Below the pieces are notes generated by a model, which saw only the letters and a program-made list of their open reading frames with translations, was not told the origin of the DNA and made no database searches. A stretch of 64,000 bases of DNA from positions 1-64,000 of the forward strand of contig JAEOTH010000171.1 in NCBI GenBank assembly GCA_016839915.1, given 5' to 3'. Source of the DNA: Promethearchaeota archaeon (GTDB taxonomy: Archaea; Asgardarchaeota; Lokiarchaeia; Sigyniarchaeales; SOKP01). Positions 1 through 64,000 of the stretch are shown one piece after another. The position numbers and the translations under genes were made by a program. How positions within the stretch are numbered: position 1 is the first letter of the stretch; each line of letters starts with the position of its first letter.

Positions 1-1665
1 AGAGATATTTAGTTCCCCTGGATTAACGCTTGTAAGAACAACTGATATATTTCCTAAGAAAGATGTTATGTTATAACCTACATTCATAAGACTATATCTT
101 GCCTCAATTAGATGAGCACCGACTACATGAGAATTATTGATATTATATTGAATTGATGCTTCACCATTGATATCTGTGTTATCTTGGCCAAGTTCAAACC
201 CCGTGGTACGATCAGTGAAGGTTATTGTTTGATTCGGAAAGGGGAGATCATTATATTCTAATGTAGCTGTAATAGTAGCAACATCCGGTCTTGAATAAAA
301 TAGTTGATCGAATGAAACATCTATACTATAATTGCCCCCCAAAACAGTTCCTCGAAATACATCAAATTGGAACCATTCTCCTTCTCCAGAGAGATCTGTT
401 GGAATATAAATTTCAGCCCAATTGTAAATATTTTTATATTTTATCGCAAAACAATCTTCCAATATATCATTATCATAAATCTTTTGTATTCCAACACTAT
501 TAAATCCATCAACAAATCGATTGGCAATACCAAATACCCTCGCAAAAGCGCAAAATGCTGAAACAAAATCAGAATAAACTCCTTGTTGACTCTCACAAAA
601 CCAATCAATAGCATCTCTACCTGGCGGAGTGGAATTATAAGCATATAAATCAAAAATAAAATTACTCAAAATATAACTCCTAATTTTATCAGCAACTACA
701 AATGCATTATCAGTATCATAAATGGTGTTATTTATTTGATCTAAATGATAAGCAAAATAAGGATTATTATTTATATATAAATCAATTGTGGGAGGTAATT
801 GTAGATATTTGTTTTGTATAATGGAGGGCGTCCAATTAGCTTCAACTGCCCTACTACTAACTTCTAGCTCACTTGATAAGTGTAAACCAAATAGGTCATA
901 GGTCATATTAACTTCTTCATCTAAATTAAAAGATAGGGATACTGTTGTACAGTTATAATCATCTTTATATATTGCAGGAGAGAGAGGATCTAAATTAGGA
1001 GCTGATAAACTTCCGTCAATTACAAAAGGAGTAGGAAAGAGAGTAGGTAGAACCATTGAATTGATACCGATATTGGGAGAAATTGGCATTTTAATTCTTA
1101 AAAGCTCTGGATCTGGGTTGTATTTCGATAAATAATCACCATATGAATAAAAATCATCAATATTTTTTATAGCGTTTGAATGCCATCCGTCTCCGGTATA
1201 TTCATCGAAACTCTCATATTTCCATAAAACATCAGCCATTTGACCGAGATTTAATGTATCTAATAAAAATCCAGTTACATTAAAGACTCTAAATACCTCT
1301 ATTTCAGAAGCTAAAAGAGCAAGAAGGCTTTCTGAGAAATTTCCTAAATCTAAATCATCAATATTTCCATCAAACATTTCAGCCAATGTGTCAAGAAGTG
1401 AATCTGGAGGATCATTGAGATCATCTAGTAAGTCTTGCCAGAAATCCTCATCAAATGGAAAAGGGGGTTTTTTTAAAAGGGCATCTTCCCACTCAGTATC
1501 AGCTTTCTCTCTGCTAGGATACGGTCTTTGTGTGCCGAAGAGAAAACTAAATAAAACTGTTGAGAACGCGAACATACTAATTAATAACAGTGCTACTAGG
1601 GCTACCGCGATAATTCTTTTTTTATTAATGGTGCTTCCTAATAATTCTTCTCTTAAATCAGGCAT
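1..1665 (-). CDS. Membrane-anchored extracellular protein with transglutaminase-like fold (partial, runs off window start)
   Basis: Open minus frame from ATG at 1665 (MPDLREELLGSTINKKRIIAVALVALLLISMFAFSTVLF...), N-terminal TM helix; TG-like core DAIDWFCESQQGVYSDFVSAFCAFARVFGIANRFVDGF ... YNWAEIYIP ... WFQFDVF. Absent from the ORF track, probably because it has no stop in the window. Confidence 0.75.
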   Translation of the reverse strand, partial: MPDLREELLGSTINKKRIIAVALVALLLISMFAFSTVLFSFLFGTQRPYPSREKADTEWEDALLKKPPFPFDEDFWQDLLDDLNDPPDSLLDTLAEMFDGNIDDLDLGNFSESLLALLASEIEVFRVFNVTGFLLDTLNLGQMADVLWKYESFDEYTGDGWHSNAIKNIDDFYSYGDYLSKYNPDPELLRIKMPISPNIGINSMVLPTLFPTPFVIDGSLSAPNLDPLSPAIYKDDYNCTTVSLSFNLDEEVNMTYDLFGLHLSSELEVSSRAVEANWTPSIIQNKYLQLPPTIDLYINNNPYFAYHLDQINNTIYDTDNAFVVADKIRSYILSNFIFDLYAYNSTPPGRDAIDWFCESQQGVYSDFVSAFCAFARVFGIANRFVDGFNSVGIQKIYDNDILEDCFAIKYKNIYNWAEIYIPTDLSGEGEWFQFDVFRGTVLGGNYSIDVSFDQLFYSRPDVATITATLEYNDLPFPNQTITFTDRTTGFELGQDNTDINGEASIQYNINNSHVVGAHLIEARYSLMNVGYNITSFLGNISVVLTSVNPGELNIS

Positions 1666-1895
1666 ATTATAGAGTGAAAACCTTTTATTTTTACCAAAAA
1701 GAGTTTAGAATATTAATAAAAATTTTTTTATATATATATTTCCAAATACTTTTTTAAATTGTTAGGATCTTTGAATATATTTTTTATTGAGCACTTAAAT
1801 GTTATGCAAAAATTGATATAATAAATATATATAATCCTAAAAAAATGAGATTATAAAAGATATTAATAATTGATTAAAAGAAAGATTTGAAAGCT

Positions 1896-2777
1896 CTAAA
1901 ATTCAAATCCGCATTTTGTGCAGACTAGTTTTTTTGCATATATAGGTTTAGGAATGTAGCTAATTATTCGTGTTCTATCTTCGACTTCTTTTACAGCAAA
2001 ACCACTTGCACCACAGTTGGGGCAAAGTCTTCTTCCAGCGCCCATCGGTGTGGATGGACTTGGAGTCGATGTAGGAGTAGTCGATATACTTGGAGTAGTG
2101 CTATAGTTAGTTGTTTGATTTGTTATCCCTTGCGCTAAACTAGAGGGCATAACTGCTTTAGGTTCTTTTAATTCTTGAATTCGTCTTTCTTTATAGGTAA
2201 TTTCTTCCTGTAATTTGTTAATTTGTGCTTGCAATGGACCAATTTGTTGCTGTAATATAGAGTTATGCTGCTGTAATTCTTGAACTTGTTGTTCTAATCC
2301 TGGAATATGGGCCTGTAATTGAGCATTTTGGTCTGTTAAATGTTGGACTTGTTGTTGATAAGATTCATTAGAAGATTGTACTGATTGTAATTGGCTATTC
2401 AATCGATTTACTTGGTCTTCTTTTTCTCGAAGTTGTGCATTTAATAGGGAAGATTGAGAGCTTAAATTACTAACTTGAGATTGTAATTGACTTAAACTCG
2501 AATCCTTTTCCTGGAGTTGTGTAATTACTGAATCATAGTCTTGTTGTGAAGGTCCTATTGGAATTGAAGGAATATTAGGTTCCATATAGGGAGTTGGAGT
2601 TGGAGTGGGTTCAAGTGTAGGTGGAGAAGGAGGTTGTAAAGTTGGGGGTGGAGTCATAGGAGGTGTAGCTGGAGGTGGAATCATAGAAGGTGGGGGTGTT
2701 AATGGCGTTAATGTAGGTGGGGGCATTGATGGTTTTTTTTCTTTTTCATTATTTTCATCATCATATTCGTAAGACAT
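1896..2777 (-). CDS. Pro-rich / coiled-coil protein with C-terminal zinc ribbon
   Basis: Pro/Thr-rich N-terminus, Gln/Leu coiled coil, C-terminal CPNCGASGF...LVCTKCGFEF. Confidence 0.75.
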   Translation of the reverse strand: MSYEYDDENNEKEKKPSMPPPTLTPLTPPPSMIPPPATPPMTPPPTLQPPSPPTLEPTPTPTPYMEPNIPSIPIGPSQQDYDSVITQLQEKDSSLSQLQSQVSNLSSQSSLLNAQLREKEDQVNRLNSQLQSVQSSNESYQQQVQHLTDQNAQLQAHIPGLEQQVQELQQHNSILQQQIGPLQAQINKLQEEITYKERRIQELKEPKAVMPSSLAQGITNQTTNYSTTPSISTTPTSTPSPSTPMGAGRRLCPNCGASGFAVKEVEDRTRIISYIPKPIYAKKLVCTKCGFEF

Positions 2778-2885
2778 ATTAATCTCTCTATTTTGTAATT
2801 AAACTAAAAATATTTGCTATAATTTTATAGGAGTAATTATGATTATAGCATAAATGTAAATATAAAAGTGTTTGTATGTTATGGT

Positions 2886-3977
2886 TTAAAAACAATTCCA
2901 ATATGGACTCAATTTATCTTTTAAGGCAGGAATTAATTTGTTATTAAAATAGTCTAGTAATTTTGATCCTGAAGATCTTGATTCCTCTTTTATTAGATTA
3001 TCATCCTCATCATTAAGTACTCTTAAACAATTATAAACAGCCCGTGATTGTTTATCTAATTCATACCCACCTTCTAAAGTAATAAGAATTCTTTCATTTG
3101 CATACTTATTTGCTATTGTTTTGATTTTTTGTAAGTATTCTGCCGGTGCTTGATAAGTCCAATTCAAATTTGTTAATTGATCTGTCCAATGAGTATCAAA
3201 ACCTGCAGATATTAAGATGAATTCAGGTTTAAACTCTTCACATATAGGGGCAATAATTTCTTTAAAATATAGAGGAATTGCATCATAAGCAGTTCCAGCC
3301 GGCATTGCATAATTGATAATTTTTCCAGCTCCTTTACCTGTTCCAATTTCATCAAAATTTCCAGTTCCAGGATAAAAATATCCATATTGATGAGAATTAA
3401 ACATTAGTAATTCTCCAGAATCTGATTTTGAGCCCTGATAGAATATATCTTGAGTTCCATTACCATGATGGCAATCCCAATCAATAATAACGACTCTATT
3501 TATTCCTTTTTCTCTAAACAGATATTCTGTAGCAATAGCAATATTATTAAATATACAAAATCCGGCAAATCTATGAGAATTAGAATGATGGCCAGGAGGT
3601 CTTACTAAAGCAAAGGCATTCTTTATATTTCCATTTAAGATTTCATCAACAGCTTGTAAATTACCACCAACAGAGAATAATGATGCTTCATAAGTTTTGG
3701 GAGACGCTATTGTATCCATATCTATATATTGAAGCCGTTGAGTTTTAGCACTTAATTCGCAAATCTCTTGTATCTCTTTTATTAATCTTTCATTATGCAC
3801 ATATTTTATTTGTTCTAAGGTTGCTTTTCGTGGTTTAATGATTTTAAAGTGTGGATCTTCAAGTAATTTTTGCTTTTTTAAAAAACTCATTATCGTAGTT
3901 AATCTATGGTGGCTTTCTGGATGAGTACCAATATTATGTTCTAAATAAATGTCATCATATATAATTCCTGTTGTCAT
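2886..3977 (-). CDS. Histone deacetylase / acetylpolyamine amidohydrolase family protein
   Basis: HPESHHRL, RPPGHHS, GFCIFNNIAIA, VVIIDWDCHHGNGTQDIFY, ISAGFDTH motifs; Zn ligands appear intact. Confidence 0.92.
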   Translation of the reverse strand: MTTGIIYDDIYLEHNIGTHPESHHRLTTIMSFLKKQKLLEDPHFKIIKPRKATLEQIKYVHNERLIKEIQEICELSAKTQRLQYIDMDTIASPKTYEASLFSVGGNLQAVDEILNGNIKNAFALVRPPGHHSNSHRFAGFCIFNNIAIATEYLFREKGINRVVIIDWDCHHGNGTQDIFYQGSKSDSGELLMFNSHQYGYFYPGTGNFDEIGTGKGAGKIINYAMPAGTAYDAIPLYFKEIIAPICEEFKPEFILISAGFDTHWTDQLTNLNWTYQAPAEYLQKIKTIANKYANERILITLEGGYELDKQSRAVYNCLRVLNDEDDNLIKEESRSSGSKLLDYFNNKLIPALKDKLSPYWNCF

Positions 3978-4095
3978 AATAGTTGATCTCTACCTTATTC
4001 TTTATATACTGAATGCTTTTAGATAATATTAAACTTCAATTATTTTAATATTTACATATACACTTAAAAAATTTTCTTCATAAATTTAGTTAAAG

Positions 4096-4620
4096 ATGAA
4101 AAAAGTTAAGAAACATTCATTAAAAATCATCATCGTTGGAGAACCGGCTGTTGGTAAGACTAGTTTAGTCAAAAAGTTTATATCAGGGCAATTTGCTAAA
4201 GATTATCGTTCAAGCATTGGAACTAATATATTTCTTAAAAAGATTAATCTGAAAAATATCGGTAAAACAACAATTCAATTATGGGATATTGCAGGACAAG
4301 AGCGATGGATAAATATGAGACATTCTTATTATATTGGGGCTAAAGGTGTGATTATAGTGGGTGATTTAACGCGGAGAAATACATTTGATCAAATTGAACA
4401 ATTTTGGGTTCCGGATATAAAAATGTATTGTGAACTCGCACCAATTATATTGTTTGCCAACAAAAATGATTTAGAAAGGAAAATTAGTAAGAAAGAGATT
4501 AATGATTTAGGAAGAAAAATTAATGCAATTTCGATTATTTATACGTCAGCAAAAACGGGTGAAAATGTTGAAAAGGCTTTTAAAATTATTTCTGAACAAT
4601 CATTAAAAAGTATAAATTAA
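4096..4620 (+). CDS. Ras/Rab-like small GTPase
   Basis: G1 GEPAVGKTS, G3 WDIAGQE, G4 NKND, G5 TSAK. Confidence 0.93.
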   Translation: MKKVKKHSLKIIIVGEPAVGKTSLVKKFISGQFAKDYRSSIGTNIFLKKINLKNIGKTTIQLWDIAGQERWINMRHSYYIGAKGVIIVGDLTRRNTFDQIEQFWVPDIKMYCELAPIILFANKNDLERKISKKEINDLGRKINAISIIYTSAKTGENVEKAFKIISEQSLKSIN

Positions 4621-4622
4621 TT

Positions 4623-6749
4623 TTATACTTCTTTATTTGTGAATTTAATTTGATTACTTTTTGGCTCATATAGAGTTCCTTCTTTTATTAATTCTTCTAA
4701 AGCACTTTCGATAAAAGACTTATCTAAGTTCTCTTCTAATTCTAAAATTTGAATGATATTGGATTTCTCAAGTGCTCTCCAGTTATTTTCTTCAAAAATT
4801 TCTTTTAATCTATTCATTAAAGTTTCTAATCTATTAATATTGCTTCTAGATTGACCAACAAAAATTCTATCCATATCAATTTTACCTGTTGTTTCATCGT
4901 AACCAGTATCTTTTAGGTACCTTTTAAATAATTTAATAATTTCCTCAACATCCTCTTTAAGCACTTTATTTCTTAAAGCCATTTTAGCATAAGCTTCACT
5001 AAGTCTCACTAAAGCATCTAAATTTCTCGCCAAAATTGATATAATTGCATCTTCACTGTCGTATTGTCCTCTTAATTCCAGATAAAATTCTTTTATTCTT
5101 TCTTTTGCTTCATCAGTCAATATAGGATTACAGTTCCTTCTTGCATGTTTTATATATTTTTTTAGTAGGTCACTTGAGATTGGCGCTGTTGAAGTACTAT
5201 TTTCTTCAAATGTATCATCTGGGTTCATCATAGAATTTTTTAATATAAATTCAGCCATTTGTGCATCATCTGCTTTATTAGGTTTATCAACTACTACAAA
5301 AATTAAATCAAATCGCGATAAAAGTGAAGGAGGTAATCGAATATTTTGAGTAGGTGTTTTATATCTATCATATCTTCCAGAATAAGGATTTGCTGCTGCT
5401 ATGATAGCAGTTTGGGCTTTTAATGTAGCAACAATTCCAGCTTTAGCGATACTTACAGTTTGTTGTTCCATTGCTTCATGAAGTGCAGATCTATCCGCAG
5501 TATCCATCTTATCAAATTCATCTATCGCTGCAACACCCCCATTTGCTAGCACTACAACACCTGCTTCAAGGTTCATTTGACCCGTGTCAGTGTCTTTAAT
5601 TACTGCTGCCGTTAACCCTACTGCTGTTGATCCCTTTCCAGAAGTATATACTCCTCTTGGAGATATTTCTATAGCCCCTTTCAAGATTTCTGATTTTCCA
5701 GTTCCTGGATCTCCAACAAACAATATATGGATATCACCTCTTTTATAACCACCTCCAGGTTTCCTCTTCCTTGTCCCTGCAAATAAGCTTAAAACAGATG
5801 CCATTTTAAGATCTTCTCTCCCGTATATATCAGGAGCAATTGATCTAGCTATTTTTTTCTGAATGAATGGCTCTTTAGACATATCCTCAATCTTTTTCCT
5901 GTCCTCTTTAGTAAGATCGATAATATCATCAGCTTTATCCTCAGGTTCAATATAATTGATATCGAAAAAAGTCTTGAATAGTGTAGAATTATTACTTTTC
6001 GTTGATTGTGCTAAAACTGATTTGAATATACCCATTAATTTTACTCTATCTCCAGGTTTTACTGTGTCAACTAGGTCATAAGTTAAAATTCCCTGAACAG
6101 ATCTAGGAATTCTTCCAGGGGGTAAATCTTCAGGAATTTCTTGAATCAGAATACTTTGCCAATCAATGAATTCTGAATGTTTTGATAATAATCTAAAATC
6201 AGTTTGGGCTTTAGCTTTACATCTCTTATTAGTACAGAATTTTGGCCATCTTATTCTTGAGGTAAGTTGAGGAACGTCAAATTGAGCACCGCATAGATTA
6301 CATATAAAGGTTGCTTTTTCTAATTTTGGTCTTATAGTAGAACATCTGACTAAGATACCATTAGACCAAACTAGTGTACTAATATCTTTTGCTCTTAAAC
6401 CCCTTAAGGGGAGAAACAACGGGCTTTTCTTATCTATAGTTGTAATTCTAACAAAATATTCTGGATTGTTTAGTTTTCCTCCTTGAAATTTTAGTAAATT
6501 CTTGAATGCTTCAACTGCATCTTCAATTAAAGCCTCAGGATCTTTTCTTAACAGTTCAGCAATATCAGGGTCGCTCGCTAGTAAATCTTCAAAAAAAATG
6601 ATTAAAGTATTCTCACCTTTTGCATAAATATTATTGATTTGATCTTGATATTTATACACTCCTGGATTCTCTTGAAATGAACGATAAAAATCCTCAAAAC
6701 GCTGAACTTTATTAATCGGTTGACTAGGGCTGGATAAAGGTGTTGTCAT
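4623..6749 (-). CDS. mcm: Replicative DNA helicase MCM
   Basis: Zn finger CNLCGAQF...CTNKRCKA; Walker A GDPGTGKSE; Walker B AAIDEFDKM; arginine finger LLSRFDL. Confidence 0.96.
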   Translation of the reverse strand: MTTPLSSPSQPINKVQRFEDFYRSFQENPGVYKYQDQINNIYAKGENTLIIFFEDLLASDPDIAELLRKDPEALIEDAVEAFKNLLKFQGGKLNNPEYFVRITTIDKKSPLFLPLRGLRAKDISTLVWSNGILVRCSTIRPKLEKATFICNLCGAQFDVPQLTSRIRWPKFCTNKRCKAKAQTDFRLLSKHSEFIDWQSILIQEIPEDLPPGRIPRSVQGILTYDLVDTVKPGDRVKLMGIFKSVLAQSTKSNNSTLFKTFFDINYIEPEDKADDIIDLTKEDRKKIEDMSKEPFIQKKIARSIAPDIYGREDLKMASVLSLFAGTRKRKPGGGYKRGDIHILFVGDPGTGKSEILKGAIEISPRGVYTSGKGSTAVGLTAAVIKDTDTGQMNLEAGVVVLANGGVAAIDEFDKMDTADRSALHEAMEQQTVSIAKAGIVATLKAQTAIIAAANPYSGRYDRYKTPTQNIRLPPSLLSRFDLIFVVVDKPNKADDAQMAEFILKNSMMNPDDTFEENSTSTAPISSDLLKKYIKHARRNCNPILTDEAKERIKEFYLELRGQYDSEDAIISILARNLDALVRLSEAYAKMALRNKVLKEDVEEIIKLFKRYLKDTGYDETTGKIDMDRIFVGQSRSNINRLETLMNRLKEIFEENNWRALEKSNIIQILELEENLDKSFIESALEELIKEGTLYEPKSNQIKFTNKEV

Positions 6750-6895
6750 AACAAATCACACGAAATTCGTTTAATATACCTAATTATTATTATAGATTTT
6801 TAATCTATCTTATTAACGATTTGACTTTATTATTAGGTAAATAAATAAGTATTAAAAAAGCAACACGGTGCTGGATTTATTGAATTTTTATCAAC

Positions 6896-9800
6896 CTAAC
6901 TTTCTTTTAATTGATGCAGGATTTCACAAATAATAGGATCCTGACTCATTTCACATCTTATTTTTAAGAGTGATATTACCCGCTTCTTGATTTTTTCATT
7001 TTCATATTTCGCAGTTCGTCCTAATATTAATGCAATAGAACGTTGGGTTTCTAAAGAACCTTCGTCACTTAAATTCTGTAATAATTTTGTTAAAATTCTA
7101 TCAAGTCCAATCTCCTGTATCAATTCAACAAAATTATTAATCATACTGTTCCGTACTTCTTTTGATTCATCTCCAAGGGGTATCATTAGTTTATCAATTA
7201 CACTTTCAATTTCTTTGCTATAAATCTTTATTAAATTAGCCGAAGCTTGTCTAATTCTAGGATCAGTGCTATTTAAATTCTCTTGCAATTTGTTAAATGG
7301 AAGGTGTGAGCTGTTTATTTCTCTGAGATCAGAAAAAATATTTAATACAGCCCACCGAACCCAGTTTTGTTCATCGTTAAGCAGAGAAATGAGTTTTTCA
7401 ATAATTTCTTCTTTTTCTTCAACAAGATCAAGTATTTTTCCTAAGCTTGATACTGCTGCTTCTCTTACTATCCATTCTTCATCATGCAAAGCAATATTTA
7501 TTAAAGAATCTACAACAGGTAAGGGACGTTTATTTCCAATCAATCCTAAAATCTTAGCACTTGTTTCACGAATAAATGAGTCTTTATCATCAATTAAATT
7601 CATTATAGGGTTGATTGGAATAATATCTGATGCAATTTTGGCAATTTCTAGCAATGATTTGGTGAGAACAATCTTAACCTTTGTACTTTGTTCAGTTAAA
7701 GCGGTGAAAAATTCTGAAATATATGGCTTTATTAAAGTAGGTTTTTTTTTTGCTATATTTGAAATTATACTAGAAGCCTTTTTAACCACCTGATTGTTCC
7801 TATCTTTTTGCACTATTAAAATGATTGGTCTTACGTCTACATATTCTATGAATTCATCTATTAATCCATCAATAGAATCAAGGGCATTTAATCTTATATC
7901 ATCATTTTCGGCAGTTGAGTAGTTCAATAACAATGGAATAATTTTTTTTGGATTACTTTTACCTATTTTTATTAATGTTTTTGTTATAATTCCTTTCGTT
8001 ATGTATGTTGTTACATCGGGTATTTTAACTAAATTTCGGATTACTATATCTGGAGACTTAGAATAATTTACAGTTAAAATTTCTGAAATATTCTCTCTTA
8101 GCTTATCATTTTCAAATTTTATAAAAACTAACAGGGTAGTTATGATTTTTTCTGGATCAAATTTCCATAGTTCTCCAAGAAGAGTAACAACACTATTAAG
8201 AATTTCAAAATTATTTGGATCGATTTTGTCAACAATCGCATCAATATCGAATAATTCAGGTTCTTCTTCAAAGTACCTTTTAAGAGCTACAACAGCTGCT
8301 TGTCTCGCTTTTTCATTTGAATCAACTAAACCATCTAAGAATGGTAAAAGTGGAATATCATTTCTCTTAAAATGTCCTATTTTCGCAAAAACGTTAAAAA
8401 TCGATGCTCTGACTGAACTAGAGGGATTTTTAATTAAAGGAATGAGTTTGGAAACTATTTTTCTATTAATTTTATTAACGTTAAGATTTTTTATATTTTT
8501 GATCGCTGAGGCACTGATTTTATCATTTACATGAAAGATATTGTCGATTATGATATCTATAGGTAATTCATAAGAGGAATCAGCTAAAAGATTAAATGTT
8601 TTAACTACAATCCTATAATTTGGGTCATGGATTAACTTTTTAACATTTAAACTAAAAATTAAATCTTTCTTGTTACTTATTAACCTGCTTAGTACCATTA
8701 ATCCTAAATACCTTAATCTCCATTCTGAATCTTCAATAAGATTAAGAATTAATGATTCAGGTATTTTTTCCACAAATTTTATGTTTGCTTTTAATAAAGT
8801 TCTTGCTATAGGAATACATTTATCATAATTTGGAGATTTTAAAGCTTCTATTATCCAATGTAAAGCAATTTCTGGAACATCTTTTTCCAATTGTATTAAG
8901 ATTTGATTACATAAATTTCTTGAATATCTATTGTAATCACATATTCCATCCAACAATGAATTCTTAAATTTCCATTCATTAAGAATTGTATTATTTTTTA
9001 AAGGTATTCTTTCAAACATCATAACTAAAGTTTCCTCAGCAAGTTTTCTTATCTTAGGATTCTTGTGTTTAATAAGGTTAAAAAGTGGAATAGGATCAAA
9101 TGTTTGGCCAGATTTTGTAATTTTTGAGATCTTAATATTAATTACAAATTCATTTTTTCTTGCAAGAAAGAAGTATGATGTAAAAAAAATTAATACAATT
9201 TCTTCAATTACCGCTGCCCAGGCAAACATTGAGCTATTTGGGAAAATCTGATTAGTTAATATCCATAAATTAAAAGTGTATTGCAATTTTTCAGGATTTA
9301 CAATCAAAAAGTTAACCAAAACATTGATTCCTATAGACGCCATTAAATAAGCAGCAAAATAAACATCAATTCCTCTATATTTTATTTTACGCCCCCAAAA
9401 ACGTGTAAAATATCCTAGTATTCCAAAAAAAAGAGTTACAAATACGAAAATTGAAGACATTGTCGATATAGCAAATTTTCCCGTGAAAAAGAATATTATT
9501 GTTTGAAAAAATGAAATCCAGGCCCACACAAATACAAATAACATTAATCCTAAAATAATATAAGGCACTGGCTGAGATATAAATTGCTTCATTCCTCTTT
9601 TGCTATTCTCAAAATTAAGAAAAATGGACCTTTTTATATCAGGAATATGGTAATAAGCATCTGAAATACCAGCAATATAACCTTTAGATCCATAAAAAGT
9701 TAAAATCATGAGAGGATAAAAGAGCATCCAGGTTATCCAAATCATAATAAAAGGTAACCCTAAAAATGAAAGTAGAATAGGAGGGATTATAAATACCAAT

Positions 9801-10249
9801 AAATAAAAAATAACAGCAATCAATACCCTTGAGAATTTATTTCTTGATATTTTTATAATTTTATTGTTAATAAATTTATGAAATGGTGTTAATCCTTCAT
9901 CTGATTCTCTACTTAACGCGATGAATAAAAAATCTATCAAAGGATAAAATGAAATATACATTAAACAAAAAATAAAAGGAATGAGTAGAGCTAAAGGAGG
10001 TACATCTGGAGGGGTGGTCTTTGGATCCCAGAATTCAGGTGATCTTACAGTAAATATTACAGCAACAGCAAAAACTAACATGATTGACAAACTAAATATG
10101 ATTCCATAAAAAATACATTGAAATCGATCCTTATTACGAAATTCTCCTTTTTTTACTAAAGCAACCTGTTTGTAGATTATATAGAATCCAAATGCAAAGA
10201 ACAACAAAAAGACTGTAAGAATAATAATTTCTATTACCAAGATTTTCAC
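6896..10249 (-). CDS. Large membrane protein: N-terminal multi-TM region plus long HEAT-repeat domain
   Basis: Several hydrophobic segments in the first ~370 aa followed by repeated paired helices (e.g. IRLNALDSIDGL, VREAAVSSLGKIL, VRWAVLNIFSDL). Confidence 0.8.
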   Translation of the reverse strand: MKILVIEIIILTVFLLFFAFGFYIIYKQVALVKKGEFRNKDRFQCIFYGIIFSLSIMLVFAVAVIFTVRSPEFWDPKTTPPDVPPLALLIPFIFCLMYISFYPLIDFLFIALSRESDEGLTPFHKFINNKIIKISRNKFSRVLIAVIFYLLVFIIPPILLSFLGLPFIMIWITWMLFYPLMILTFYGSKGYIAGISDAYYHIPDIKRSIFLNFENSKRGMKQFISQPVPYIILGLMLFVFVWAWISFFQTIIFFFTGKFAISTMSSIFVFVTLFFGILGYFTRFWGRKIKYRGIDVYFAAYLMASIGINVLVNFLIVNPEKLQYTFNLWILTNQIFPNSSMFAWAAVIEEIVLIFFTSYFFLARKNEFVINIKISKITKSGQTFDPIPLFNLIKHKNPKIRKLAEETLVMMFERIPLKNNTILNEWKFKNSLLDGICDYNRYSRNLCNQILIQLEKDVPEIALHWIIEALKSPNYDKCIPIARTLLKANIKFVEKIPESLILNLIEDSEWRLRYLGLMVLSRLISNKKDLIFSLNVKKLIHDPNYRIVVKTFNLLADSSYELPIDIIIDNIFHVNDKISASAIKNIKNLNVNKINRKIVSKLIPLIKNPSSSVRASIFNVFAKIGHFKRNDIPLLPFLDGLVDSNEKARQAAVVALKRYFEEEPELFDIDAIVDKIDPNNFEILNSVVTLLGELWKFDPEKIITTLLVFIKFENDKLRENISEILTVNYSKSPDIVIRNLVKIPDVTTYITKGIITKTLIKIGKSNPKKIIPLLLNYSTAENDDIRLNALDSIDGLIDEFIEYVDVRPIILIVQKDRNNQVVKKASSIISNIAKKKPTLIKPYISEFFTALTEQSTKVKIVLTKSLLEIAKIASDIIPINPIMNLIDDKDSFIRETSAKILGLIGNKRPLPVVDSLINIALHDEEWIVREAAVSSLGKILDLVEEKEEIIEKLISLLNDEQNWVRWAVLNIFSDLREINSSHLPFNKLQENLNSTDPRIRQASANLIKIYSKEIESVIDKLMIPLGDESKEVRNSMINNFVELIQEIGLDRILTKLLQNLSDEGSLETQRSIALILGRTAKYENEKIKKRVISLLKIRCEMSQDPIICEILHQLKES

Positions 10250-10341
10250 GAGATTTTTAAATTATTAATAAAATAATAGTATGTTTATTTCTCTTGCTTA
10301 ACAATTGTATATTATAAAGATTTACTAATTTATTAAAACTG

Positions 10342-10899
10342 GTGTATTTATTGGAACAAATTAAAGTAAGCTTAGCTAATTCATTAAATAGGTTAAACTT
10401 TATTTTTCGAAATGAAATAATTGTTACGGAATGTATTAAGAATTTTAAAGGTTTTTCTGTATTAGGAGAATCTTTTGGCCCTTTCGAGGAAAGTAAAAAG
10501 TATAAATTAAAGCTATTTTCTGCAATTCATTTTATTGAAAAAGGTATATTAAAGGTAGCTTTAATAGATAAATGTGATAATATTGATGTTCAACGATATG
10601 CTATGGAGGAAAGAGATGATCCAAGATTAATTAAAAGAATAAACAGATTCTTTTTGAATAAAATAAGAGAATTCAAAAGATTAATGGAAAATGAAATAGA
10701 AAAGAATAATAAACCTAAAATAGATTTCGACAGATATAATTCATATACTTCAAATATAATCGACGCTCGGCTATTAAAATTATTAAAACTATCTTTAAGT
10801 GAATTATCATTAGAGGATGAGAGAAGACTAACAAATTCTGAAATGATATTTTATAAATATCTGTACAACCTTGTCAAAATATGGAGAGATTTCTTTTAA
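10342..10899 (+). CDS. GINS-complex-like protein (Gins23-type candidate)
   Basis: N-terminal B-domain-like FGPFEESKKYKLKLFSAIHFIEKGILKV and helical C-terminus LLKLLKLSLSELSLEDERRLTNSEMIFYKYLYNLVKIWRDFF. Start may be TTG at ~10351 (GGTG upstream) rather than GTG. Confidence 0.5.
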   Translation: MYLLEQIKVSLANSLNRLNFIFRNEIIVTECIKNFKGFSVLGESFGPFEESKKYKLKLFSAIHFIEKGILKVALIDKCDNIDVQRYAMEERDDPRLIKRINRFFLNKIREFKRLMENEIEKNNKPKIDFDRYNSYTSNIIDARLLKLLKLSLSELSLEDERRLTNSEMIFYKYLYNLVKIWRDFF

Positions 10900-10940
10900 T
10901 TTTAATCTATTAAATAAAAAGAATTTTTATTTATCTGAGA

Positions 10941-11609
10941 CTAGAGTTTTATTTGTTTAGTCCCATATTTCTTAAAATATTCTTTAATATGTTCTGCAAT
11001 TTCTTTATTCATACTAAAACTTGGCAACAAATCAATAGCATTGCTCATTGCATAATATGGGACATTAAATTGTGAAGTAATCTCTTTTATACTCTTTCCA
11101 TCATCTCGTAACTCATTTCTATTAGTTAATGCAATAGCAGCAACTATACTTATATTTAATTCACCTAATTGTTGAATTGTGTTGATTAAAGATCCCCCTG
11201 TAGTTGTAACATCTTCAAGAATAACTACATTTCCTTTAGGTATACCAATGAATATTCTGTCTTTAGGATCTCCATGTTCTTTTTGTTTACCTCGTCCCAT
11301 TGATAGAGGGTGGGTTCCATGATTATAGTTTATCTGTTGTTTTGCCCATTTAAATTGTGTTATAATTCCTAATTTTGTAGCACCCTCTGGAACTCCATAA
11401 ATACATCCCGGTTTTAAGTCTAAAGAATTAATAAAAGATATAACATAATTTGTTAATTTGTCAAGCAAAAACACATCTGAAGCTATATTCCTCCAATTTA
11501 CATACCAATAAGATAACCTCCCAGATTTAAGTTTTAATGGTTTTTCAAAGAAACCAATCACATTTTGGTTTTTTATAAATTTATCAAAACTTTCTTGATC
11601 CCAAGTCAT
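10941..11609 (-). CDS. pyrE: Orotate phosphoribosyltransferase-like
   Basis: PRTase motif GNVVILEDVTTTGGSLINTI; LKLKSGRLSYWYVNWRN N-terminus. Confidence 0.8.
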   Translation of the reverse strand: MTWDQESFDKFIKNQNVIGFFEKPLKLKSGRLSYWYVNWRNIASDVFLLDKLTNYVISFINSLDLKPGCIYGVPEGATKLGIITQFKWAKQQINYNHGTHPLSMGRGKQKEHGDPKDRIFIGIPKGNVVILEDVTTTGGSLINTIQQLGELNISIVAAIALTNRNELRDDGKSIKEITSQFNVPYYAMSNAIDLLPSFSMNKEIAEHIKEYFKKYGTKQIKL

Positions 11610-11652
11610 AATAGATAATTATAGTTTTCAATTCTATTAGTTATTTTCTGTT

Positions 11653-12048
11653 TTAATCTTTGATATTAGAGAGAATTTTTCGAGCTTGCAAAGTTATTGT
11701 TTTATTAGTTTGTTTAGTTAAATTTTCTAATAATTTTTGAATTGGTATAATAGCTCTAGTATTGGTTTCTGAAAGTTCTTCAAAAATAGAAAGGATAGAG
11801 AGAATTTCTTCTTGATTAGACCCCTCAAAAAATTGTTTAATTCTAGGAATCGCAGTTTGATTTAAAATCTCATCAAGATATTGTGAAATTTCGGCTTCGA
11901 CTTTAGTATCTCGATAAGATCTAATTTTATTACTTTTTATATACTCAACAAAAATAAGGGGCATTTCTAGTGGCCATTCTTGAATCTTTTCCATTTCAAT
12001 TAGTTGAACTACATTACCGTTTTCCTTATAAAATAACTTTATATCCAA
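11653..12048 (-). CDS. Small helical protein overlapping top6A
   Basis: 131 aa ORF overlapping the 3' end of top6A; helical. Confidence 0.6.
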   Translation of the reverse strand: MDIKLFYKENGNVVQLIEMEKIQEWPLEMPLIFVEYIKSNKIRSYRDTKVEAEISQYLDEILNQTAIPRIKQFFEGSNQEEILSILSIFEELSETNTRAIIPIQKLLENLTKQTNKTITLQARKILSNIKD

Positions 12049-13220
12049 TCACCAGTTGTTAATTTTTCTGGAAGGTAAGTATTTGTAAGAAATTCAAATC
12101 CATGTTGCGAAAGAGCTTGAATTTCCGCTTTTCTCTTAATTTTCAGAGCTAATTTTAAATCAGTTTCCCATTGTTTATTCTTTTTAACGAAATCTTCATT
12201 TAATAATTCTTTTGTTCGTTTAACATCCATTGGTTTCATAGGGAGTCTCACTTCTTCTGGAATCTTGTATTTGTCGAGATCTCTTGTTAAAACTCCAAGT
12301 AATTTAATATTCGGAGTGGCTAAGAAAGGAGATTCGTAACTTAATCTTTTTGACCCCCTTAAATATACGCTGTGAATATAATGGCCATAAGGATCACTAT
12401 CTACTAAACTAAAAACAGGTAATTTCAATTCTTTACTTAAACGTTTTAAAAACATACGTGTGGCAATATCTGCTGCTCCCTTTGCTGTAAGAATAATACA
12501 TGGGTATTTTCTCCAAAATCTATCTTCAGCTAGACGTATCATAGCAGCATCCTTTTCCACAACTAGTATAAATTCTGCATCTGACTCAATTATTTCAATA
12601 TTATCAAGCATAGGTGATATCATCCAACCTCCGCTGCCTAATCCTTCTAGATCTATTATGTCATTTCGATCTCTTATTCTGAGTCTTCCAACACACATTC
12701 CTTTAGCAGAGGCTACAATGTGAGTTGAGTTTCTTGTAGTATATAACATCGCTGCTACATCTTCAATAGTTTTATCACTATTCTTCTGTTCTGTGAATAA
12801 TTTAACATCAGTATAGAAAATTTCCCTTTTAGTAGCATGTATATCTTTTTCTAATAACTCGTTTACGATTTCAAGAACACGCATTAATCTTGTAATATCT
12901 GCTACACTTGTAAGTGTATGAAATTGCTTTTCCACTATCTGCTCACCTAAAAGTAATAGATCATTTTCTTCATCCCATATTATATTAGAACTCGTTCTCG
13001 CTGGAAGATGAATTGATGGACGACCCGTATCGTAGATTTTTGTAATAACATTATCCACCAATTTATATAGTCTTCCAATAGCTTGTTTTCTGGTAAGATC
13101 ATCAATGTTAACTGTTCCTTTTGGAAGATTAATTGATTTTTCTTCTTTTTCCTTTTCTAAATAAAAGTTAAATAATTCTCTAGCCGCTTTTAATTCATTT
13201 TTATGTTCTTTTTTAGCCAT
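12039..13220 (-). CDS. top6A: DNA topoisomerase VI subunit A
   Basis: Catalytic-Tyr region EDVAAMLYTTRNS; Toprim motifs LVVEKDAAMIRL and FSLVDSDPYG. Confidence 0.95.
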   Translation of the reverse strand: MAKKEHKNELKAARELFNFYLEKEKEEKSINLPKGTVNIDDLTRKQAIGRLYKLVDNVITKIYDTGRPSIHLPARTSSNIIWDEENDLLLLGEQIVEKQFHTLTSVADITRLMRVLEIVNELLEKDIHATKREIFYTDVKLFTEQKNSDKTIEDVAAMLYTTRNSTHIVASAKGMCVGRLRIRDRNDIIDLEGLGSGGWMISPMLDNIEIIESDAEFILVVEKDAAMIRLAEDRFWRKYPCIILTAKGAADIATRMFLKRLSKELKLPVFSLVDSDPYGHYIHSVYLRGSKRLSYESPFLATPNIKLLGVLTRDLDKYKIPEEVRLPMKPMDVKRTKELLNEDFVKKNKQWETDLKLALKIKRKAEIQALSQHGFEFLTNTYLPEKLTTGDWI

Positions 13221-13238
13221 GATTTTTCAAAAAATTAA

Positions 13239-16200
13239 TTATTTTAATTTCCATTGTCTTTTACCCATTTTGGATTCGACTAGGACATTTCCTTTACGTT
13301 CTAATTCTTTTAATTTAAGCTGGAGATATCTTGCATCCATCATATCTTTAATTTTTAATTTGAAGATGAGATGTTTAATGGTTTGCCATTCATCAGATAA
13401 AACATTCAGAATTTTTTCAGTAGTTATGATAGGTAAAGTAGTTTGTATTTGTTTTGGGGGAATTGGTTTAGGTTTAAGAGGTGATTTTTTAGCAGGGGCT
13501 TCTGCTCTAGAAATTTGTGATTGCTTTTGTTTTATAGTAATTGTATCAGGGGTTACTTTTACTGGTTCTAAAAGTTTTATTTTAATTGGCTTTTCTTCTG
13601 CAGGTTTTTTATAAAATTCTATAATTTTTCCGATAATCCCTGTTTTTGTATCTTTGGATAGAAGGTTAATATTATTCTCTTGACAGTATTCAATTAATTC
13701 ATTTTTTGTCCAATTTCTAAGTGTCTTCTCAGTAAATAATTCTTTTTTGATTTCGACTTTCTTAACAATTGGTTGTATTTCAACGGTTTGCTCTATCTTT
13801 TCCTCTGATATAATTACAGCTTCTTTAATTTCTCTTGCTTCTGGAGGTTTTTCTAAAGGTGTGGGTTTTTTACCTATTGCATTCCTCATTAAATCTTCTA
13901 GTTCCTTTTTATTAAGCTTAGCTTTATGTATACTTTCACCCTTGGAGGCGATATTATATAGACTATTAACAAAAAGAGGAATATATTTTTCTATTAAGCT
14001 AGCTCTTTTTTCACTTTTATGAAGACTTGTTTTTCTATTAATATATATTCGTAATCTTCTTCCTATTGCTTCCAAGCAGTATTTTATTTCTTTTATTAAA
14101 TCTTCATCATCCGCTAAAGCATTTTTTGATTGAGATTTAAACATTAAGTGCACAAAAGGTCCAGAGACATTAACCAATAATTTTATTGGCCCTTTTGGTA
14201 AACTATTATCATAAGTCTCAAGGTTATAGTTTTTCCAATTAACCGATTGAACTGCTTTTGTAATTGCACAATCTGCGCTATCTCTTAATTTGGGTGTTCT
14301 ATTTACAAATCTTGATAAAACATCCCTAGATCTTTTAGGAGTTTCTATATTTCTTGAATAAGCCATCACAGCTTCAACAACGTAAGCTAACCCTTTTCCA
14401 CTTGTAGGAGATCTTGTTTCTGCTGCAACGAAATCATCATCACGGGTATAATTTTCAATGAAATATTCAAATACATCACGATAGGTATCTATAGAATCAA
14501 CGTCAGTATGTGTAAGAAGGTTGTCAATAAATTGTTTTTGTTGCTGATTATCTGTTGTTTCATCAATAATATCCATCGTTCCTAAAATTTCAGAGCCGAT
14601 GTTAATAACTTCTTCCGAATCAATAGAAAAATTGGAAATTACATCATCAGGCTGTAACCCTTCCTCTAATAACATTTTTTTTTTATCTTTAAGTAATATG
14701 TCAGTTGTCTGATCAATAGTGTTAAAAGTTGTACCAAAGTCATCAATATTCTCTGAAATTCTTAATCCAATTTCTTTAATTAATGTGTTCTCTAATGTTG
14801 CTTCACCTACAGGAATAACAGTATCTGTTGGAGGTGCCATATACTTTATAGATTTAAAAGCAAGGAATAGGGAATTAAATTGCTCCTTTGTTAAATCAAC
14901 AGTTTTGACTCGAGAAATTTGAACTTTATTAACAAGATCTTCAAAATCTATTCGATTTTTTAGCTTTTTTAATTCATTCAATCCTTCTTTAGCATTTTTA
15001 AACACTTCATTTAAATCTAATTTAATTTTATCTTTTTGTTTTCTAATATCATCTATGTTATTCAATAATTTTTTAATTTCCCTTTCTATGTTCTTTATTT
15101 CTTTTTGAGTTTCGGTTTTTTCTATACGATTATTGAGCTTCTTAATATCTATATTTATTTTTTCATAATCTTTGTTGAATTTAGAGTAAATAGAAACTAA
15201 ATTCCAATATTTCGTATTTAGATCCTCTGATTCAACTTGATAAATAATTAATTTGTCTCTAGCCTTAGTAGAACGACCATAAATCCGTTTTTCAAATCTT
15301 AGAAAATTTATTTTATCTGTCTTTTTCTGTGCTAGGTTAAGAAAACCGTCTTTTAGAATAAGAAGGTTTAATTTTTCTTGTAAATCTCTTTCAGCAATAC
15401 CAACAATTTCTTTAGCTGTTTTTGTACTCATTCTCACAAAGTTATCTTGTAAAAAAGCAGAAATTGATTTACTATCTGATTTTGTGATTAAATCTTGCAG
15501 ATCTCCTATATTAACTGAGGAAGGATGAGGTTTAGCATATTTAGGTTCTTTTGGGAAAGAAGAAGCTAATCTTCGGTAGATTTTTTCCTTCCCTTCTGGG
15601 TTAATATAAATAATTGTAAAGTGAGGATTCATATATGCAGTTTCTTCAATATATTTTTCAACATATCCTCTGACATATTTTACATTTAAATAATTCAATT
15701 TAATATAGGTTCCATGTAGAAAAGGACTATCAATATCAGTTGGATGAATTAAATACTTTTTTTCATTTTTAGAAGTGGTAAAAAATTCTGTTACTGTAGC
15801 ATAAATATTGTCTATAGATTTCGAAACTGTAATAACAGGTTTACCAGTTGTATTTTGAGCATCGCTGAATGCACTGGGAGCTCCAAATCCTTGGCTACCT
15901 CTTGTCTGTTTTAATTGCATAGATTTTGATGAGGCTAGATATCTCCCAAATTTCCTTAAATCGATCTTTGACATTCCTGTTCCATTATCAAAAATTTCAA
16001 ATGTATAACTCATGATATTTTTCTGACTGATTTCAGATGTCAGAAAAGATGATGCTTCATACTCTCTGATCCGAACTATCACAATTGGTTCTACATCAAT
16101 AATATATTCAACAGGTTTAATGATTTCTTGCATATCATCTATAATTCTCTTAACTTCTTCCTCTAATTCCAGTTCTTCTTTATCAATTATTTCTCCGGAT

Positions 16201-16550
16201 TCTTCTTCTTTTTCTTCTGGTTCTTGAATTTTAGATTCATCTGATTCAATAGTATCAATACCTAATTCTTGCATTAATGTGTGTTTTGCTTCATTGTTTA
16301 AGTGTTGAGATTTTTTCTCTTCTTTTACTGTTTCAAGTATAGAAAATTTCTCTAGAAATAATTCTTGATCTAATGAAAATTCGATTTTTGAATCTGATTT
16401 TTTTAATTCTTTCCATTGAAAACTTTCAATGGCATCTAAAGCATTATCAATAAATTCAGCACAATATTGAACATGCTTCCAATAACCAAATTCGAAACCA
16501 ACTAGCTGAGTCCGCTTACGCATATACTCAGCTATTGTTCCTTGTTTAAT
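13239..16550 (-). CDS. top6B: DNA topoisomerase VI subunit B, enlarged
   Basis: GHKL motifs EFIDNALDAIE, EIFDNGTGMS, GSQGFGAPSAFSDAQ; transducer APPTDTVIPVGE. Track ATG is at 16523, but homology-like IAEYMRKRTQLVGFEFG begins upstream; ATT at 16550 is proposed as the start. Confidence 0.9.
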   Translation of the reverse strand: MKQGTIAEYMRKRTQLVGFEFGYWKHVQYCAEFIDNALDAIESFQWKELKKSDSKIEFSLDQELFLEKFSILETVKEEKKSQHLNNEAKHTLMQELGIDTIESDESKIQEPEEKEEESGEIIDKEELELEEEVKRIIDDMQEIIKPVEYIIDVEPIVIVRIREYEASSFLTSEISQKNIMSYTFEIFDNGTGMSKIDLRKFGRYLASSKSMQLKQTRGSQGFGAPSAFSDAQNTTGKPVITVSKSIDNIYATVTEFFTTSKNEKKYLIHPTDIDSPFLHGTYIKLNYLNVKYVRGYVEKYIEETAYMNPHFTIIYINPEGKEKIYRRLASSFPKEPKYAKPHPSSVNIGDLQDLITKSDSKSISAFLQDNFVRMSTKTAKEIVGIAERDLQEKLNLLILKDGFLNLAQKKTDKINFLRFEKRIYGRSTKARDKLIIYQVESEDLNTKYWNLVSIYSKFNKDYEKINIDIKKLNNRIEKTETQKEIKNIEREIKKLLNNIDDIRKQKDKIKLDLNEVFKNAKEGLNELKKLKNRIDFEDLVNKVQISRVKTVDLTKEQFNSLFLAFKSIKYMAPPTDTVIPVGEATLENTLIKEIGLRISENIDDFGTTFNTIDQTTDILLKDKKKMLLEEGLQPDDVISNFSIDSEEVINIGSEILGTMDIIDETTDNQQQKQFIDNLLTHTDVDSIDTYRDVFEYFIENYTRDDDFVAAETRSPTSGKGLAYVVEAVMAYSRNIETPKRSRDVLSRFVNRTPKLRDSADCAITKAVQSVNWKNYNLETYDNSLPKGPIKLLVNVSGPFVHLMFKSQSKNALADDEDLIKEIKYCLEAIGRRLRIYINRKTSLHKSEKRASLIEKYIPLFVNSLYNIASKGESIHKAKLNKKELEDLMRNAIGKKPTPLEKPPEAREIKEAVIISEEKIEQTVEIQPIVKKVEIKKELFTEKTLRNWTKNELIEYCQENNINLLSKDTKTGIIGKIIEFYKKPAEEKPIKIKLLEPVKVTPDTITIKQKQSQISRAEAPAKKSPLKPKPIPPKQIQTTLPIITTEKILNVLSDEWQTIKHLIFKLKIKDMMDARYLQLKLKELERKGNVLVESKMGKRQWKLK

Positions 16551-16839
16551 TTTACCTTCTTCTCTTGAACTAATTTCTAACGCTCTCGAATTATAATTTC
16601 TTCTTTTATCCTTATTAAAGCCAATTATAAATATATATACATTTATTCGTAAATTAATTGAAAATTATTTCATATTAGGTATAAATCCTAATCTCATAGT
16701 TTTAAATTATTTGCTTGAACTTTACTTTATTATTTACTGTTTACAGTAAATAAATTAGTATTTAAATATTTTCATCAGAAACTAAATAATATTATAGTAG
16801 TTTTTTATTGGAAAAAAATTCTCAAAAATGCATTCAAAT

Positions 16840-18117
16840 TTAATTTCTTTTTTGATAAGCCTCTATGGCAACATCTATTATTTTAGACGCAATATATCTT
16901 TTAGTATTTCTCTCAACATGAGTGATATGTCTTTTTTTATCTATAATAAACACTTCATTATATTTACTACTAAATCCTATGTCACCCCTGCCAATATCAT
17001 TTGCTACAATTAAATCAACCTCAGATTTAAGTAGTCTATTGTAAGCACGTTCGATTAATTCACTCTTGGAAACATTGGTTTCTGCTTTAAACGCCACAAT
17101 AAATAAATTGTAATCTTTTTTTCTAGCTACATTTATTATTTTTGGTGTTAATTTCATATTTACTTGTAATTTTTCTACATTATCAGATGAAATTTTTCCC
17201 TCAATACATTCAATTGGTTTATAATCACTTACAGCAGCAGCTGAAATGAAAAAATCATAATCACTTAATGAGATTTCATCTTTAACGGCGTCTATAAAAT
17301 CATCTGTTGAAACAACGTGTTTTATTTTTAAATAATTAGGAAGTTTTGCCCTGCATTCACCAGCAATTAATGTTACAGCAGCACCTCTAGCAGAGGCTTC
17401 TTTAGCTAATTCAATCCCCATTCTTCCGGATGACTTATTTGAAACAAATCTAACTGAATCTATTGCTTCTCTAGTTGGACCTGCAGTAATAAGAATTTTC
17501 TTTCCCTCTAAATCTTTCTTTGTGATTAATAAATCTATAACCCTATCAATTATATCATCAATCTTTGCTATTTTAGCTTTACCTTCTGAAATTCTAGGAC
17601 CTAAAATTTCGACACCACATTCACGTAATTGTCTTTCATTTTTTTCTAAAATAGGATGTTTGTACATACTTTCATGCATTGCTGGTACAATAACAATAGG
17701 AATAGATGAACCGAATGCTGTTGATGCTATGGTTGTCACAGGTGTATCGTCAATTCCGTATGCAATTTTTGAAATTGTATTTGCGGTTGCAGGGCATATT
17801 AAAATTAAATCTGCTTTACCTACACTCTTAGGTCTTTCCCCCGCAAGATAAACATGTTCAACAGCTCCAGTTAATTTGGTAACAACTTTATTTCCTGTTG
17901 CCCATTCCATTAAAGCAGGATTAATTAATTCTGTAGCAGCCTTCGACATAACACATAATACTTCAGCTCCTAATCTCATAAGCTCTCGAGCTACAATCGG
18001 TGAAGATATTACTGCTACTGACCCTGTTAAACATATACAAACTGTTTTTCCTCTAAGGATTGTCCCTTTACTTTCAGTTATATCCTTTGATGGATGTTGA
18101 AAATTATTTTTTGTCAT
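16840..18117 (-). CDS. coaBC: CoaBC, phosphopantothenoylcysteine synthetase/decarboxylase
   Basis: Flavoprotein decarboxylase N-terminus (KTVCICLTGSVAVISSPIVARELMRLGAEV, VPAMHESMYKHP) plus CoaB domain ILITAGPTREAIDSVRFVSNKSSGRMG. Confidence 0.95.
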   Translation of the reverse strand: MTKNNFQHPSKDITESKGTILRGKTVCICLTGSVAVISSPIVARELMRLGAEVLCVMSKAATELINPALMEWATGNKVVTKLTGAVEHVYLAGERPKSVGKADLILICPATANTISKIAYGIDDTPVTTIASTAFGSSIPIVIVPAMHESMYKHPILEKNERQLRECGVEILGPRISEGKAKIAKIDDIIDRVIDLLITKKDLEGKKILITAGPTREAIDSVRFVSNKSSGRMGIELAKEASARGAAVTLIAGECRAKLPNYLKIKHVVSTDDFIDAVKDEISLSDYDFFISAAAVSDYKPIECIEGKISSDNVEKLQVNMKLTPKIINVARKKDYNLFIVAFKAETNVSKSELIERAYNRLLKSEVDLIVANDIGRGDIGFSSKYNEVFIIDKKRHITHVERNTKRYIASKIIDVAIEAYQKRN

Positions 18118-18328
18118 ATTTTAATAAATTTAATTACTATTTTTCAATTAAACTTTCAGATTCTATGTAATTAAAATTTATGCATTAATAAAAAAAATAA
18201 TGATACAATTCTCTGGAAAATTTTACTTTAATTTCATAATAAAACTGTGTTTAACTAAATTTTAATTATGATTTTAAATAAGTTAATCGGAATATTATTA
18301 CAAGTTTTAATTAAACTAACTGAAAAAT

Positions 18329-19519
18329 ATGTTTAAAATTTGTGATTTACACATCCACAGTAAATTTTCAGGAGGTGCAAGTAAAAATATTGATATTTTT
18401 AAAATTGCGTCTAATTCTGATATAAAAGGGATTCAACTAGTTGGAACGGGTGATTGCCTTCACCCATTATGGTTGACTGAATTAAGAACTAAATTAATTG
18501 AATACTCAGATGGAATTTTTTATATTCCAGAAGTGTTAAATGTTAATTTTGTATTACAAACAGAAATTGAAGCGATTTGGAAACATAATTCACATGTTAA
18601 AAAGATACATTTTGTCCTGCTTTTTCCAAATTTTGACAAATTAGAGGAATCTATTGATTTTTTATCAAAATTTGGTAATTTAGCAAAGGAAGGAAGGCCT
18701 AAGATCTATAAATCTGCAGAGAATCTTATTTTTGGGTTGAAATCAATTGATGAGAATATTGAGATAATTCCCGCTCATATATTTACTCCTTATTTTGGCC
18801 TATTTGGCGATACACCTCATTTCAATACTATGAAAGAAGCTTTGGGTTATGGAATGAATTATATTAATTGTATTGAAACAGGATTAAGTGCAGATCCGTT
18901 AATGGTAAGGAGTATTTCAGAATTAAATAAAGTGTCTATTATATCTAATTCTGACTGTCATTCTACAAGTTTTCATAGATTAGGAAGAGAAGCTACACTG
19001 ATTAAGCTTAATAAATTAAATTACCATAATCTTGTAGATTCGATTAAAAGAAGCAAGATTGTTAAGACTTACGAGTTTAAACCATCACAGGGGAAATATT
19101 ATTATGATGGCCACAGGCCGGGAAGACATTTAGATAATAAAGATTATTATTGTAGCCCAAAACTTAATATTGAGATTTGTCCATATTGCAAAAAAAAATT
19201 AACTAAGGGAGTATTAGCTCGAGTTCAAGATTTGAGCGATCAAATAAATCCATTCAAATTAAATTTTCAATATGTTGTCCCAATTTTGCACCTAATTTCA
19301 ATTGTATTAGGTGGTTCTGAATATGATAAAAGAAACTTATCAATATACCTAAATTTAATTGAAAATAATGATAGTGAATTTGCTATATGGGAAGGGAAAA
19401 GTAATTTTGAAAGCATCCCTGAAAATTTAGCTGATGCTATTCGAAAAATTAGAAATGGAAAATTCTGGTTTATACCTGGTCATGATGCTCTTTATGGAAA
19501 ATTACAATTTGAAAATTAG
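18329..19519 (+). CDS. PHP-family endonuclease, EndoQ-like
   Basis: CDLHIHSKFSGGASKN, GTGDCLHPLW, IIPAHIFTPYFGLFG, SNSDCHS, Zn pair CPYCKKKL. Confidence 0.85.
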   Translation: MFKICDLHIHSKFSGGASKNIDIFKIASNSDIKGIQLVGTGDCLHPLWLTELRTKLIEYSDGIFYIPEVLNVNFVLQTEIEAIWKHNSHVKKIHFVLLFPNFDKLEESIDFLSKFGNLAKEGRPKIYKSAENLIFGLKSIDENIEIIPAHIFTPYFGLFGDTPHFNTMKEALGYGMNYINCIETGLSADPLMVRSISELNKVSIISNSDCHSTSFHRLGREATLIKLNKLNYHNLVDSIKRSKIVKTYEFKPSQGKYYYDGHRPGRHLDNKDYYCSPKLNIEICPYCKKKLTKGVLARVQDLSDQINPFKLNFQYVVPILHLISIVLGGSEYDKRNLSIYLNLIENNDSEFAIWEGKSNFESIPENLADAIRKIRNGKFWFIPGHDALYGKLQFEN

Positions 19520-19527
19520 AACAGTAG

Positions 19528-21882
19528 TTAATTTTTAGAGTCAACAATCTTTATTTTCAAATTTAATTTGGTACTAAAATCCCGAAATTTCTTAAATTTA
19601 TCAGGTTTAAGATTTAATTTATCCTTATATTGAAGAACTTTAAAGAACTTTGTACCATAATATGTCTTATAAATTCCAGACATATCATAAAAAACTTTAC
19701 CTTTATCATGCAATCTAATTATTTGAGAAGATTCAAACTCACTTTTTCGAATTTCAAGAATTTTGTTAGAATATTTAACAAAGGGGGTATGCTGTATTTT
19801 CTTCAAATCAAATATTATTGTACTTCCAAGTCTACGTGTATTTAATAGGTCTCTAATAATCGAATGGATTTCATTTAACAATCTTGATTTAAATTCCAAA
19901 ATGCTAATATTGGGATAAAGACATCTTTTTAATATTTCATTATAGGGTAAATCTAATCCAGCTAATTCACTATTTAAATTTAATAATGTTAAAATTTGGT
20001 TCGTATTAAGATCAATATCTTTTTTCAATTCTTCAAAAATGTGTTCTCTTTCTTTAAAAATATAATCTAATAAAAATTTATCAAATTCTTTAATAAAGAC
20101 ATTATAATTAGGTACAAATAGCATATTTGGATTATTAACCACAATTTCATTAGCTTGAAAGGGATTTATCTCTTTATTCAATACTGCTCGTATAAGTGAT
20201 AAAGGATAATATCCTTCAATAAATTCCATACCTTTAGAAATACTCTTAATAGCATCTTTAAATGAGCATTTTGTAATTACATTTATAGTTTTAGTGATAT
20301 TACTTTCGATTTTAATAGGTGTTTTTTTACAGTAACAAAGATCAAATGGTTTTAAATCATGAAATAATGGATTATTATAATTGGGAATAATTATTTGAGA
20401 ACCATAAGCATTAACGAGACTCCCTTGGATTGGGTTACTTGCTAGATCCCATTCGATGACCATTACATCAGCTGAATCTTTATGAGCAATATCATAACTA
20501 TATTCTATTTTTTCACTTAGTAATGATAAACCATCAATAGATTTTATTTCATGGTCATTTACTTCTCCCCAGAATTGTTGCCTATAATAATATACATCTT
20601 GAAAACTACTAAGATCATCTATAAATAATTCTTTCATTATAAAATAATTGATCCCTATTTCAGAAGACTTAATAGTTTGATCATTTAACCCGAAAAAGCC
20701 AATACGGGAGACTATATAATGGTATACGGGATTTTTTAAATTACTATCCTCATGTTTCACTATATATGTGTTTCTTTTTTTCCTAAACTCCCCTTTAGCT
20801 CTGATAATATTATGTTTTTCTATTAACAGCTTTAAGAAAGCAAATTTTTTAAGATAGGCTTTTCTTTCTAGTTCCTTAATTTCAATTTTATACATCTTAT
20901 ATCTATCATAATATACTTCCTTTGGGATGTTTATAACTCGAAATTGCTTTTTCATTAACTTCAATTTATCAATTATACAAAAATTATTGATTTCAGAAAA
21001 AAAATAATCTACTAGTTTAGATTTTAGAGAATTTAAAGAGATTTCAGATATTAAATCCTTAAATAAAGGATTAATCTTAACTAATTCTACAAATTTCTTC
21101 TTTACTAAATATATAGAAAAATAATGATTATTAAAACTTGTACTATTTACCAAAGCTTTTAATTTATCAAAATAGGATGCTATAAATGAAATATCTTTAA
21201 AATCTAATATTTTATTAATAGATTCAATAATTTTAAGAAGATTGAAAAAAGAATATTCATGTATAATATTTAAAAACTTCTTGAATCCTTTTTCAATATA
21301 ACTGTTAAATTTAAGAAAATATTTTTCTAAATCAGTGTCATAACCATTTGCAATAAATTCGAAGAATTCAATAAATAAATTGTTATTAATTGCTGTATTA
21401 AGATAAGTTTCAATTATATTTTCAGTTTCAAATTGATTATAAATTGCTTTATTCATATAATTTAGCGCTTCTACACAATTATTACTATTAAAGCAACTAT
21501 TAGCTAATAATAGAAAGTTTTTACTTTTTTTTTGTGAACCTAAATCTTCAGAGGTTAAAAGATAACTCTTAAAATTTTCTAAAATCTTTTGAGCAAGATT
21601 ATTCTTAATTATGGACAACAGCTTTATTAAATGTACGCAGACCTTTTTGTTTTTTTCAGAATGAATTAGAAATGATGGACAATCGTGAAAAATTTCATTA
21701 TTCATTTCATCTATTATGAGATGAAATTCACGCTCATTATCTAAAATAAGACTTCTAATAAGTATTGGATCTTCTTCAACATTAATTAAATTGATTTTAT
21801 TGGTAAGAAATTTAAGAGATTTCTGATATAAATTTAAACCAAATTTATCAATTATAAGACTTGATATCGAATTTTCAACCAT
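19528..21882 (-). CDS. SWIM-zinc-finger-like protein, third gene of a MoxR-VWA locus
   Basis: N-terminal FHDCPSFLIHSEKNKKVCVHLIKLL resembles a SWIM finger; 4 bp from the VWA gene in the same orientation. Confidence 0.55.
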   Translation of the reverse strand: MVENSISSLIIDKFGLNLYQKSLKFLTNKINLINVEEDPILIRSLILDNEREFHLIIDEMNNEIFHDCPSFLIHSEKNKKVCVHLIKLLSIIKNNLAQKILENFKSYLLTSEDLGSQKKSKNFLLLANSCFNSNNCVEALNYMNKAIYNQFETENIIETYLNTAINNNLFIEFFEFIANGYDTDLEKYFLKFNSYIEKGFKKFLNIIHEYSFFNLLKIIESINKILDFKDISFIASYFDKLKALVNSTSFNNHYFSIYLVKKKFVELVKINPLFKDLISEISLNSLKSKLVDYFFSEINNFCIIDKLKLMKKQFRVINIPKEVYYDRYKMYKIEIKELERKAYLKKFAFLKLLIEKHNIIRAKGEFRKKRNTYIVKHEDSNLKNPVYHYIVSRIGFFGLNDQTIKSSEIGINYFIMKELFIDDLSSFQDVYYYRQQFWGEVNDHEIKSIDGLSLLSEKIEYSYDIAHKDSADVMVIEWDLASNPIQGSLVNAYGSQIIIPNYNNPLFHDLKPFDLCYCKKTPIKIESNITKTINVITKCSFKDAIKSISKGMEFIEGYYPLSLIRAVLNKEINPFQANEIVVNNPNMLFVPNYNVFIKEFDKFLLDYIFKEREHIFEELKKDIDLNTNQILTLLNLNSELAGLDLPYNEILKRCLYPNISILEFKSRLLNEIHSIIRDLLNTRRLGSTIIFDLKKIQHTPFVKYSNKILEIRKSEFESSQIIRLHDKGKVFYDMSGIYKTYYGTKFFKVLQYKDKLNLKPDKFKKFRDFSTKLNLKIKIVDSKN

Positions 21883-21886
21883 TTTT

Positions 21887-24376
21887 TTAGAATCTTGATT
21901 TTATTATCTCTGAAATTAATTTGGGAAATTCATTCCAATCTTTTATCGTAAGTAATTGCCCTCCTGCAACTTTTACCATTTTCTTAGCTTCTTTTAAATT
22001 AAAAGAAGTTTCAGGACAAACTAAGATGAAATCAACGCCTAAGGAACGCATTTTTCTAAATTCTGTAATAGCTTCCTTTAGATCAAAAATTTCAGCATCA
22101 GTAAATAAGACATTCAGTTTTTCCCGTGAGTTAGAATATTCTTTAAATTGTTTATTTGCCCACTCAATGGCACTTTGTATTCGTGTTCCCCCTCGGGCAG
22201 TAACAGAAAGAAGCTCATCTGCCAGTTTTTCTAAATCAATTTTTTCATCTAATCCTTTCAAAACATGGGTATTTGATTCAAAAAAAGCGATTCCAAGTTC
22301 ATCTTTACGCATCCCGTAGCATAACATCGTTACACAGATACTCATATAAGCAAGTTTATCCCCCGTCATACTACCTGAAATATCAAGTTCAAAGCAAGCG
22401 GTTCTTAGGCCTTTAGCAGTTTCAAAAACAAAAAAGTCATCATATTTTATATGATCTAATTTTTTACCTTTTTCTAATATGTTAAGTATAGTCTCCTCAA
22501 GATCAATATTTTCAAAATCATCCCCTATAGAATATGGTCTTACTATATTTATTGGTATTGGTCCTGTTGTAGAACTGCCTAAATGTGCTCTTGAATAATA
22601 AATACCTAATTCAATTAACATTTTTTTAGCAAGTTCTTGTACTTTTTGTTTAGTGGTTTCCTGTAAATTTTTTCGGTGAATAAACCATTGTTTAAGTAGA
22701 TTTTCTCCATTTCCAGCTGATAAACACGAAATCATTTTATTTTCACCTTCTTGACCTCCAATTTGTTGAGCACTTTTTAGAGCATCACTTAAATTAAAAT
22801 TTCCTAGAGCTCCTAATGCATCCCTATTATTTGAGGCTAAAGCGCTAGCAGTTAATTCTTTTATCCTCTCATAGTTTAATTGTTCTTGAATTTGATTCAT
22901 TAAATTACTTAATCTTTGAAAGTCTGCCTTATTTTTTTCAATTAATTTCTTTAACAACTGATATGTTGGTTCAATTAATTCAAAAATTTCATCTTCTGGC
23001 AATTGAAGTTTCTTTCCAATCTTCTCTATAAGTTCTGACTCAAGATTTAATCCAATTTTTCTTAAAAACTCAATTGCATTTCTTAGTTGGTAAGGTGTTT
23101 CACAAGATTCTAGAGTTAAAGAAGTAAGATTTGGTATATTCTGTGCCATTTTTTGGCTACAATGCATATTGGGAGAGCTATTAGCTAGCTGTTGTAATTG
23201 ATGAGTTAGTGTTTTAAAAGCTTCAAATTTTTTATTTTGGTTCATCGCTTCGTTAATGGCATTTTTAAGTGCTTGATTGAATAATGAGTTCCATGATTTG
23301 TTTGCAAATGCAGTTTTGGTTAAAGTTTCAAGTGAAAGACTCATTTGAGAATTTTTAGACTGTTGATCAAATTTATCTAATAAAGAACTCCTTAGATCAG
23401 TGCCAAAAAATTGGTCAAGTGAATTAGATAAATTGAAATTGTGTTCAAATGAAGAATGTTTCATGCTGTTGTTTAAAACTTTATCTGGATTAAAATTTGG
23501 AGTTTCTCCTAAATGTTTTGCCGACTGAAATAATTGATCTAAATTATCAATCTTATTGTGAAGTTCCGTTTTCAGATTTTCTAATCGTTTGTCAGAAATA
23601 GCGTTAGTTTCTTTTAAAAATTTCATAGATTGAAGCAAATCTTCTAAATTTCCTGTTTCTAACAACTTATTTAAATCATTTTCAATATCTTGATTATTAA
23701 GAGCTTTACTTGTAATTTTTTCCCATTCTCTTAAAGATTTATCTTGGATTAAATCATTTAAGCCTAAGTTAGTACCTGCTTTAAGATCTTTAGGATCTAG
23801 AGAATTAATTTTTTGAAGCATTCTTTTTTTTGCTTCTTCAAGTAATTTCTCAAATGAAGTTATTTGTTCTTTATATAACTCAGAATCATCATTAAAGAAA
23901 TTAAGTGCTGATTTAAAAGGTTCTTCCTGTCTCTTTTGATTTAATTCTTCTGTGAAGTTTTCCAATTGCCGAATCATATCTGTATCAAATGATTTTGATA
24001 ATTCAATTTCATCTATTAGATCTTGTAATTGATCTAATTCTGATTTAATTTCGGGATTTGTTAATTCTTCTTCAAAGTTATCAATTCCATTCTCCTTGAA
24101 AAATGATTTCATTAAGTCTTTCTTATAATTTGGGAAAAGAACATCAAAAGCAATGTCTTTCGCTAAATTTTGATTATCTGGGAATGAGGTAACAGTACTA
24201 ATTTCAATGAAATCATTAGGTGTAATTGATCCTTTACGATAATATCTTGAGATGATTAAATTTGGTATTGATAATACTTGCCGCGGAGATGGCATTTGGA
24301 TTATATCTGGATGATTTCTCATCCTTCTTATAAACTCTACTGCAAACTCACATGGGTTTTCAGGAAATATACCCAA
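21887..24376 (-). CDS. VWA-domain (CoxE-like) protein
   Basis: C-terminal MIDAS ACFELDISGSMTGDKLAYMS; LFTDAEIFDL. Confidence 0.85.
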   Translation of the reverse strand: MGIFPENPCEFAVEFIRRMRNHPDIIQMPSPRQVLSIPNLIISRYYRKGSITPNDFIEISTVTSFPDNQNLAKDIAFDVLFPNYKKDLMKSFFKENGIDNFEEELTNPEIKSELDQLQDLIDEIELSKSFDTDMIRQLENFTEELNQKRQEEPFKSALNFFNDDSELYKEQITSFEKLLEEAKKRMLQKINSLDPKDLKAGTNLGLNDLIQDKSLREWEKITSKALNNQDIENDLNKLLETGNLEDLLQSMKFLKETNAISDKRLENLKTELHNKIDNLDQLFQSAKHLGETPNFNPDKVLNNSMKHSSFEHNFNLSNSLDQFFGTDLRSSLLDKFDQQSKNSQMSLSLETLTKTAFANKSWNSLFNQALKNAINEAMNQNKKFEAFKTLTHQLQQLANSSPNMHCSQKMAQNIPNLTSLTLESCETPYQLRNAIEFLRKIGLNLESELIEKIGKKLQLPEDEIFELIEPTYQLLKKLIEKNKADFQRLSNLMNQIQEQLNYERIKELTASALASNNRDALGALGNFNLSDALKSAQQIGGQEGENKMISCLSAGNGENLLKQWFIHRKNLQETTKQKVQELAKKMLIELGIYYSRAHLGSSTTGPIPINIVRPYSIGDDFENIDLEETILNILEKGKKLDHIKYDDFFVFETAKGLRTACFELDISGSMTGDKLAYMSICVTMLCYGMRKDELGIAFFESNTHVLKGLDEKIDLEKLADELLSVTARGGTRIQSAIEWANKQFKEYSNSREKLNVLFTDAEIFDLKEAITEFRKMRSLGVDFILVCPETSFNLKEAKKMVKVAGGQLLTIKDWNEFPKLISEIIKSRF

Positions 24377-24380
24377 TAAT

Positions 24381-25322
24381 TTACCCTCCTAAAGTCTTAT
24401 GAATAATATTTTCTATTACATTCTCAACTTTTACTCCAGGTTTTGGTTTTAAGCTTCCAAGTAGAACATGTCGAGCAATTTCAGAAAGATAAATATACAC
24501 AGATTCTTTTTCTTTGATTTTTTTTTCTTTCTCTACGATCCTTTTTCTTGCTAATAATTTTGCTATAGCAATTCCTGCTCTGATTGAGGCAGGAATTTCA
24601 ATGTCAATTTTATTCTGCCTCGTTTCTTTAATAATTGAATATATTAATTCTAATTCAGACTCTTCAATAATAAAATGTTCAGGTAAGTTAATCCTTATTA
24701 TATCTAATTCGGTGGATTTATCAGGATATGTCAATTTGATCCAAACTTTTATTCTATCTTTTAAAGCTTCAGATAAGCGATGAGTTCCTGATAATTCTTC
24801 AGGGTTCATTGCACATATAAAGAAAAAGTTATCATCTGCTTTAACACGCCCTAAATGGGGAATACCAATTGATGCTTCCTCTAAAGGTTCTAATAATGTA
24901 TTTTGAGAATATTCAGTAGCCCGATTAATTTCATTAGCTAAGAAAGTACCTCCTTCTAGCATAGCGTTTAATAATGGCCCGGGGTTAAAAGCTTCTAACA
25001 CAAAACCTTTCTTTAAGGTAATTGCGGGATCAAATGAGCCAACAAAATGAGAAGGTTTAATGCTTTCATCCATCGTAAGCCATTGAAAACTCTTATTTTT
25101 GTTTTCTTTTGCTCTCAAACTAGCAAAATATCGACATAAAATAGTCTTACCAACCCCTGGAGGCCCAACTAGAGCTGGAAATAATCCCGTAGATTCTGCA
25201 TCTCTTAATAGTTCTAATGCCTTACCATATTGACCTGAAAGGACAATGTCAATTTGTTCTTCAGAAATGTCTTTTATAACGTGTTGGTTAAATAACTCTT
25301 CGAATCTTTGTTTATTTATCAT
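24381..25322 (-). CDS. MoxR-family AAA+ ATPase
   Basis: GPPGVGKTILCRYFA; FLANEINRATEYSQNTLLEPLEE; ICAMNPEELSGTHRLSEALKDRI. Confidence 0.92.
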   Translation of the reverse strand: MINKQRFEELFNQHVIKDISEEQIDIVLSGQYGKALELLRDAESTGLFPALVGPPGVGKTILCRYFASLRAKENKNKSFQWLTMDESIKPSHFVGSFDPAITLKKGFVLEAFNPGPLLNAMLEGGTFLANEINRATEYSQNTLLEPLEEASIGIPHLGRVKADDNFFFICAMNPEELSGTHRLSEALKDRIKVWIKLTYPDKSTELDIIRINLPEHFIIEESELELIYSIIKETRQNKIDIEIPASIRAGIAIAKLLARKRIVEKEKKIKEKESVYIYLSEIARHVLLGSLKPKPGVKVENVIENIIHKTLGG

Positions 25323-25496
25323 GTTTAAATCTCCAATGGATTATGAATAAATTAACGATTTTCTTACATGAATATTAAGTTTCTTTAAGTTATTAACTTT
25401 CTATTTAAACAAAAATGATTTCTACAATGATAGAAATTTTGATTATAGATTTTTTAAAATTTTAATGCTATTCCTTCAGGATTATGTAAAATTTTG

Positions 25497-25586
25497 GTTC
25501 AACATATATTTTTGAAGGTATATTATTTTTTTTTAAATTGCAAATTGTTCAACATATATTTTTGAAGGTATATTATTTTTTTTTAA
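25497..25586. repeat. 40-bp direct repeat, two copies 50 bp apart (25497-25536 and 25547-25586)
   Basis: gttcaacatatatttttgaaggtatattattttttttttaa occurs twice; the upstream (minus-sense) copy encodes the C-terminus of the roadblock-nuclease gene and the other lies just past its stop. Confidence 0.95.
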
Positions 25587-26579
25587 TAGTTCTATGAAAC
25601 GAGTCTTATCTATTAATTCAATGCTTCTATTAAGGATTCTATTTTGTGGCAATCTCCAATATTTTTTTAATAATAATTTTATGGTTTTTTTTTCTGGAAA
25701 TCCTTTTAAAGACACAATGATTAAATGAAAAAGTGGGATGCTTTGAGTTTGTATCTCATGAAATTTCAATAAATAGGAAGCTATAATATTTGATTTGATT
25801 ATAAAGCATTTTATTTCATTTCTAGTTATTTTTTTTATTCTATTTTTACATTCTCCGAAGATATATAAGGGTCTATTGCTTTCTGTTTTTTCACCAAATA
25901 TATCAATCTCAATTGATTGAGTTTTAGAATTTTTTTGACAATCTTCATTTAGTAGTATACTAACTTCATCATTATTTATTTTCCAATTCTTTCCTGAATC
26001 TAATATACTATAATGATGTTCACGCCTAAAGATTTTTCGACTATCGGTTTCTAAAATCTGGCCTTTAACAGTATTAATTAAATTCTTTAATTGGTAATTT
26101 TTATCCTCTGTAGTTGCATAATTGAAGAAAATTTGGTTATTTTCCACAAATTCCCGTTCAATTTTTTTCAATTTTTCTTCTAAATTTTCAAATGTCTCAA
26201 ATGTGTGATGAGGAATATTTCGTATTTTTTCAACAAACCTGCGACAATCCATATTTATCAAGCCAATTCTAACATTTTTCGTTGTTTTAACAATGAGTAA
26301 CCTCTCATTATCAACACGGGATAGAATAAAATATCCCTCAGATCCTTTTAGATAAAAAGTCTCTATTTCACCTAAAAAAATCAAATCTATTAATTTCTGG
26401 TTTGAAAGATTCAAAATGGCTGAAAAAATTGATAAAGATTCAATTCTGTCTTCGAATTCACCTGGGTATGCTCCAGCTATTAAATTTCCATTTTTATCAA
26501 GGATTAATGCTATCTTAATTTCAGGAATTCCCCCTAAAATCTGTTTTAACAATATTTCATAAGAAATCATATTTTTCAC
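25533..26579 (-). CDS. Roadblock/LC7 domain fused to putative PD-(D/E)XK nuclease-like domain
   Basis: N-terminal GGIPEIKIALILDKNGNLIAGA...EGYFILSRVDNERLLIVKT (roadblock pattern); C-terminal IEIDIFGEKTESNRPLYIFGECKNR (D-x(n)-ExK). Confidence 0.7.
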   Translation of the reverse strand: MKNMISYEILLKQILGGIPEIKIALILDKNGNLIAGAYPGEFEDRIESLSIFSAILNLSNQKLIDLIFLGEIETFYLKGSEGYFILSRVDNERLLIVKTTKNVRIGLINMDCRRFVEKIRNIPHHTFETFENLEEKLKKIEREFVENNQIFFNYATTEDKNYQLKNLINTVKGQILETDSRKIFRREHHYSILDSGKNWKINNDEVSILLNEDCQKNSKTQSIEIDIFGEKTESNRPLYIFGECKNRIKKITRNEIKCFIIKSNIIASYLLKFHEIQTQSIPLFHLIIVSLKGFPEKKTIKLLLKKYWRLPQNRILNRSIELIDKTRFIELLKKNNIPSKIYVEQFAI

Positions 26580-26637
26580 AATACAAACAATAAGTTAATA
26601 ATAACATAATTCTAATTTTTGTTTATTTTAAATGAAT

Positions 26638-26985
26638 TTAGTTATTTTCTGGTTTTAACATATAATACTTCTTATTCAGTATTCTCTCAGATTGGATATA
26701 TTGATTCTTCTCTAATTTGTATAAATAATTGCTTAAAGTATTATAAGAATTATACTTTCCTCTCTTTTCACACAAATTAAACATCTCTCTTTTAGTCAAT
26801 TTTTTCCCTCCTAATAATTGTGGTTTTAGAAAATCATTGAAAAACTTATTTGGGACAAAAGTCTTTAGCTTGGGATAAGATGAAATTTTCTTCTTCTTAG
26901 CTAATTCTAATAATATTTTGCTAATTCCTAGCGATATATTATCCAGTTTGTTTTTAATAAAGTTTAGATCGTTTTTGTCGGACAC
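26638..26985 (-). CDS. Small winged-helix-like protein
   Basis: 115 aa; KLTKREMFNLCEKRGKYNSYNTLSNYLYKLEKNQYIQSERI is wHTH-like. Confidence 0.6.
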   Translation of the reverse strand: MSDKNDLNFIKNKLDNISLGISKILLELAKKKKISSYPKLKTFVPNKFFNDFLKPQLLGGKKLTKREMFNLCEKRGKYNSYNTLSNYLYKLEKNQYIQSERILNKKYYMLKPENN

Positions 26986-27179
26986 ATTATTATAATAAAT
27001 ACAATAATTTAAAAAGTTACATGTAACTTCTATTTATTAAAAAAATAACAAAAATGAGTATCAATTTGATGATTAGTTATTTATATGTAACTTTATTAAT
27101 AATACATAAAAAGGGTAATTTTAATATTTTTCTTTATATAAGATGAACAGATCTTGAATAAATTTTAGGAGGATTATAA

Positions 27180-28100
27180 TTGTCAGATAAGGAAAAATTA
27201 ATTTTTAGAGATGTGACTCAAGATTTTTCGAATAATGCATGTAATTATACATCTATAAATAAACAAAAAAGAGGTTTAACAAACGGAATCCCTCATCCTT
27301 TCCTTAAATGGGCTGGAGGTAAAAGGCAATTAATTTCTCAAATGAATAAACACTTTCCCAAAGATTTTAAAAAATATATCGAGCCATTTGTGGGTGGTGG
27401 TGCAGTTCTTTTTTATTTAAAAATCAAAGCTTCAATTATAATTGATATAAATAAAGATTTAATAAATTGTTATGAAGTTATAAAGAATAATGTAAAAGAA
27501 CTGATAGATTTATTAAAAACTCATAAAAATGAAAAAGACTATTATTATAAAATAAGAGCTTTAGACAGAAATAAAGAAAAGTTTAATAAATTACCTAATG
27601 TAGAAAAAGCTTCAAGAATAATTTATTTAAACAGATGTTGTTATAATGGTTTATATAGAGTTAATAGTAAAGGCCAATTTAATGTACCGTTTGGTAAATA
27701 CAAAAATCCTAATTTCTGTGATGAAGAAAATTTATTAGCTGTAAGTAGAGTATTAAAAGATGTAAAAATTATTCATGGTTCTTTTGAAATTTGTTTAGAG
27801 CATGCTCAAAAGGGTGATTTTGTTTATTTTGATCCTCCATATCATCCGATATCAAAAACTTCTTCCTTTACAAGTTATACTAAAGAAAATTTTGGAAAAG
27901 AGTCTCAACTGAAATTATACGAAATTTTTAAAAAATTGGATAAAAGGGGTTGTAAACTTATGCTAAGTAATTCTTACAATGAATATATTCAAAATTTGTA
28001 TAAAAACTTCAAAATTATAACTCTGGGTGCCAGAAGAGTTATTAATTGTAATGCAAAGAAAAGAGGAAATATAAAAGTTCTACTCATTTTAAATTATTAA
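27180..28100 (+). CDS. DNA adenine-N6 methyltransferase (Dam/DpnII-type)
   Basis: FLKWAGGKRQLISQM, IEPFVGGGAVLFYL, FVYFDPPYHPISKTSSFTSYTKENFG; TTG start behind taggagg SD. Confidence 0.93.
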   Translation: MSDKEKLIFRDVTQDFSNNACNYTSINKQKRGLTNGIPHPFLKWAGGKRQLISQMNKHFPKDFKKYIEPFVGGGAVLFYLKIKASIIIDINKDLINCYEVIKNNVKELIDLLKTHKNEKDYYYKIRALDRNKEKFNKLPNVEKASRIIYLNRCCYNGLYRVNSKGQFNVPFGKYKNPNFCDEENLLAVSRVLKDVKIIHGSFEICLEHAQKGDFVYFDPPYHPISKTSSFTSYTKENFGKESQLKLYEIFKKLDKRGCKLMLSNSYNEYIQNLYKNFKIITLGARRVINCNAKKRGNIKVLLILNY

Positions 28101-28240
28101 TAAAATCACATTCTAATTTTATTGGAAAAAATTAATCAGGAACAAGAATCAAAAAATTTATTATTCCATTTTTTTCAATATATAATTACTAGGCAGCGAA
28201 TTATTCAGAAAGAATTTTATTATATAATTAAAACCTAGAG

Positions 28241-29143
28241 ATGACTAAAATAAGTTCTAAAGAAAGAAATCTTGAAAATTCTGAAGATCCTATAAGGAGA
28301 GTTTATTTTTTCTTAAAAAACCATTCACGTTCACCTAAGGCTTTTTCGAAAGAAGAATTAAAAAGAGTTGCAAATTATCCGAATCCCAAAAATTTTAACA
28401 CATATTTTCCAAAGAAATTCAAACCATTTTTAGAAGAAGCTCCCAATGAACCGGACAAGTTTCTAGTTTCACGTATTTTCAAGAAATATGCTAATTGGGA
28501 AAAATTTAGGGCATTTTATTCTCAAAGTTCTAAAATTAAAGTAAATTATACTGAAGAATATTATAAAAATCTGATGATCTTTGAATTTTTTTTACCGTTA
28601 GCTAACGAAGCCGATTTAAGATCATCTTTAGATGAACTGTTTTATCGAGATTCTGTTATATTAGCTTTAAAAAAAATTCCTAATATTGAATTAAACGAAG
28701 CGTTTTCCAAAGAAATAGAGGAAACTGAGGTACAATACATAGAAAGGATATGTGATTGGATTTCTGAAAGATTTGGGGGGTATTCAATTGGAAACGTTAG
28801 AGGGAGATTTAAAGTAGGTGATTTACAAACTTTTACTGATATTGCGATCATTAGATCTAGAGGACTTAATTATTTGATTGATGAAACTACTGCTATTGTA
28901 CGTTTTATTTTTTCTGTTGGAATCCCTGTCAAAAGTGAAGTTGTATATGGTATAAATCAGTTTAATGAGAATGAGAGTACCATTGGTGAAGAAATAAAAG
29001 GAGAGGCAAATCAAATTAGGTATATCTTTAAAAACTTATTTGTTAAAAGTATTCTAGATTTGGTTAATGGAGAAGACGAGATTTGGATGCTTGAAAGTGG
29101 CATTAGAAATCGTTTATATATCTGGAAAATCGATACAGCTTAG
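28241..29143 (+). CDS. Uncharacterised protein downstream of the adenine methylase (candidate R-M partner by position only)
   Basis: 300 aa; contains FGGYSIGNVRGRFKVGDLQTFTDIAII; no catalytic motif identified with confidence. Confidence 0.45.
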   Translation: MTKISSKERNLENSEDPIRRVYFFLKNHSRSPKAFSKEELKRVANYPNPKNFNTYFPKKFKPFLEEAPNEPDKFLVSRIFKKYANWEKFRAFYSQSSKIKVNYTEEYYKNLMIFEFFLPLANEADLRSSLDELFYRDSVILALKKIPNIELNEAFSKEIEETEVQYIERICDWISERFGGYSIGNVRGRFKVGDLQTFTDIAIIRSRGLNYLIDETTAIVRFIFSVGIPVKSEVVYGINQFNENESTIGEEIKGEANQIRYIFKNLFVKSILDLVNGEDEIWMLESGIRNRLYIWKIDTA

Positions 29144-29186
29144 ATTATCAAATCAATGATCTCCCTTTTACATCTTAATATTTATT

Positions 29187-29753
29187 TTATTCTTTATAGG
29201 CAAGCACAAATTTATCATCAATTGAACTTTTTAATTTTAATCGACCACTGAAATTCCAATATCTGATATCTTGCTCAATAAACATCCATTTGATAGTTTT
29301 TAGTAAAACATCAACTTTTTCACCTGTAGAAAAATCTATATTTTTTGTTTTTAACCAATCCAAAATACGATCATCATCTTCACAAATGTATATTTTTTCT
29401 ATACAATTAAGGAGGATATTAAATTTGTATTGGCTTTCTTCTTGTTTACACTCTAAATCATGAATTATATCCTGATAACTTGGTTTTTTATTACGATTAG
29501 ACTGATTCCAATTTTCCATCCATATTTGGAAATCAAATCCCATCTTATATCGAGCAGGTCTTATTAGATATAGTTTTCTTCCATCTTTAAAATTTTCAAC
29601 TATATATTTATATCTAGAAACTAATTCTCCGATTCCATGACCTGGTTCTTCTTCCATAAACTTAAGTACAACATATTTTCTCATTTCATTTCTTGAATTA
29701 GTTTTAGGAAGAGACCAACTTATTGTTAAATAAGAATATGGCATTTGATACAC
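29187..29753 (-). CDS. Uncharacterised protein
   Basis: 188 aa ORF converging on the previous gene. Confidence 0.55.
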   Translation of the reverse strand: MYQMPYSYLTISWSLPKTNSRNEMRKYVVLKFMEEEPGHGIGELVSRYKYIVENFKDGRKLYLIRPARYKMGFDFQIWMENWNQSNRNKKPSYQDIIHDLECKQEESQYKFNILLNCIEKIYICEDDDRILDWLKTKNIDFSTGEKVDVLLKTIKWMFIEQDIRYWNFSGRLKLKSSIDDKFVLAYKE

Positions 29754-29864
29754 TTCTTTATATTAGAAATTATTTCATTAAATAATTCTATCATTAGTTA
29801 ATAATTAAAGATTTTAGGATAATAGATTTCAAAAAAATAAAACTGTTAGTTCTACATATCACCT

Positions 29865-31775
29865 TTATTTGTGTTTTTTCTTCCAATAACCAATTGGAGG
29901 TTTAGCTATTTTATACTTTTTACAAACTTCAGTTATCCTTGAATTTGAGATTTTATATTTTTCAGCAACTTTATAAAGCGGCATTTCCCAAACCAGTTTT
30001 TTTAGATCTTCTAATAAATCATCAGTTATTTTTAATTTTGCTCTGTTAACGCATGTTTGTCTCATTCTTTCTGACTTTTCTTCTGGTGTCTCAAAGATCT
30101 TTCTTTTTCTTGCCATGCTAAATTGATAATTTCTTATCATTTCATTGAATAAGTTTGCTCCTAATGCTAAATCCCACCCTTCTCCTTTAACTTTCCTTCC
30201 ATTAATTATAGATTCACTTTTCCTATATCTCAAATCATAGTCTATAACATATTTTTCTTTAATTTGTTCCAAAAATTTTTTACTTCCAGAACTTACTACA
30301 GTTGCTCCCTCAGTACCATCTCCATCATAATACCCTAGAAGAAATGCCAGATTTAATTCTCTGCTACCAAGTTCAGGAAATTCTATATTTTTAGATTTTT
30401 TTTTCCCAATTATTACTCCGTGATTATTCAAATGCATTGCGATGGTATTATTTGTTATCATAAATCGAAGCATATTTCCTCTAGAATCTGGTTTAACATA
30501 TTTTTCTTCAATTCCAAGAGTACTGGCAAGAAGATAAACCATATCTCTAGAATCTTTATCTTTAATATCTAGCCCAAAATAAAATCTAATAAATTTTCTA
30601 TCTTCGGTTTGGTAAGACAGACCACCATCAGCATATATAAAACCAAGCCAATACGCTTTTGGTTTTATGTCAATATCCTTAAAATAATCCAATTTAATAT
30701 TTGGATGGTAATTATAAATTTGCTTATATTCTTTCTTTAAATTATTTAAGTTTTCATATCTTTTAATTAGAATTTTCGCTTTATTACTTTTAACATAGAA
30801 TTTTGATGTTAAAAAATGTTTATATTCTCTGAGTAAATTCAAATCTAGGAGAAATTTTGGATTCCTCTTACAATTTTTCTTAATTTGGTATATGTGGTTC
30901 TCTTTTTGACCTAAATGAATACTTAAATTTATTTCTGATAATCTCCTTCCATATAATAATTCTTTTTTAGGGATAATTTTTTGTACTTCTTTCCTTAAAT
31001 CTTCAATAAATTTGATTGTAGGATAAATAAATTTTTCATTCTGAACTGTTTTTTTGTTTTTGGAAAATTTTTGACCTCTGAAGTAAGTTTTTAAATCCTT
31101 AAGAATAGTAGAATGGAATTTGGGAAGATTTTTCATATCCCACATATCAGAAACCAATTTGAACACTATTTTAATTAACCAAGTTAAATACAATTTAAAA
31201 TGGGTGTGATAATCCTGATCTTTAGCCAATTTCTTTTGTAACAATTTTAGCCAATACTCAAAATCCTCTCGATTAATCTTGAATAAATTATTTAAAAACT
31301 TACTATGTACTCGCTTCTCAAGAATGGGATTAATTCTCACTAAAAAATAAATGAGAATATGTTTTTCTCGACATACACGGCTCACACTGACGTTATTTTC
31401 TAGCTCCCATCCTTGTATAAAGGAGTAGATTAAGCGAGAAATCACGATAATTAAATTTTCTTTAAAGATTTTAGGGAAATCTTCATCTCCAGAAATTACA
31501 CTTATAGAAAATTTTTCGGGTTGTATCAATTTCTTGATATTTTTAAATATTGAATTTTTCTTTTTCTCTGTATCAGTATCAGTGTTGGATATTTCTGCAA
31601 ATTTCTTATTACTAAATCTTTCTTGGAGGTTAATACTTGAAATATTAATTTCTATTCCACAAAATTCACATACTACAAGTTCTTTAAGTTCAAGTATTTG
31701 GTGAACAATATCTTGGGGAAATTCCCAACCACAGAATTTACAGCAATTTGAAGGGTTCTTACTGTTTTCAATCAT
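29865..31775 (-). CDS. Free-standing LAGLIDADG endonuclease-like protein with N-terminal zinc finger
   Basis: N-terminal CCKFCGWEF...CEFCGIEI; two LAGLIDADG-like helices (AYWLGFIYADGGL, AFLLGYYDGDG); C-terminal HTH-like ISNSRITEVCKKYKI. Confidence 0.8.
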   Translation of the reverse strand: MIENSKNPSNCCKFCGWEFPQDIVHQILELKELVVCEFCGIEINISSINLQERFSNKKFAEISNTDTDTEKKKNSIFKNIKKLIQPEKFSISVISGDEDFPKIFKENLIIVISRLIYSFIQGWELENNVSVSRVCREKHILIYFLVRINPILEKRVHSKFLNNLFKINREDFEYWLKLLQKKLAKDQDYHTHFKLYLTWLIKIVFKLVSDMWDMKNLPKFHSTILKDLKTYFRGQKFSKNKKTVQNEKFIYPTIKFIEDLRKEVQKIIPKKELLYGRRLSEINLSIHLGQKENHIYQIKKNCKRNPKFLLDLNLLREYKHFLTSKFYVKSNKAKILIKRYENLNNLKKEYKQIYNYHPNIKLDYFKDIDIKPKAYWLGFIYADGGLSYQTEDRKFIRFYFGLDIKDKDSRDMVYLLASTLGIEEKYVKPDSRGNMLRFMITNNTIAMHLNNHGVIIGKKKSKNIEFPELGSRELNLAFLLGYYDGDGTEGATVVSSGSKKFLEQIKEKYVIDYDLRYRKSESIINGRKVKGEGWDLALGANLFNEMIRNYQFSMARKRKIFETPEEKSERMRQTCVNRAKLKITDDLLEDLKKLVWEMPLYKVAEKYKISNSRITEVCKKYKIAKPPIGYWKKKHK

Positions 31776-31835
31776 TTAACTTAATTACTTTCAATTATAT
31801 TTAAAAGAAAAAATAAAATCTTCGACAATTATTTC

Positions 31836-33566
31836 TTATCTCTTCAAGTAAACCTTTAAAAATAGAAATATTAACAAGCAAAATATACTAACAATGATGA
31901 TTCCTTCCAAAACAAGACTATTAATAATATTATCCTTAACAACATTATTAGGCTCATCTCCATTGCCATCATCGGGATTATCAGACGGATTATCTACAGG
32001 GTCATCAATAGGATTATCATTTGTGTTGTCAGTTTCTCGTTCATATTTAAAAATATAGATCGTTGTCCAAGGGGCTATGTTCCCTACTATATCTTCTGTA
32101 CAGACTCTAAGATAAAATGTGCCGTTATCCACAGCTGGTGGGTTATAAATCGGAAAAGTAGTAAAAGAAGTGGATTTTCCATCTGGATCTTCTCCCCAGT
32201 AATAATAATATCCTTTTACATCCGTATGGAAATCGATAGCGCCACTCCAATTGAAATTAGGATCACTTATGGAATCCTGCCATATATCACTTTCTGTTGT
32301 ACCATTTAATTGAAGGCATGTTGCAGGATTAGTTGGAGGAGTTCCATCAACTAGCAATTTAGAGGACCAGATGAAATTGTAATTATTGTTTTCATTAAAT
32401 TCTTCAATTGAATTGTCTGCGTCGATAATCCAACCAATATAATAATTTCCACTTGGGGTTTCTTCTGGAAATATACCAGACCAATGAGAATCAATAGAAG
32501 CAGTAGGAGATAATGAAGAGACTATATCAGTGCCAATTAAATAGTCTTCCTTAGAAAATGAGGTGTCTTTTGATGCATAATAGGATATTTTAATAGAATT
32601 TGCTTGGCTCGTTCCTAAATTACGTATTTTACACCAGACCTTAAATTCAGTTAAGCCTGCCCCTGCCATAGATGTATTGTACCCTGCTAATTTATTGTAT
32701 TCAGATGCTAAATCAGGCTTGTCAGTTAAAGTCTCATCTGCAGTAATCCAGTTACCAATGCAATAGTATTTATTTTGATTTATTCGAGTACCATAATTAA
32801 TATCTAAACCATCAATACCATATGTGACAATTGAGAGGATATATGGGACATTATTATAATAAATCCAAACGGGGCTCCCACTCTGACCTCCAGTAGTATC
32901 TAAATTATACCAATGATTATATTCATCTGCAGAAACACCGTTATCAGAACACCAATACAAATTTTTACCATTATCTAATTCATATGGATAACCAGCAGTG
33001 TTTAATGTTCCTGTATAGGTTGAACTAGATGCTAATGTTGTATATAGCCCCATCCACCCTGTTTGCAGACCGATATTTCTATCTAGTGTGAGCAAAGCGA
33101 GATCATGCTCGTGTGAAGCAATTTCTATCCAATCTTTATAACAACGCATATCAATAACCCATGCATGCCCATATGGTTCATAGCCATTATCTTCTCCAGG
33201 CACTACCTTAATAGTATCAGCCCACCCTCCATAAGAATGGGAATATACACAATGCGCAGCAGTAAGCACATGATTTTCATTAATTAAAGCTCCTGTAGCA
33301 AGGGTATTGTAGGTCCCCCATGTTATATACAATTTGACAATTGTACTCCAAGGATATGAAGTAGTAGGAGTAATTCTTACACGATCATCATTCCCTATTA
33401 TGTTAGCAGTTGTTAGTCCTTGTTTAATTTGATTTGTATTATTATAAGTAGAGCTGTTGGTATATATTGGAATCATAATCAAGTTAAATAATAATAGAAA
33501 TATTAATCCCTTAACTAGCTTGGTTTTGGGTTTCTTTATAATTAAACAAAATTTGGTCTTCTTCAA
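31836..33566 (-). CDS. Secreted/membrane-anchored trypsin-like (V8-type) serine protease with CARDB-like domain
   Basis: Signal peptide; triad LTAAHC, HDLALLTL, GGQSGSPVW; LNEFNENNN CARDB-type segment; C-terminal TM. Confidence 0.85.
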   Translation of the reverse strand: MKKTKFCLIIKKPKTKLVKGLIFLLLFNLIMIPIYTNSSTYNNTNQIKQGLTTANIIGNDDRVRITPTTSYPWSTIVKLYITWGTYNTLATGALINENHVLTAAHCVYSHSYGGWADTIKVVPGEDNGYEPYGHAWVIDMRCYKDWIEIASHEHDLALLTLDRNIGLQTGWMGLYTTLASSSTYTGTLNTAGYPYELDNGKNLYWCSDNGVSADEYNHWYNLDTTGGQSGSPVWIYYNNVPYILSIVTYGIDGLDINYGTRINQNKYYCIGNWITADETLTDKPDLASEYNKLAGYNTSMAGAGLTEFKVWCKIRNLGTSQANSIKISYYASKDTSFSKEDYLIGTDIVSSLSPTASIDSHWSGIFPEETPSGNYYIGWIIDADNSIEEFNENNNYNFIWSSKLLVDGTPPTNPATCLQLNGTTESDIWQDSISDPNFNWSGAIDFHTDVKGYYYYWGEDPDGKSTSFTTFPIYNPPAVDNGTFYLRVCTEDIVGNIAPWTTIYIFKYERETDNTNDNPIDDPVDNPSDNPDDGNGDEPNNVVKDNIINSLVLEGIIIVSIFCLLIFLFLKVYLKR

Positions 33567-33622
33567 GAGATACTAATAATTACTAAAAAAAGAATAAAAA
33601 GTAAACAAAAAAAAAAGTGGGA

Positions 33623-36600
33623 CTAATCCCAATCAGCAAAAGTCATTTCGTTGTTATTATCTTCCTCATACCACTTTTTTTCTCGAATTTGACTCTCATA
33701 TTTTTCTCGTTCTTCCCTAGCTCTGCCATTATATATCCTTTGTTTTATTTTTCTTCCACAAAATATTGTAAATAGCACTGCAAATACCGAAATGAATACT
33801 GCACTAATTGCTAGAATCATCCCATTAATCTCAATGGGATCTATTGGTTCCAGAGGTATCTCTGAATTTGATTGTATCTCATAATCAAATAAAAACAATC
33901 CCCTTGGAAAGAAATTGTCAACTAATGTAATATTAAAATAATAATTTCCATCATCTTTACACTCATATGTAATACTGAATTCTGAATAATCAGAATAATC
34001 CTTTCTAGAGAAATTTTGGGTTTCGAATAGATAACCATTTCTAAAGATTTGAATCCTAACTATAGAAGTATCAACAGCTTGAAATTCATTAGAGATCATA
34101 CGAGAAATATTCACATCGAATTTTACTTTTTTTTGTTCACTTTCTAATATATTATATTCAATTGAATGTTCTGTGTAAGTCTGAAAATATACAGGGACTT
34201 GACCAATGATTTCTGAATGATCATAGATAAAAACCGTTCCCTCTACAAATGGATGATATCTAGGGTCTTCAGGTACCAAGAAATTAATTTGGTATGAATT
34301 ATCAAATTGTTTTTCTAGATTTAAAATTCCTAATTGCTCACTTTCGAAGATTACAGCAGTCAATTCACCAAATTCTTGGAATATCAAATTACTAAAATAG
34401 GTTGTAATTGTATTAACACTCCCTAGACAAATTAAGTGATTATAATTACATTCAATATACAGCTCACTATTTCTTGCCATTTCGCAAATCCAAAGGAAAA
34501 TCTCTTGATTAATTTCCCAATCATATATTGTTTCATAGAATTCTTTTGAATTTTCAATATATATTACCTTAACTAATTTACTAATTAATTCTGCATTAAA
34601 ATCAATTTCAAAATTTAATAATTCAGAGATTTTATATGAATAATAGATATTTTTAATGTTATTATAGTCAATACTTTGAAGGACAAATTCCTTAAGTTTT
34701 TCATTACTTAAATCGAACAAATTAAGTGCTTTTAGTATGTAAATCGTATAGTAAGTATATTGCAAAATTGTCTCAAGGTCAGAAGGGAACTGGGAGTTGA
34801 AATATATAATAGAATCCGTTTCATGTAAATTTCTTCTAATATAACCATACAATGCTCCTTTATTAAATGATAAATCAACAATATTCCCTAGATCTAAATA
34901 ACTCACCAATAATTCTAGGGTTTTAATTGCATAATAACTATATTCAAAAAAGATACTTGTATTCTGAGATTCAGGAATTCTTAGAGAATATGTTAAAAAT
35001 GGTAGAAAAGCTCCGTAATTTTCAAAATCTGGTTCTAAAAATTGAGAATCTAAGATGTTATTGATTAGATCTATTAAATTGCATTTTGAACTGAAATCAT
35101 CTAGATTATCAATCTTAAGTAAAGAATCCAGCGCTTTATAATTGAATTTATGATTATAAAATCCATCGGTTTCATTATTATAGCGATGATATCCTAAGTT
35201 ATAATATTCAATAGGGTATGATCTAAAACCAATATAATTTATGAGATTTGTGGTAGCTGCAAATCCAAAACATTCGCTAACTCCAAAATATTGAAAACAG
35301 CCATCAATTAAATTATATAGCTCTACAACATTTAAAACAGAAATACTGTTAAATAAGTCAAAACAATTTATTATCGAGTGTATAAGGTCAATAGACATAT
35401 AATCATGAGAAATTAGTGAAAATCCTTTATACTGTTTATACATATTAATGGAGTCTTTAATCTGGTTTTTTTCCTGCAAAGTAAGTTGATGAATTTCTCC
35501 TGATTCTTTTAAGCATCGTATTATTTGAAAAGTATCCATTAATTCATGATTTTTATCTACAGTTGAAGAATCCCAGTTCCCATAATTGTTTCTATTGGTT
35601 TTAAGGAAGTTTATTACTTCATTTCTATTAATACTAGTAAATCCAGTTATTCCTGATAATTCTAATCCTAATGCTGTAGCCACAATATTTAATAGATGTT
35701 CCCAACCTTGCATATCAAACATATTAAAAGAATCCACTGACGTGTCATATATATCCGTTAAGAATTGATGGAAATTAGCGATACTTATTGAACTTACTAA
35801 GTTTAACAGATCTAAGCTCTTTATACAATAATATGAGGAGAGCAAATTTGGCTCCCACATTTGTAATGAATCAAAACTTGTAGTATTATCATTATAAAAA
35901 TCTCCATTAGAAGATTGTAATCCAAGAAAATATTGCCCTATTCTTGCTTTTTCATCATTATAGTGGTTCCAATCATCCAATAACAGATCTAATGTTCTCA
36001 AAGCATAATAAGTATTATCCATAGTGGCAATTTTAAACATTGGATGTAAGTTTGAGTTATACGGCTGCCCTATAAACCCATTTTCAGATCCTTCAGGATT
36101 ATAGCAACTCCAGATAAAATCTATCGACTCTTGACTATTTATCAAGTCTAACTGTCCTAATATACTCAAGGATAATATCGCATAACAATTAATCTCTAAG
36201 ATAGAGTTATAAGGATAATAACATTGAGAAAAATCAGTGTCTAAATACCTCCCTGCATAAGCATCCATAAAAATGTGTGTATCTACATTATAGTGAGACA
36301 AAATGTAATAAGTGGTTGCTGATTGATTGATTTCATCAAGTCCACCTAAAGCCTCAAGAATATAAAGGGCAAAAAATGTGGCTTGCAAGGAAGATTCATA
36401 AATTTGAGGGAAGAAATTCAACGATGAATATTGATCCAATTTATAAGCAAAAGTATCTTCTATTATTTCATAGTTACTTTGTGTACTTGAAATTAAGGGG
36501 TTTCTAGTCATCGTATTATTATCATTTTCCTCTATTATTTCCTTATAATTCAAATTGGAGAATAAATATCTTTCTAGATATATAGGACTCATAATTGAAT

Positions 36601-36652
36601 TTATTGTTATAAAGAGAGCCAGATAAACCAAAATTTTAAACTGTCTTTTCAT
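33623..36652 (-). CDS. Extracellular alpha/alpha-toroid (prenyltransferase/squalene-cyclase-like repeat) protein with C-terminal TM
   Basis: Signal-like N-terminus, repeated YYALRTLDLL/YYCIKSLDLL/YYAIKTLELL, late TM helix and charged tail. Confidence 0.65.
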   Translation of the reverse strand: MKRQFKILVYLALFITINSIMSPIYLERYLFSNLNYKEIIEENDNNTMTRNPLISSTQSNYEIIEDTFAYKLDQYSSLNFFPQIYESSLQATFFALYILEALGGLDEINQSATTYYILSHYNVDTHIFMDAYAGRYLDTDFSQCYYPYNSILEINCYAILSLSILGQLDLINSQESIDFIWSCYNPEGSENGFIGQPYNSNLHPMFKIATMDNTYYALRTLDLLLDDWNHYNDEKARIGQYFLGLQSSNGDFYNDNTTSFDSLQMWEPNLLSSYYCIKSLDLLNLVSSISIANFHQFLTDIYDTSVDSFNMFDMQGWEHLLNIVATALGLELSGITGFTSINRNEVINFLKTNRNNYGNWDSSTVDKNHELMDTFQIIRCLKESGEIHQLTLQEKNQIKDSINMYKQYKGFSLISHDYMSIDLIHSIINCFDLFNSISVLNVVELYNLIDGCFQYFGVSECFGFAATTNLINYIGFRSYPIEYYNLGYHRYNNETDGFYNHKFNYKALDSLLKIDNLDDFSSKCNLIDLINNILDSQFLEPDFENYGAFLPFLTYSLRIPESQNTSIFFEYSYYAIKTLELLVSYLDLGNIVDLSFNKGALYGYIRRNLHETDSIIYFNSQFPSDLETILQYTYYTIYILKALNLFDLSNEKLKEFVLQSIDYNNIKNIYYSYKISELLNFEIDFNAELISKLVKVIYIENSKEFYETIYDWEINQEIFLWICEMARNSELYIECNYNHLICLGSVNTITTYFSNLIFQEFGELTAVIFESEQLGILNLEKQFDNSYQINFLVPEDPRYHPFVEGTVFIYDHSEIIGQVPVYFQTYTEHSIEYNILESEQKKVKFDVNISRMISNEFQAVDTSIVRIQIFRNGYLFETQNFSRKDYSDYSEFSITYECKDDGNYYFNITLVDNFFPRGLFLFDYEIQSNSEIPLEPIDPIEINGMILAISAVFISVFAVLFTIFCGRKIKQRIYNGRAREEREKYESQIREKKWYEEDNNNEMTFADWD

Positions 36653-36779
36653 TTTCTTTTTTCACTTTAAATTTATTTGTTTGAACAATAGATTTTTGTA
36701 TATTTATAAAGAAAAATTGTGAAAAATGAAAAAAATGGAAAATCCAAAAATAAAAAAAAATGGAAAAAAAATTTTAATT

Positions 36780-37118
36780 TTAGATAGCATCAAATAGACC
36801 TACCGCTGCTCCTGCTATGATAAATAATCCTCCGATTAGCCAACTGAAAATTATAATAAGAACCCCAAAAGCTAAAAGAAGAAGCCAATGCCATGGGAGA
36901 GGATCATTAGGTTTAAAAGTGACTAGCAAAGTCAATGAAGCACATATAATTCCAATAAGATTAATCATAAATCTATCAAAACCAAAGATTTCATACCAAC
37001 TATTTATCTGAGTTATATTTGAGACCTGATATAAACAATACATTAATCCAGAAAAACTACCTATTATTGTCAAGATTTTTATCATTCTGTTATGTTTATA
37101 ATATTTTACACGGAACAC
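36780..37118 (-). CDS. Small multi-TM membrane protein
   Basis: 112 aa with several hydrophobic helices. Confidence 0.6.
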   Translation of the reverse strand: MFRVKYYKHNRMIKILTIIGSFSGLMYCLYQVSNITQINSWYEIFGFDRFMINLIGIICASLTLLVTFKPNDPLPWHWLLLLAFGVLIIIFSWLIGGLFIIAGAAVGLFDAI

Positions 37119-37127
37119 CTCAATTTT

Positions 37128-37769
37128 TTATTTTATTTCTAGGTCTATTATTTCTACTTCTAAAAACGCTAATTTTTCTTCAATTTGATGTTTTAACACT
37201 TCAATCTTCTCAGATTTTTGATTGAATTCTTCTTTATTAATCCTTTTTCTAAGTTTTTCTGTCGTTAATCTGATACTTTGATCTTCAAGGTTGATTAGTT
37301 CATCTTTTAGCTGTTGGAAATAAGACATCGCGTTATCTTTCAATTTATTTATACTGTCATTAATATCTATTAATTTCTGGAGATAATATCCCTTTGTTAT
37401 TTCATATTGTTCTATAGTAATCTGTTCTTTATTTCGCTCATTATTGAGATTCATCAGATAGTATTGATTATTTTCAAGCTTGCTCACTAACATGAAAATA
37501 TTGTAAGAAGTTTTAAGTCTAGACATAATATCTTTATATTTGGCATTATTTTCTGTAGAAACTACTTTGAATGCTTCAATTTCATTGACAAAGTTTTTAG
37601 TATTCTCTCGCTTTAACATTTTTTCAAGAGATTTAAGCTTTTTTCTTAATCTTTCACGAATATTTCTCAACTTGTAAACTTCAAATAACAATTCTAATTG
37701 CTCAAATCGCTCATCTCGAAAAATAGGTTTATCTTCATCACTATACTCTATCTCTGTTATTTTAATCAA
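37128..37769 (-). CDS. Coiled-coil protein
   Basis: 213 aa, heptad-rich, charged. Confidence 0.6.
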   Translation of the reverse strand: MIKITEIEYSDEDKPIFRDERFEQLELLFEVYKLRNIRERLRKKLKSLEKMLKRENTKNFVNEIEAFKVVSTENNAKYKDIMSRLKTSYNIFMLVSKLENNQYYLMNLNNERNKEQITIEQYEITKGYYLQKLIDINDSINKLKDNAMSYFQQLKDELINLEDQSIRLTTEKLRKRINKEEFNQKSEKIEVLKHQIEEKLAFLEVEIIDLEIK

Positions 37770-38090
37770 ACTCTTTAAATTAAGTTTAAAGAAATGATCT
37801 GATTATTATTTATAAATAAAAAAAAATAGATTCTAGACCAAAATAATTTATACCAAACTTCATTGGAATTGACTTACATAGAGAATATTTAGATGTAGCT
37901 ATTAATAGATTTAAAGACAATAAAAAAAAGAAACTATTGTTTTCTTCCGAAACTAAAAAAAATTTGATGAAATTTGTTTAAATCTTTGAAATTCCATAGA
38001 TTCTTTTATAAAAACCAATAAAAACGTTTATTAGACAAAGTAATTATATTGTTAATTAAACTGAATTATTATTAATATTTAGGGATATAT

Positions 38091-40469
38091 ATGCAATTGG
38101 AACAAATAACACTTTCAAATTATAAAGAACGGACTTTAAGAATGAAAGAAAGGCTTGTAAAGGCACCACATGAAATATGTGTAGAAAGAGCAAAATTTTT
38201 TACTGATTCTTATAAAAAAACGAAAGGAGAAAACCCGATTATTAGATTTGCGAAAGCTATGGACTATTACTTAACATATATGACAATAAAAGTATGGGAT
38301 GATGAATATATAATTGGAAATAGATGTAATAAATTTGTAGGAACCCCTTTGTATCCTGAAGCTCGAATAGACACAATGGAGCAAGATGTTGATAATTATG
38401 ATACTCGTCCCGTCCAGAAGCTCTTCCTATCAAGTGAAGAAAGACAATTTATAAAAGAAGAAATAATAACTTATTGGAAAGATGAAGAAATTACTGTGCA
38501 AGAGCGGTTTCAATCGTTCTTAGACTCAGATTTAAGAGATATTATGGAAAAACTTGTTTTTACTGTAGATGTAGAATTCTCTAGTGGAATTGGACATTTT
38601 TTTCCTGGCCATGAAATTGTTCTAAAAGATGGAATCAATGGCTTAATTCATAAATCAAGTGAAAATTTGGAGAATTTTTCACATGATAATGATAAAAGGA
38701 TTTTCTTAGAATCAGTAATCATTGTATTGAATGCTGCTAAGAAATTCATACAGAGATTTTCAAGTTTAGCGAAAGAAATGGCTGAAAATGAACAAAATCC
38801 TGAACGTCAAAAAGAACTCTACGAAATATCTGAAATCTGCAACAATATATCTGGAAATCCACCAAAAAATTTTAAAGAGACCCTGCAATTAATTTACTTT
38901 ACTCATCTAATTTGTGGTTTAGAAGATGGTGGTTTTGCTATTTCAGTGGGTCGGTTGGATCAGTATTTATATCCTTATTATATGACAGATATGAAAGAGG
39001 GTAAAATTACTAATGAGATGGTTCAATTTCTTATTGAATGCTTTTTTATAAAGCTTTCAACTCTTTGGAACTATGTCATTTCCAAAGGAGTAGTTATGGT
39101 TGAAGGCCCTCCAATTGCTGAAAATGTAGTTATAGGGGGATTAACTCGAGAAGGGAAAGATGCTACAAATGAATTATCATTAATTATTTTGGATGCATAC
39201 AATCATATAAAAACTGTACAGCCAACATTTTCTGTCAGAATTCATAAAGATACATCGGAAGATTTTCTTGCGAAAGTTGGAGAATCTATAAAAGCGGGTT
39301 CTAGTATTTCCTTATTAAATGATCAAGTAATGATCCCTGGTCTTATAAATCGAGGTTTTACTCTTGAAGATGCTCGAGAATATGCACCAATAGGATGTTT
39401 TGAACCTCAACACCCACATAAATCATTTGGATCGACAAATGCAAATCAATTCAATGTAGTGAAATGTTTAGAATTAACATTGAATAATGGAGTTGATATG
39501 TTATCAAGGAACGAATATGGATTAAAAAATATTAAAGAAATTACTTCTTATGAAGATCTTTGGGATGCTTTTAAAAATCAAGTGAAATTTTTCATTAATT
39601 ATATGGTGAAAACAATGTATTTTCTTGATAAAGCAATTGCTGAACTTGCCCCCCAGCCATTTTTGTCATCAACCATTGATGATTGTATAGGGCGTGGACT
39701 TGATATAACCAAAGGTGGAGCAATTTACGACTTTACAGGACCACAATTAATAGGTTTAGCTACAGTTGCAGATAGTCTCGCTGCTATTAAAAGAGTTGTT
39801 TTTGAAGATAAACTCCTTGAATTTGAAGAAATGGTCCAAATGCTTGCCAAAAATTTCAGAGGAATTTACCAAGGAAAAAAAGGAGCGGAGTGGAGAGAAT
39901 TTTTTATAAATAAAATGCCAAAATTTGGAAATGATGACGATTATGTTGACCATATCGCTGTCAAGGTGGCTGAATTTTATTGCGATGAAATTTCAAAACA
40001 TTCTAATTATCGAGGAGGGAAATTTAATCCTGGAATTTATTCTACAACATTCCATTTAGGATTCGGTATTTTTACAGGAGCAATGGCGGATGGTAGAAGA
40101 AAAACTGAACCGCTCTCAAATGGTATCGGTCCTACGAGTGGTATGGATAAACTTGGTCCCACAGCTATTCTTAATTCTGTTAAAAAACTTGAAAATGGCT
40201 TAATGACAAATGGTAGTTCATTGATTTTAGCTTTCCATCCAAATACTTTGAAATTAGAAGTTCTAATCCCACTCATTCGAACTTTTTTTGTCCCAGAAGG
40301 TGGTTATCAAATACAATTTAATGTTGTAGGAAAAGAAGTTCTGTGCGATGCTCAATTAAATCCTCATAATTATAGAGGCTTAGTTGTAAGAGTAGCGGGG
40401 TATTCAGTATATTTTACTGAATTATCAAAAAATGCGCAAGATGAAATTATCGCTCGAACTGAGTATTAA
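38091..40469 (+). CDS. Glycyl radical enzyme (PFL-like family, dehydratase/lyase-type)
   Basis: Glycyl-radical motif RVAGYSVYF; active-site YAPIGCFEPQHP (C-x-E). Confidence 0.92.
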   Translation: MQLEQITLSNYKERTLRMKERLVKAPHEICVERAKFFTDSYKKTKGENPIIRFAKAMDYYLTYMTIKVWDDEYIIGNRCNKFVGTPLYPEARIDTMEQDVDNYDTRPVQKLFLSSEERQFIKEEIITYWKDEEITVQERFQSFLDSDLRDIMEKLVFTVDVEFSSGIGHFFPGHEIVLKDGINGLIHKSSENLENFSHDNDKRIFLESVIIVLNAAKKFIQRFSSLAKEMAENEQNPERQKELYEISEICNNISGNPPKNFKETLQLIYFTHLICGLEDGGFAISVGRLDQYLYPYYMTDMKEGKITNEMVQFLIECFFIKLSTLWNYVISKGVVMVEGPPIAENVVIGGLTREGKDATNELSLIILDAYNHIKTVQPTFSVRIHKDTSEDFLAKVGESIKAGSSISLLNDQVMIPGLINRGFTLEDAREYAPIGCFEPQHPHKSFGSTNANQFNVVKCLELTLNNGVDMLSRNEYGLKNIKEITSYEDLWDAFKNQVKFFINYMVKTMYFLDKAIAELAPQPFLSSTIDDCIGRGLDITKGGAIYDFTGPQLIGLATVADSLAAIKRVVFEDKLLEFEEMVQMLAKNFRGIYQGKKGAEWREFFINKMPKFGNDDDYVDHIAVKVAEFYCDEISKHSNYRGGKFNPGIYSTTFHLGFGIFTGAMADGRRKTEPLSNGIGPTSGMDKLGPTAILNSVKKLENGLMTNGSSLILAFHPNTLKLEVLIPLIRTFFVPEGGYQIQFNVVGKEVLCDAQLNPHNYRGLVVRVAGYSVYFTELSKNAQDEIIARTEY

Positions 40470-40557
40470 TCTTATTTTTTTAAAAAATCTAAGAAAAATA
40501 ATAAAAAATTTTAGTCATTCTGATTTTTAAAATATAATTATAATAATTATTATAATT

Positions 40558-40658
40558 GGGCCTGTAGATCAGTGGAAGATCGCTTGATCTTATTAAGCTG
40601 ATGCTTAATAACAAGATTCGCATTCAAGAGGTCACGGGTTCAATTCCCGTCAGGTCCA
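40558..40658 (+). tRNA. tRNA-Ala(CGC) with 29-nt intron (40589-40617) between positions 32 and 33
   Basis: Acceptor GGGCCTG/CAGGTCC with G3:U70, D-stem GATC/GATC, anticodon stem CTTGA/TCAAG, loop TTCGCAT after splicing, T-arm ACGGG-TTCAATT-CCCGT, A73. BHB: bulge ATC, helix CTTG/CAAG, bulge ATT; intron hairpin TTATTAAGC-TGAT-GCTTAATAA. Confidence 0.95.
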
Positions 40659-40690
40659 TTCTATTCTAATATATTTGGAAAGGATTTCAA

Positions 40691-43291
40691 ATGGCACAAG
40701 GAACAGTATACCCGAAACGTTTTAATTTTTCCGAAGTTCAAAAAAAATGGATAAAAATTTGGAAGGAAGAAAAAATTTATGCATTTGATGTCAATCAAAA
40801 AGGTGAGATATTTTCCATAGATACTCCTCCTCCTTTTGTAAGTGGAGATCTTCATATGGGACACATTTTAAATCATTCTTGGATCGATTTTGTTGCAAGA
40901 TATCATAAAATGAAAGGAGATAATGTGTATTTCCCCCAGGGATTTGATTGTCATGGCCTTCCTGTGGAGCTTGCTGTACAAAAGGAGTATGGAATCTCTC
41001 AGCATCAGCGAGAAGAATTTCTACAAAAGTGTGTTGAATGGGTAGATGAGAATATTAAAAACATGAGGCGGCAATTTGATGATTTAGGATATTCTTCTGA
41101 TTGGGGATACACTTATCGAACAATGAATGATGATTATAAATTTAAAGTTCAATTATCACTTCTCTATTTTTACGAGAAAGGGTGGTTATATCGAGAGAAA
41201 TTTCCAACACATTTCTGTGTTAATTGCGAAACATCTCTAGCAAAAGCAGAAGTGGGATATCAAGATGAAGAAGGAAAGTTATGGTATGTGAGATTACCCA
41301 TTGTAGGGAGAGAAAATGAATTTGTTACCATAGCTACTACACGCCCTGAATACATGGAAGCATGTGTTGCTGTAATGGTAAATCCAGATGATGACCGATA
41401 TTATGATCTATCTGCTGCTGAAATAGAGATTCCCTTTACAAACCGTACGGTTCGAGTCTATATGGATAAAATAGTTGACATGAATTTTGGTACTGGTGTT
41501 GTTTATGTTTGCACTTATGGAGATGAGATGGATATCAAATGGAAATTGCAATATAATCTTGATGAAATTCAGATCTTTACGGAAGATGGACATGTGAATA
41601 AAAACTCCAAATATCAAGGTTTAACCATAATGGAAGCTAGAGAACAAATTGTTAGAGATCTTGAAAAAATGGATTTGATTGAAAAAATAGAAGATTACGA
41701 ACATAGTCTAATTGTTCATTCTGAGCGATCTTCTTGCCGTAAACCTATCGAATATTTGCCTGTTTATCAATGGTTTATTAATGTAAAAGATTTTACACCA
41801 GAAATAATTGAATCAGCAGAAGCGATGAATTGGTATCCGAAAAAGCAAAAACAAAGATTACTAGATTGGGCTAAAGGTTTAGACTGGAATTGGGTAATTT
41901 CTCGCCAACGAGTCTTTGGAACTCCTATTCCATTTTGGTATTGCAAAGATTGTGGTAAAATTTTTCCTCCAAATAGAAATGATTTACCACTCGACCCGGT
42001 AAAGACATCACCACCTGTTAAAGAATGCCCTAAATGTAAGAGTAGAAAAATTGTTGGAGAAAAAGATATTTGTGATTGTTGGATTGATTCAAGCATAAGT
42101 CCATTAGAAATTGCGAAATGGGAAGAAGACAATGAGTTTTATGAGAAAACTTACCTTAAAGCTAAGGTTCACCGTCCCCAAGGATATGAGATTATCCGGA
42201 CTTGGTTATTTTATACATTGTTTCGATGTAAAAAATTGACAGGTAAATCTCCATTTTATGAAGCAATGATAAACGGAATGGTTGCCGGTCCAGATGGTCG
42301 CCATATGTCTAAGAGCCTTGGAAATTCTGTATCACCCGATGAAGTTATGCCTGATTTTGGAGCTGATGCTATTAGATATTGGGCTGCTATGGGGTCACTT
42401 GGAGATGATTATCCATTCGAATTCTCCTGGATTAATCTTCAATCTAACCAACCCATCCCTATTGAAAAAATCACAAAAGAAAGAGATAGGCTCCCAGAAG
42501 ATAAATTCAGCAAAAAGTATGGAATAAGATATGAACAATTAATCGGTGCTTCAAGATTTATTACCAAAATATGGAACGCTTATAGATTTTTATATTTACA
42601 ATTAAATAAAATTGAACTTGATAATCTTGATGTAAGTTCAAAAGAGTTATCTTCAATTGATAATTTCTTTTTTTCAGAATTCAACAAAAATCTAGATTTG
42701 ATTTCTAACTATTTTAATGAATATAATTGGCATGAAGCTACTATGGTTTTGCGATCATTCTTTTGGAATGATATTTGCGATAACTATATTGAAGCTATAA
42801 AATATAAATTTTATATTGAAGACCAAAAGGTCAAAAAAGCTTCTTTAAAGAATGCATTGAATCTATTATACAAAATATTAAAGATATTTACCATATTAAT
42901 GCCATTTATAACTGACGAAATTTATTCAATACTATATAAACAATTTAAAGATTTAAAATCAATACATTTAGAAAAATGGCCAACTCATTATGAAAATATA
43001 TCTGAAGAATTAGCGGAGAAAGGGAAATTAGGAATTGAAATTATTAAATTTCTAAGAATGAATAAATCTAAAATTCAAATACCATTAAATCAAGAACTAT
43101 CAAGAGTAATTATTATGACTGGAAATAATAAAACAAATTTTTTAGAAAGTATAAAAGATGATATAAAAAATACTATAAGAATAAGAAACTTAGAAATAAT
43201 GGATATATCTAAAGAAAGTTCTATTAAAGCTAAACCAGATTTAAAACAAAATTTTGAAGGACAGAATATTACTTTTTATTTTTTCAAATAA
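40691..43291 (+). CDS. valS: Valyl-tRNA synthetase
   Basis: IDTPPPFVSGDLHMGHI; GPDGRHMSKSLGNSVSPDEV; archaeal ValRS-like layout. Confidence 0.92.
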   Translation: MAQGTVYPKRFNFSEVQKKWIKIWKEEKIYAFDVNQKGEIFSIDTPPPFVSGDLHMGHILNHSWIDFVARYHKMKGDNVYFPQGFDCHGLPVELAVQKEYGISQHQREEFLQKCVEWVDENIKNMRRQFDDLGYSSDWGYTYRTMNDDYKFKVQLSLLYFYEKGWLYREKFPTHFCVNCETSLAKAEVGYQDEEGKLWYVRLPIVGRENEFVTIATTRPEYMEACVAVMVNPDDDRYYDLSAAEIEIPFTNRTVRVYMDKIVDMNFGTGVVYVCTYGDEMDIKWKLQYNLDEIQIFTEDGHVNKNSKYQGLTIMEAREQIVRDLEKMDLIEKIEDYEHSLIVHSERSSCRKPIEYLPVYQWFINVKDFTPEIIESAEAMNWYPKKQKQRLLDWAKGLDWNWVISRQRVFGTPIPFWYCKDCGKIFPPNRNDLPLDPVKTSPPVKECPKCKSRKIVGEKDICDCWIDSSISPLEIAKWEEDNEFYEKTYLKAKVHRPQGYEIIRTWLFYTLFRCKKLTGKSPFYEAMINGMVAGPDGRHMSKSLGNSVSPDEVMPDFGADAIRYWAAMGSLGDDYPFEFSWINLQSNQPIPIEKITKERDRLPEDKFSKKYGIRYEQLIGASRFITKIWNAYRFLYLQLNKIELDNLDVSSKELSSIDNFFFSEFNKNLDLISNYFNEYNWHEATMVLRSFFWNDICDNYIEAIKYKFYIEDQKVKKASLKNALNLLYKILKIFTILMPFITDEIYSILYKQFKDLKSIHLEKWPTHYENISEELAEKGKLGIEIIKFLRMNKSKIQIPLNQELSRVIIMTGNNKTNFLESIKDDIKNTIRIRNLEIMDISKESSIKAKPDLKQNFEGQNITFYFFK

Positions 43292-43304
43292 GACGAAGAA
43301 AAAG

Positions 43305-44156
43305 TTATTCTTCTTCTTTTTCCACTTCATTATCATACATTTGTTCACTATTTAAAACTTCTTCACTTTCATCTTCATCTTTACCTGTTAAAGCTTCTTC
43401 TATTTCAACCTGTGGTTCACTACTTGATATTTCTTCAATTCCTAATTGGGTAACCATTGCACGTTTCAATTCAGTTTTATCTTTAGGCAATCCAAACATA
43501 TCCGCATACTTATCTGTGGTTGTTAATTCATGAGATCTTCCTTTTTTTATAGCATTTATAAATCCGTTATCTATAAGGTATTTTACATGTTCATATGCAC
43601 CAGTTCCTCTCAATTTAACAACCATTGATTTTAAAATTGGTTGTTTCAAAGCTATGAGAGTGAGTGTTCTTAGATATCTTTCTGCTATTGCCCCTCCTTT
43701 AGCAAATTTAGATACTTGTTCTGTATACTCTGGTCTAATCTGCATTTGGTATCTGTCTCCTATTTGCGCAATGATAAGAGCAGTGGATCTTTCCAAGTAA
43801 TCAAACGCTACTTCATTTACTAATTCTTCCACTTCTTTTTTAGGGAATTCTAATTTAGTTGAAAATTCTTCTATAGTTAAGGGTCTTCCAGCAGCGTACA
43901 AGGATGCTTCAATTAGATTTCGATGATATTCTCTTGTTTGCTTTTTTAAGGATTGTTCATCAAGGATTGTGGGTTCTAAGGGTTCATCAGCTAATTTGAT
44001 TTGAGATTCTTCATTAAAAGACTGGTTTTCCTCAAATTTTTCTACTATTGGAATTTCTAATTCTTGATCTAATTCTTCGGGTAAGTCAATTTCTTCTGTA
44101 TCCTCTAATTCTCCTTCTAATTTTTCATTAAGTTCATTCTCAGGATTTTCTTCCAA
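43305..44156 (-). CDS. scpB: Segregation and condensation protein B, with acidic N-terminal extension
   Basis: LIEASLYAAGRPLTIEEF, ERYLRTLTLIALKQPILKS, tandem wHTH pattern. Confidence 0.9.
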   Translation of the reverse strand: MEENPENELNEKLEGELEDTEEIDLPEELDQELEIPIVEKFEENQSFNEESQIKLADEPLEPTILDEQSLKKQTREYHRNLIEASLYAAGRPLTIEEFSTKLEFPKKEVEELVNEVAFDYLERSTALIIAQIGDRYQMQIRPEYTEQVSKFAKGGAIAERYLRTLTLIALKQPILKSMVVKLRGTGAYEHVKYLIDNGFINAIKKGRSHELTTTDKYADMFGLPKDKTELKRAMVTQLGIEEISSSEPQVEIEEALTGKDEDESEEVLNSEQMYDNEVEKEEE

Positions 44157-44197
44157 ATTATCACCATATTTTAAAATATTTCTTAAGAATAATAATT

Positions 44198-45199
44198 TTA
44201 TTTAATATTAACGCTTATATCTTGAAAATCGTCATCTTGAGATAGAGTTAATTTATTCCCGGTAGATAGGAACATTAATGCGAGAAACATACGAATAAAT
44301 GAAAATTTCCGCCCTATTCCGCTTTTTTCTTCATTTTTAATAATATTTGTCAAATTATAAAAACTAGATTCCTTATTATTTAAATTAATCGTAGCTTTTA
44401 TTCGATTGTACCATGATTCATGCAATTCTTCTACTGTTTGTTCTCTTCCACTTATATGTTTTAGAAGTTCTTTAGGAAGTTGTGCTTTCGATTTCATTTG
44501 GATCCTTTGTTGTTTAACTTCTTCTTTTCTCATCCGTCTTCTTCTTAATTTTTCTTTATTTTGCATAACTTCTATAATAGCAGATCGCATGGCGTCAAAT
44601 AGTTCTTCCTTTGTTGCTATTTGCATTTTAGGTTGAATTGGTTGAGGTAATGCTTTAGGAATTGCTCTCCCATGTCTTTTTCTGAATCTCTCCAATTCTT
44701 CTCTTTTTTGAATTTGTTCTTCTTCTCTAATTATGCTTGAGATTTTATAATGATGCAAAGTTGCAGAAGTTTTAAGCGCAATTCCAGAGATCTTATAATT
44801 TATCAAATTTTCGTGAAGCATCTTTTCAAAAAATTCATCAACTAATTTTGATAAATCATAAAAAGCAATCTCTGATTCTTTTGCTATCTCAGTATCTAAT
44901 AAACTGGAAAATGGTGGTTTTTGCCAAAATTTTAGTTCAGTTTTTTCTTTTCTTAATAATGCAAGATCTTCCTCATCATCAAATCCAGCAATTAATTCTT
45001 CTTCCATTTCTTCAATTTCTTGAGCTCTATTTTCAAATTCAGGATGTAACACAATTTGGCGAAGTAAATCAATTATATCTTTTTTCTTTGACTTAGTTGG
45101 TATTTTAATATTATTCTTCGATGCAAACTCTCTTAATTCTTTTACAGTCCATTCGTCAAATTTGTATTCTTCTTTAGGACTTTGTTCATTTTTTGAAAT
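44198..45199 (-). CDS. scpA: Segregation and condensation protein A, probable ATT start at 45199
   Basis: Kleisin-like Glu-rich protein between smc and scpB. Track GTG start (45052) is internal: in-frame upstream ISKNEQSPKEEYKFDEWTVKELREFASKNNIKIPTKSKKKDIIDLLRQIV is protein-like (SAP-like); GGTGAT 5 nt before ATT. Confidence 0.8.
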   Translation of the reverse strand: MSKNEQSPKEEYKFDEWTVKELREFASKNNIKIPTKSKKKDIIDLLRQIVLHPEFENRAQEIEEMEEELIAGFDDEEDLALLRKEKTELKFWQKPPFSSLLDTEIAKESEIAFYDLSKLVDEFFEKMLHENLINYKISGIALKTSATLHHYKISSIIREEEQIQKREELERFRKRHGRAIPKALPQPIQPKMQIATKEELFDAMRSAIIEVMQNKEKLRRRRMRKEEVKQQRIQMKSKAQLPKELLKHISGREQTVEELHESWYNRIKATINLNNKESSFYNLTNIIKNEEKSGIGRKFSFIRMFLALMFLSTGNKLTLSQDDDFQDISVNIK

Positions 45200-45226
45200 T
45201 CTTAATCACCATTTTAATTATTGATA

Positions 45227-48200
45227 TTATTCTGTGATAGCCGGTTCGATATCTTCAAGTTCAAGAAGTCTTTTAGCTTCTTCTTCTAAATCAACACTAA
45301 AAATATCTGTAATTCCGCTTTGCTGCATTGATACCCCATATATTCTATCTGAGTTAACTATATTCTCTTCTCTATGACTTATAACCATAAATTGCGCTTG
45401 CGAAGCAAATTCCTTAATAACCATAGAAACTCTATGTACATTGGGGCCATCTAATGCAGCATCAATTTCATCCATTATATAAAATGGAGCAGGGTAAAAT
45501 TCTTGAACTGCAAAAATAAAAGATAGTGCCACTAATGTTTTCTCTCCTCCACTTAATATTTCTAAAGAACTAATCTTTTTACCTCTTGGTCTTGCTTCAA
45601 TACTAACACCTCCCTCAAAAGGTTTATCTGGACGATCCAAGATCATTTTAGCTGAACCTCCAGGGGATAATTTCTGAAATATACGTGAAAATTCACGATT
45701 TATCTCATGGTAAGCCTTCATGAATGTCCGTGTTTTCTCCAGTTCAATTTTATCAATAGCATCTAAAATTGATTTTCTCTCTCTTTGAATTGTTTGTCTT
45801 CTCATATCTATCTCATCAAATCTTTCTTTAACTGCATCAAATTGTTCAATGGCTTTTAAGTTCACTGGTTCAAGAATTTTCTTCTTTTTAGTTGATTCTA
45901 TTATGTCTGATTGCAATTCTGCTTCTATCAAATCATCCGTTACAGTAGGTAATGAGCCGTATTCCTTAGATCGTTGGAATAAAGTTTCAATTTGGTCAAT
46001 ACACATGATCTTTTTTGATTCAAAATTATTTATTTTAGAGTTTTCCATAGATAGGTCTGATTTTAGATCAGTTATAATTTTCTGATATTGTTTTTGTTTT
46101 TTCCATGATTCATCCTTATCTTGAATAAAAACGTCAATCTCTTTTTGTTTCTCATTTTTCTTTTGATTTTGATTTTCTAAATCTTCTTTAAAAATTACTA
46201 GTTCTTTTATTATTGATTCATTTTGTTTTTCAGTTTCTTTTATGTCTTGCCCTAATCCAACAATTTTTTGTTCTCTCTCTTTATTCTTGTTTAATTCATT
46301 TAATTTTCCTTGAGATCTTTGTAAATCTTTATTCAATTTATTCAAGTTTTTTTGAGCTTTTTTTTGGGATTCTAGCTCTTTAGCTTTATCATCTCTTAAA
46401 GAATTTATCTCCAGCTGCTTTTGGTCTACAATTTTTTGAATTTCTTCAACTTGTGAATTTAATCCTTCAATATCGCTTTGACAAGTATCAATGTTATTTT
46501 TTGCTTCAATATTTTCTTTTTTAATATCTTCGATAGAATTGATGATCCTCATTACATTTTGAAGTGCTCTTAGCCTATCCATTGTGTCTTCAAGTGTTTT
46601 ATTTTCGTTATCTATTTGTTTACGTATAGTTTCATTAATTTCCCAGAATTTTTCCTTTTGAAGAACTAGATCATCAATATTTTTCTGTAATGCATTTTGT
46701 TCAGCTTGAATATTATCTATGTTTTCCTCTGTGTTTACAATAAGATTTTTCTTTTCTTCAATAAGATTTTTCAATTTTTCTACGTTATCATCTATTTCTA
46801 TAATATTATCAAATAAATTTTGAATACCATGTAATTCTTGCAATTTTTCTCTCAGATTTTCTAATTCTTTTTGTTTTTGATCAATATCATCTTGTATTTT
46901 AGAAATTTTATCCCAGAATGTATCCTTAAGGTCTTTAAACTTATTTACTTCACTGTCCAAGTTATCAACTTCTAATTGTCTGTTTTTAATAGTCTGCTCT
47001 CTTTCACTTATTTCTTCTTCTGCTTTTTTAATTCTTTCTTTTAATTCATTATTTCTTCTATCAATTTCTTCAAGTCTTTTAGTATAGGTTGATAGATTTT
47101 CAGTAAAATGTTTTTCTTGAATATTGTACTCAGTTAATTGTTTCTCAATTTCGTTAAAATCATCTGATTGAGATTTAATATTTTCTGAGATCTCTTCCAA
47201 TTGCTTATATAATTCTTGACTTTTTGACATAGTTAATTTTCTTAAAGAGAGGTATACATTTTCAAGTATTTCCATCAAATCTTGAACAAAATTATCAAAT
47301 GTCATTGTTGAAGACTGTACTTCAACATCCGCCGATTCTTTTACTTTGTCTATTAATTGACTAATTGTATCATCGGCATTATCCGTAAACAATCGTAAAG
47401 TTTGCATAATAGAACCTAGTGTTTCTGTCATTTCGGAAGGTTTTTCTGTATCACCACCAATATCCTCAACGGTTTTCATAATATCAATTATATCTAAAAT
47501 GAACTTTTTAAAATCATCGGCTGAGGATTCAATTGCTTCAGCATTCGATTGTTGTATATTACTTTTAATGGATTCAACTGAGATATTAATATTTTGAGTT
47601 AGCATATTTAAAATTTGAAGAATTCCTGTTATATCTTTTGTATTTTTATCATACTCCTCTTCAGAAGACTCAATTTTTTTGATTAGATTTTCTTTTTCTT
47701 GCGAAAGATCATCCAAACGTCTATGAACGTTTTCTTTCTTAGTTTTTGATTTTTCTAATTCACTTTGTGTATTTGTAAGATTTTTTTTTATAGAATTAAC
47801 TTGTAAATTTAAATTATTTTTCTCTCTATCTAATTTTGATAATTCTTTTGTAAGGATTTTTAATTCTGTATTGATATTATCTATCTTTGCGTTATTATCA
47901 TTAATTTCAGATTCAAAGGAATATTTCTTCATTTTCAATAATTCTAAGTCTTGTTCGTTTTTCCTATAAATTGAATTTTCCTGCTTTAATTTTACTTTTA
48001 ATTGGTTTAAATCTTTGTTAATATTCTCATTATCTTTCAATAATTCTTTAACAGCTTTTTCAGCGTCTCTACCTTTACTTAAATCAGCAATTTTTTTTTC
48101 AATAAAGATTTTCTTTTCATTTAGTTCTTGAATATTTTCTTGATTCATTTTAATTTCTGTATTAAATGAAGATAATGAAGCTTGAAAATCTACTAACTTA

Positions 48201-49678
48201 GAATTTAATTGGTTTTTTTCTACTTGAATATTACTTATATTATTTTCTAGATCTTTTTGATTTTGATTTTCTTTTGATATTTTAACATTAAGATCATTAA
48301 TTCGTTTTCTTATTTCCGATTCTGTCTTTTTAGTTGTTTCAATGGCTTCATCAATACTTTCAGCATCTTTTTTCAATTTTTGTAGTTCAGACTCTAATTT
48401 TTCTTTCTTTTCTTCATTCTTTTTTATATTTCCTCTCAGCATTTTAATTTGAGCGTTATTAGATGAAACATTTTGCTGAATATTGGAAATTTCTGCTTTA
48501 GAAAGAGAATTTTCATCCTCTGCTTTTTTTATTTGGATATCTAACTCAGATTGTTTTTGTTGTCTTCTTTCAATTTCTTTCTTAGCATCTTCAATGTATT
48601 TTTCATATTCTAAAATTTCATTTGATACACTTTTTATTAATGAATCAAAAGTTTGGTCCTCTTCGAGTTTCATTTGTTTATTTTCTAAAGTTTCAATTTC
48701 ATTAACTAATTTTTCGATTGATTTTTTAGCTAGATTCAATGTTGTTTGACTTGAAGAAATTTGGGTTTTTACTTGAGTAATATTTTCTGTTATTTCTTCT
48801 CTTTCTTTTTCTTTTTCTGTTATCGTTTTCTGAATGTTGTCCATGACAAGTGATTCTTGTTTTAAAACATCTTCTTGTCGGTTTATTTTTTCATGCAATT
48901 CTTCAATAATTTTTTGAGAATTTTCAATTTTTCTTTCTAATTCATCTTCTTCTTGTCGTAGTTTGGAAATTTTTAGAGCTACCAACTGAGAATTTAAAAA
49001 ATTTATTTGGTCATCTAGTTCTTTCCAAGCTAAAGCATCATTTTTCTCTTTTTCAACCTTTTTCAATTGCGCTGATACTTCTTTAAAGATTGCTTCAAAT
49101 TGTCCTAAATCTCTTTCAGCTTTTTCTAATTCTTTTAGTGTAGCATCTTTCATTTCATCATATTTCTGAAGTCCAATTAATTCCTCTATAAATTTTCTTC
49201 TATCTTCAGCATTCATATGAGTTAATTCAACAATTTTTCCTTGAAGAACAAATTGATTACTTCCATCTGGATCAATGTTTGCAGCAGCTAAAGCATTAAG
49301 TATTTGTTGACGTGTAGTCTTACTGCCATTCATTTTATATCCTCCTCCTCCACCCCTCTTGATAGAACGTGTGATTTCAAAAGTATCTGTCCCTCCAGGA
49401 AAAACATTTTCAGAATTATCAAAGTATAATGTTACTGAGGCTCTTTGTGAAGGATTTTTCCCTCTTGACCCAGCAAAGATCAGATCCTCCAAGCTTTTTG
49501 CTCTCATTGTTTTTTTACTTAACCTACCTAACGCGAAACATAATGCATCAATTATATTAGATTTACCAGCACCATTTGGTCCAACTATACATGTGAAACC
49601 ACTTGAGAGTCTAATGGTTACTGTACGTTCTCCAAATGATTTAAAACCACTCATTGAAATTTTTTTAATATGAGTCAC
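45227..49678 (-). CDS. smc: SMC ATPase with atypical hinge region
   Basis: GPNGAGKSNIIDAL; LSGGEKTLVAL; MDEIDAALD; 1483 aa; no recognisable GRATFLPL/Gly-rich hinge in the middle of the coiled coil. Confidence 0.93.
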   Translation of the reverse strand: MTHIKKISMSGFKSFGERTVTIRLSSGFTCIVGPNGAGKSNIIDALCFALGRLSKKTMRAKSLEDLIFAGSRGKNPSQRASVTLYFDNSENVFPGGTDTFEITRSIKRGGGGGYKMNGSKTTRQQILNALAAANIDPDGSNQFVLQGKIVELTHMNAEDRRKFIEELIGLQKYDEMKDATLKELEKAERDLGQFEAIFKEVSAQLKKVEKEKNDALAWKELDDQINFLNSQLVALKISKLRQEEDELERKIENSQKIIEELHEKINRQEDVLKQESLVMDNIQKTITEKEKEREEITENITQVKTQISSSQTTLNLAKKSIEKLVNEIETLENKQMKLEEDQTFDSLIKSVSNEILEYEKYIEDAKKEIERRQQKQSELDIQIKKAEDENSLSKAEISNIQQNVSSNNAQIKMLRGNIKKNEEKKEKLESELQKLKKDAESIDEAIETTKKTESEIRKRINDLNVKISKENQNQKDLENNISNIQVEKNQLNSKLVDFQASLSSFNTEIKMNQENIQELNEKKIFIEKKIADLSKGRDAEKAVKELLKDNENINKDLNQLKVKLKQENSIYRKNEQDLELLKMKKYSFESEINDNNAKIDNINTELKILTKELSKLDREKNNLNLQVNSIKKNLTNTQSELEKSKTKKENVHRRLDDLSQEKENLIKKIESSEEEYDKNTKDITGILQILNMLTQNINISVESIKSNIQQSNAEAIESSADDFKKFILDIIDIMKTVEDIGGDTEKPSEMTETLGSIMQTLRLFTDNADDTISQLIDKVKESADVEVQSSTMTFDNFVQDLMEILENVYLSLRKLTMSKSQELYKQLEEISENIKSQSDDFNEIEKQLTEYNIQEKHFTENLSTYTKRLEEIDRRNNELKERIKKAEEEISEREQTIKNRQLEVDNLDSEVNKFKDLKDTFWDKISKIQDDIDQKQKELENLREKLQELHGIQNLFDNIIEIDDNVEKLKNLIEEKKNLIVNTEENIDNIQAEQNALQKNIDDLVLQKEKFWEINETIRKQIDNENKTLEDTMDRLRALQNVMRIINSIEDIKKENIEAKNNIDTCQSDIEGLNSQVEEIQKIVDQKQLEINSLRDDKAKELESQKKAQKNLNKLNKDLQRSQGKLNELNKNKEREQKIVGLGQDIKETEKQNESIIKELVIFKEDLENQNQKKNEKQKEIDVFIQDKDESWKKQKQYQKIITDLKSDLSMENSKINNFESKKIMCIDQIETLFQRSKEYGSLPTVTDDLIEAELQSDIIESTKKKKILEPVNLKAIEQFDAVKERFDEIDMRRQTIQRERKSILDAIDKIELEKTRTFMKAYHEINREFSRIFQKLSPGGSAKMILDRPDKPFEGGVSIEARPRGKKISSLEILSGGEKTLVALSFIFAVQEFYPAPFYIMDEIDAALDGPNVHRVSMVIKEFASQAQFMVISHREENIVNSDRIYGVSMQQSGITDIFSVDLEEEAKRLLELEDIEPAITE

Positions 49679-49854
49679 AATTTTTCTCCATATCTATCTT
49701 TCTTATTATTAAAAAAATAGTGTGTTTTCCTATAAATATATAATATACAATATAAAAAAAATCTGATTTACATTTTCTGATTTTCAAAATCATATCTACT
49801 TAAATTTTTCTAACTGAAATTAAAAAAAATCAGAATTTTTATTAAAAATTTGTA

Positions 49855-51075
49855 TTATTGGTTAAAAATAGTATCAATTATAATCTTTAATTGTTTTGGA
49901 TTTATAAGTGTAAAGAAAAAATCATATTTTACATTATTAAATCTTTCATAAGTATTTGCTTTACCCTTAGATTTTTTTGAGGGTTTTAAAACTCCAATAT
50001 TTAACAATTCTCCAATTAGACTCTGAAACTCATTATAATTTTTTGTATATTCTAAAGATTCACAAGATAAATCATATAATTCAATTAATTCATTAAATGA
50101 GATGTAGTAATTCATTTTACTTATAAAAAAATTCGAAAGATTATCTAAGAATATAACAATTAATATATCCTCTTCTGAAAGATAATTTATTATACTAAAT
50201 TCATCAGAGATTTGAAATGTATCAAATTCATTCTGACAAACCTCTAATAACTCAAAATTGTATGAGGTTTTATTGGCTCTTAATATTGGATATATATCTC
50301 GAAGGATTTCAATTCCTTTTCCAGGGACAGGTACGTATTGGTCACAAATTAAGTCTGTTATATAACCAATTAAATCTTTATCAATTTCATGCGAAAAACT
50401 TAAAAGAGCTCTTTGTTTCAGAATAGAGTATAGCTCGTGGTATGTGAAAAAATTTAATTTATGTTTAAAATCAAATTCAGAAAGTAAATCCATTGTTCCA
50501 GGTTGTAAGAATTTATTTACTGTAGAAATTAATGTAATATTTGTTTCTTTACTAAATTGTAGGAATTTATGAAAAATTTCAGGTTCTAAATATTCGATAT
50601 TGTTAAAGATAAAAAACAGCGGAGAATCAATTTTATTGCAAATAAATTTAAACGTATTCCATAAATGAGTAATGTTTGAATCTAAAATTGTTCGATAATC
50701 AAATTTTAAATTGTAAAAACTTATTAAATCATTAATTAAAGAAAATATTAATTCTTCAAGCTTCTTTTCCCTACAATCTAAAGTAACTTTATTAATTTTA
50801 TTAATATCTTGATTTTGAATTAAAAGATCGTTTAATACTTTGTTTACTATTACTTTTTTCCCAATCCCATTAATTCCATGATATAAAATATTAAGACTAA
50901 ACTCATCAGAAATGGAATCATTTAAAATTGAAAATAAAGAATGTTCTTCTTTTTTTCTATATAATAAACATGGTGGGATATAAGTTGGATCAAAGAGAGC
51001 TTTTGGTCCTATATAATTTTTATTTAGATTGGATTTTATCATTTTTTTTTCCTTTTTTAAAGTGATTTTAGACAT
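49855..51075 (-). CDS. Orc1/Cdc6-like AAA+ protein with degenerate nucleotide-binding motifs
   Basis: ALFDPTYIPPCLLYRKKEEHSLFSIL entry motif; HGINGIGKKVIVNKV at Walker A; FFIFNNIEYL at Walker B; C-terminal wHTH-like. Confidence 0.65.
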   Translation of the reverse strand: MSKITLKKEKKMIKSNLNKNYIGPKALFDPTYIPPCLLYRKKEEHSLFSILNDSISDEFSLNILYHGINGIGKKVIVNKVLNDLLIQNQDINKINKVTLDCREKKLEELIFSLINDLISFYNLKFDYRTILDSNITHLWNTFKFICNKIDSPLFFIFNNIEYLEPEIFHKFLQFSKETNITLISTVNKFLQPGTMDLLSEFDFKHKLNFFTYHELYSILKQRALLSFSHEIDKDLIGYITDLICDQYVPVPGKGIEILRDIYPILRANKTSYNFELLEVCQNEFDTFQISDEFSIINYLSEEDILIVIFLDNLSNFFISKMNYYISFNELIELYDLSCESLEYTKNYNEFQSLIGELLNIGVLKPSKKSKGKANTYERFNNVKYDFFFTLINPKQLKIIIDTIFNQ

Positions 51076-51221
51076 ATGTATTTAAACCCCACACCCAGAG
51101 AGGTGATTGAAAGTAAAACTAAAATACAAGTTCTTAGCTTTCTAATTGTAATCTAGTAATGAATTTTAATTTAAATTTAAAAAAGGAAAATTAGAACAGA
51201 GTTTTAGATTACAAATAATAA

Positions 51222-52178
51222 TCAATCAAAGCTTTCAAGTAAATTTTTCAAATTATCAGCTAATATCGGTAAATACTCGTAAGATTTAATTTTTACTTTT
51301 TTGTTTAAGCAGAGTGTGACCAAATATAATCTTATTTCACTTATATCTAATTTTCTAAGAAAAATTATCCCTTCTTTTTGAAATTCTGAGTGTTTCTCTG
51401 GAAATTCTATATTTGTTACAATATCAATTGTATTTATTTCCCATTCTTCCAGTTTTTCTAGTGCTTGAGTTAACCTCGGAGCAATTGCTTCACATATTTC
51501 TTGATAAGCCGGATTTGTGCTTCTACTAGCAATTATAAAGCAATTTTGATCCAATAGAAGCGTAGAACTATTGTAGGTTTTACCCATATAATCTTTTAAT
51601 AAGGTTTGAAACATTTCAGTTTTATGAGTGGCATAAAAGGCGCCATCAGAGAATGCTTTCAATAAACTTGGTTCATCATATATGGAAGTTTTTAACACAG
51701 AAAATCTAATATCTTTTATGAAGGATGAGATTTTATTTTCTAAGTAATTGATGTTATTAACAATGGTTGTATTATTTTTAATATCTGGATCGCATTTGTG
51801 GAGTAAGATTAACAGCTGAAAATTATCAGGGTGCGATTCAGAACTAATGCTGATAATATCTTTAAGAAAAACTAATGCTTCTTCAAATTTTTCTGGTGCT
51901 TGTATGTCTATGACATAAAATATTGATTGCATTTCGGTAAAATATTTGCTTTTATTACCTAAATAAATTTTTCTATAACCTTTTTGACCACCTAAATCCC
52001 AACGGATAGTCATAGTTCCCAATAATGCGTTTGTATGAAGTGTTCTTTTTGCTTTTATAGTGGGTTTAACTGTAGGTAATAAACTAAATTTTTTATCTAA
52101 TACTAATAATATTGAAGTTTTTCCACCACTTTCCAAACCACAGAAAAGTATCTTTTTGAATTCTTTTAAATCACTCAT
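51222..52178 (-). CDS. Rag/Gtr-like GTPase with C-terminal roadblock-like domain
   Basis: GLESGGKTS; WDLGGQ; HKCD at G4 (Rag-type HKxD); ~120 aa C-terminal domain STLLLDQNCFIIASRS... Confidence 0.75.
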   Translation of the reverse strand: MSDLKEFKKILFCGLESGGKTSILLVLDKKFSLLPTVKPTIKAKRTLHTNALLGTMTIRWDLGGQKGYRKIYLGNKSKYFTEMQSIFYVIDIQAPEKFEEALVFLKDIISISSESHPDNFQLLILLHKCDPDIKNNTTIVNNINYLENKISSFIKDIRFSVLKTSIYDEPSLLKAFSDGAFYATHKTEMFQTLLKDYMGKTYNSSTLLLDQNCFIIASRSTNPAYQEICEAIAPRLTQALEKLEEWEINTIDIVTNIEFPEKHSEFQKEGIIFLRKLDISEIRLYLVTLCLNKKVKIKSYEYLPILADNLKNLLESFD

Positions 52179-52207
52179 ATCATTTTATAGTATAGGATTA
52201 AATATAT

Positions 52208-53023
52208 TTATGTGTCAATTCTTTTTACTTTTATATAATTTTTGTCAATTTTTTCTTTAAGGCGAATCTCTCGTAATTTTTTTGGAAAATTTAAATCAAT
52301 CTCATCAAAAACAAAACCACTTGAACCTTTTGGTCCTTCTATAATTTTTAATTTAGATGGTGAAATTTTTCCTTTATAAAAAGAAATTATTTTACTATTA
52401 CCTAGAAATTTTCTTTTTAAATAATAACCAAATGTATTACAAGCTACAATGGGTATTCGATTTTCAAGAGCTCGTGCTTTTAAATAAACATACCAATTTT
52501 CCATTCCATCTTCCCTTATTTGGGTTGGTGAAAATAAGAGATCTGCTCCATTTTCAACAGCTAATCGAGGAGTCTCAAAAAAAGCCATATCAAAACAAAT
52601 AAGAATTGAAAAATAAAATTTGTTGATTTTAAATAACTTTAATTCATTACCTGGTTTAAAATATTCCCGTTCATACGTATATAAGTGAATTTTATCTTGC
52701 CGTCCAATTTCCTCTCCACTTTCATCAAAAAAATAACAGGTTATTGCGGGTTTTTCTGAATTAGCTCTTTTCTCCCAAATAGCACCAGAAATAATTTTTA
52801 TACTATATTCTTTAGCTAAATTTTTTATAAATGAATAATCATTACCTCTTTGTTCTTGGAAGTTTTGAATGGGATCTCTGTAAATAGGAACCCATCTTTC
52901 GGGTAGACAAATGATATCACACTCTTCATGGATCTCCAATAATTTGCTAAGGATTCGTTCTATTTCCTTATAACACAGAGTCCTATTTTCAAATAATTCA
53001 GGTTGAATACAAGCTACTCTCAT
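52208..53023 (-). CDS. Carbon-nitrogen hydrolase (nitrilase superfamily)
   Basis: CLPERW, GRQDKIHLYTYEREYFKPG, SILICFDMAFFE; catalytic E-K-C. Confidence 0.9.
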   Translation of the reverse strand: MRVACIQPELFENRTLCYKEIERILSKLLEIHEECDIICLPERWVPIYRDPIQNFQEQRGNDYSFIKNLAKEYSIKIISGAIWEKRANSEKPAITCYFFDESGEEIGRQDKIHLYTYEREYFKPGNELKLFKINKFYFSILICFDMAFFETPRLAVENGADLLFSPTQIREDGMENWYVYLKARALENRIPIVACNTFGYYLKRKFLGNSKIISFYKGKISPSKLKIIEGPKGSSGFVFDEIDLNFPKKLREIRLKEKIDKNYIKVKRIDT

Positions 53024-53024
53024 T

Positions 53025-53840
53025 TTAGAAATTATTGATCTTTTCTTTATTGTTTATCTCTTCGATTATCATAAATAATTCATTCAAATTAGAAATCTCA
53101 TAATCAGGTTTCAATTCTTCCTGCAATTCGATATCTGATTTATAAGTATCATACTTACCTCCACGATGAAGATATATGCTAAAAATATTGTTTAAATTAG
53201 CTGGAATTATATCTTTATCAATGCGATCTCCTACATATATTGTTTCTTGGCCTTTAACTCCAAATTTTTTTAAACAGTAATTGAATAATTCTGGATTCGG
53301 TTTTTTAATTCCAATTTCATCTGAAATAACCACTAAATCAATTAATGAATCAATATTAAGTCTCAAAATTTTTTCATACTGCTTTATTGGGATCCCATCT
53401 GTTATAATAGCTATTTTTATAGATAATTCCCTCAGTCTTCTTAAACTGTTATCTACATCACTATAGAGCTTAATTGAATTAACCTTTTCTCCATGATATG
53501 CCATAACAGCTGCAGCAATATATTTGTAACCATCATTATATGAGATATGTTTTATATTATCTTCCATCTGATTCAATCTTCTAACAAAATAATTATAATG
53601 TTTCGAAGAATTTGAACCATAATCTTTTACGATTTCCTTTAAGATTCGAACAGCTTTTTCTTTATCAATTTTTAATCCTAGATCAATCATGGCATCAAGC
53701 CCTTTAATTCTAGCGCTCTCAGATAATCCTGTTGAATCGAAAAGACAATCATCCAAATCAAATCCAATTAATTTTATGGGGCTCATAGTTAGATTCAGAT
53801 TTTCTCTAAAATTCTTTAAAATAATATATAATAAATGCAA
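53025..53840 (-). CDS. HAD-superfamily hydrolase
   Basis: IGFDLDDCLFDSTG; IAIITDGIP; KKPNPELF; VGDRIDKDI. Confidence 0.9.
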   Translation of the reverse strand: MHLLYIILKNFRENLNLTMSPIKLIGFDLDDCLFDSTGLSESARIKGLDAMIDLGLKIDKEKAVRILKEIVKDYGSNSSKHYNYFVRRLNQMEDNIKHISYNDGYKYIAAAVMAYHGEKVNSIKLYSDVDNSLRRLRELSIKIAIITDGIPIKQYEKILRLNIDSLIDLVVISDEIGIKKPNPELFNYCLKKFGVKGQETIYVGDRIDKDIIPANLNNIFSIYLHRGGKYDTYKSDIELQEELKPDYEISNLNELFMIIEEINNKEKINNF

Positions 53841-53992
53841 ATATTAGTTGCTTTAAGATATTAGAAGTTAAATTAAGATAAATTTATTTATCTTTAATAA
53901 TATATAATCTTCAATATTAATTTATTCTAGGTATTACAGAAGAAAAGCTGTTCGTGCAATTTAATATACAAATCTTATTGGAGATTTATTAA

Positions 53993-55171
53993 TTGAAAAC
54001 AATCGTTGCCTTATCGTACTTTCATCGTAAAATTGGTCCTTTAGTGTTTTATTCATATCCAGAAGATATCTTAGAACGAGATTTATCAATTAAAATAGCT
54101 AACATCATGGATCAACAATTTAGTGAAGGTTTTTTTACACATTCTTTTGAAAACCTGAAATCATTAAATTATTACTTTGAAATCCATTCAGATTGGGCTC
54201 GGGGCAATACAGAAATGTTAATGGTTTCGATAATCCTTGATCAGCAAATCCCAGTTGAGATTGAAGAGAAAATTGCTATCTTATGTACCGAATTTTCAGA
54301 ACAGTTACAATCAAACGAAGAGATTTATACAGCTTTTTACATTAATGATGTGAATAATTTTGATGAAGAGGACCAGGAAAGCATAATAAAAAACGAATCT
54401 TTAATAAAAGCATGGCTAACCAATTTGTATTGGGCAATTTTAGAAGACACAAGAGAGAAAACAGAAGAAGAAGAAATTGCCATATTATTAAATGATAAAC
54501 ACATATTCAAAACCATAGAAAAGCTATCAAAAGGTCCCATTCCTTTAGAGTGGTTAAGAGAATGGTTTATTGAAAAGTTTCCAGAAAAAAGTTTTGAAGA
54601 GATTATCGAAACTTTAGATGATCGACAGTTTATTTTTATTAATCAAATTGGTTTAGTAGAGAAATATGTACTTCTAGTGAAAGAAGTAAATGCTGAAAGG
54701 ATACCCCCGGATAGTGTCATTGAGTATATTGACGATAAGCCAGAATTGATAGAACTGCTCCTTCCTAAAGTTCAAGAATACTTTAGTGAATATGAAAGGA
54801 AGACAAAAGGAGAAATAAAGGAAGATGCTTTTACTTTATTTCAAATAATGGCAGATTCCAAAAAGTACAGTGTACTTTCAGAGTTAAGAAATGGCTTAAT
54901 TTCAAAAGATAAATTGCCAAAATTGGTTACAAAGAAATCTTTAGATTCCTTAATGGAAAATATTGATTTTTTAAAGAAATTTGATGTTATTGAAGAATTA
55001 GACTATGATACTGAGACTTATATTGTTTTAAAAACCAATTTACAAATTACAACAGCTTTTCCTGAATGGATGAGAAAATTATTACCTAAAGAAGCTGAAC
55101 CTATAGTAGCAAATAGATATCAAGCTAAAGAAAGTGAAGGGAAAAAAACTTCAAAAAGTAAAAAAAAATAA
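53993..55171 (+). CDS. Longin-like/winged-helix protein with Nprl2-like N-terminus
   Basis: KTIVALSYFHRKIGPLVFYSYPEDILERDLS resembles the longin start of Nprl2-type proteins (from memory); TTG start behind ggag; helical wHTH-like C-terminus. Confidence 0.6.
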   Translation: MKTIVALSYFHRKIGPLVFYSYPEDILERDLSIKIANIMDQQFSEGFFTHSFENLKSLNYYFEIHSDWARGNTEMLMVSIILDQQIPVEIEEKIAILCTEFSEQLQSNEEIYTAFYINDVNNFDEEDQESIIKNESLIKAWLTNLYWAILEDTREKTEEEEIAILLNDKHIFKTIEKLSKGPIPLEWLREWFIEKFPEKSFEEIIETLDDRQFIFINQIGLVEKYVLLVKEVNAERIPPDSVIEYIDDKPELIELLLPKVQEYFSEYERKTKGEIKEDAFTLFQIMADSKKYSVLSELRNGLISKDKLPKLVTKKSLDSLMENIDFLKKFDVIEELDYDTETYIVLKTNLQITTAFPEWMRKLLPKEAEPIVANRYQAKESEGKKTSKSKKK

Positions 55172-55225
55172 GAATACTAAAAGAAAGTAACTCCTATAAA
55201 ATAAGTTTAATAAAAACGACGTACA

Positions 55226-55483
55226 ATGCCTGAAGAAGAAGAAACATATGAGGATTTAAAAAATCTTTTAGGTTATATGGGTATTGAAATACTAGTAGCG
55301 ATTAATAATGGTGCGAAAAATTTTGATACAATTAAATTATTTTCAGGTTTACCAATTTCTTGTATAAACGGTAGAGTCCCTGTTTTACTTGATTTAGGCC
55401 TTATAATAAAAAATAATGAGGAATATTTCTTAACTGAGAAAGGAATAATTTTTAGAAAAAGGTTAGAAAAGTATGTTGATTAA
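55226..55483 (+). CDS. Small winged-helix protein
   Basis: 85 aa, wHTH pattern ILVAINNGAKNFDTIKLFSGLPISCINGRVPVLLDLGLI. Confidence 0.65.
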   Translation: MPEEEETYEDLKNLLGYMGIEILVAINNGAKNFDTIKLFSGLPISCINGRVPVLLDLGLIIKNNEEYFLTEKGIIFRKRLEKYVD

Positions 55484-55488
55484 AAGAT

Positions 55489-55561
55489 GACATCAGTTTG
55501 GGGCGACAATGTCATTGCTACCGAGCAAGTAGCTAGCTTTGTCATAAGTTCATCATCTGTC
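55489..55561 (-). ncRNA. Candidate C/D-box sRNA
   Basis: Minus strand GACA-GATGATGA(box C)-N53-CTGA(box D)-TGTC: flanking GACA/TGTC terminal stem; locally GC-richer than surroundings; intergenic. Confidence 0.6.
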
Positions 55562-55569
55562 AAATGATC

Positions 55570-56103
55570 TTAATCCTTTTTACTATTTAATTTTTGATCA
55601 ATAATTTTTTTTTTATAATATTTCTTCATATAATATCCTGATTGTTTTAAACCACCATATTCATCAATTAACCGCTTTAAACCTCCTTCTTGTGAAATAA
55701 TATTCCTGTAATTACAATAATCTTTCTTAGAAATTTCATTCCTCTTCATTAAATAATCCAAAATACTAATTGCATCCTCGTTTTTTGTACATCTTCTTAA
55801 AAAATCAATCGCTCCAGGATTATATAACTCATTTGGATATAGTTTATGAGATTCCTTAGGTAGTTCTTCAGGATCTTGTTCCCCATTCATTTTAAATGAG
55901 TTTATTTGCACTAATTTCTTTTTTGATGAAATTTCTTCAATCAAATGTGGGAATTGTTTATTAAATTCATCTTTATTGTAAGAAATATTTAAGCCATTTT
56001 CTTCCTCAATTTTAACTTTTTTGACATCTCGATTTTTGTTATTTTTTTCCATAGAAATATTTACTTCCATATAATGACTCTTTAATTGAAAATTGATTAA
56101 CAA
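55570..56103 (-). CDS. Uncharacterised charged protein
   Basis: 177 aa ORF; no recognised family. Confidence 0.5.
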   Translation of the reverse strand: MLINFQLKSHYMEVNISMEKNNKNRDVKKVKIEEENGLNISYNKDEFNKQFPHLIEEISSKKKLVQINSFKMNGEQDPEELPKESHKLYPNELYNPGAIDFLRRCTKNEDAISILDYLMKRNEISKKDYCNYRNIISQEGGLKRLIDEYGGLKQSGYYMKKYYKKKIIDQKLNSKKD

Positions 56104-56224
56104 TCACTAATTAATATAGATATAAAACATCCAAAAATTTTTACCTTTGGATTAGAAAATAATAAAATTAATTAATTTCTGTAAATTTTTGAAGATATAA
56201 AAAAAAAAAGAGAGCATTGAGAAA

Positions 56225-56809
56225 TTGAAATCTGGATATAGCCATGTAAAAGAGACTTTTGAAAAACATGAAAAAGGTTATCAAACCCAACAATGGTATC
56301 GTGGAATTGAATATCGAAAGGGTAGATCTATACAAAGAGTTGAAAAACCGACTAATATTCATCGTGCAAGAACTTTAGGTTATAAAGCGAAACAAGGATA
56401 CATAATAGTAAGAGCAAGAATAAGAAAAGGGGGAATGCATAAAACTCGTCCGAAACGAGGTAGAAAACCAAGAGCGATGGGTGTATCCAAATACACAACA
56501 GGAAAGAATCTACAATGGATTGCAGAGGAACGTGTGCAAAGAAAGTATCCAAACATGCAAGTTCTTAATAGTTATAAAGTATATTCTGATGGAAAACATT
56601 GGTATTATGAGACAATTTTAGTTGATCCTTTTCATCCTGTTATTAAATCAGATCCCAAAATTAATTGGATTACTGAATCTCAGCATAGTAAAAGAGTAAC
56701 TCGTGGCCTTACATCAGCAGGAAAAAGAGCTCGAGGATTACATAAGAAGGGATGGGGATCAGAAAAAACACGACCAAGTATCAGAGCAAATAAAGGCCGT
56801 GGTAAATAA
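56225..56809 (+). CDS. rpl15e: Ribosomal protein L15e
   Basis: RVEKPTNIHRARTLGYKAKQGYIIVRARIRKGGMHKTRPKRGRKP; NSYKVYSDGKHWYYETILVDPFHP; TTG start. Confidence 0.96.
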   Translation: MKSGYSHVKETFEKHEKGYQTQQWYRGIEYRKGRSIQRVEKPTNIHRARTLGYKAKQGYIIVRARIRKGGMHKTRPKRGRKPRAMGVSKYTTGKNLQWIAEERVQRKYPNMQVLNSYKVYSDGKHWYYETILVDPFHPVIKSDPKINWITESQHSKRVTRGLTSAGKRARGLHKKGWGSEKTRPSIRANKGRGK

Positions 56810-56834
56810 AGTATTATCTAATTGTACAAAAATA

Positions 56835-57641
56835 TTATAATTTATTTATACTAATTGTCATTCCACCATCGAGGATTATATTTTGACCTGTAATGTAATC
56901 TGCCGCTGGTGAAGTTAAGAATAATGCAACATCAGCTACCCATTTAGCCTCACCAATTTTATCTATAGGTATTTTTACGCCTCTGGTCTTTAAAAAATCT
57001 CTGATAAGCTTAGGATCATTATTATAAATAGGTGTTAAAAATACTCCTGGTGAAATTGCGTTAACTGTAATATTGTTGGAGCCTAATTCAAGAGCCCATA
57101 ATCTAGTAAAAGCTAATAAGCCAGCTTTACTTGCACTATAAACCCCAAGATATGGATTAGTCCCATTTAATGTTCCCGCACAAGAGGCAATGTTAATTAT
57201 TTTGCCAGCGATTGGTGTAAAATGCTTCTGCCTTCTCATTCTTTTGAAAAAAGTTTTCGTAACATTCCAAGCTCCTTTTAAATTGACACCCATTACTTTA
57301 TCGTAAATTTCCTCTTTTGCTTTTAAAGATGTATATAGTCCACCATCAATTCCGGCATTATTTACTAATAAAAAGAGGTTATCAAATTTTTCAAATACGG
57401 TCTCAGCCATTTGTTTTACTTGTTCAGAATCCGAAATATCGGCTTTTACTTTAAGAATCTCAACATCATACTCTTTACGAATAATATCACGTGTTTGCTC
57501 CAATCCTTCATCATTTATGTCATTTATAACTAGATTTGCTCCTTTACTTGCAAAAGCTTTTGCCATTTCTCTTCCAAATCCACCACCACCAGCACCAGTT
57601 ATTAAAGCCACTTTTTCTTTCAAAAATTTTTCTTCTGACAT
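56835..57641 (-). CDS. Short-chain dehydrogenase/reductase
   Basis: ALITGAGGGGFG; LVNNAGIDG; YSASKAGLLAF. Confidence 0.93.
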   Translation of the reverse strand: MSEEKFLKEKVALITGAGGGGFGREMAKAFASKGANLVINDINDEGLEQTRDIIRKEYDVEILKVKADISDSEQVKQMAETVFEKFDNLFLLVNNAGIDGGLYTSLKAKEEIYDKVMGVNLKGAWNVTKTFFKRMRRQKHFTPIAGKIINIASCAGTLNGTNPYLGVYSASKAGLLAFTRLWALELGSNNITVNAISPGVFLTPIYNNDPKLIRDFLKTRGVKIPIDKIGEAKWVADVALFLTSPAADYITGQNIILDGGMTISINKL

Positions 57642-57664
57642 GTTTCTTCACTTCTAATTAGATT

Positions 57665-59398
57665 TTATTTTCCAAATAAACCCTTGTTTTTTTTATACAG
57701 CCCAAGTAATTTCATTGCGGGGGGAGTTTCAAAAGCTATATCTATATCAATAACTGCTGGTTTTTTTGAGTCAATGGCACGTTGCAATGCTGGTTTTATA
57801 TCTTCAGGCTTACTTATCTTCTCTCCATGGCATCCAAAACCTCGAGCGATTTTTGCATAATCTATTGGTGGAAAATCTACATCACAATATCTTCTACCCA
57901 AATTTAGCTTTTGATTTGACTTTATCATACCCCACGCGCAATTGTTTCCGATTATAGTAATTATAGGGAGATTTAACCTTACTGCTGTTTCTAATTCCTG
58001 TACATTAAACATAAAGCTACCATCTCCAGTAATACATATAACTAACTTATCTGGCTTAGCCATTTTTGCACCAATAGCATATGGAATCCCAATACCTAAA
58101 TGCCCCATTGAAACAGAGCGGTAGAAACTTCTTGGGGCGCGTGGTTTAAGGCTTATTAAATCCAATGAAAAAACAAAAATATCACCCCCATCTATCACCA
58201 GCTGTGTATCATCTGGTATGAAATCTAGAACTTCATATATAAGCCTGTGAGGTTTCATAGGTAATTTATTTGATTTTAACATTTTTTCAAATTGTTGTTT
58301 ATCATTTTTCCTTACGTCCTGTAAATATTCATTCCATTGAGACCATTCAGTAACTTTTTCTTTAGGAAGGTTCTTTTCCATTTCTGCTAATAGTTGATTA
58401 ATGACAGCTTTAGCATCTCCAACAATAGCAACGTTCACAGGTCTATTTTTACCAATTTCAGTTGGATCTATATCAACTTGGATAATTTTTTGATCTTGAT
58501 TCCAAAGGGGGGAAGCTCCATAAATAATTGTATGATCCCATTTACACCCAAGAGAGAGAACTACTTCAGCTTCAATAGCAGCCCTTCTATATGCCATTGC
58601 TGTCAATTTTCCCCCTACAAATGTTTGATCTGTTGTAACTGCTCCTATCCCACTTAAAGTTGTTCCAACAGGAATATTGTAGGTTTTTGATAATTTATTT
58701 ACCTCATCATAAGCTTCTGAAGCAATAACACCGCCACCAGCTACGATTAAAGGTTTTTTAGCAGTCTTTAAAAGCTCTATTGCCTTAATTATACCTTGTA
58801 TATTTCCAGCAGGTCTACGTAATGGACGGTAATATTGGGGATCTAAAACTTTTTTAAAATCATCCTCCGTAGCTTCTCTAACTAATGCTGTTTCCCTTAA
58901 TTCGAGAAAGACAGGACCTCTTCTTCCACTCATCGCAGTTCTTATACATCTTTGAACCGCATCCGGTATTTCATATGGATCTTCTACAGAAACTTGTAAT
59001 TTTGTAATAGGTTTCATTAGACTCATCTGGTCTAAATCACCCTGTAATATTCCAATATTATCAAACATTCTAGCAATTTGAGAACCAATCACCAACATTG
59101 GTATCGAATCTGCATTTGCTGCTGCAACAGCGGGAATCAAATGAGTGACTCCTGGTCCTGCTGTCCCTAAACAAACACCAATTTCTCCAGTTGCTCTTGC
59201 CCATGCATCTGCCATATGTGCTCCAGCTTGTTCGTGCCGGACCATTACAGTGTCAATCCCCTCTTCACGACCCCAGCGTTCGATAGCATCATATATCTTT
59301 AATAATTCTCCACCAACAAGGCCGAAAATTTTGGTAATGCCTTCTTTTACGAGGCATTTAACAAGCAAATCGCCACCGTTTAACATTTGATTTGACAT
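57665..59398 (-). CDS. Thiamine-diphosphate-dependent enzyme, acetolactate-synthase-like
   Basis: VRHEQAGAHMADAWARATG; GTAGPGVTHLIPAVAAA; ThDP motif GDGSFMFNVQELETAVRLNLPIITIIGNN. Confidence 0.92.
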   Translation of the reverse strand: MSNQMLNGGDLLVKCLVKEGITKIFGLVGGELLKIYDAIERWGREEGIDTVMVRHEQAGAHMADAWARATGEIGVCLGTAGPGVTHLIPAVAAANADSIPMLVIGSQIARMFDNIGILQGDLDQMSLMKPITKLQVSVEDPYEIPDAVQRCIRTAMSGRRGPVFLELRETALVREATEDDFKKVLDPQYYRPLRRPAGNIQGIIKAIELLKTAKKPLIVAGGGVIASEAYDEVNKLSKTYNIPVGTTLSGIGAVTTDQTFVGGKLTAMAYRRAAIEAEVVLSLGCKWDHTIIYGASPLWNQDQKIIQVDIDPTEIGKNRPVNVAIVGDAKAVINQLLAEMEKNLPKEKVTEWSQWNEYLQDVRKNDKQQFEKMLKSNKLPMKPHRLIYEVLDFIPDDTQLVIDGGDIFVFSLDLISLKPRAPRSFYRSVSMGHLGIGIPYAIGAKMAKPDKLVICITGDGSFMFNVQELETAVRLNLPIITIIGNNCAWGMIKSNQKLNLGRRYCDVDFPPIDYAKIARGFGCHGEKISKPEDIKPALQRAIDSKKPAVIDIDIAFETPPAMKLLGLYKKNKGLFGK

Positions 59399-59520
59399 AT
59401 TTAGACTTATTACAAATAAAAAATAAAGTTTTTTATAAAAAGAGGATCAACAAATAAATACAAATTAAATATTAATAAATCCAAGATAATCCCCTAAAAA
59501 ATCTATAGTGGTCTTGAGTT

Positions 59521-60810
59521 CTATTTTATTGTTTGTGCAAATTGTAATTTACTAATTGGTTTTCTTAAGGGAAATTCCCCCTTTAGAATCATCAATTTTA
59601 AGTGTTCAGCTAATTTTATCGCACCATACCTATCTGACTGCCTTAAGACAATAGGAACAGCTGTATCTTCGAAACTTACTAACTTTAAATCTAAATCAAA
59701 CGCTTCTGGACATAAATGAGTGCAATTACCACAATTAAAGCAACGGGAACGATCTATTGCAGAGATCATTCCATTTTTTATAATAAACGCATTAGTAGGA
59801 CATTTATCAATTGCTTTGCATTCTTCGCAATTTTTACAAGCATCAGGATTAAACTTCATGAGAAAATTGTTATCCCAAACATCACCATATGTGATTTCTC
59901 CCACTTTTTCACGACCCACAAGACTTAAAATTGTTAATTTCACTAATTTATCAGATTTTACTATATTATTGAGTATTTTTTCATTTAATATAGGAATAGG
60001 GACGGCTAAGCTACAGATAGGTTCTAATCCATAAGAAGTTTTAAATGCGCCCATATATTCTGGTTTCATTCCTTCAAATGGAGCAATAGTCATCATATTA
60101 GGTTTTTCGATATAATTACGAGTTCCAGGACCCATTAGATACCCTAAAGCCCCATTTACAAGAACAGGAGAACCGACTCCAAATGACTCAAATTCAGGAT
60201 CATTTTGAAATGGATTGAGTGCTCCACATCCTGAAAAAGTTATTTCTGATTTATTAGGTGAAAAAGGTAGACAGGAGAAAATTGTGTCAACATTATAGGT
60301 TTCGCAATTAATCATAGCATTATAATTTTTGATAGCTTGTCTAGTTCCAGCTAATTTAGCGAACTGCATATCGGCTAGTCTCATTTCTTTTTTAATGGTT
60401 TCCCCTTCAGCACTCTTAGCTAATATTTCTACCTGTTTCCCTTCAACGATATCTCTAAAAAGAGAACCACCACAATAATTATCAATAGTTTGACTTTGAG
60501 TAGTTCCATAGATAATTAAATCTACGATACCTAAATATTCATTTGGGCACGGACCAGGAAATGTGGGTATCCCATTAATATCAACTTCAGTAAATTTTCT
60601 CAATGTTTTAGGTGGTGATAGTCGAAAAGAAAAAATCCCCATTAATCCGCTCATAAGGCCTTTAGTTGCAGTTGTAACAATATCGACATCTTCAAATTTA
60701 ACCGTCTTACCTTCACTTACTTGATCTATTAATTCTTGAGCTGTTAATATAATTGCAGAACCATTTTCAACCTTCTTTCTAATTTCTGAGAGTTTTCTTT
60801 TTTTAGGCAA
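59521..60810 (-). CDS. DUF39/HcyBio-type protein with C-terminal 2[4Fe-4S] ferredoxin domain (methanogenesis-marker-16-like)
   Basis: DIVTTATKGLMSGLMG; FSGCGALNPFQNDP; CKNCEECKAIDKCP and CFNCGNCTHLCP clusters. Confidence 0.8.
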   Translation of the reverse strand: MPKKRKLSEIRKKVENGSAIILTAQELIDQVSEGKTVKFEDVDIVTTATKGLMSGLMGIFSFRLSPPKTLRKFTEVDINGIPTFPGPCPNEYLGIVDLIIYGTTQSQTIDNYCGGSLFRDIVEGKQVEILAKSAEGETIKKEMRLADMQFAKLAGTRQAIKNYNAMINCETYNVDTIFSCLPFSPNKSEITFSGCGALNPFQNDPEFESFGVGSPVLVNGALGYLMGPGTRNYIEKPNMMTIAPFEGMKPEYMGAFKTSYGLEPICSLAVPIPILNEKILNNIVKSDKLVKLTILSLVGREKVGEITYGDVWDNNFLMKFNPDACKNCEECKAIDKCPTNAFIIKNGMISAIDRSRCFNCGNCTHLCPEAFDLDLKLVSFEDTAVPIVLRQSDRYGAIKLAEHLKLMILKGEFPLRKPISKLQFAQTIK

Positions 60811-60935
60811 TCGAAATCCTCACATAAATTCAAAAACTAACATGTTAAATATTTATTTATAATAAAATTTTTTTATTTTTACATATCTTAACATAATTAA
60901 ATAGAATCTAGCAGTTTTTTGAGGTTATATTATAT

Positions 60936-61661
60936 TTGTCATATTTTGAATCAAGATTACGAGCTGATTTCGAAAATTTTAATGAAATTCTTTCAAGATT
61001 AGAATTTTGTGAAAAACTGGGGATTAAAAATGTGATTTTGGAACCTAATAACGCAATAATTTCAATTCCATTAGATTTAAAAAATAAAATAAAAACAGAA
61101 TTGAAAATGAATACTTTCTATCGGATTAATTTAAGAATAGATAATCTTGATTTATTTAAAAGAAAAATGAAACAGGTAAAAGATTTTCCTGACATTATTT
61201 CAATTGAATCTTTAAATAAAGAAGTTCAGTTAAAGGCAGCTAAAGATTCAAGAGTGGATATTGTCTCATTTTCTAATCCAGAGATAATTAAAACACTTAC
61301 TCGTGGAGTGATATCACTCACTAGACAAAACAATTCATTTTTGGAATTTTCACTAGCACCGATAATGATAACAAACAAAGCAAGTCAATCAAAAAATTTT
61401 AGAAATTTATATAAATTCGTCCAATCAGCTCTAAAATTTAAAGTAAATTGCATTATAAGTGGAAATTTTAATGATATTTATGATTTCAGACATCCAAGAG
61501 CTTTAATAAGTATTTGTCACTCTCTTTTAGGAATTTCTTTAGATAGAGCAAAAAAGATCTTTAGAACGAACCCAATTTTATTATTGGAGAGAGTTCAAAA
61601 ACGTCAAAATAATAATCTTGAACCTGAAGTTAAATTAATTAAAGGTGGGGATATATTATAA
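60936..61661 (+). CDS. rnp3: RNase P protein component 3 (Rpp30)
   Basis: VDIVSFSNPEIIKTLTRGVISLTRQNNSFLEFSLAPIM; PHP-like fold, ISGNFNDIYDFRHPRALISICHSLLG; directly upstream of rnp2. Confidence 0.88.
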   Translation: MSYFESRLRADFENFNEILSRLEFCEKLGIKNVILEPNNAIISIPLDLKNKIKTELKMNTFYRINLRIDNLDLFKRKMKQVKDFPDIISIESLNKEVQLKAAKDSRVDIVSFSNPEIIKTLTRGVISLTRQNNSFLEFSLAPIMITNKASQSKNFRNLYKFVQSALKFKVNCIISGNFNDIYDFRHPRALISICHSLLGISLDRAKKIFRTNPILLLERVQKRQNNNLEPEVKLIKGGDIL

Positions 61662-61990
61662 GTCGAAAAGAAAAGCAAAGATATATTTCCTTTAAAATTA
61701 TTAAACCAAGTAAATTTAATATTACTCAAAATTCACTTTTAAAATCAATTTGGCAATCAATCTGGAGATATTTTGGATTGAAAGAAGCGAATAAAATTGG
61801 ATTATGGTTAATGGAACTCAATTTAGATGAAGATTTTGGAATTATAAGGTGTTCTCATAAGACAAAAGAAACTATCATTACAGCTTTAAGTCTTGTGAAA
61901 GAAATTGACGGAGTAAGAGTCATTTTATCACCATTTAAAACTTCAGGGACTATTCGAACATTAAAAAAACCATATAATAAAGAAAAATAA
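61655..61990 (+). CDS. rnp2: RNase P protein component 2 (Pop5), probable ATT start
   Basis: ISRKEKQRYISFKIIKP...SLLKSIWQSIWRYFGLKEANKIGLWLMEL...GIIRCSHKTKETIITALSLV. Track start (61778) is internal; AGGTGG at 61643-61648 precedes ATT by 6 nt. Confidence 0.85.
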   Translation: MISRKEKQRYISFKIIKPSKFNITQNSLLKSIWQSIWRYFGLKEANKIGLWLMELNLDEDFGIIRCSHKTKETIITALSLVKEIDGVRVILSPFKTSGTIRTLKKPYNKEK

Positions 61991-62019
61991 AATGAGAAGA
62001 AGAAATATTTGAATTAAAA

Positions 62020-62463
62020 ATGAAAGTATACAATTTAACGAAAGCACATATTCAACGCATAAAGGATATTACTAGAACTAATTTAATACTTTCATTATTA
62101 GATATTAAAAACCTAGAGAAAAGTCCTTACCTTTTAATTGTCAAATCAATTATAGAAAACTCTATAAAGATATCAATATATCCTCTGAAAAAGAAGGAAA
62201 TTATAAAGATAACATTTTCATCAATAACCTTCACTGATGAAATTTTGTATAGCATTTCGAAAATTCTTCAACAATACCAAATTATTCATACATCAGGAGT
62301 TCTAGTTATTAATAAGCAACTTTATTATGAATGTTATTTGAATTTATGTTTAAAAGATGCAAAAATTAGAGGGTTAGAGGGTTCTCTAAAAAAGGTTAAA
62401 AATATGTTTAAACAAATAAAAATAGAAGAAATTGGATTGAAAAAGCAAACTGAGTTATTATGA
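62020..62463 (+). CDS. Uncharacterised protein in RNase P operon
   Basis: 147 aa, same strand, overlaps next gene by 4 bp. Confidence 0.6.
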   Translation: MKVYNLTKAHIQRIKDITRTNLILSLLDIKNLEKSPYLLIVKSIIENSIKISIYPLKKKEIIKITFSSITFTDEILYSISKILQQYQIIHTSGVLVINKQLYYECYLNLCLKDAKIRGLEGSLKKVKNMFKQIKIEEIGLKKQTELL

Positions 62464-62909
62464 ATATTTGGAAAGTTTTTCTGAAATTATCTAATGGAGA
62501 AAATAAAGAACTTGAATTATATGATGCTAAAGCATATTTTGGGGGGTACTTAGAGATAAAAAGAAGTTACTTCAATGCTCTTGTAAAGACAATTAGAATG
62601 ACTAAAAAATATTTTACTCAAAAAGCAATTGAAAAAGTAATTGGACCTGATAATAGTGATTGGACAAATAATCCTTGGATGCTCATAATTGTGAAGGATA
62701 ACGAAAAAAAAAATCCCTTTTGGTTTTTTATTAAAAGAGAAAAAGACTTATCAGGTAAACTTGTTGCTATTGGGCCTAAACCATATGCAGAATATAATAA
62801 TGAGAATTTAACAGAAGCAAAACGAGAGATAAAGCATCTAATAAATTATCTCATAGTTTATTTAAATAAATTTAGCTGTGTTATTATGCTCCCAAATTTC
62901 CTTAATTAA
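62460..62909 (+). CDS. Uncharacterised protein in RNase P operon
   Basis: 149 aa; translationally coupled (TTATGA overlap). Confidence 0.6.
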   Translation: MNIWKVFLKLSNGENKELELYDAKAYFGGYLEIKRSYFNALVKTIRMTKKYFTQKAIEKVIGPDNSDWTNNPWMLIIVKDNEKKNPFWFFIKREKDLSGKLVAIGPKPYAEYNNENLTEAKREIKHLINYLIVYLNKFSCVIMLPNFLN

Positions 62910-63085
62910 TTCATTTTATTCTTAAAGAATCAAAAAGACATTTTTATAAAAAGATAGACTTAAGGGTGAATTTTTAGAAAAACCTTAAGAATATGCATAA
63001 AATATTAAATTAAATTTTAATTATCCATTTTAAGATTTAAATATACGGAAAATAGCACAAAATAAAAGTAAATGGCATTTTAATC

Positions 63086-63880
63086 TTGAGGAAAGAAACT
63101 TTTAGAGTCTTAAGCGGTATTATATTTGTAAACATGATCCTTATTTCATTATTTTTTATATCAAATAGCTATGGTGCGACTGAGGAGATCAATTCCAGAT
63201 TTGGGGAAACACCATTAATTAATGGAGAAATTGATCTTTCAACAAAAGAATGGAGTAATGCTGTAAAAATTGCGACAGTGATAGATGATTTAGATATTGA
63301 TTTATGGGTTATACAAGATTATTCAAATCTCTATATTTCAGTGCAGATTGATTTAGAACTGGGATATCATAATGCTACAGAATTTGTAGGAATAATAATC
63401 TCAAATAGTAGTTCAGAGGATAAAGATGAGTTTATTGATGCGAAAATTGTGCAATTTTCAAATATTACGGAAAATAATTTTAATTTCTTTGATTATTATA
63501 TAAACGATAGCATCTTTTTTAACGATTCAGTTTACAATGGTGATGGGGCGGCAAAATTAGATGGACTTATCTCAACTTATGAATTTTCTGTTCCAATTGA
63601 CAACTTAAATGGAGATGAGGAAGATGTAGAACTGAACTTCGATAGCAGTTATGCATTTAATATTAGTTATGGCGATAGCCCTATTTATCCGAGTGGTATT
63701 AAAAAAAGTGGAATATTTCTCATTAACATAAAAGCATTATCGACTTCACCACCATCAATTCTAAATTTTGCACTATATATAATATGCGCTATAATTTTTA
63801 GCATTCTCGGAGCATTTTTAGGATTTTATTTGTATAAAATTTTTAGATTAAAAGCAAAAATTGAAAAATTTAAAAGATAA
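63086..63880 (+). CDS. Exported DOMON-like domain protein with C-terminal TM anchor
   Basis: Signal peptide, INGEIDLSTKEWSNAVKI...LWVIQDYSNLYISVQID, C-terminal TM. Confidence 0.65.
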   Translation: MRKETFRVLSGIIFVNMILISLFFISNSYGATEEINSRFGETPLINGEIDLSTKEWSNAVKIATVIDDLDIDLWVIQDYSNLYISVQIDLELGYHNATEFVGIIISNSSSEDKDEFIDAKIVQFSNITENNFNFFDYYINDSIFFNDSVYNGDGAAKLDGLISTYEFSVPIDNLNGDEEDVELNFDSSYAFNISYGDSPIYPSGIKKSGIFLINIKALSTSPPSILNFALYIICAIIFSILGAFLGFYLYKIFRLKAKIEKFKR

Positions 63881-63881
63881 A

Positions 63882-64000
63882 ATGTCAAAAATTCCTAAAC
63901 ACCCAGAAAAAAAAACCAAATTAAAGGAAAAATATCGATCTGATGAAAACTTTGCATATAAATCAGTAATAATTTCATTTATTTTAGGATGTATTTTCTT
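63882..64000 (+). CDS. Membrane protein N-terminus (partial, runs off window end)
   Basis: ATG at 63882: MSKIPKHPEKKTKLKEKYRSDENFAYKSVIISFILGCIF; open to end. Confidence 0.6.
   Translation, partial: MSKIPKHPEKKTKLKEKYRSDENFAYKSVIISFILGCIF

Follow-up and report, generated by a model that had tools for sequence, protein, structure and literature searches.

An Asgard archaeal SMC protein with a duplicated all-helical apex in place of the hinge, encoded in an smc-scpA-scpB operon

An SMC protein encoded together with ScpA and ScpB in a Lokiarchaeia-type Asgard archaeon has lost its hinge and carries a duplicated all-helical apex in its place. The gene lies in the window, the 64,000-nucleotide stretch of DNA analyzed here, and its product is best understood as the motor subunit of an ScpAB-type SMC complex. 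In SMC complexes, the hinge is considered essential and a defining feature that forms the dimer interface, contacts DNA, and has been proposed to act as a DNA gate. An archaeal lineage near the ancestry of eukaryotes that exchanged the hinge for helices but kept heads, kleisin, and kite offers a natural test of which functions depend on a hinge.

Hinge loss as such is not unprecedented, since hinge-less SMCs without CXXC were reported in 2025 from marine Actinomycetes (Sussfeld et al. 2025, PMC12153180). These share with the window SMC the heads and the absence of both hinge and CXXC hook; however, they are bacterial, and the accessible part of that report describes neither a conserved duplicated apex module nor a linkage to ScpAB. 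As far as the searched literature shows, what is new is that a conserved domain replaces the hinge and is duplicated, that the SMC is partnered by ScpAB and occurs in an Asgard host, and that the kleisin has changed along with it. No paper describing a hinge-less Asgard SMC was found in that literature, which did not include recent preprints on SMC evolution.

SMC heads and the missing hinge

The smc reading frame (Table 1) starts with GTG and encodes 1,483 amino acids. Its heads are canonical, as originally predicted, with a Pfam SMC_N match at an E value of 3.7e-39 and an NCBIfam SMC_prok_B score of 604 bits, above the cut-off of 567 bits. Like canonical SMC-ScpAB systems, the protein has a Walker A motif in the N-terminal head, signature and Walker B motifs in the C-terminal head, long antiparallel coiled-coil arms (residue period, 3.46 to 3.50; arm pLDDT, ~95), and adjacent genes for kleisin (ScpA) and kite (ScpB). 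The predicted kleisin partnership is thus borne out by the operon, complex formation itself being inferred. The window SMC departs from the canonical type in lacking the alpha/beta hinge domain, in having a duplicated helical hairpin as its apex, and in being accompanied by a ScpA with an N-terminal putative DNA-binding extension. Its chain also exceeds that of the hinge-SMCs in its order by about 290 residues.

Table 1. Positions of the operon, its neighbor, and the apex-carrying proteins (window coordinates unless a locus is given)
Feature	Position	Strand	Basis or remark
smc (hinge-less SMC, 1,483 aa)	45227..49678	minus	SMC_N and SMC_prok_B matches; no hinge
N-terminal half-head, Walker A GPNGAGKSN	49184..49678	minus	Pfam, alignment
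C-terminal half-head, LSGGEK signature and Walker B (MDEIDAALD)	45230..45901	minus	Alignment
Apex repeat R1 (residues 683-742), one long helix	47453..47632	minus	Duplication, AlphaFold helix, conservation peak, hendecad period 3.64
Apex loop (residues 743-753), variable, acidic	47420..47452	minus	AlphaFold loop 742-748; alignment variable there
Apex repeat R2 (residues 754-822), second long helix	47213..47419	minus	Duplication, AlphaFold, period, conserved positions
scpA (kleisin)	44198..45199	minus	333 aa if start is ATT 45199; mechanical ORF starts at GTG 45052, 284 aa
SAP/HeH-like (Ish1) putative DNA-binding domain, ScpA N terminus	45056..45160	minus	PF10281, 28.3 bits (cut-off, 26.6); conserved in relatives
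Shine-Dalgarno sequence GGTGAT, 5 nt before scpA ATT start	45205..45210	minus
scpB	43305..44156	minus	PF04079, E 6.7e-32
Orc1/Cdc6-like protein, degenerate ATPase motifs	49855..51075	minus	PDB 2qby_A (Cdc6 homologue), E 6.9e-5; synteny, motifs
Head-less double-apex proteins	L122:3915-6692, L123:3704-6478, L124:1086-3860, L125:8000-11122

No match to SMC_hinge (PF06470) at an E value of ≤1 was obtained anywhere in the 1,483-aa chain or in 19 diverse homologues, the 20 proteins, all from the order, being aligned and then scanned singly; the domain was found in 17 of the 18 other Asgard SMCs used for comparison. A hinge hidden elsewhere in the chain was ruled out by a profile-profile scan of five overlapping segments covering residues 200 to 1250, in which the hinge profile reached hhalign probabilities of only 0.0 to 0.4%. 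Since a group of SMCs with degenerate hinges, used as the positive control, gave 99.5% against at most 0.4% in the window SMC, the absence is not a problem of sensitivity. The lack of a hinge motif at the center of the chain, the starting point of the original prediction, therefore held in Pfam, in hhalign, and in structural models devoid of strands.

A zinc hook (CXXC) was also excluded, as the translation contains no cysteine in residues 660 to 850. Rad50/SbcC and the archaeal ASRP/coalescin proteins (PMC9389158) are likewise SMC-superfamily ATPases with a non-hinge apex, but they use a CXXC zinc hook, whereas the window SMC has no apex cysteine and has kleisin and kite partners. Membership among ASRP/coalescin proteins is not met (ASRP model, 157.8 bits against a cut-off of 300 bits). 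MukB and MksB resemble the window SMC in being SMC-like, kleisin-partnered, and divergent at the apex. MukB still has a hinge domain according to the portion of the source available (PMC8523169), and no MukB-family model was among the profile matches of the window SMC.

The duplicated apex module

The apex had been predicted to span residues 683 to 819 (positions 47225 to 47635, which correspond to residues 682 to 818). Its central position stood, but the end was set slightly short, since the conserved module reaches to about residue 822 to 840, with a loop at about 742 to 753. The suspected likeness of two helical units proved to be a true internal duplication. Within residues 683 to 822 the units align without gaps at an offset of 71, the best self-match pairing residues 686-735 with 757-806. 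The z score of this match is 8.1 when compared with full shuffles and 7.1 when the shuffles keep the heptad pattern (no shuffle out of 20,000 reached it), and a comparison of unit with unit in hhalign gave a P value of 1.1e-12 over 56 columns at 23% identity.

Conservation along the chain forms separate peaks at the heads and at the apex. Values of ~0.63 to 0.76 (residues 681-740) and ~0.65 to 0.73 (761-840) compare with mostly 0.41 to 0.64 in the adjoining arms. The strongest apex positions occur in both units: L690/L761, N696/N767, S719/S790, F723/F794, D729/D800, and I733/I804. From arms to apex, the residue period changes from heptads to hendecads, i.e., 11-residue repeats (3.64 to 3.72), strong hydrophobic residues rise from 0.26 to 0.38, charged residues fall from 0.41 to 0.24 and K+R from ~0.19 to 0.08, and the hydrophobic arc widens from ~80 to 120-160 degrees. 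Because basic residues are few, the apex itself is unlikely, judged by its composition, to bind DNA.

Two AlphaFold2 monomer runs (residues 590-920 with 41 sequences and 660-850 with 29 sequences) gave two long antiparallel helices with a loop near residues 742 to 748 and no strands, in agreement with the predicted all-helical apex. Confidence was lowest at the tip (pLDDT, 53 to 77 in the longer model and ~60 to 86 in the shorter one), pTM values were 0.49 and 0.46, and the alignment was shallow. A Foldseek search of the PDB with the apex model returned no significant relative, the top matches being chemoreceptor hairpins (E value, 0.02; TM score, 0.41); by sequence, no significant relative was found in the PDB either, the best match being a designed coiled coil (E value, 0.005).

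The module also occurs outside SMC proteins. In the Harpocratesius family (G042, G046, G049, and G050), proteins of 925 to 1,041 aa without SMC heads carry two tandem apex modules followed by another domain and a tail that is Lys-rich and histone H1-like. The first module is matched at E values of ~1e-21 to 1e-23 and the second more weakly. These are the only non-SMC carriers, and they hold exactly two hairpins in tandem. Its presence in a head-less carrier shows the apex module to be an independent unit. Zinc-ribbon-like and JAB-like proteins are encoded next to the head-less protein at two of the loci.

How the SMC arms may be joined

We lean, with little more than even confidence, toward the view that the SMC chains pair by homodimerization of their apices through a helical interface that replaces the hinge. 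Dimerization itself is inferred, the basis being the character of the sequence and the two monomer models. Two chains would join at their apices, where two hairpins, each pseudo-two-fold symmetric, would pack into a four-helix bundle, and the SMC-kleisin ring would be closed at its top by helices and not by an alpha/beta hinge. DNA-binding modules appended to the ScpA N terminus would make up in part for the DNA contact once offered by the hinge, and the mode of action of heads and ScpAB would be that of other SMC-ScpAB complexes, with ATP-driven DNA loop formation and segregation.

A hydrophobic arc as wide as that of the apex is expected where helices pack against several partners at once and is too wide for a two-stranded coil. 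Furthermore, the tandem hairpins of the head-less proteins could fold as a pseudo-dimer, which fits a four-helix functional unit. We also counted in favor of an apex dimer that the closest, though nonsignificant, fold match is the cytoplasmic hairpin of chemoreceptors (e.g., PDB 3g6b), a long antiparallel helical hairpin that itself dimerizes as a four-helix bundle; given its scores, this is an architectural analogy and not homology. A precedent for a non-hinge dimer module serving in an SMC is provided by the Rad50 zinc hook, which, in the part of the paper that was accessible (PMC6969161), is reported to be exchangeable for the SMC hinge and vice versa. On the other hand, the low confidence at the apex and the shallow alignment do not exclude a flexible tip, a heteromeric interface, or another packing. 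As a small, expressible domain, the apex lends itself to direct tests or to transfer into a laboratory SMC.

The apex might instead be a docking site for another protein, such as an adaptor or a chromatin or membrane factor, with homodimerization weak or absent. The head-less protein, with two apex modules, its further domain, and its Lys-rich tail, could bind SMC apices, and the conserved polar residues N696/N767, D729/D800, and S719/S790 recur in both halves. However, this protein is confined to the Harpocratesius family; a search for a stand-alone apex protein in the window's family, where the apex is equally conserved, returned only the SMCs themselves and weak matches to the other domain, and the large hydrophobic arc suggests burial inside a bundle. 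We therefore consider docking unlikely. Just as improbable in our view is that the apices do not interact at all, the chains being joined only by ATP-engaged heads and ScpA/ScpB. The simple hairpin of low tip confidence modeled by AlphaFold would agree with an apex that is a mere turn of a long coiled coil, and the accessible part of the report on marine bacteria (PMC12153180) describes SMCs that lack a hinge and have no known apex module, but a plain turn is not expected to be duplicated, hydrophobic, poor in charge, and better conserved than the long coils flanking it.

A heterodimer with a hinge-bearing SMC has very little left to support it. Both SMC types are encoded in some relatives, but pairing between a hinge and a hinge-less apex would not be expected, and no strong hinge was detected in any of the 19 genomes of the window's genus, in which the only hinge match belongs to a distant SMC5/6-like protein and no ScpAB-type hinge-SMC was found. 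This genus-wide absence nearly excludes the heterodimer. In the window genome, the SMC5/6-like protein (C211) has the sole hinge (33.6 bits), and the only ScpB is that of the operon itself; a second canonical SMC partnering ScpAB, which would have overturned the original prediction, was thus looked for and not found. Finally, an assembly artefact or mis-called gene, conceivable because the contamination of the metagenome bin is estimated at 6.9%, is refuted by full-length orthologues of ~1,480 aa in many relatives, dozens of independent assemblies, long contigs included, carrying them uninterrupted and at near-equal length.

Kleisin, neighboring genes, and distribution

As first called, the window ScpA was only weakly recognized. 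It matches the ScpA of a hinge-SMC locus (L052) at a phmmer E value of 1e-13, and the latter matches PF02616 at 3.8e-10; ScpA homologues in two further loci (L168 and L163) match PF02616 directly, above the cut-off. An in-frame upstream extension without ATG, GTG, or TTG restores the length of the relatives and adds the SAP/HeH-like domain. At the aligned start, ATT or ATA is present in 24 of 33 alignable relatives, nearly all behind a Shine-Dalgarno sequence of the GGTG(A) type, and ATG in 5, all without such a sequence. The true start is probably the conserved AUU codon, as far as can be judged from this comparison, and smc and scpA would then be 27 bp apart.

Elsewhere, the N-terminal extension of ScpA is a helix-hairpin-helix (L174; E value, 2.9e-13), zinc-finger-like (L029; E value, 0.02), or Lys-rich as in histone H1. 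No N-terminal additions were seen in ScpAs beside normal hinge-SMCs; in the loci compared, they occur only with the hinge-less SMC. From this we infer that DNA contact moved from the hinge to the kleisin, but the support is a correlation only, and DNA binding is putative.

Directly upstream of smc, an Orc1/Cdc6-like gene is conserved in the window's family. In its product, Walker A ends in GKK (or GKN/GKQ) and Walker B lacks the DE; with these degenerate motifs the protein is probably a pseudo-ATPase. Genuine Orc1-type proteins, whose motifs are intact, are encoded elsewhere in the window genome. The Orc1/Cdc6-like protein might recruit the SMC complex to DNA.

The apex profile matched in 67 of the 228 Asgard genomes searched, all but one in a single order and annotated as Lokiarchaeota/Lokiarchaeia, Harpocratesius, or Sigynarchaeum. 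The remaining match lies on a short contig (L129/L177, G105) that was binned with Hodarchaeota and carries the hinge-less SMC operon, through misbinning or transfer. Matches in three genomes (G005, G018, and G026; E values, 5e-6 to 8e-4) were rejected as ORFs that, judged by sequence, are cysteinyl-tRNA-synthetase-like, which illustrates that weak E values for helical sequence can be false. No apex homologues were found in viral contigs.

In a tree of the head domains, the hinge-less SMCs form one group (95/100), whose neighbors are SMCs from two further families in the class (84/96). These sister-family SMCs have only a degenerate hinge, scoring 29 to 47 bits against 80 to 136 bits for normal hinges. 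Tree and weak hinges together suggest, by inference, that the hinge may have decayed first and been replaced second. Some genomes of the order also retain a paralogue from a separate hinge-SMC group, accompanied by a more divergent ScpB of its own, and in some related genera both coexist with the hinge-less SMC. Taken as a whole, the reading of the protein as the only detected ScpAB-type SMC of its genus, dimerizing via a new duplicated hairpin, with the DNA role of the hinge moved to the kleisin, and arisen by hinge decay and then replacement in one Asgard order, remains tentative and somewhat less secure than apex pairing alone.

Several further observations concern SMC genes of the relatives. 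In the sister group (L050, L054, and L056), the second half of the degenerate hinge is eroded, a possible evolutionary intermediate. The SMC5/6-like protein (L071, identical to G000:C211; also L058, L059, and L061) has a Walker A motif GPNWSGK[ST] and conserved neighbors of ~416 and 216 aa, possibly an unrecognized kleisin and kite; no Pfam family was matched by the neighbors that were scanned. In four genomes (G003, G005, G007, and G018; L064, L065, L069, and L070), a separate copy of the last 48 to 75 smc codons stays near scpA, the full-length gene lying ~9 to 17 kb away in the first three and on another contig in G018. No integrase was recognized among the scanned genes between fragment and full-length smc. 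In G007, the two copies are 79% identical in DNA, and at the protein level the fragment shares 88% identity with the window SMC. One genome (G053) encodes a 1,260-aa SMC (L057:3236-7015) without a hinge match but with a CKTC motif near its center, which suggests a putative independent replacement by a zinc hook.
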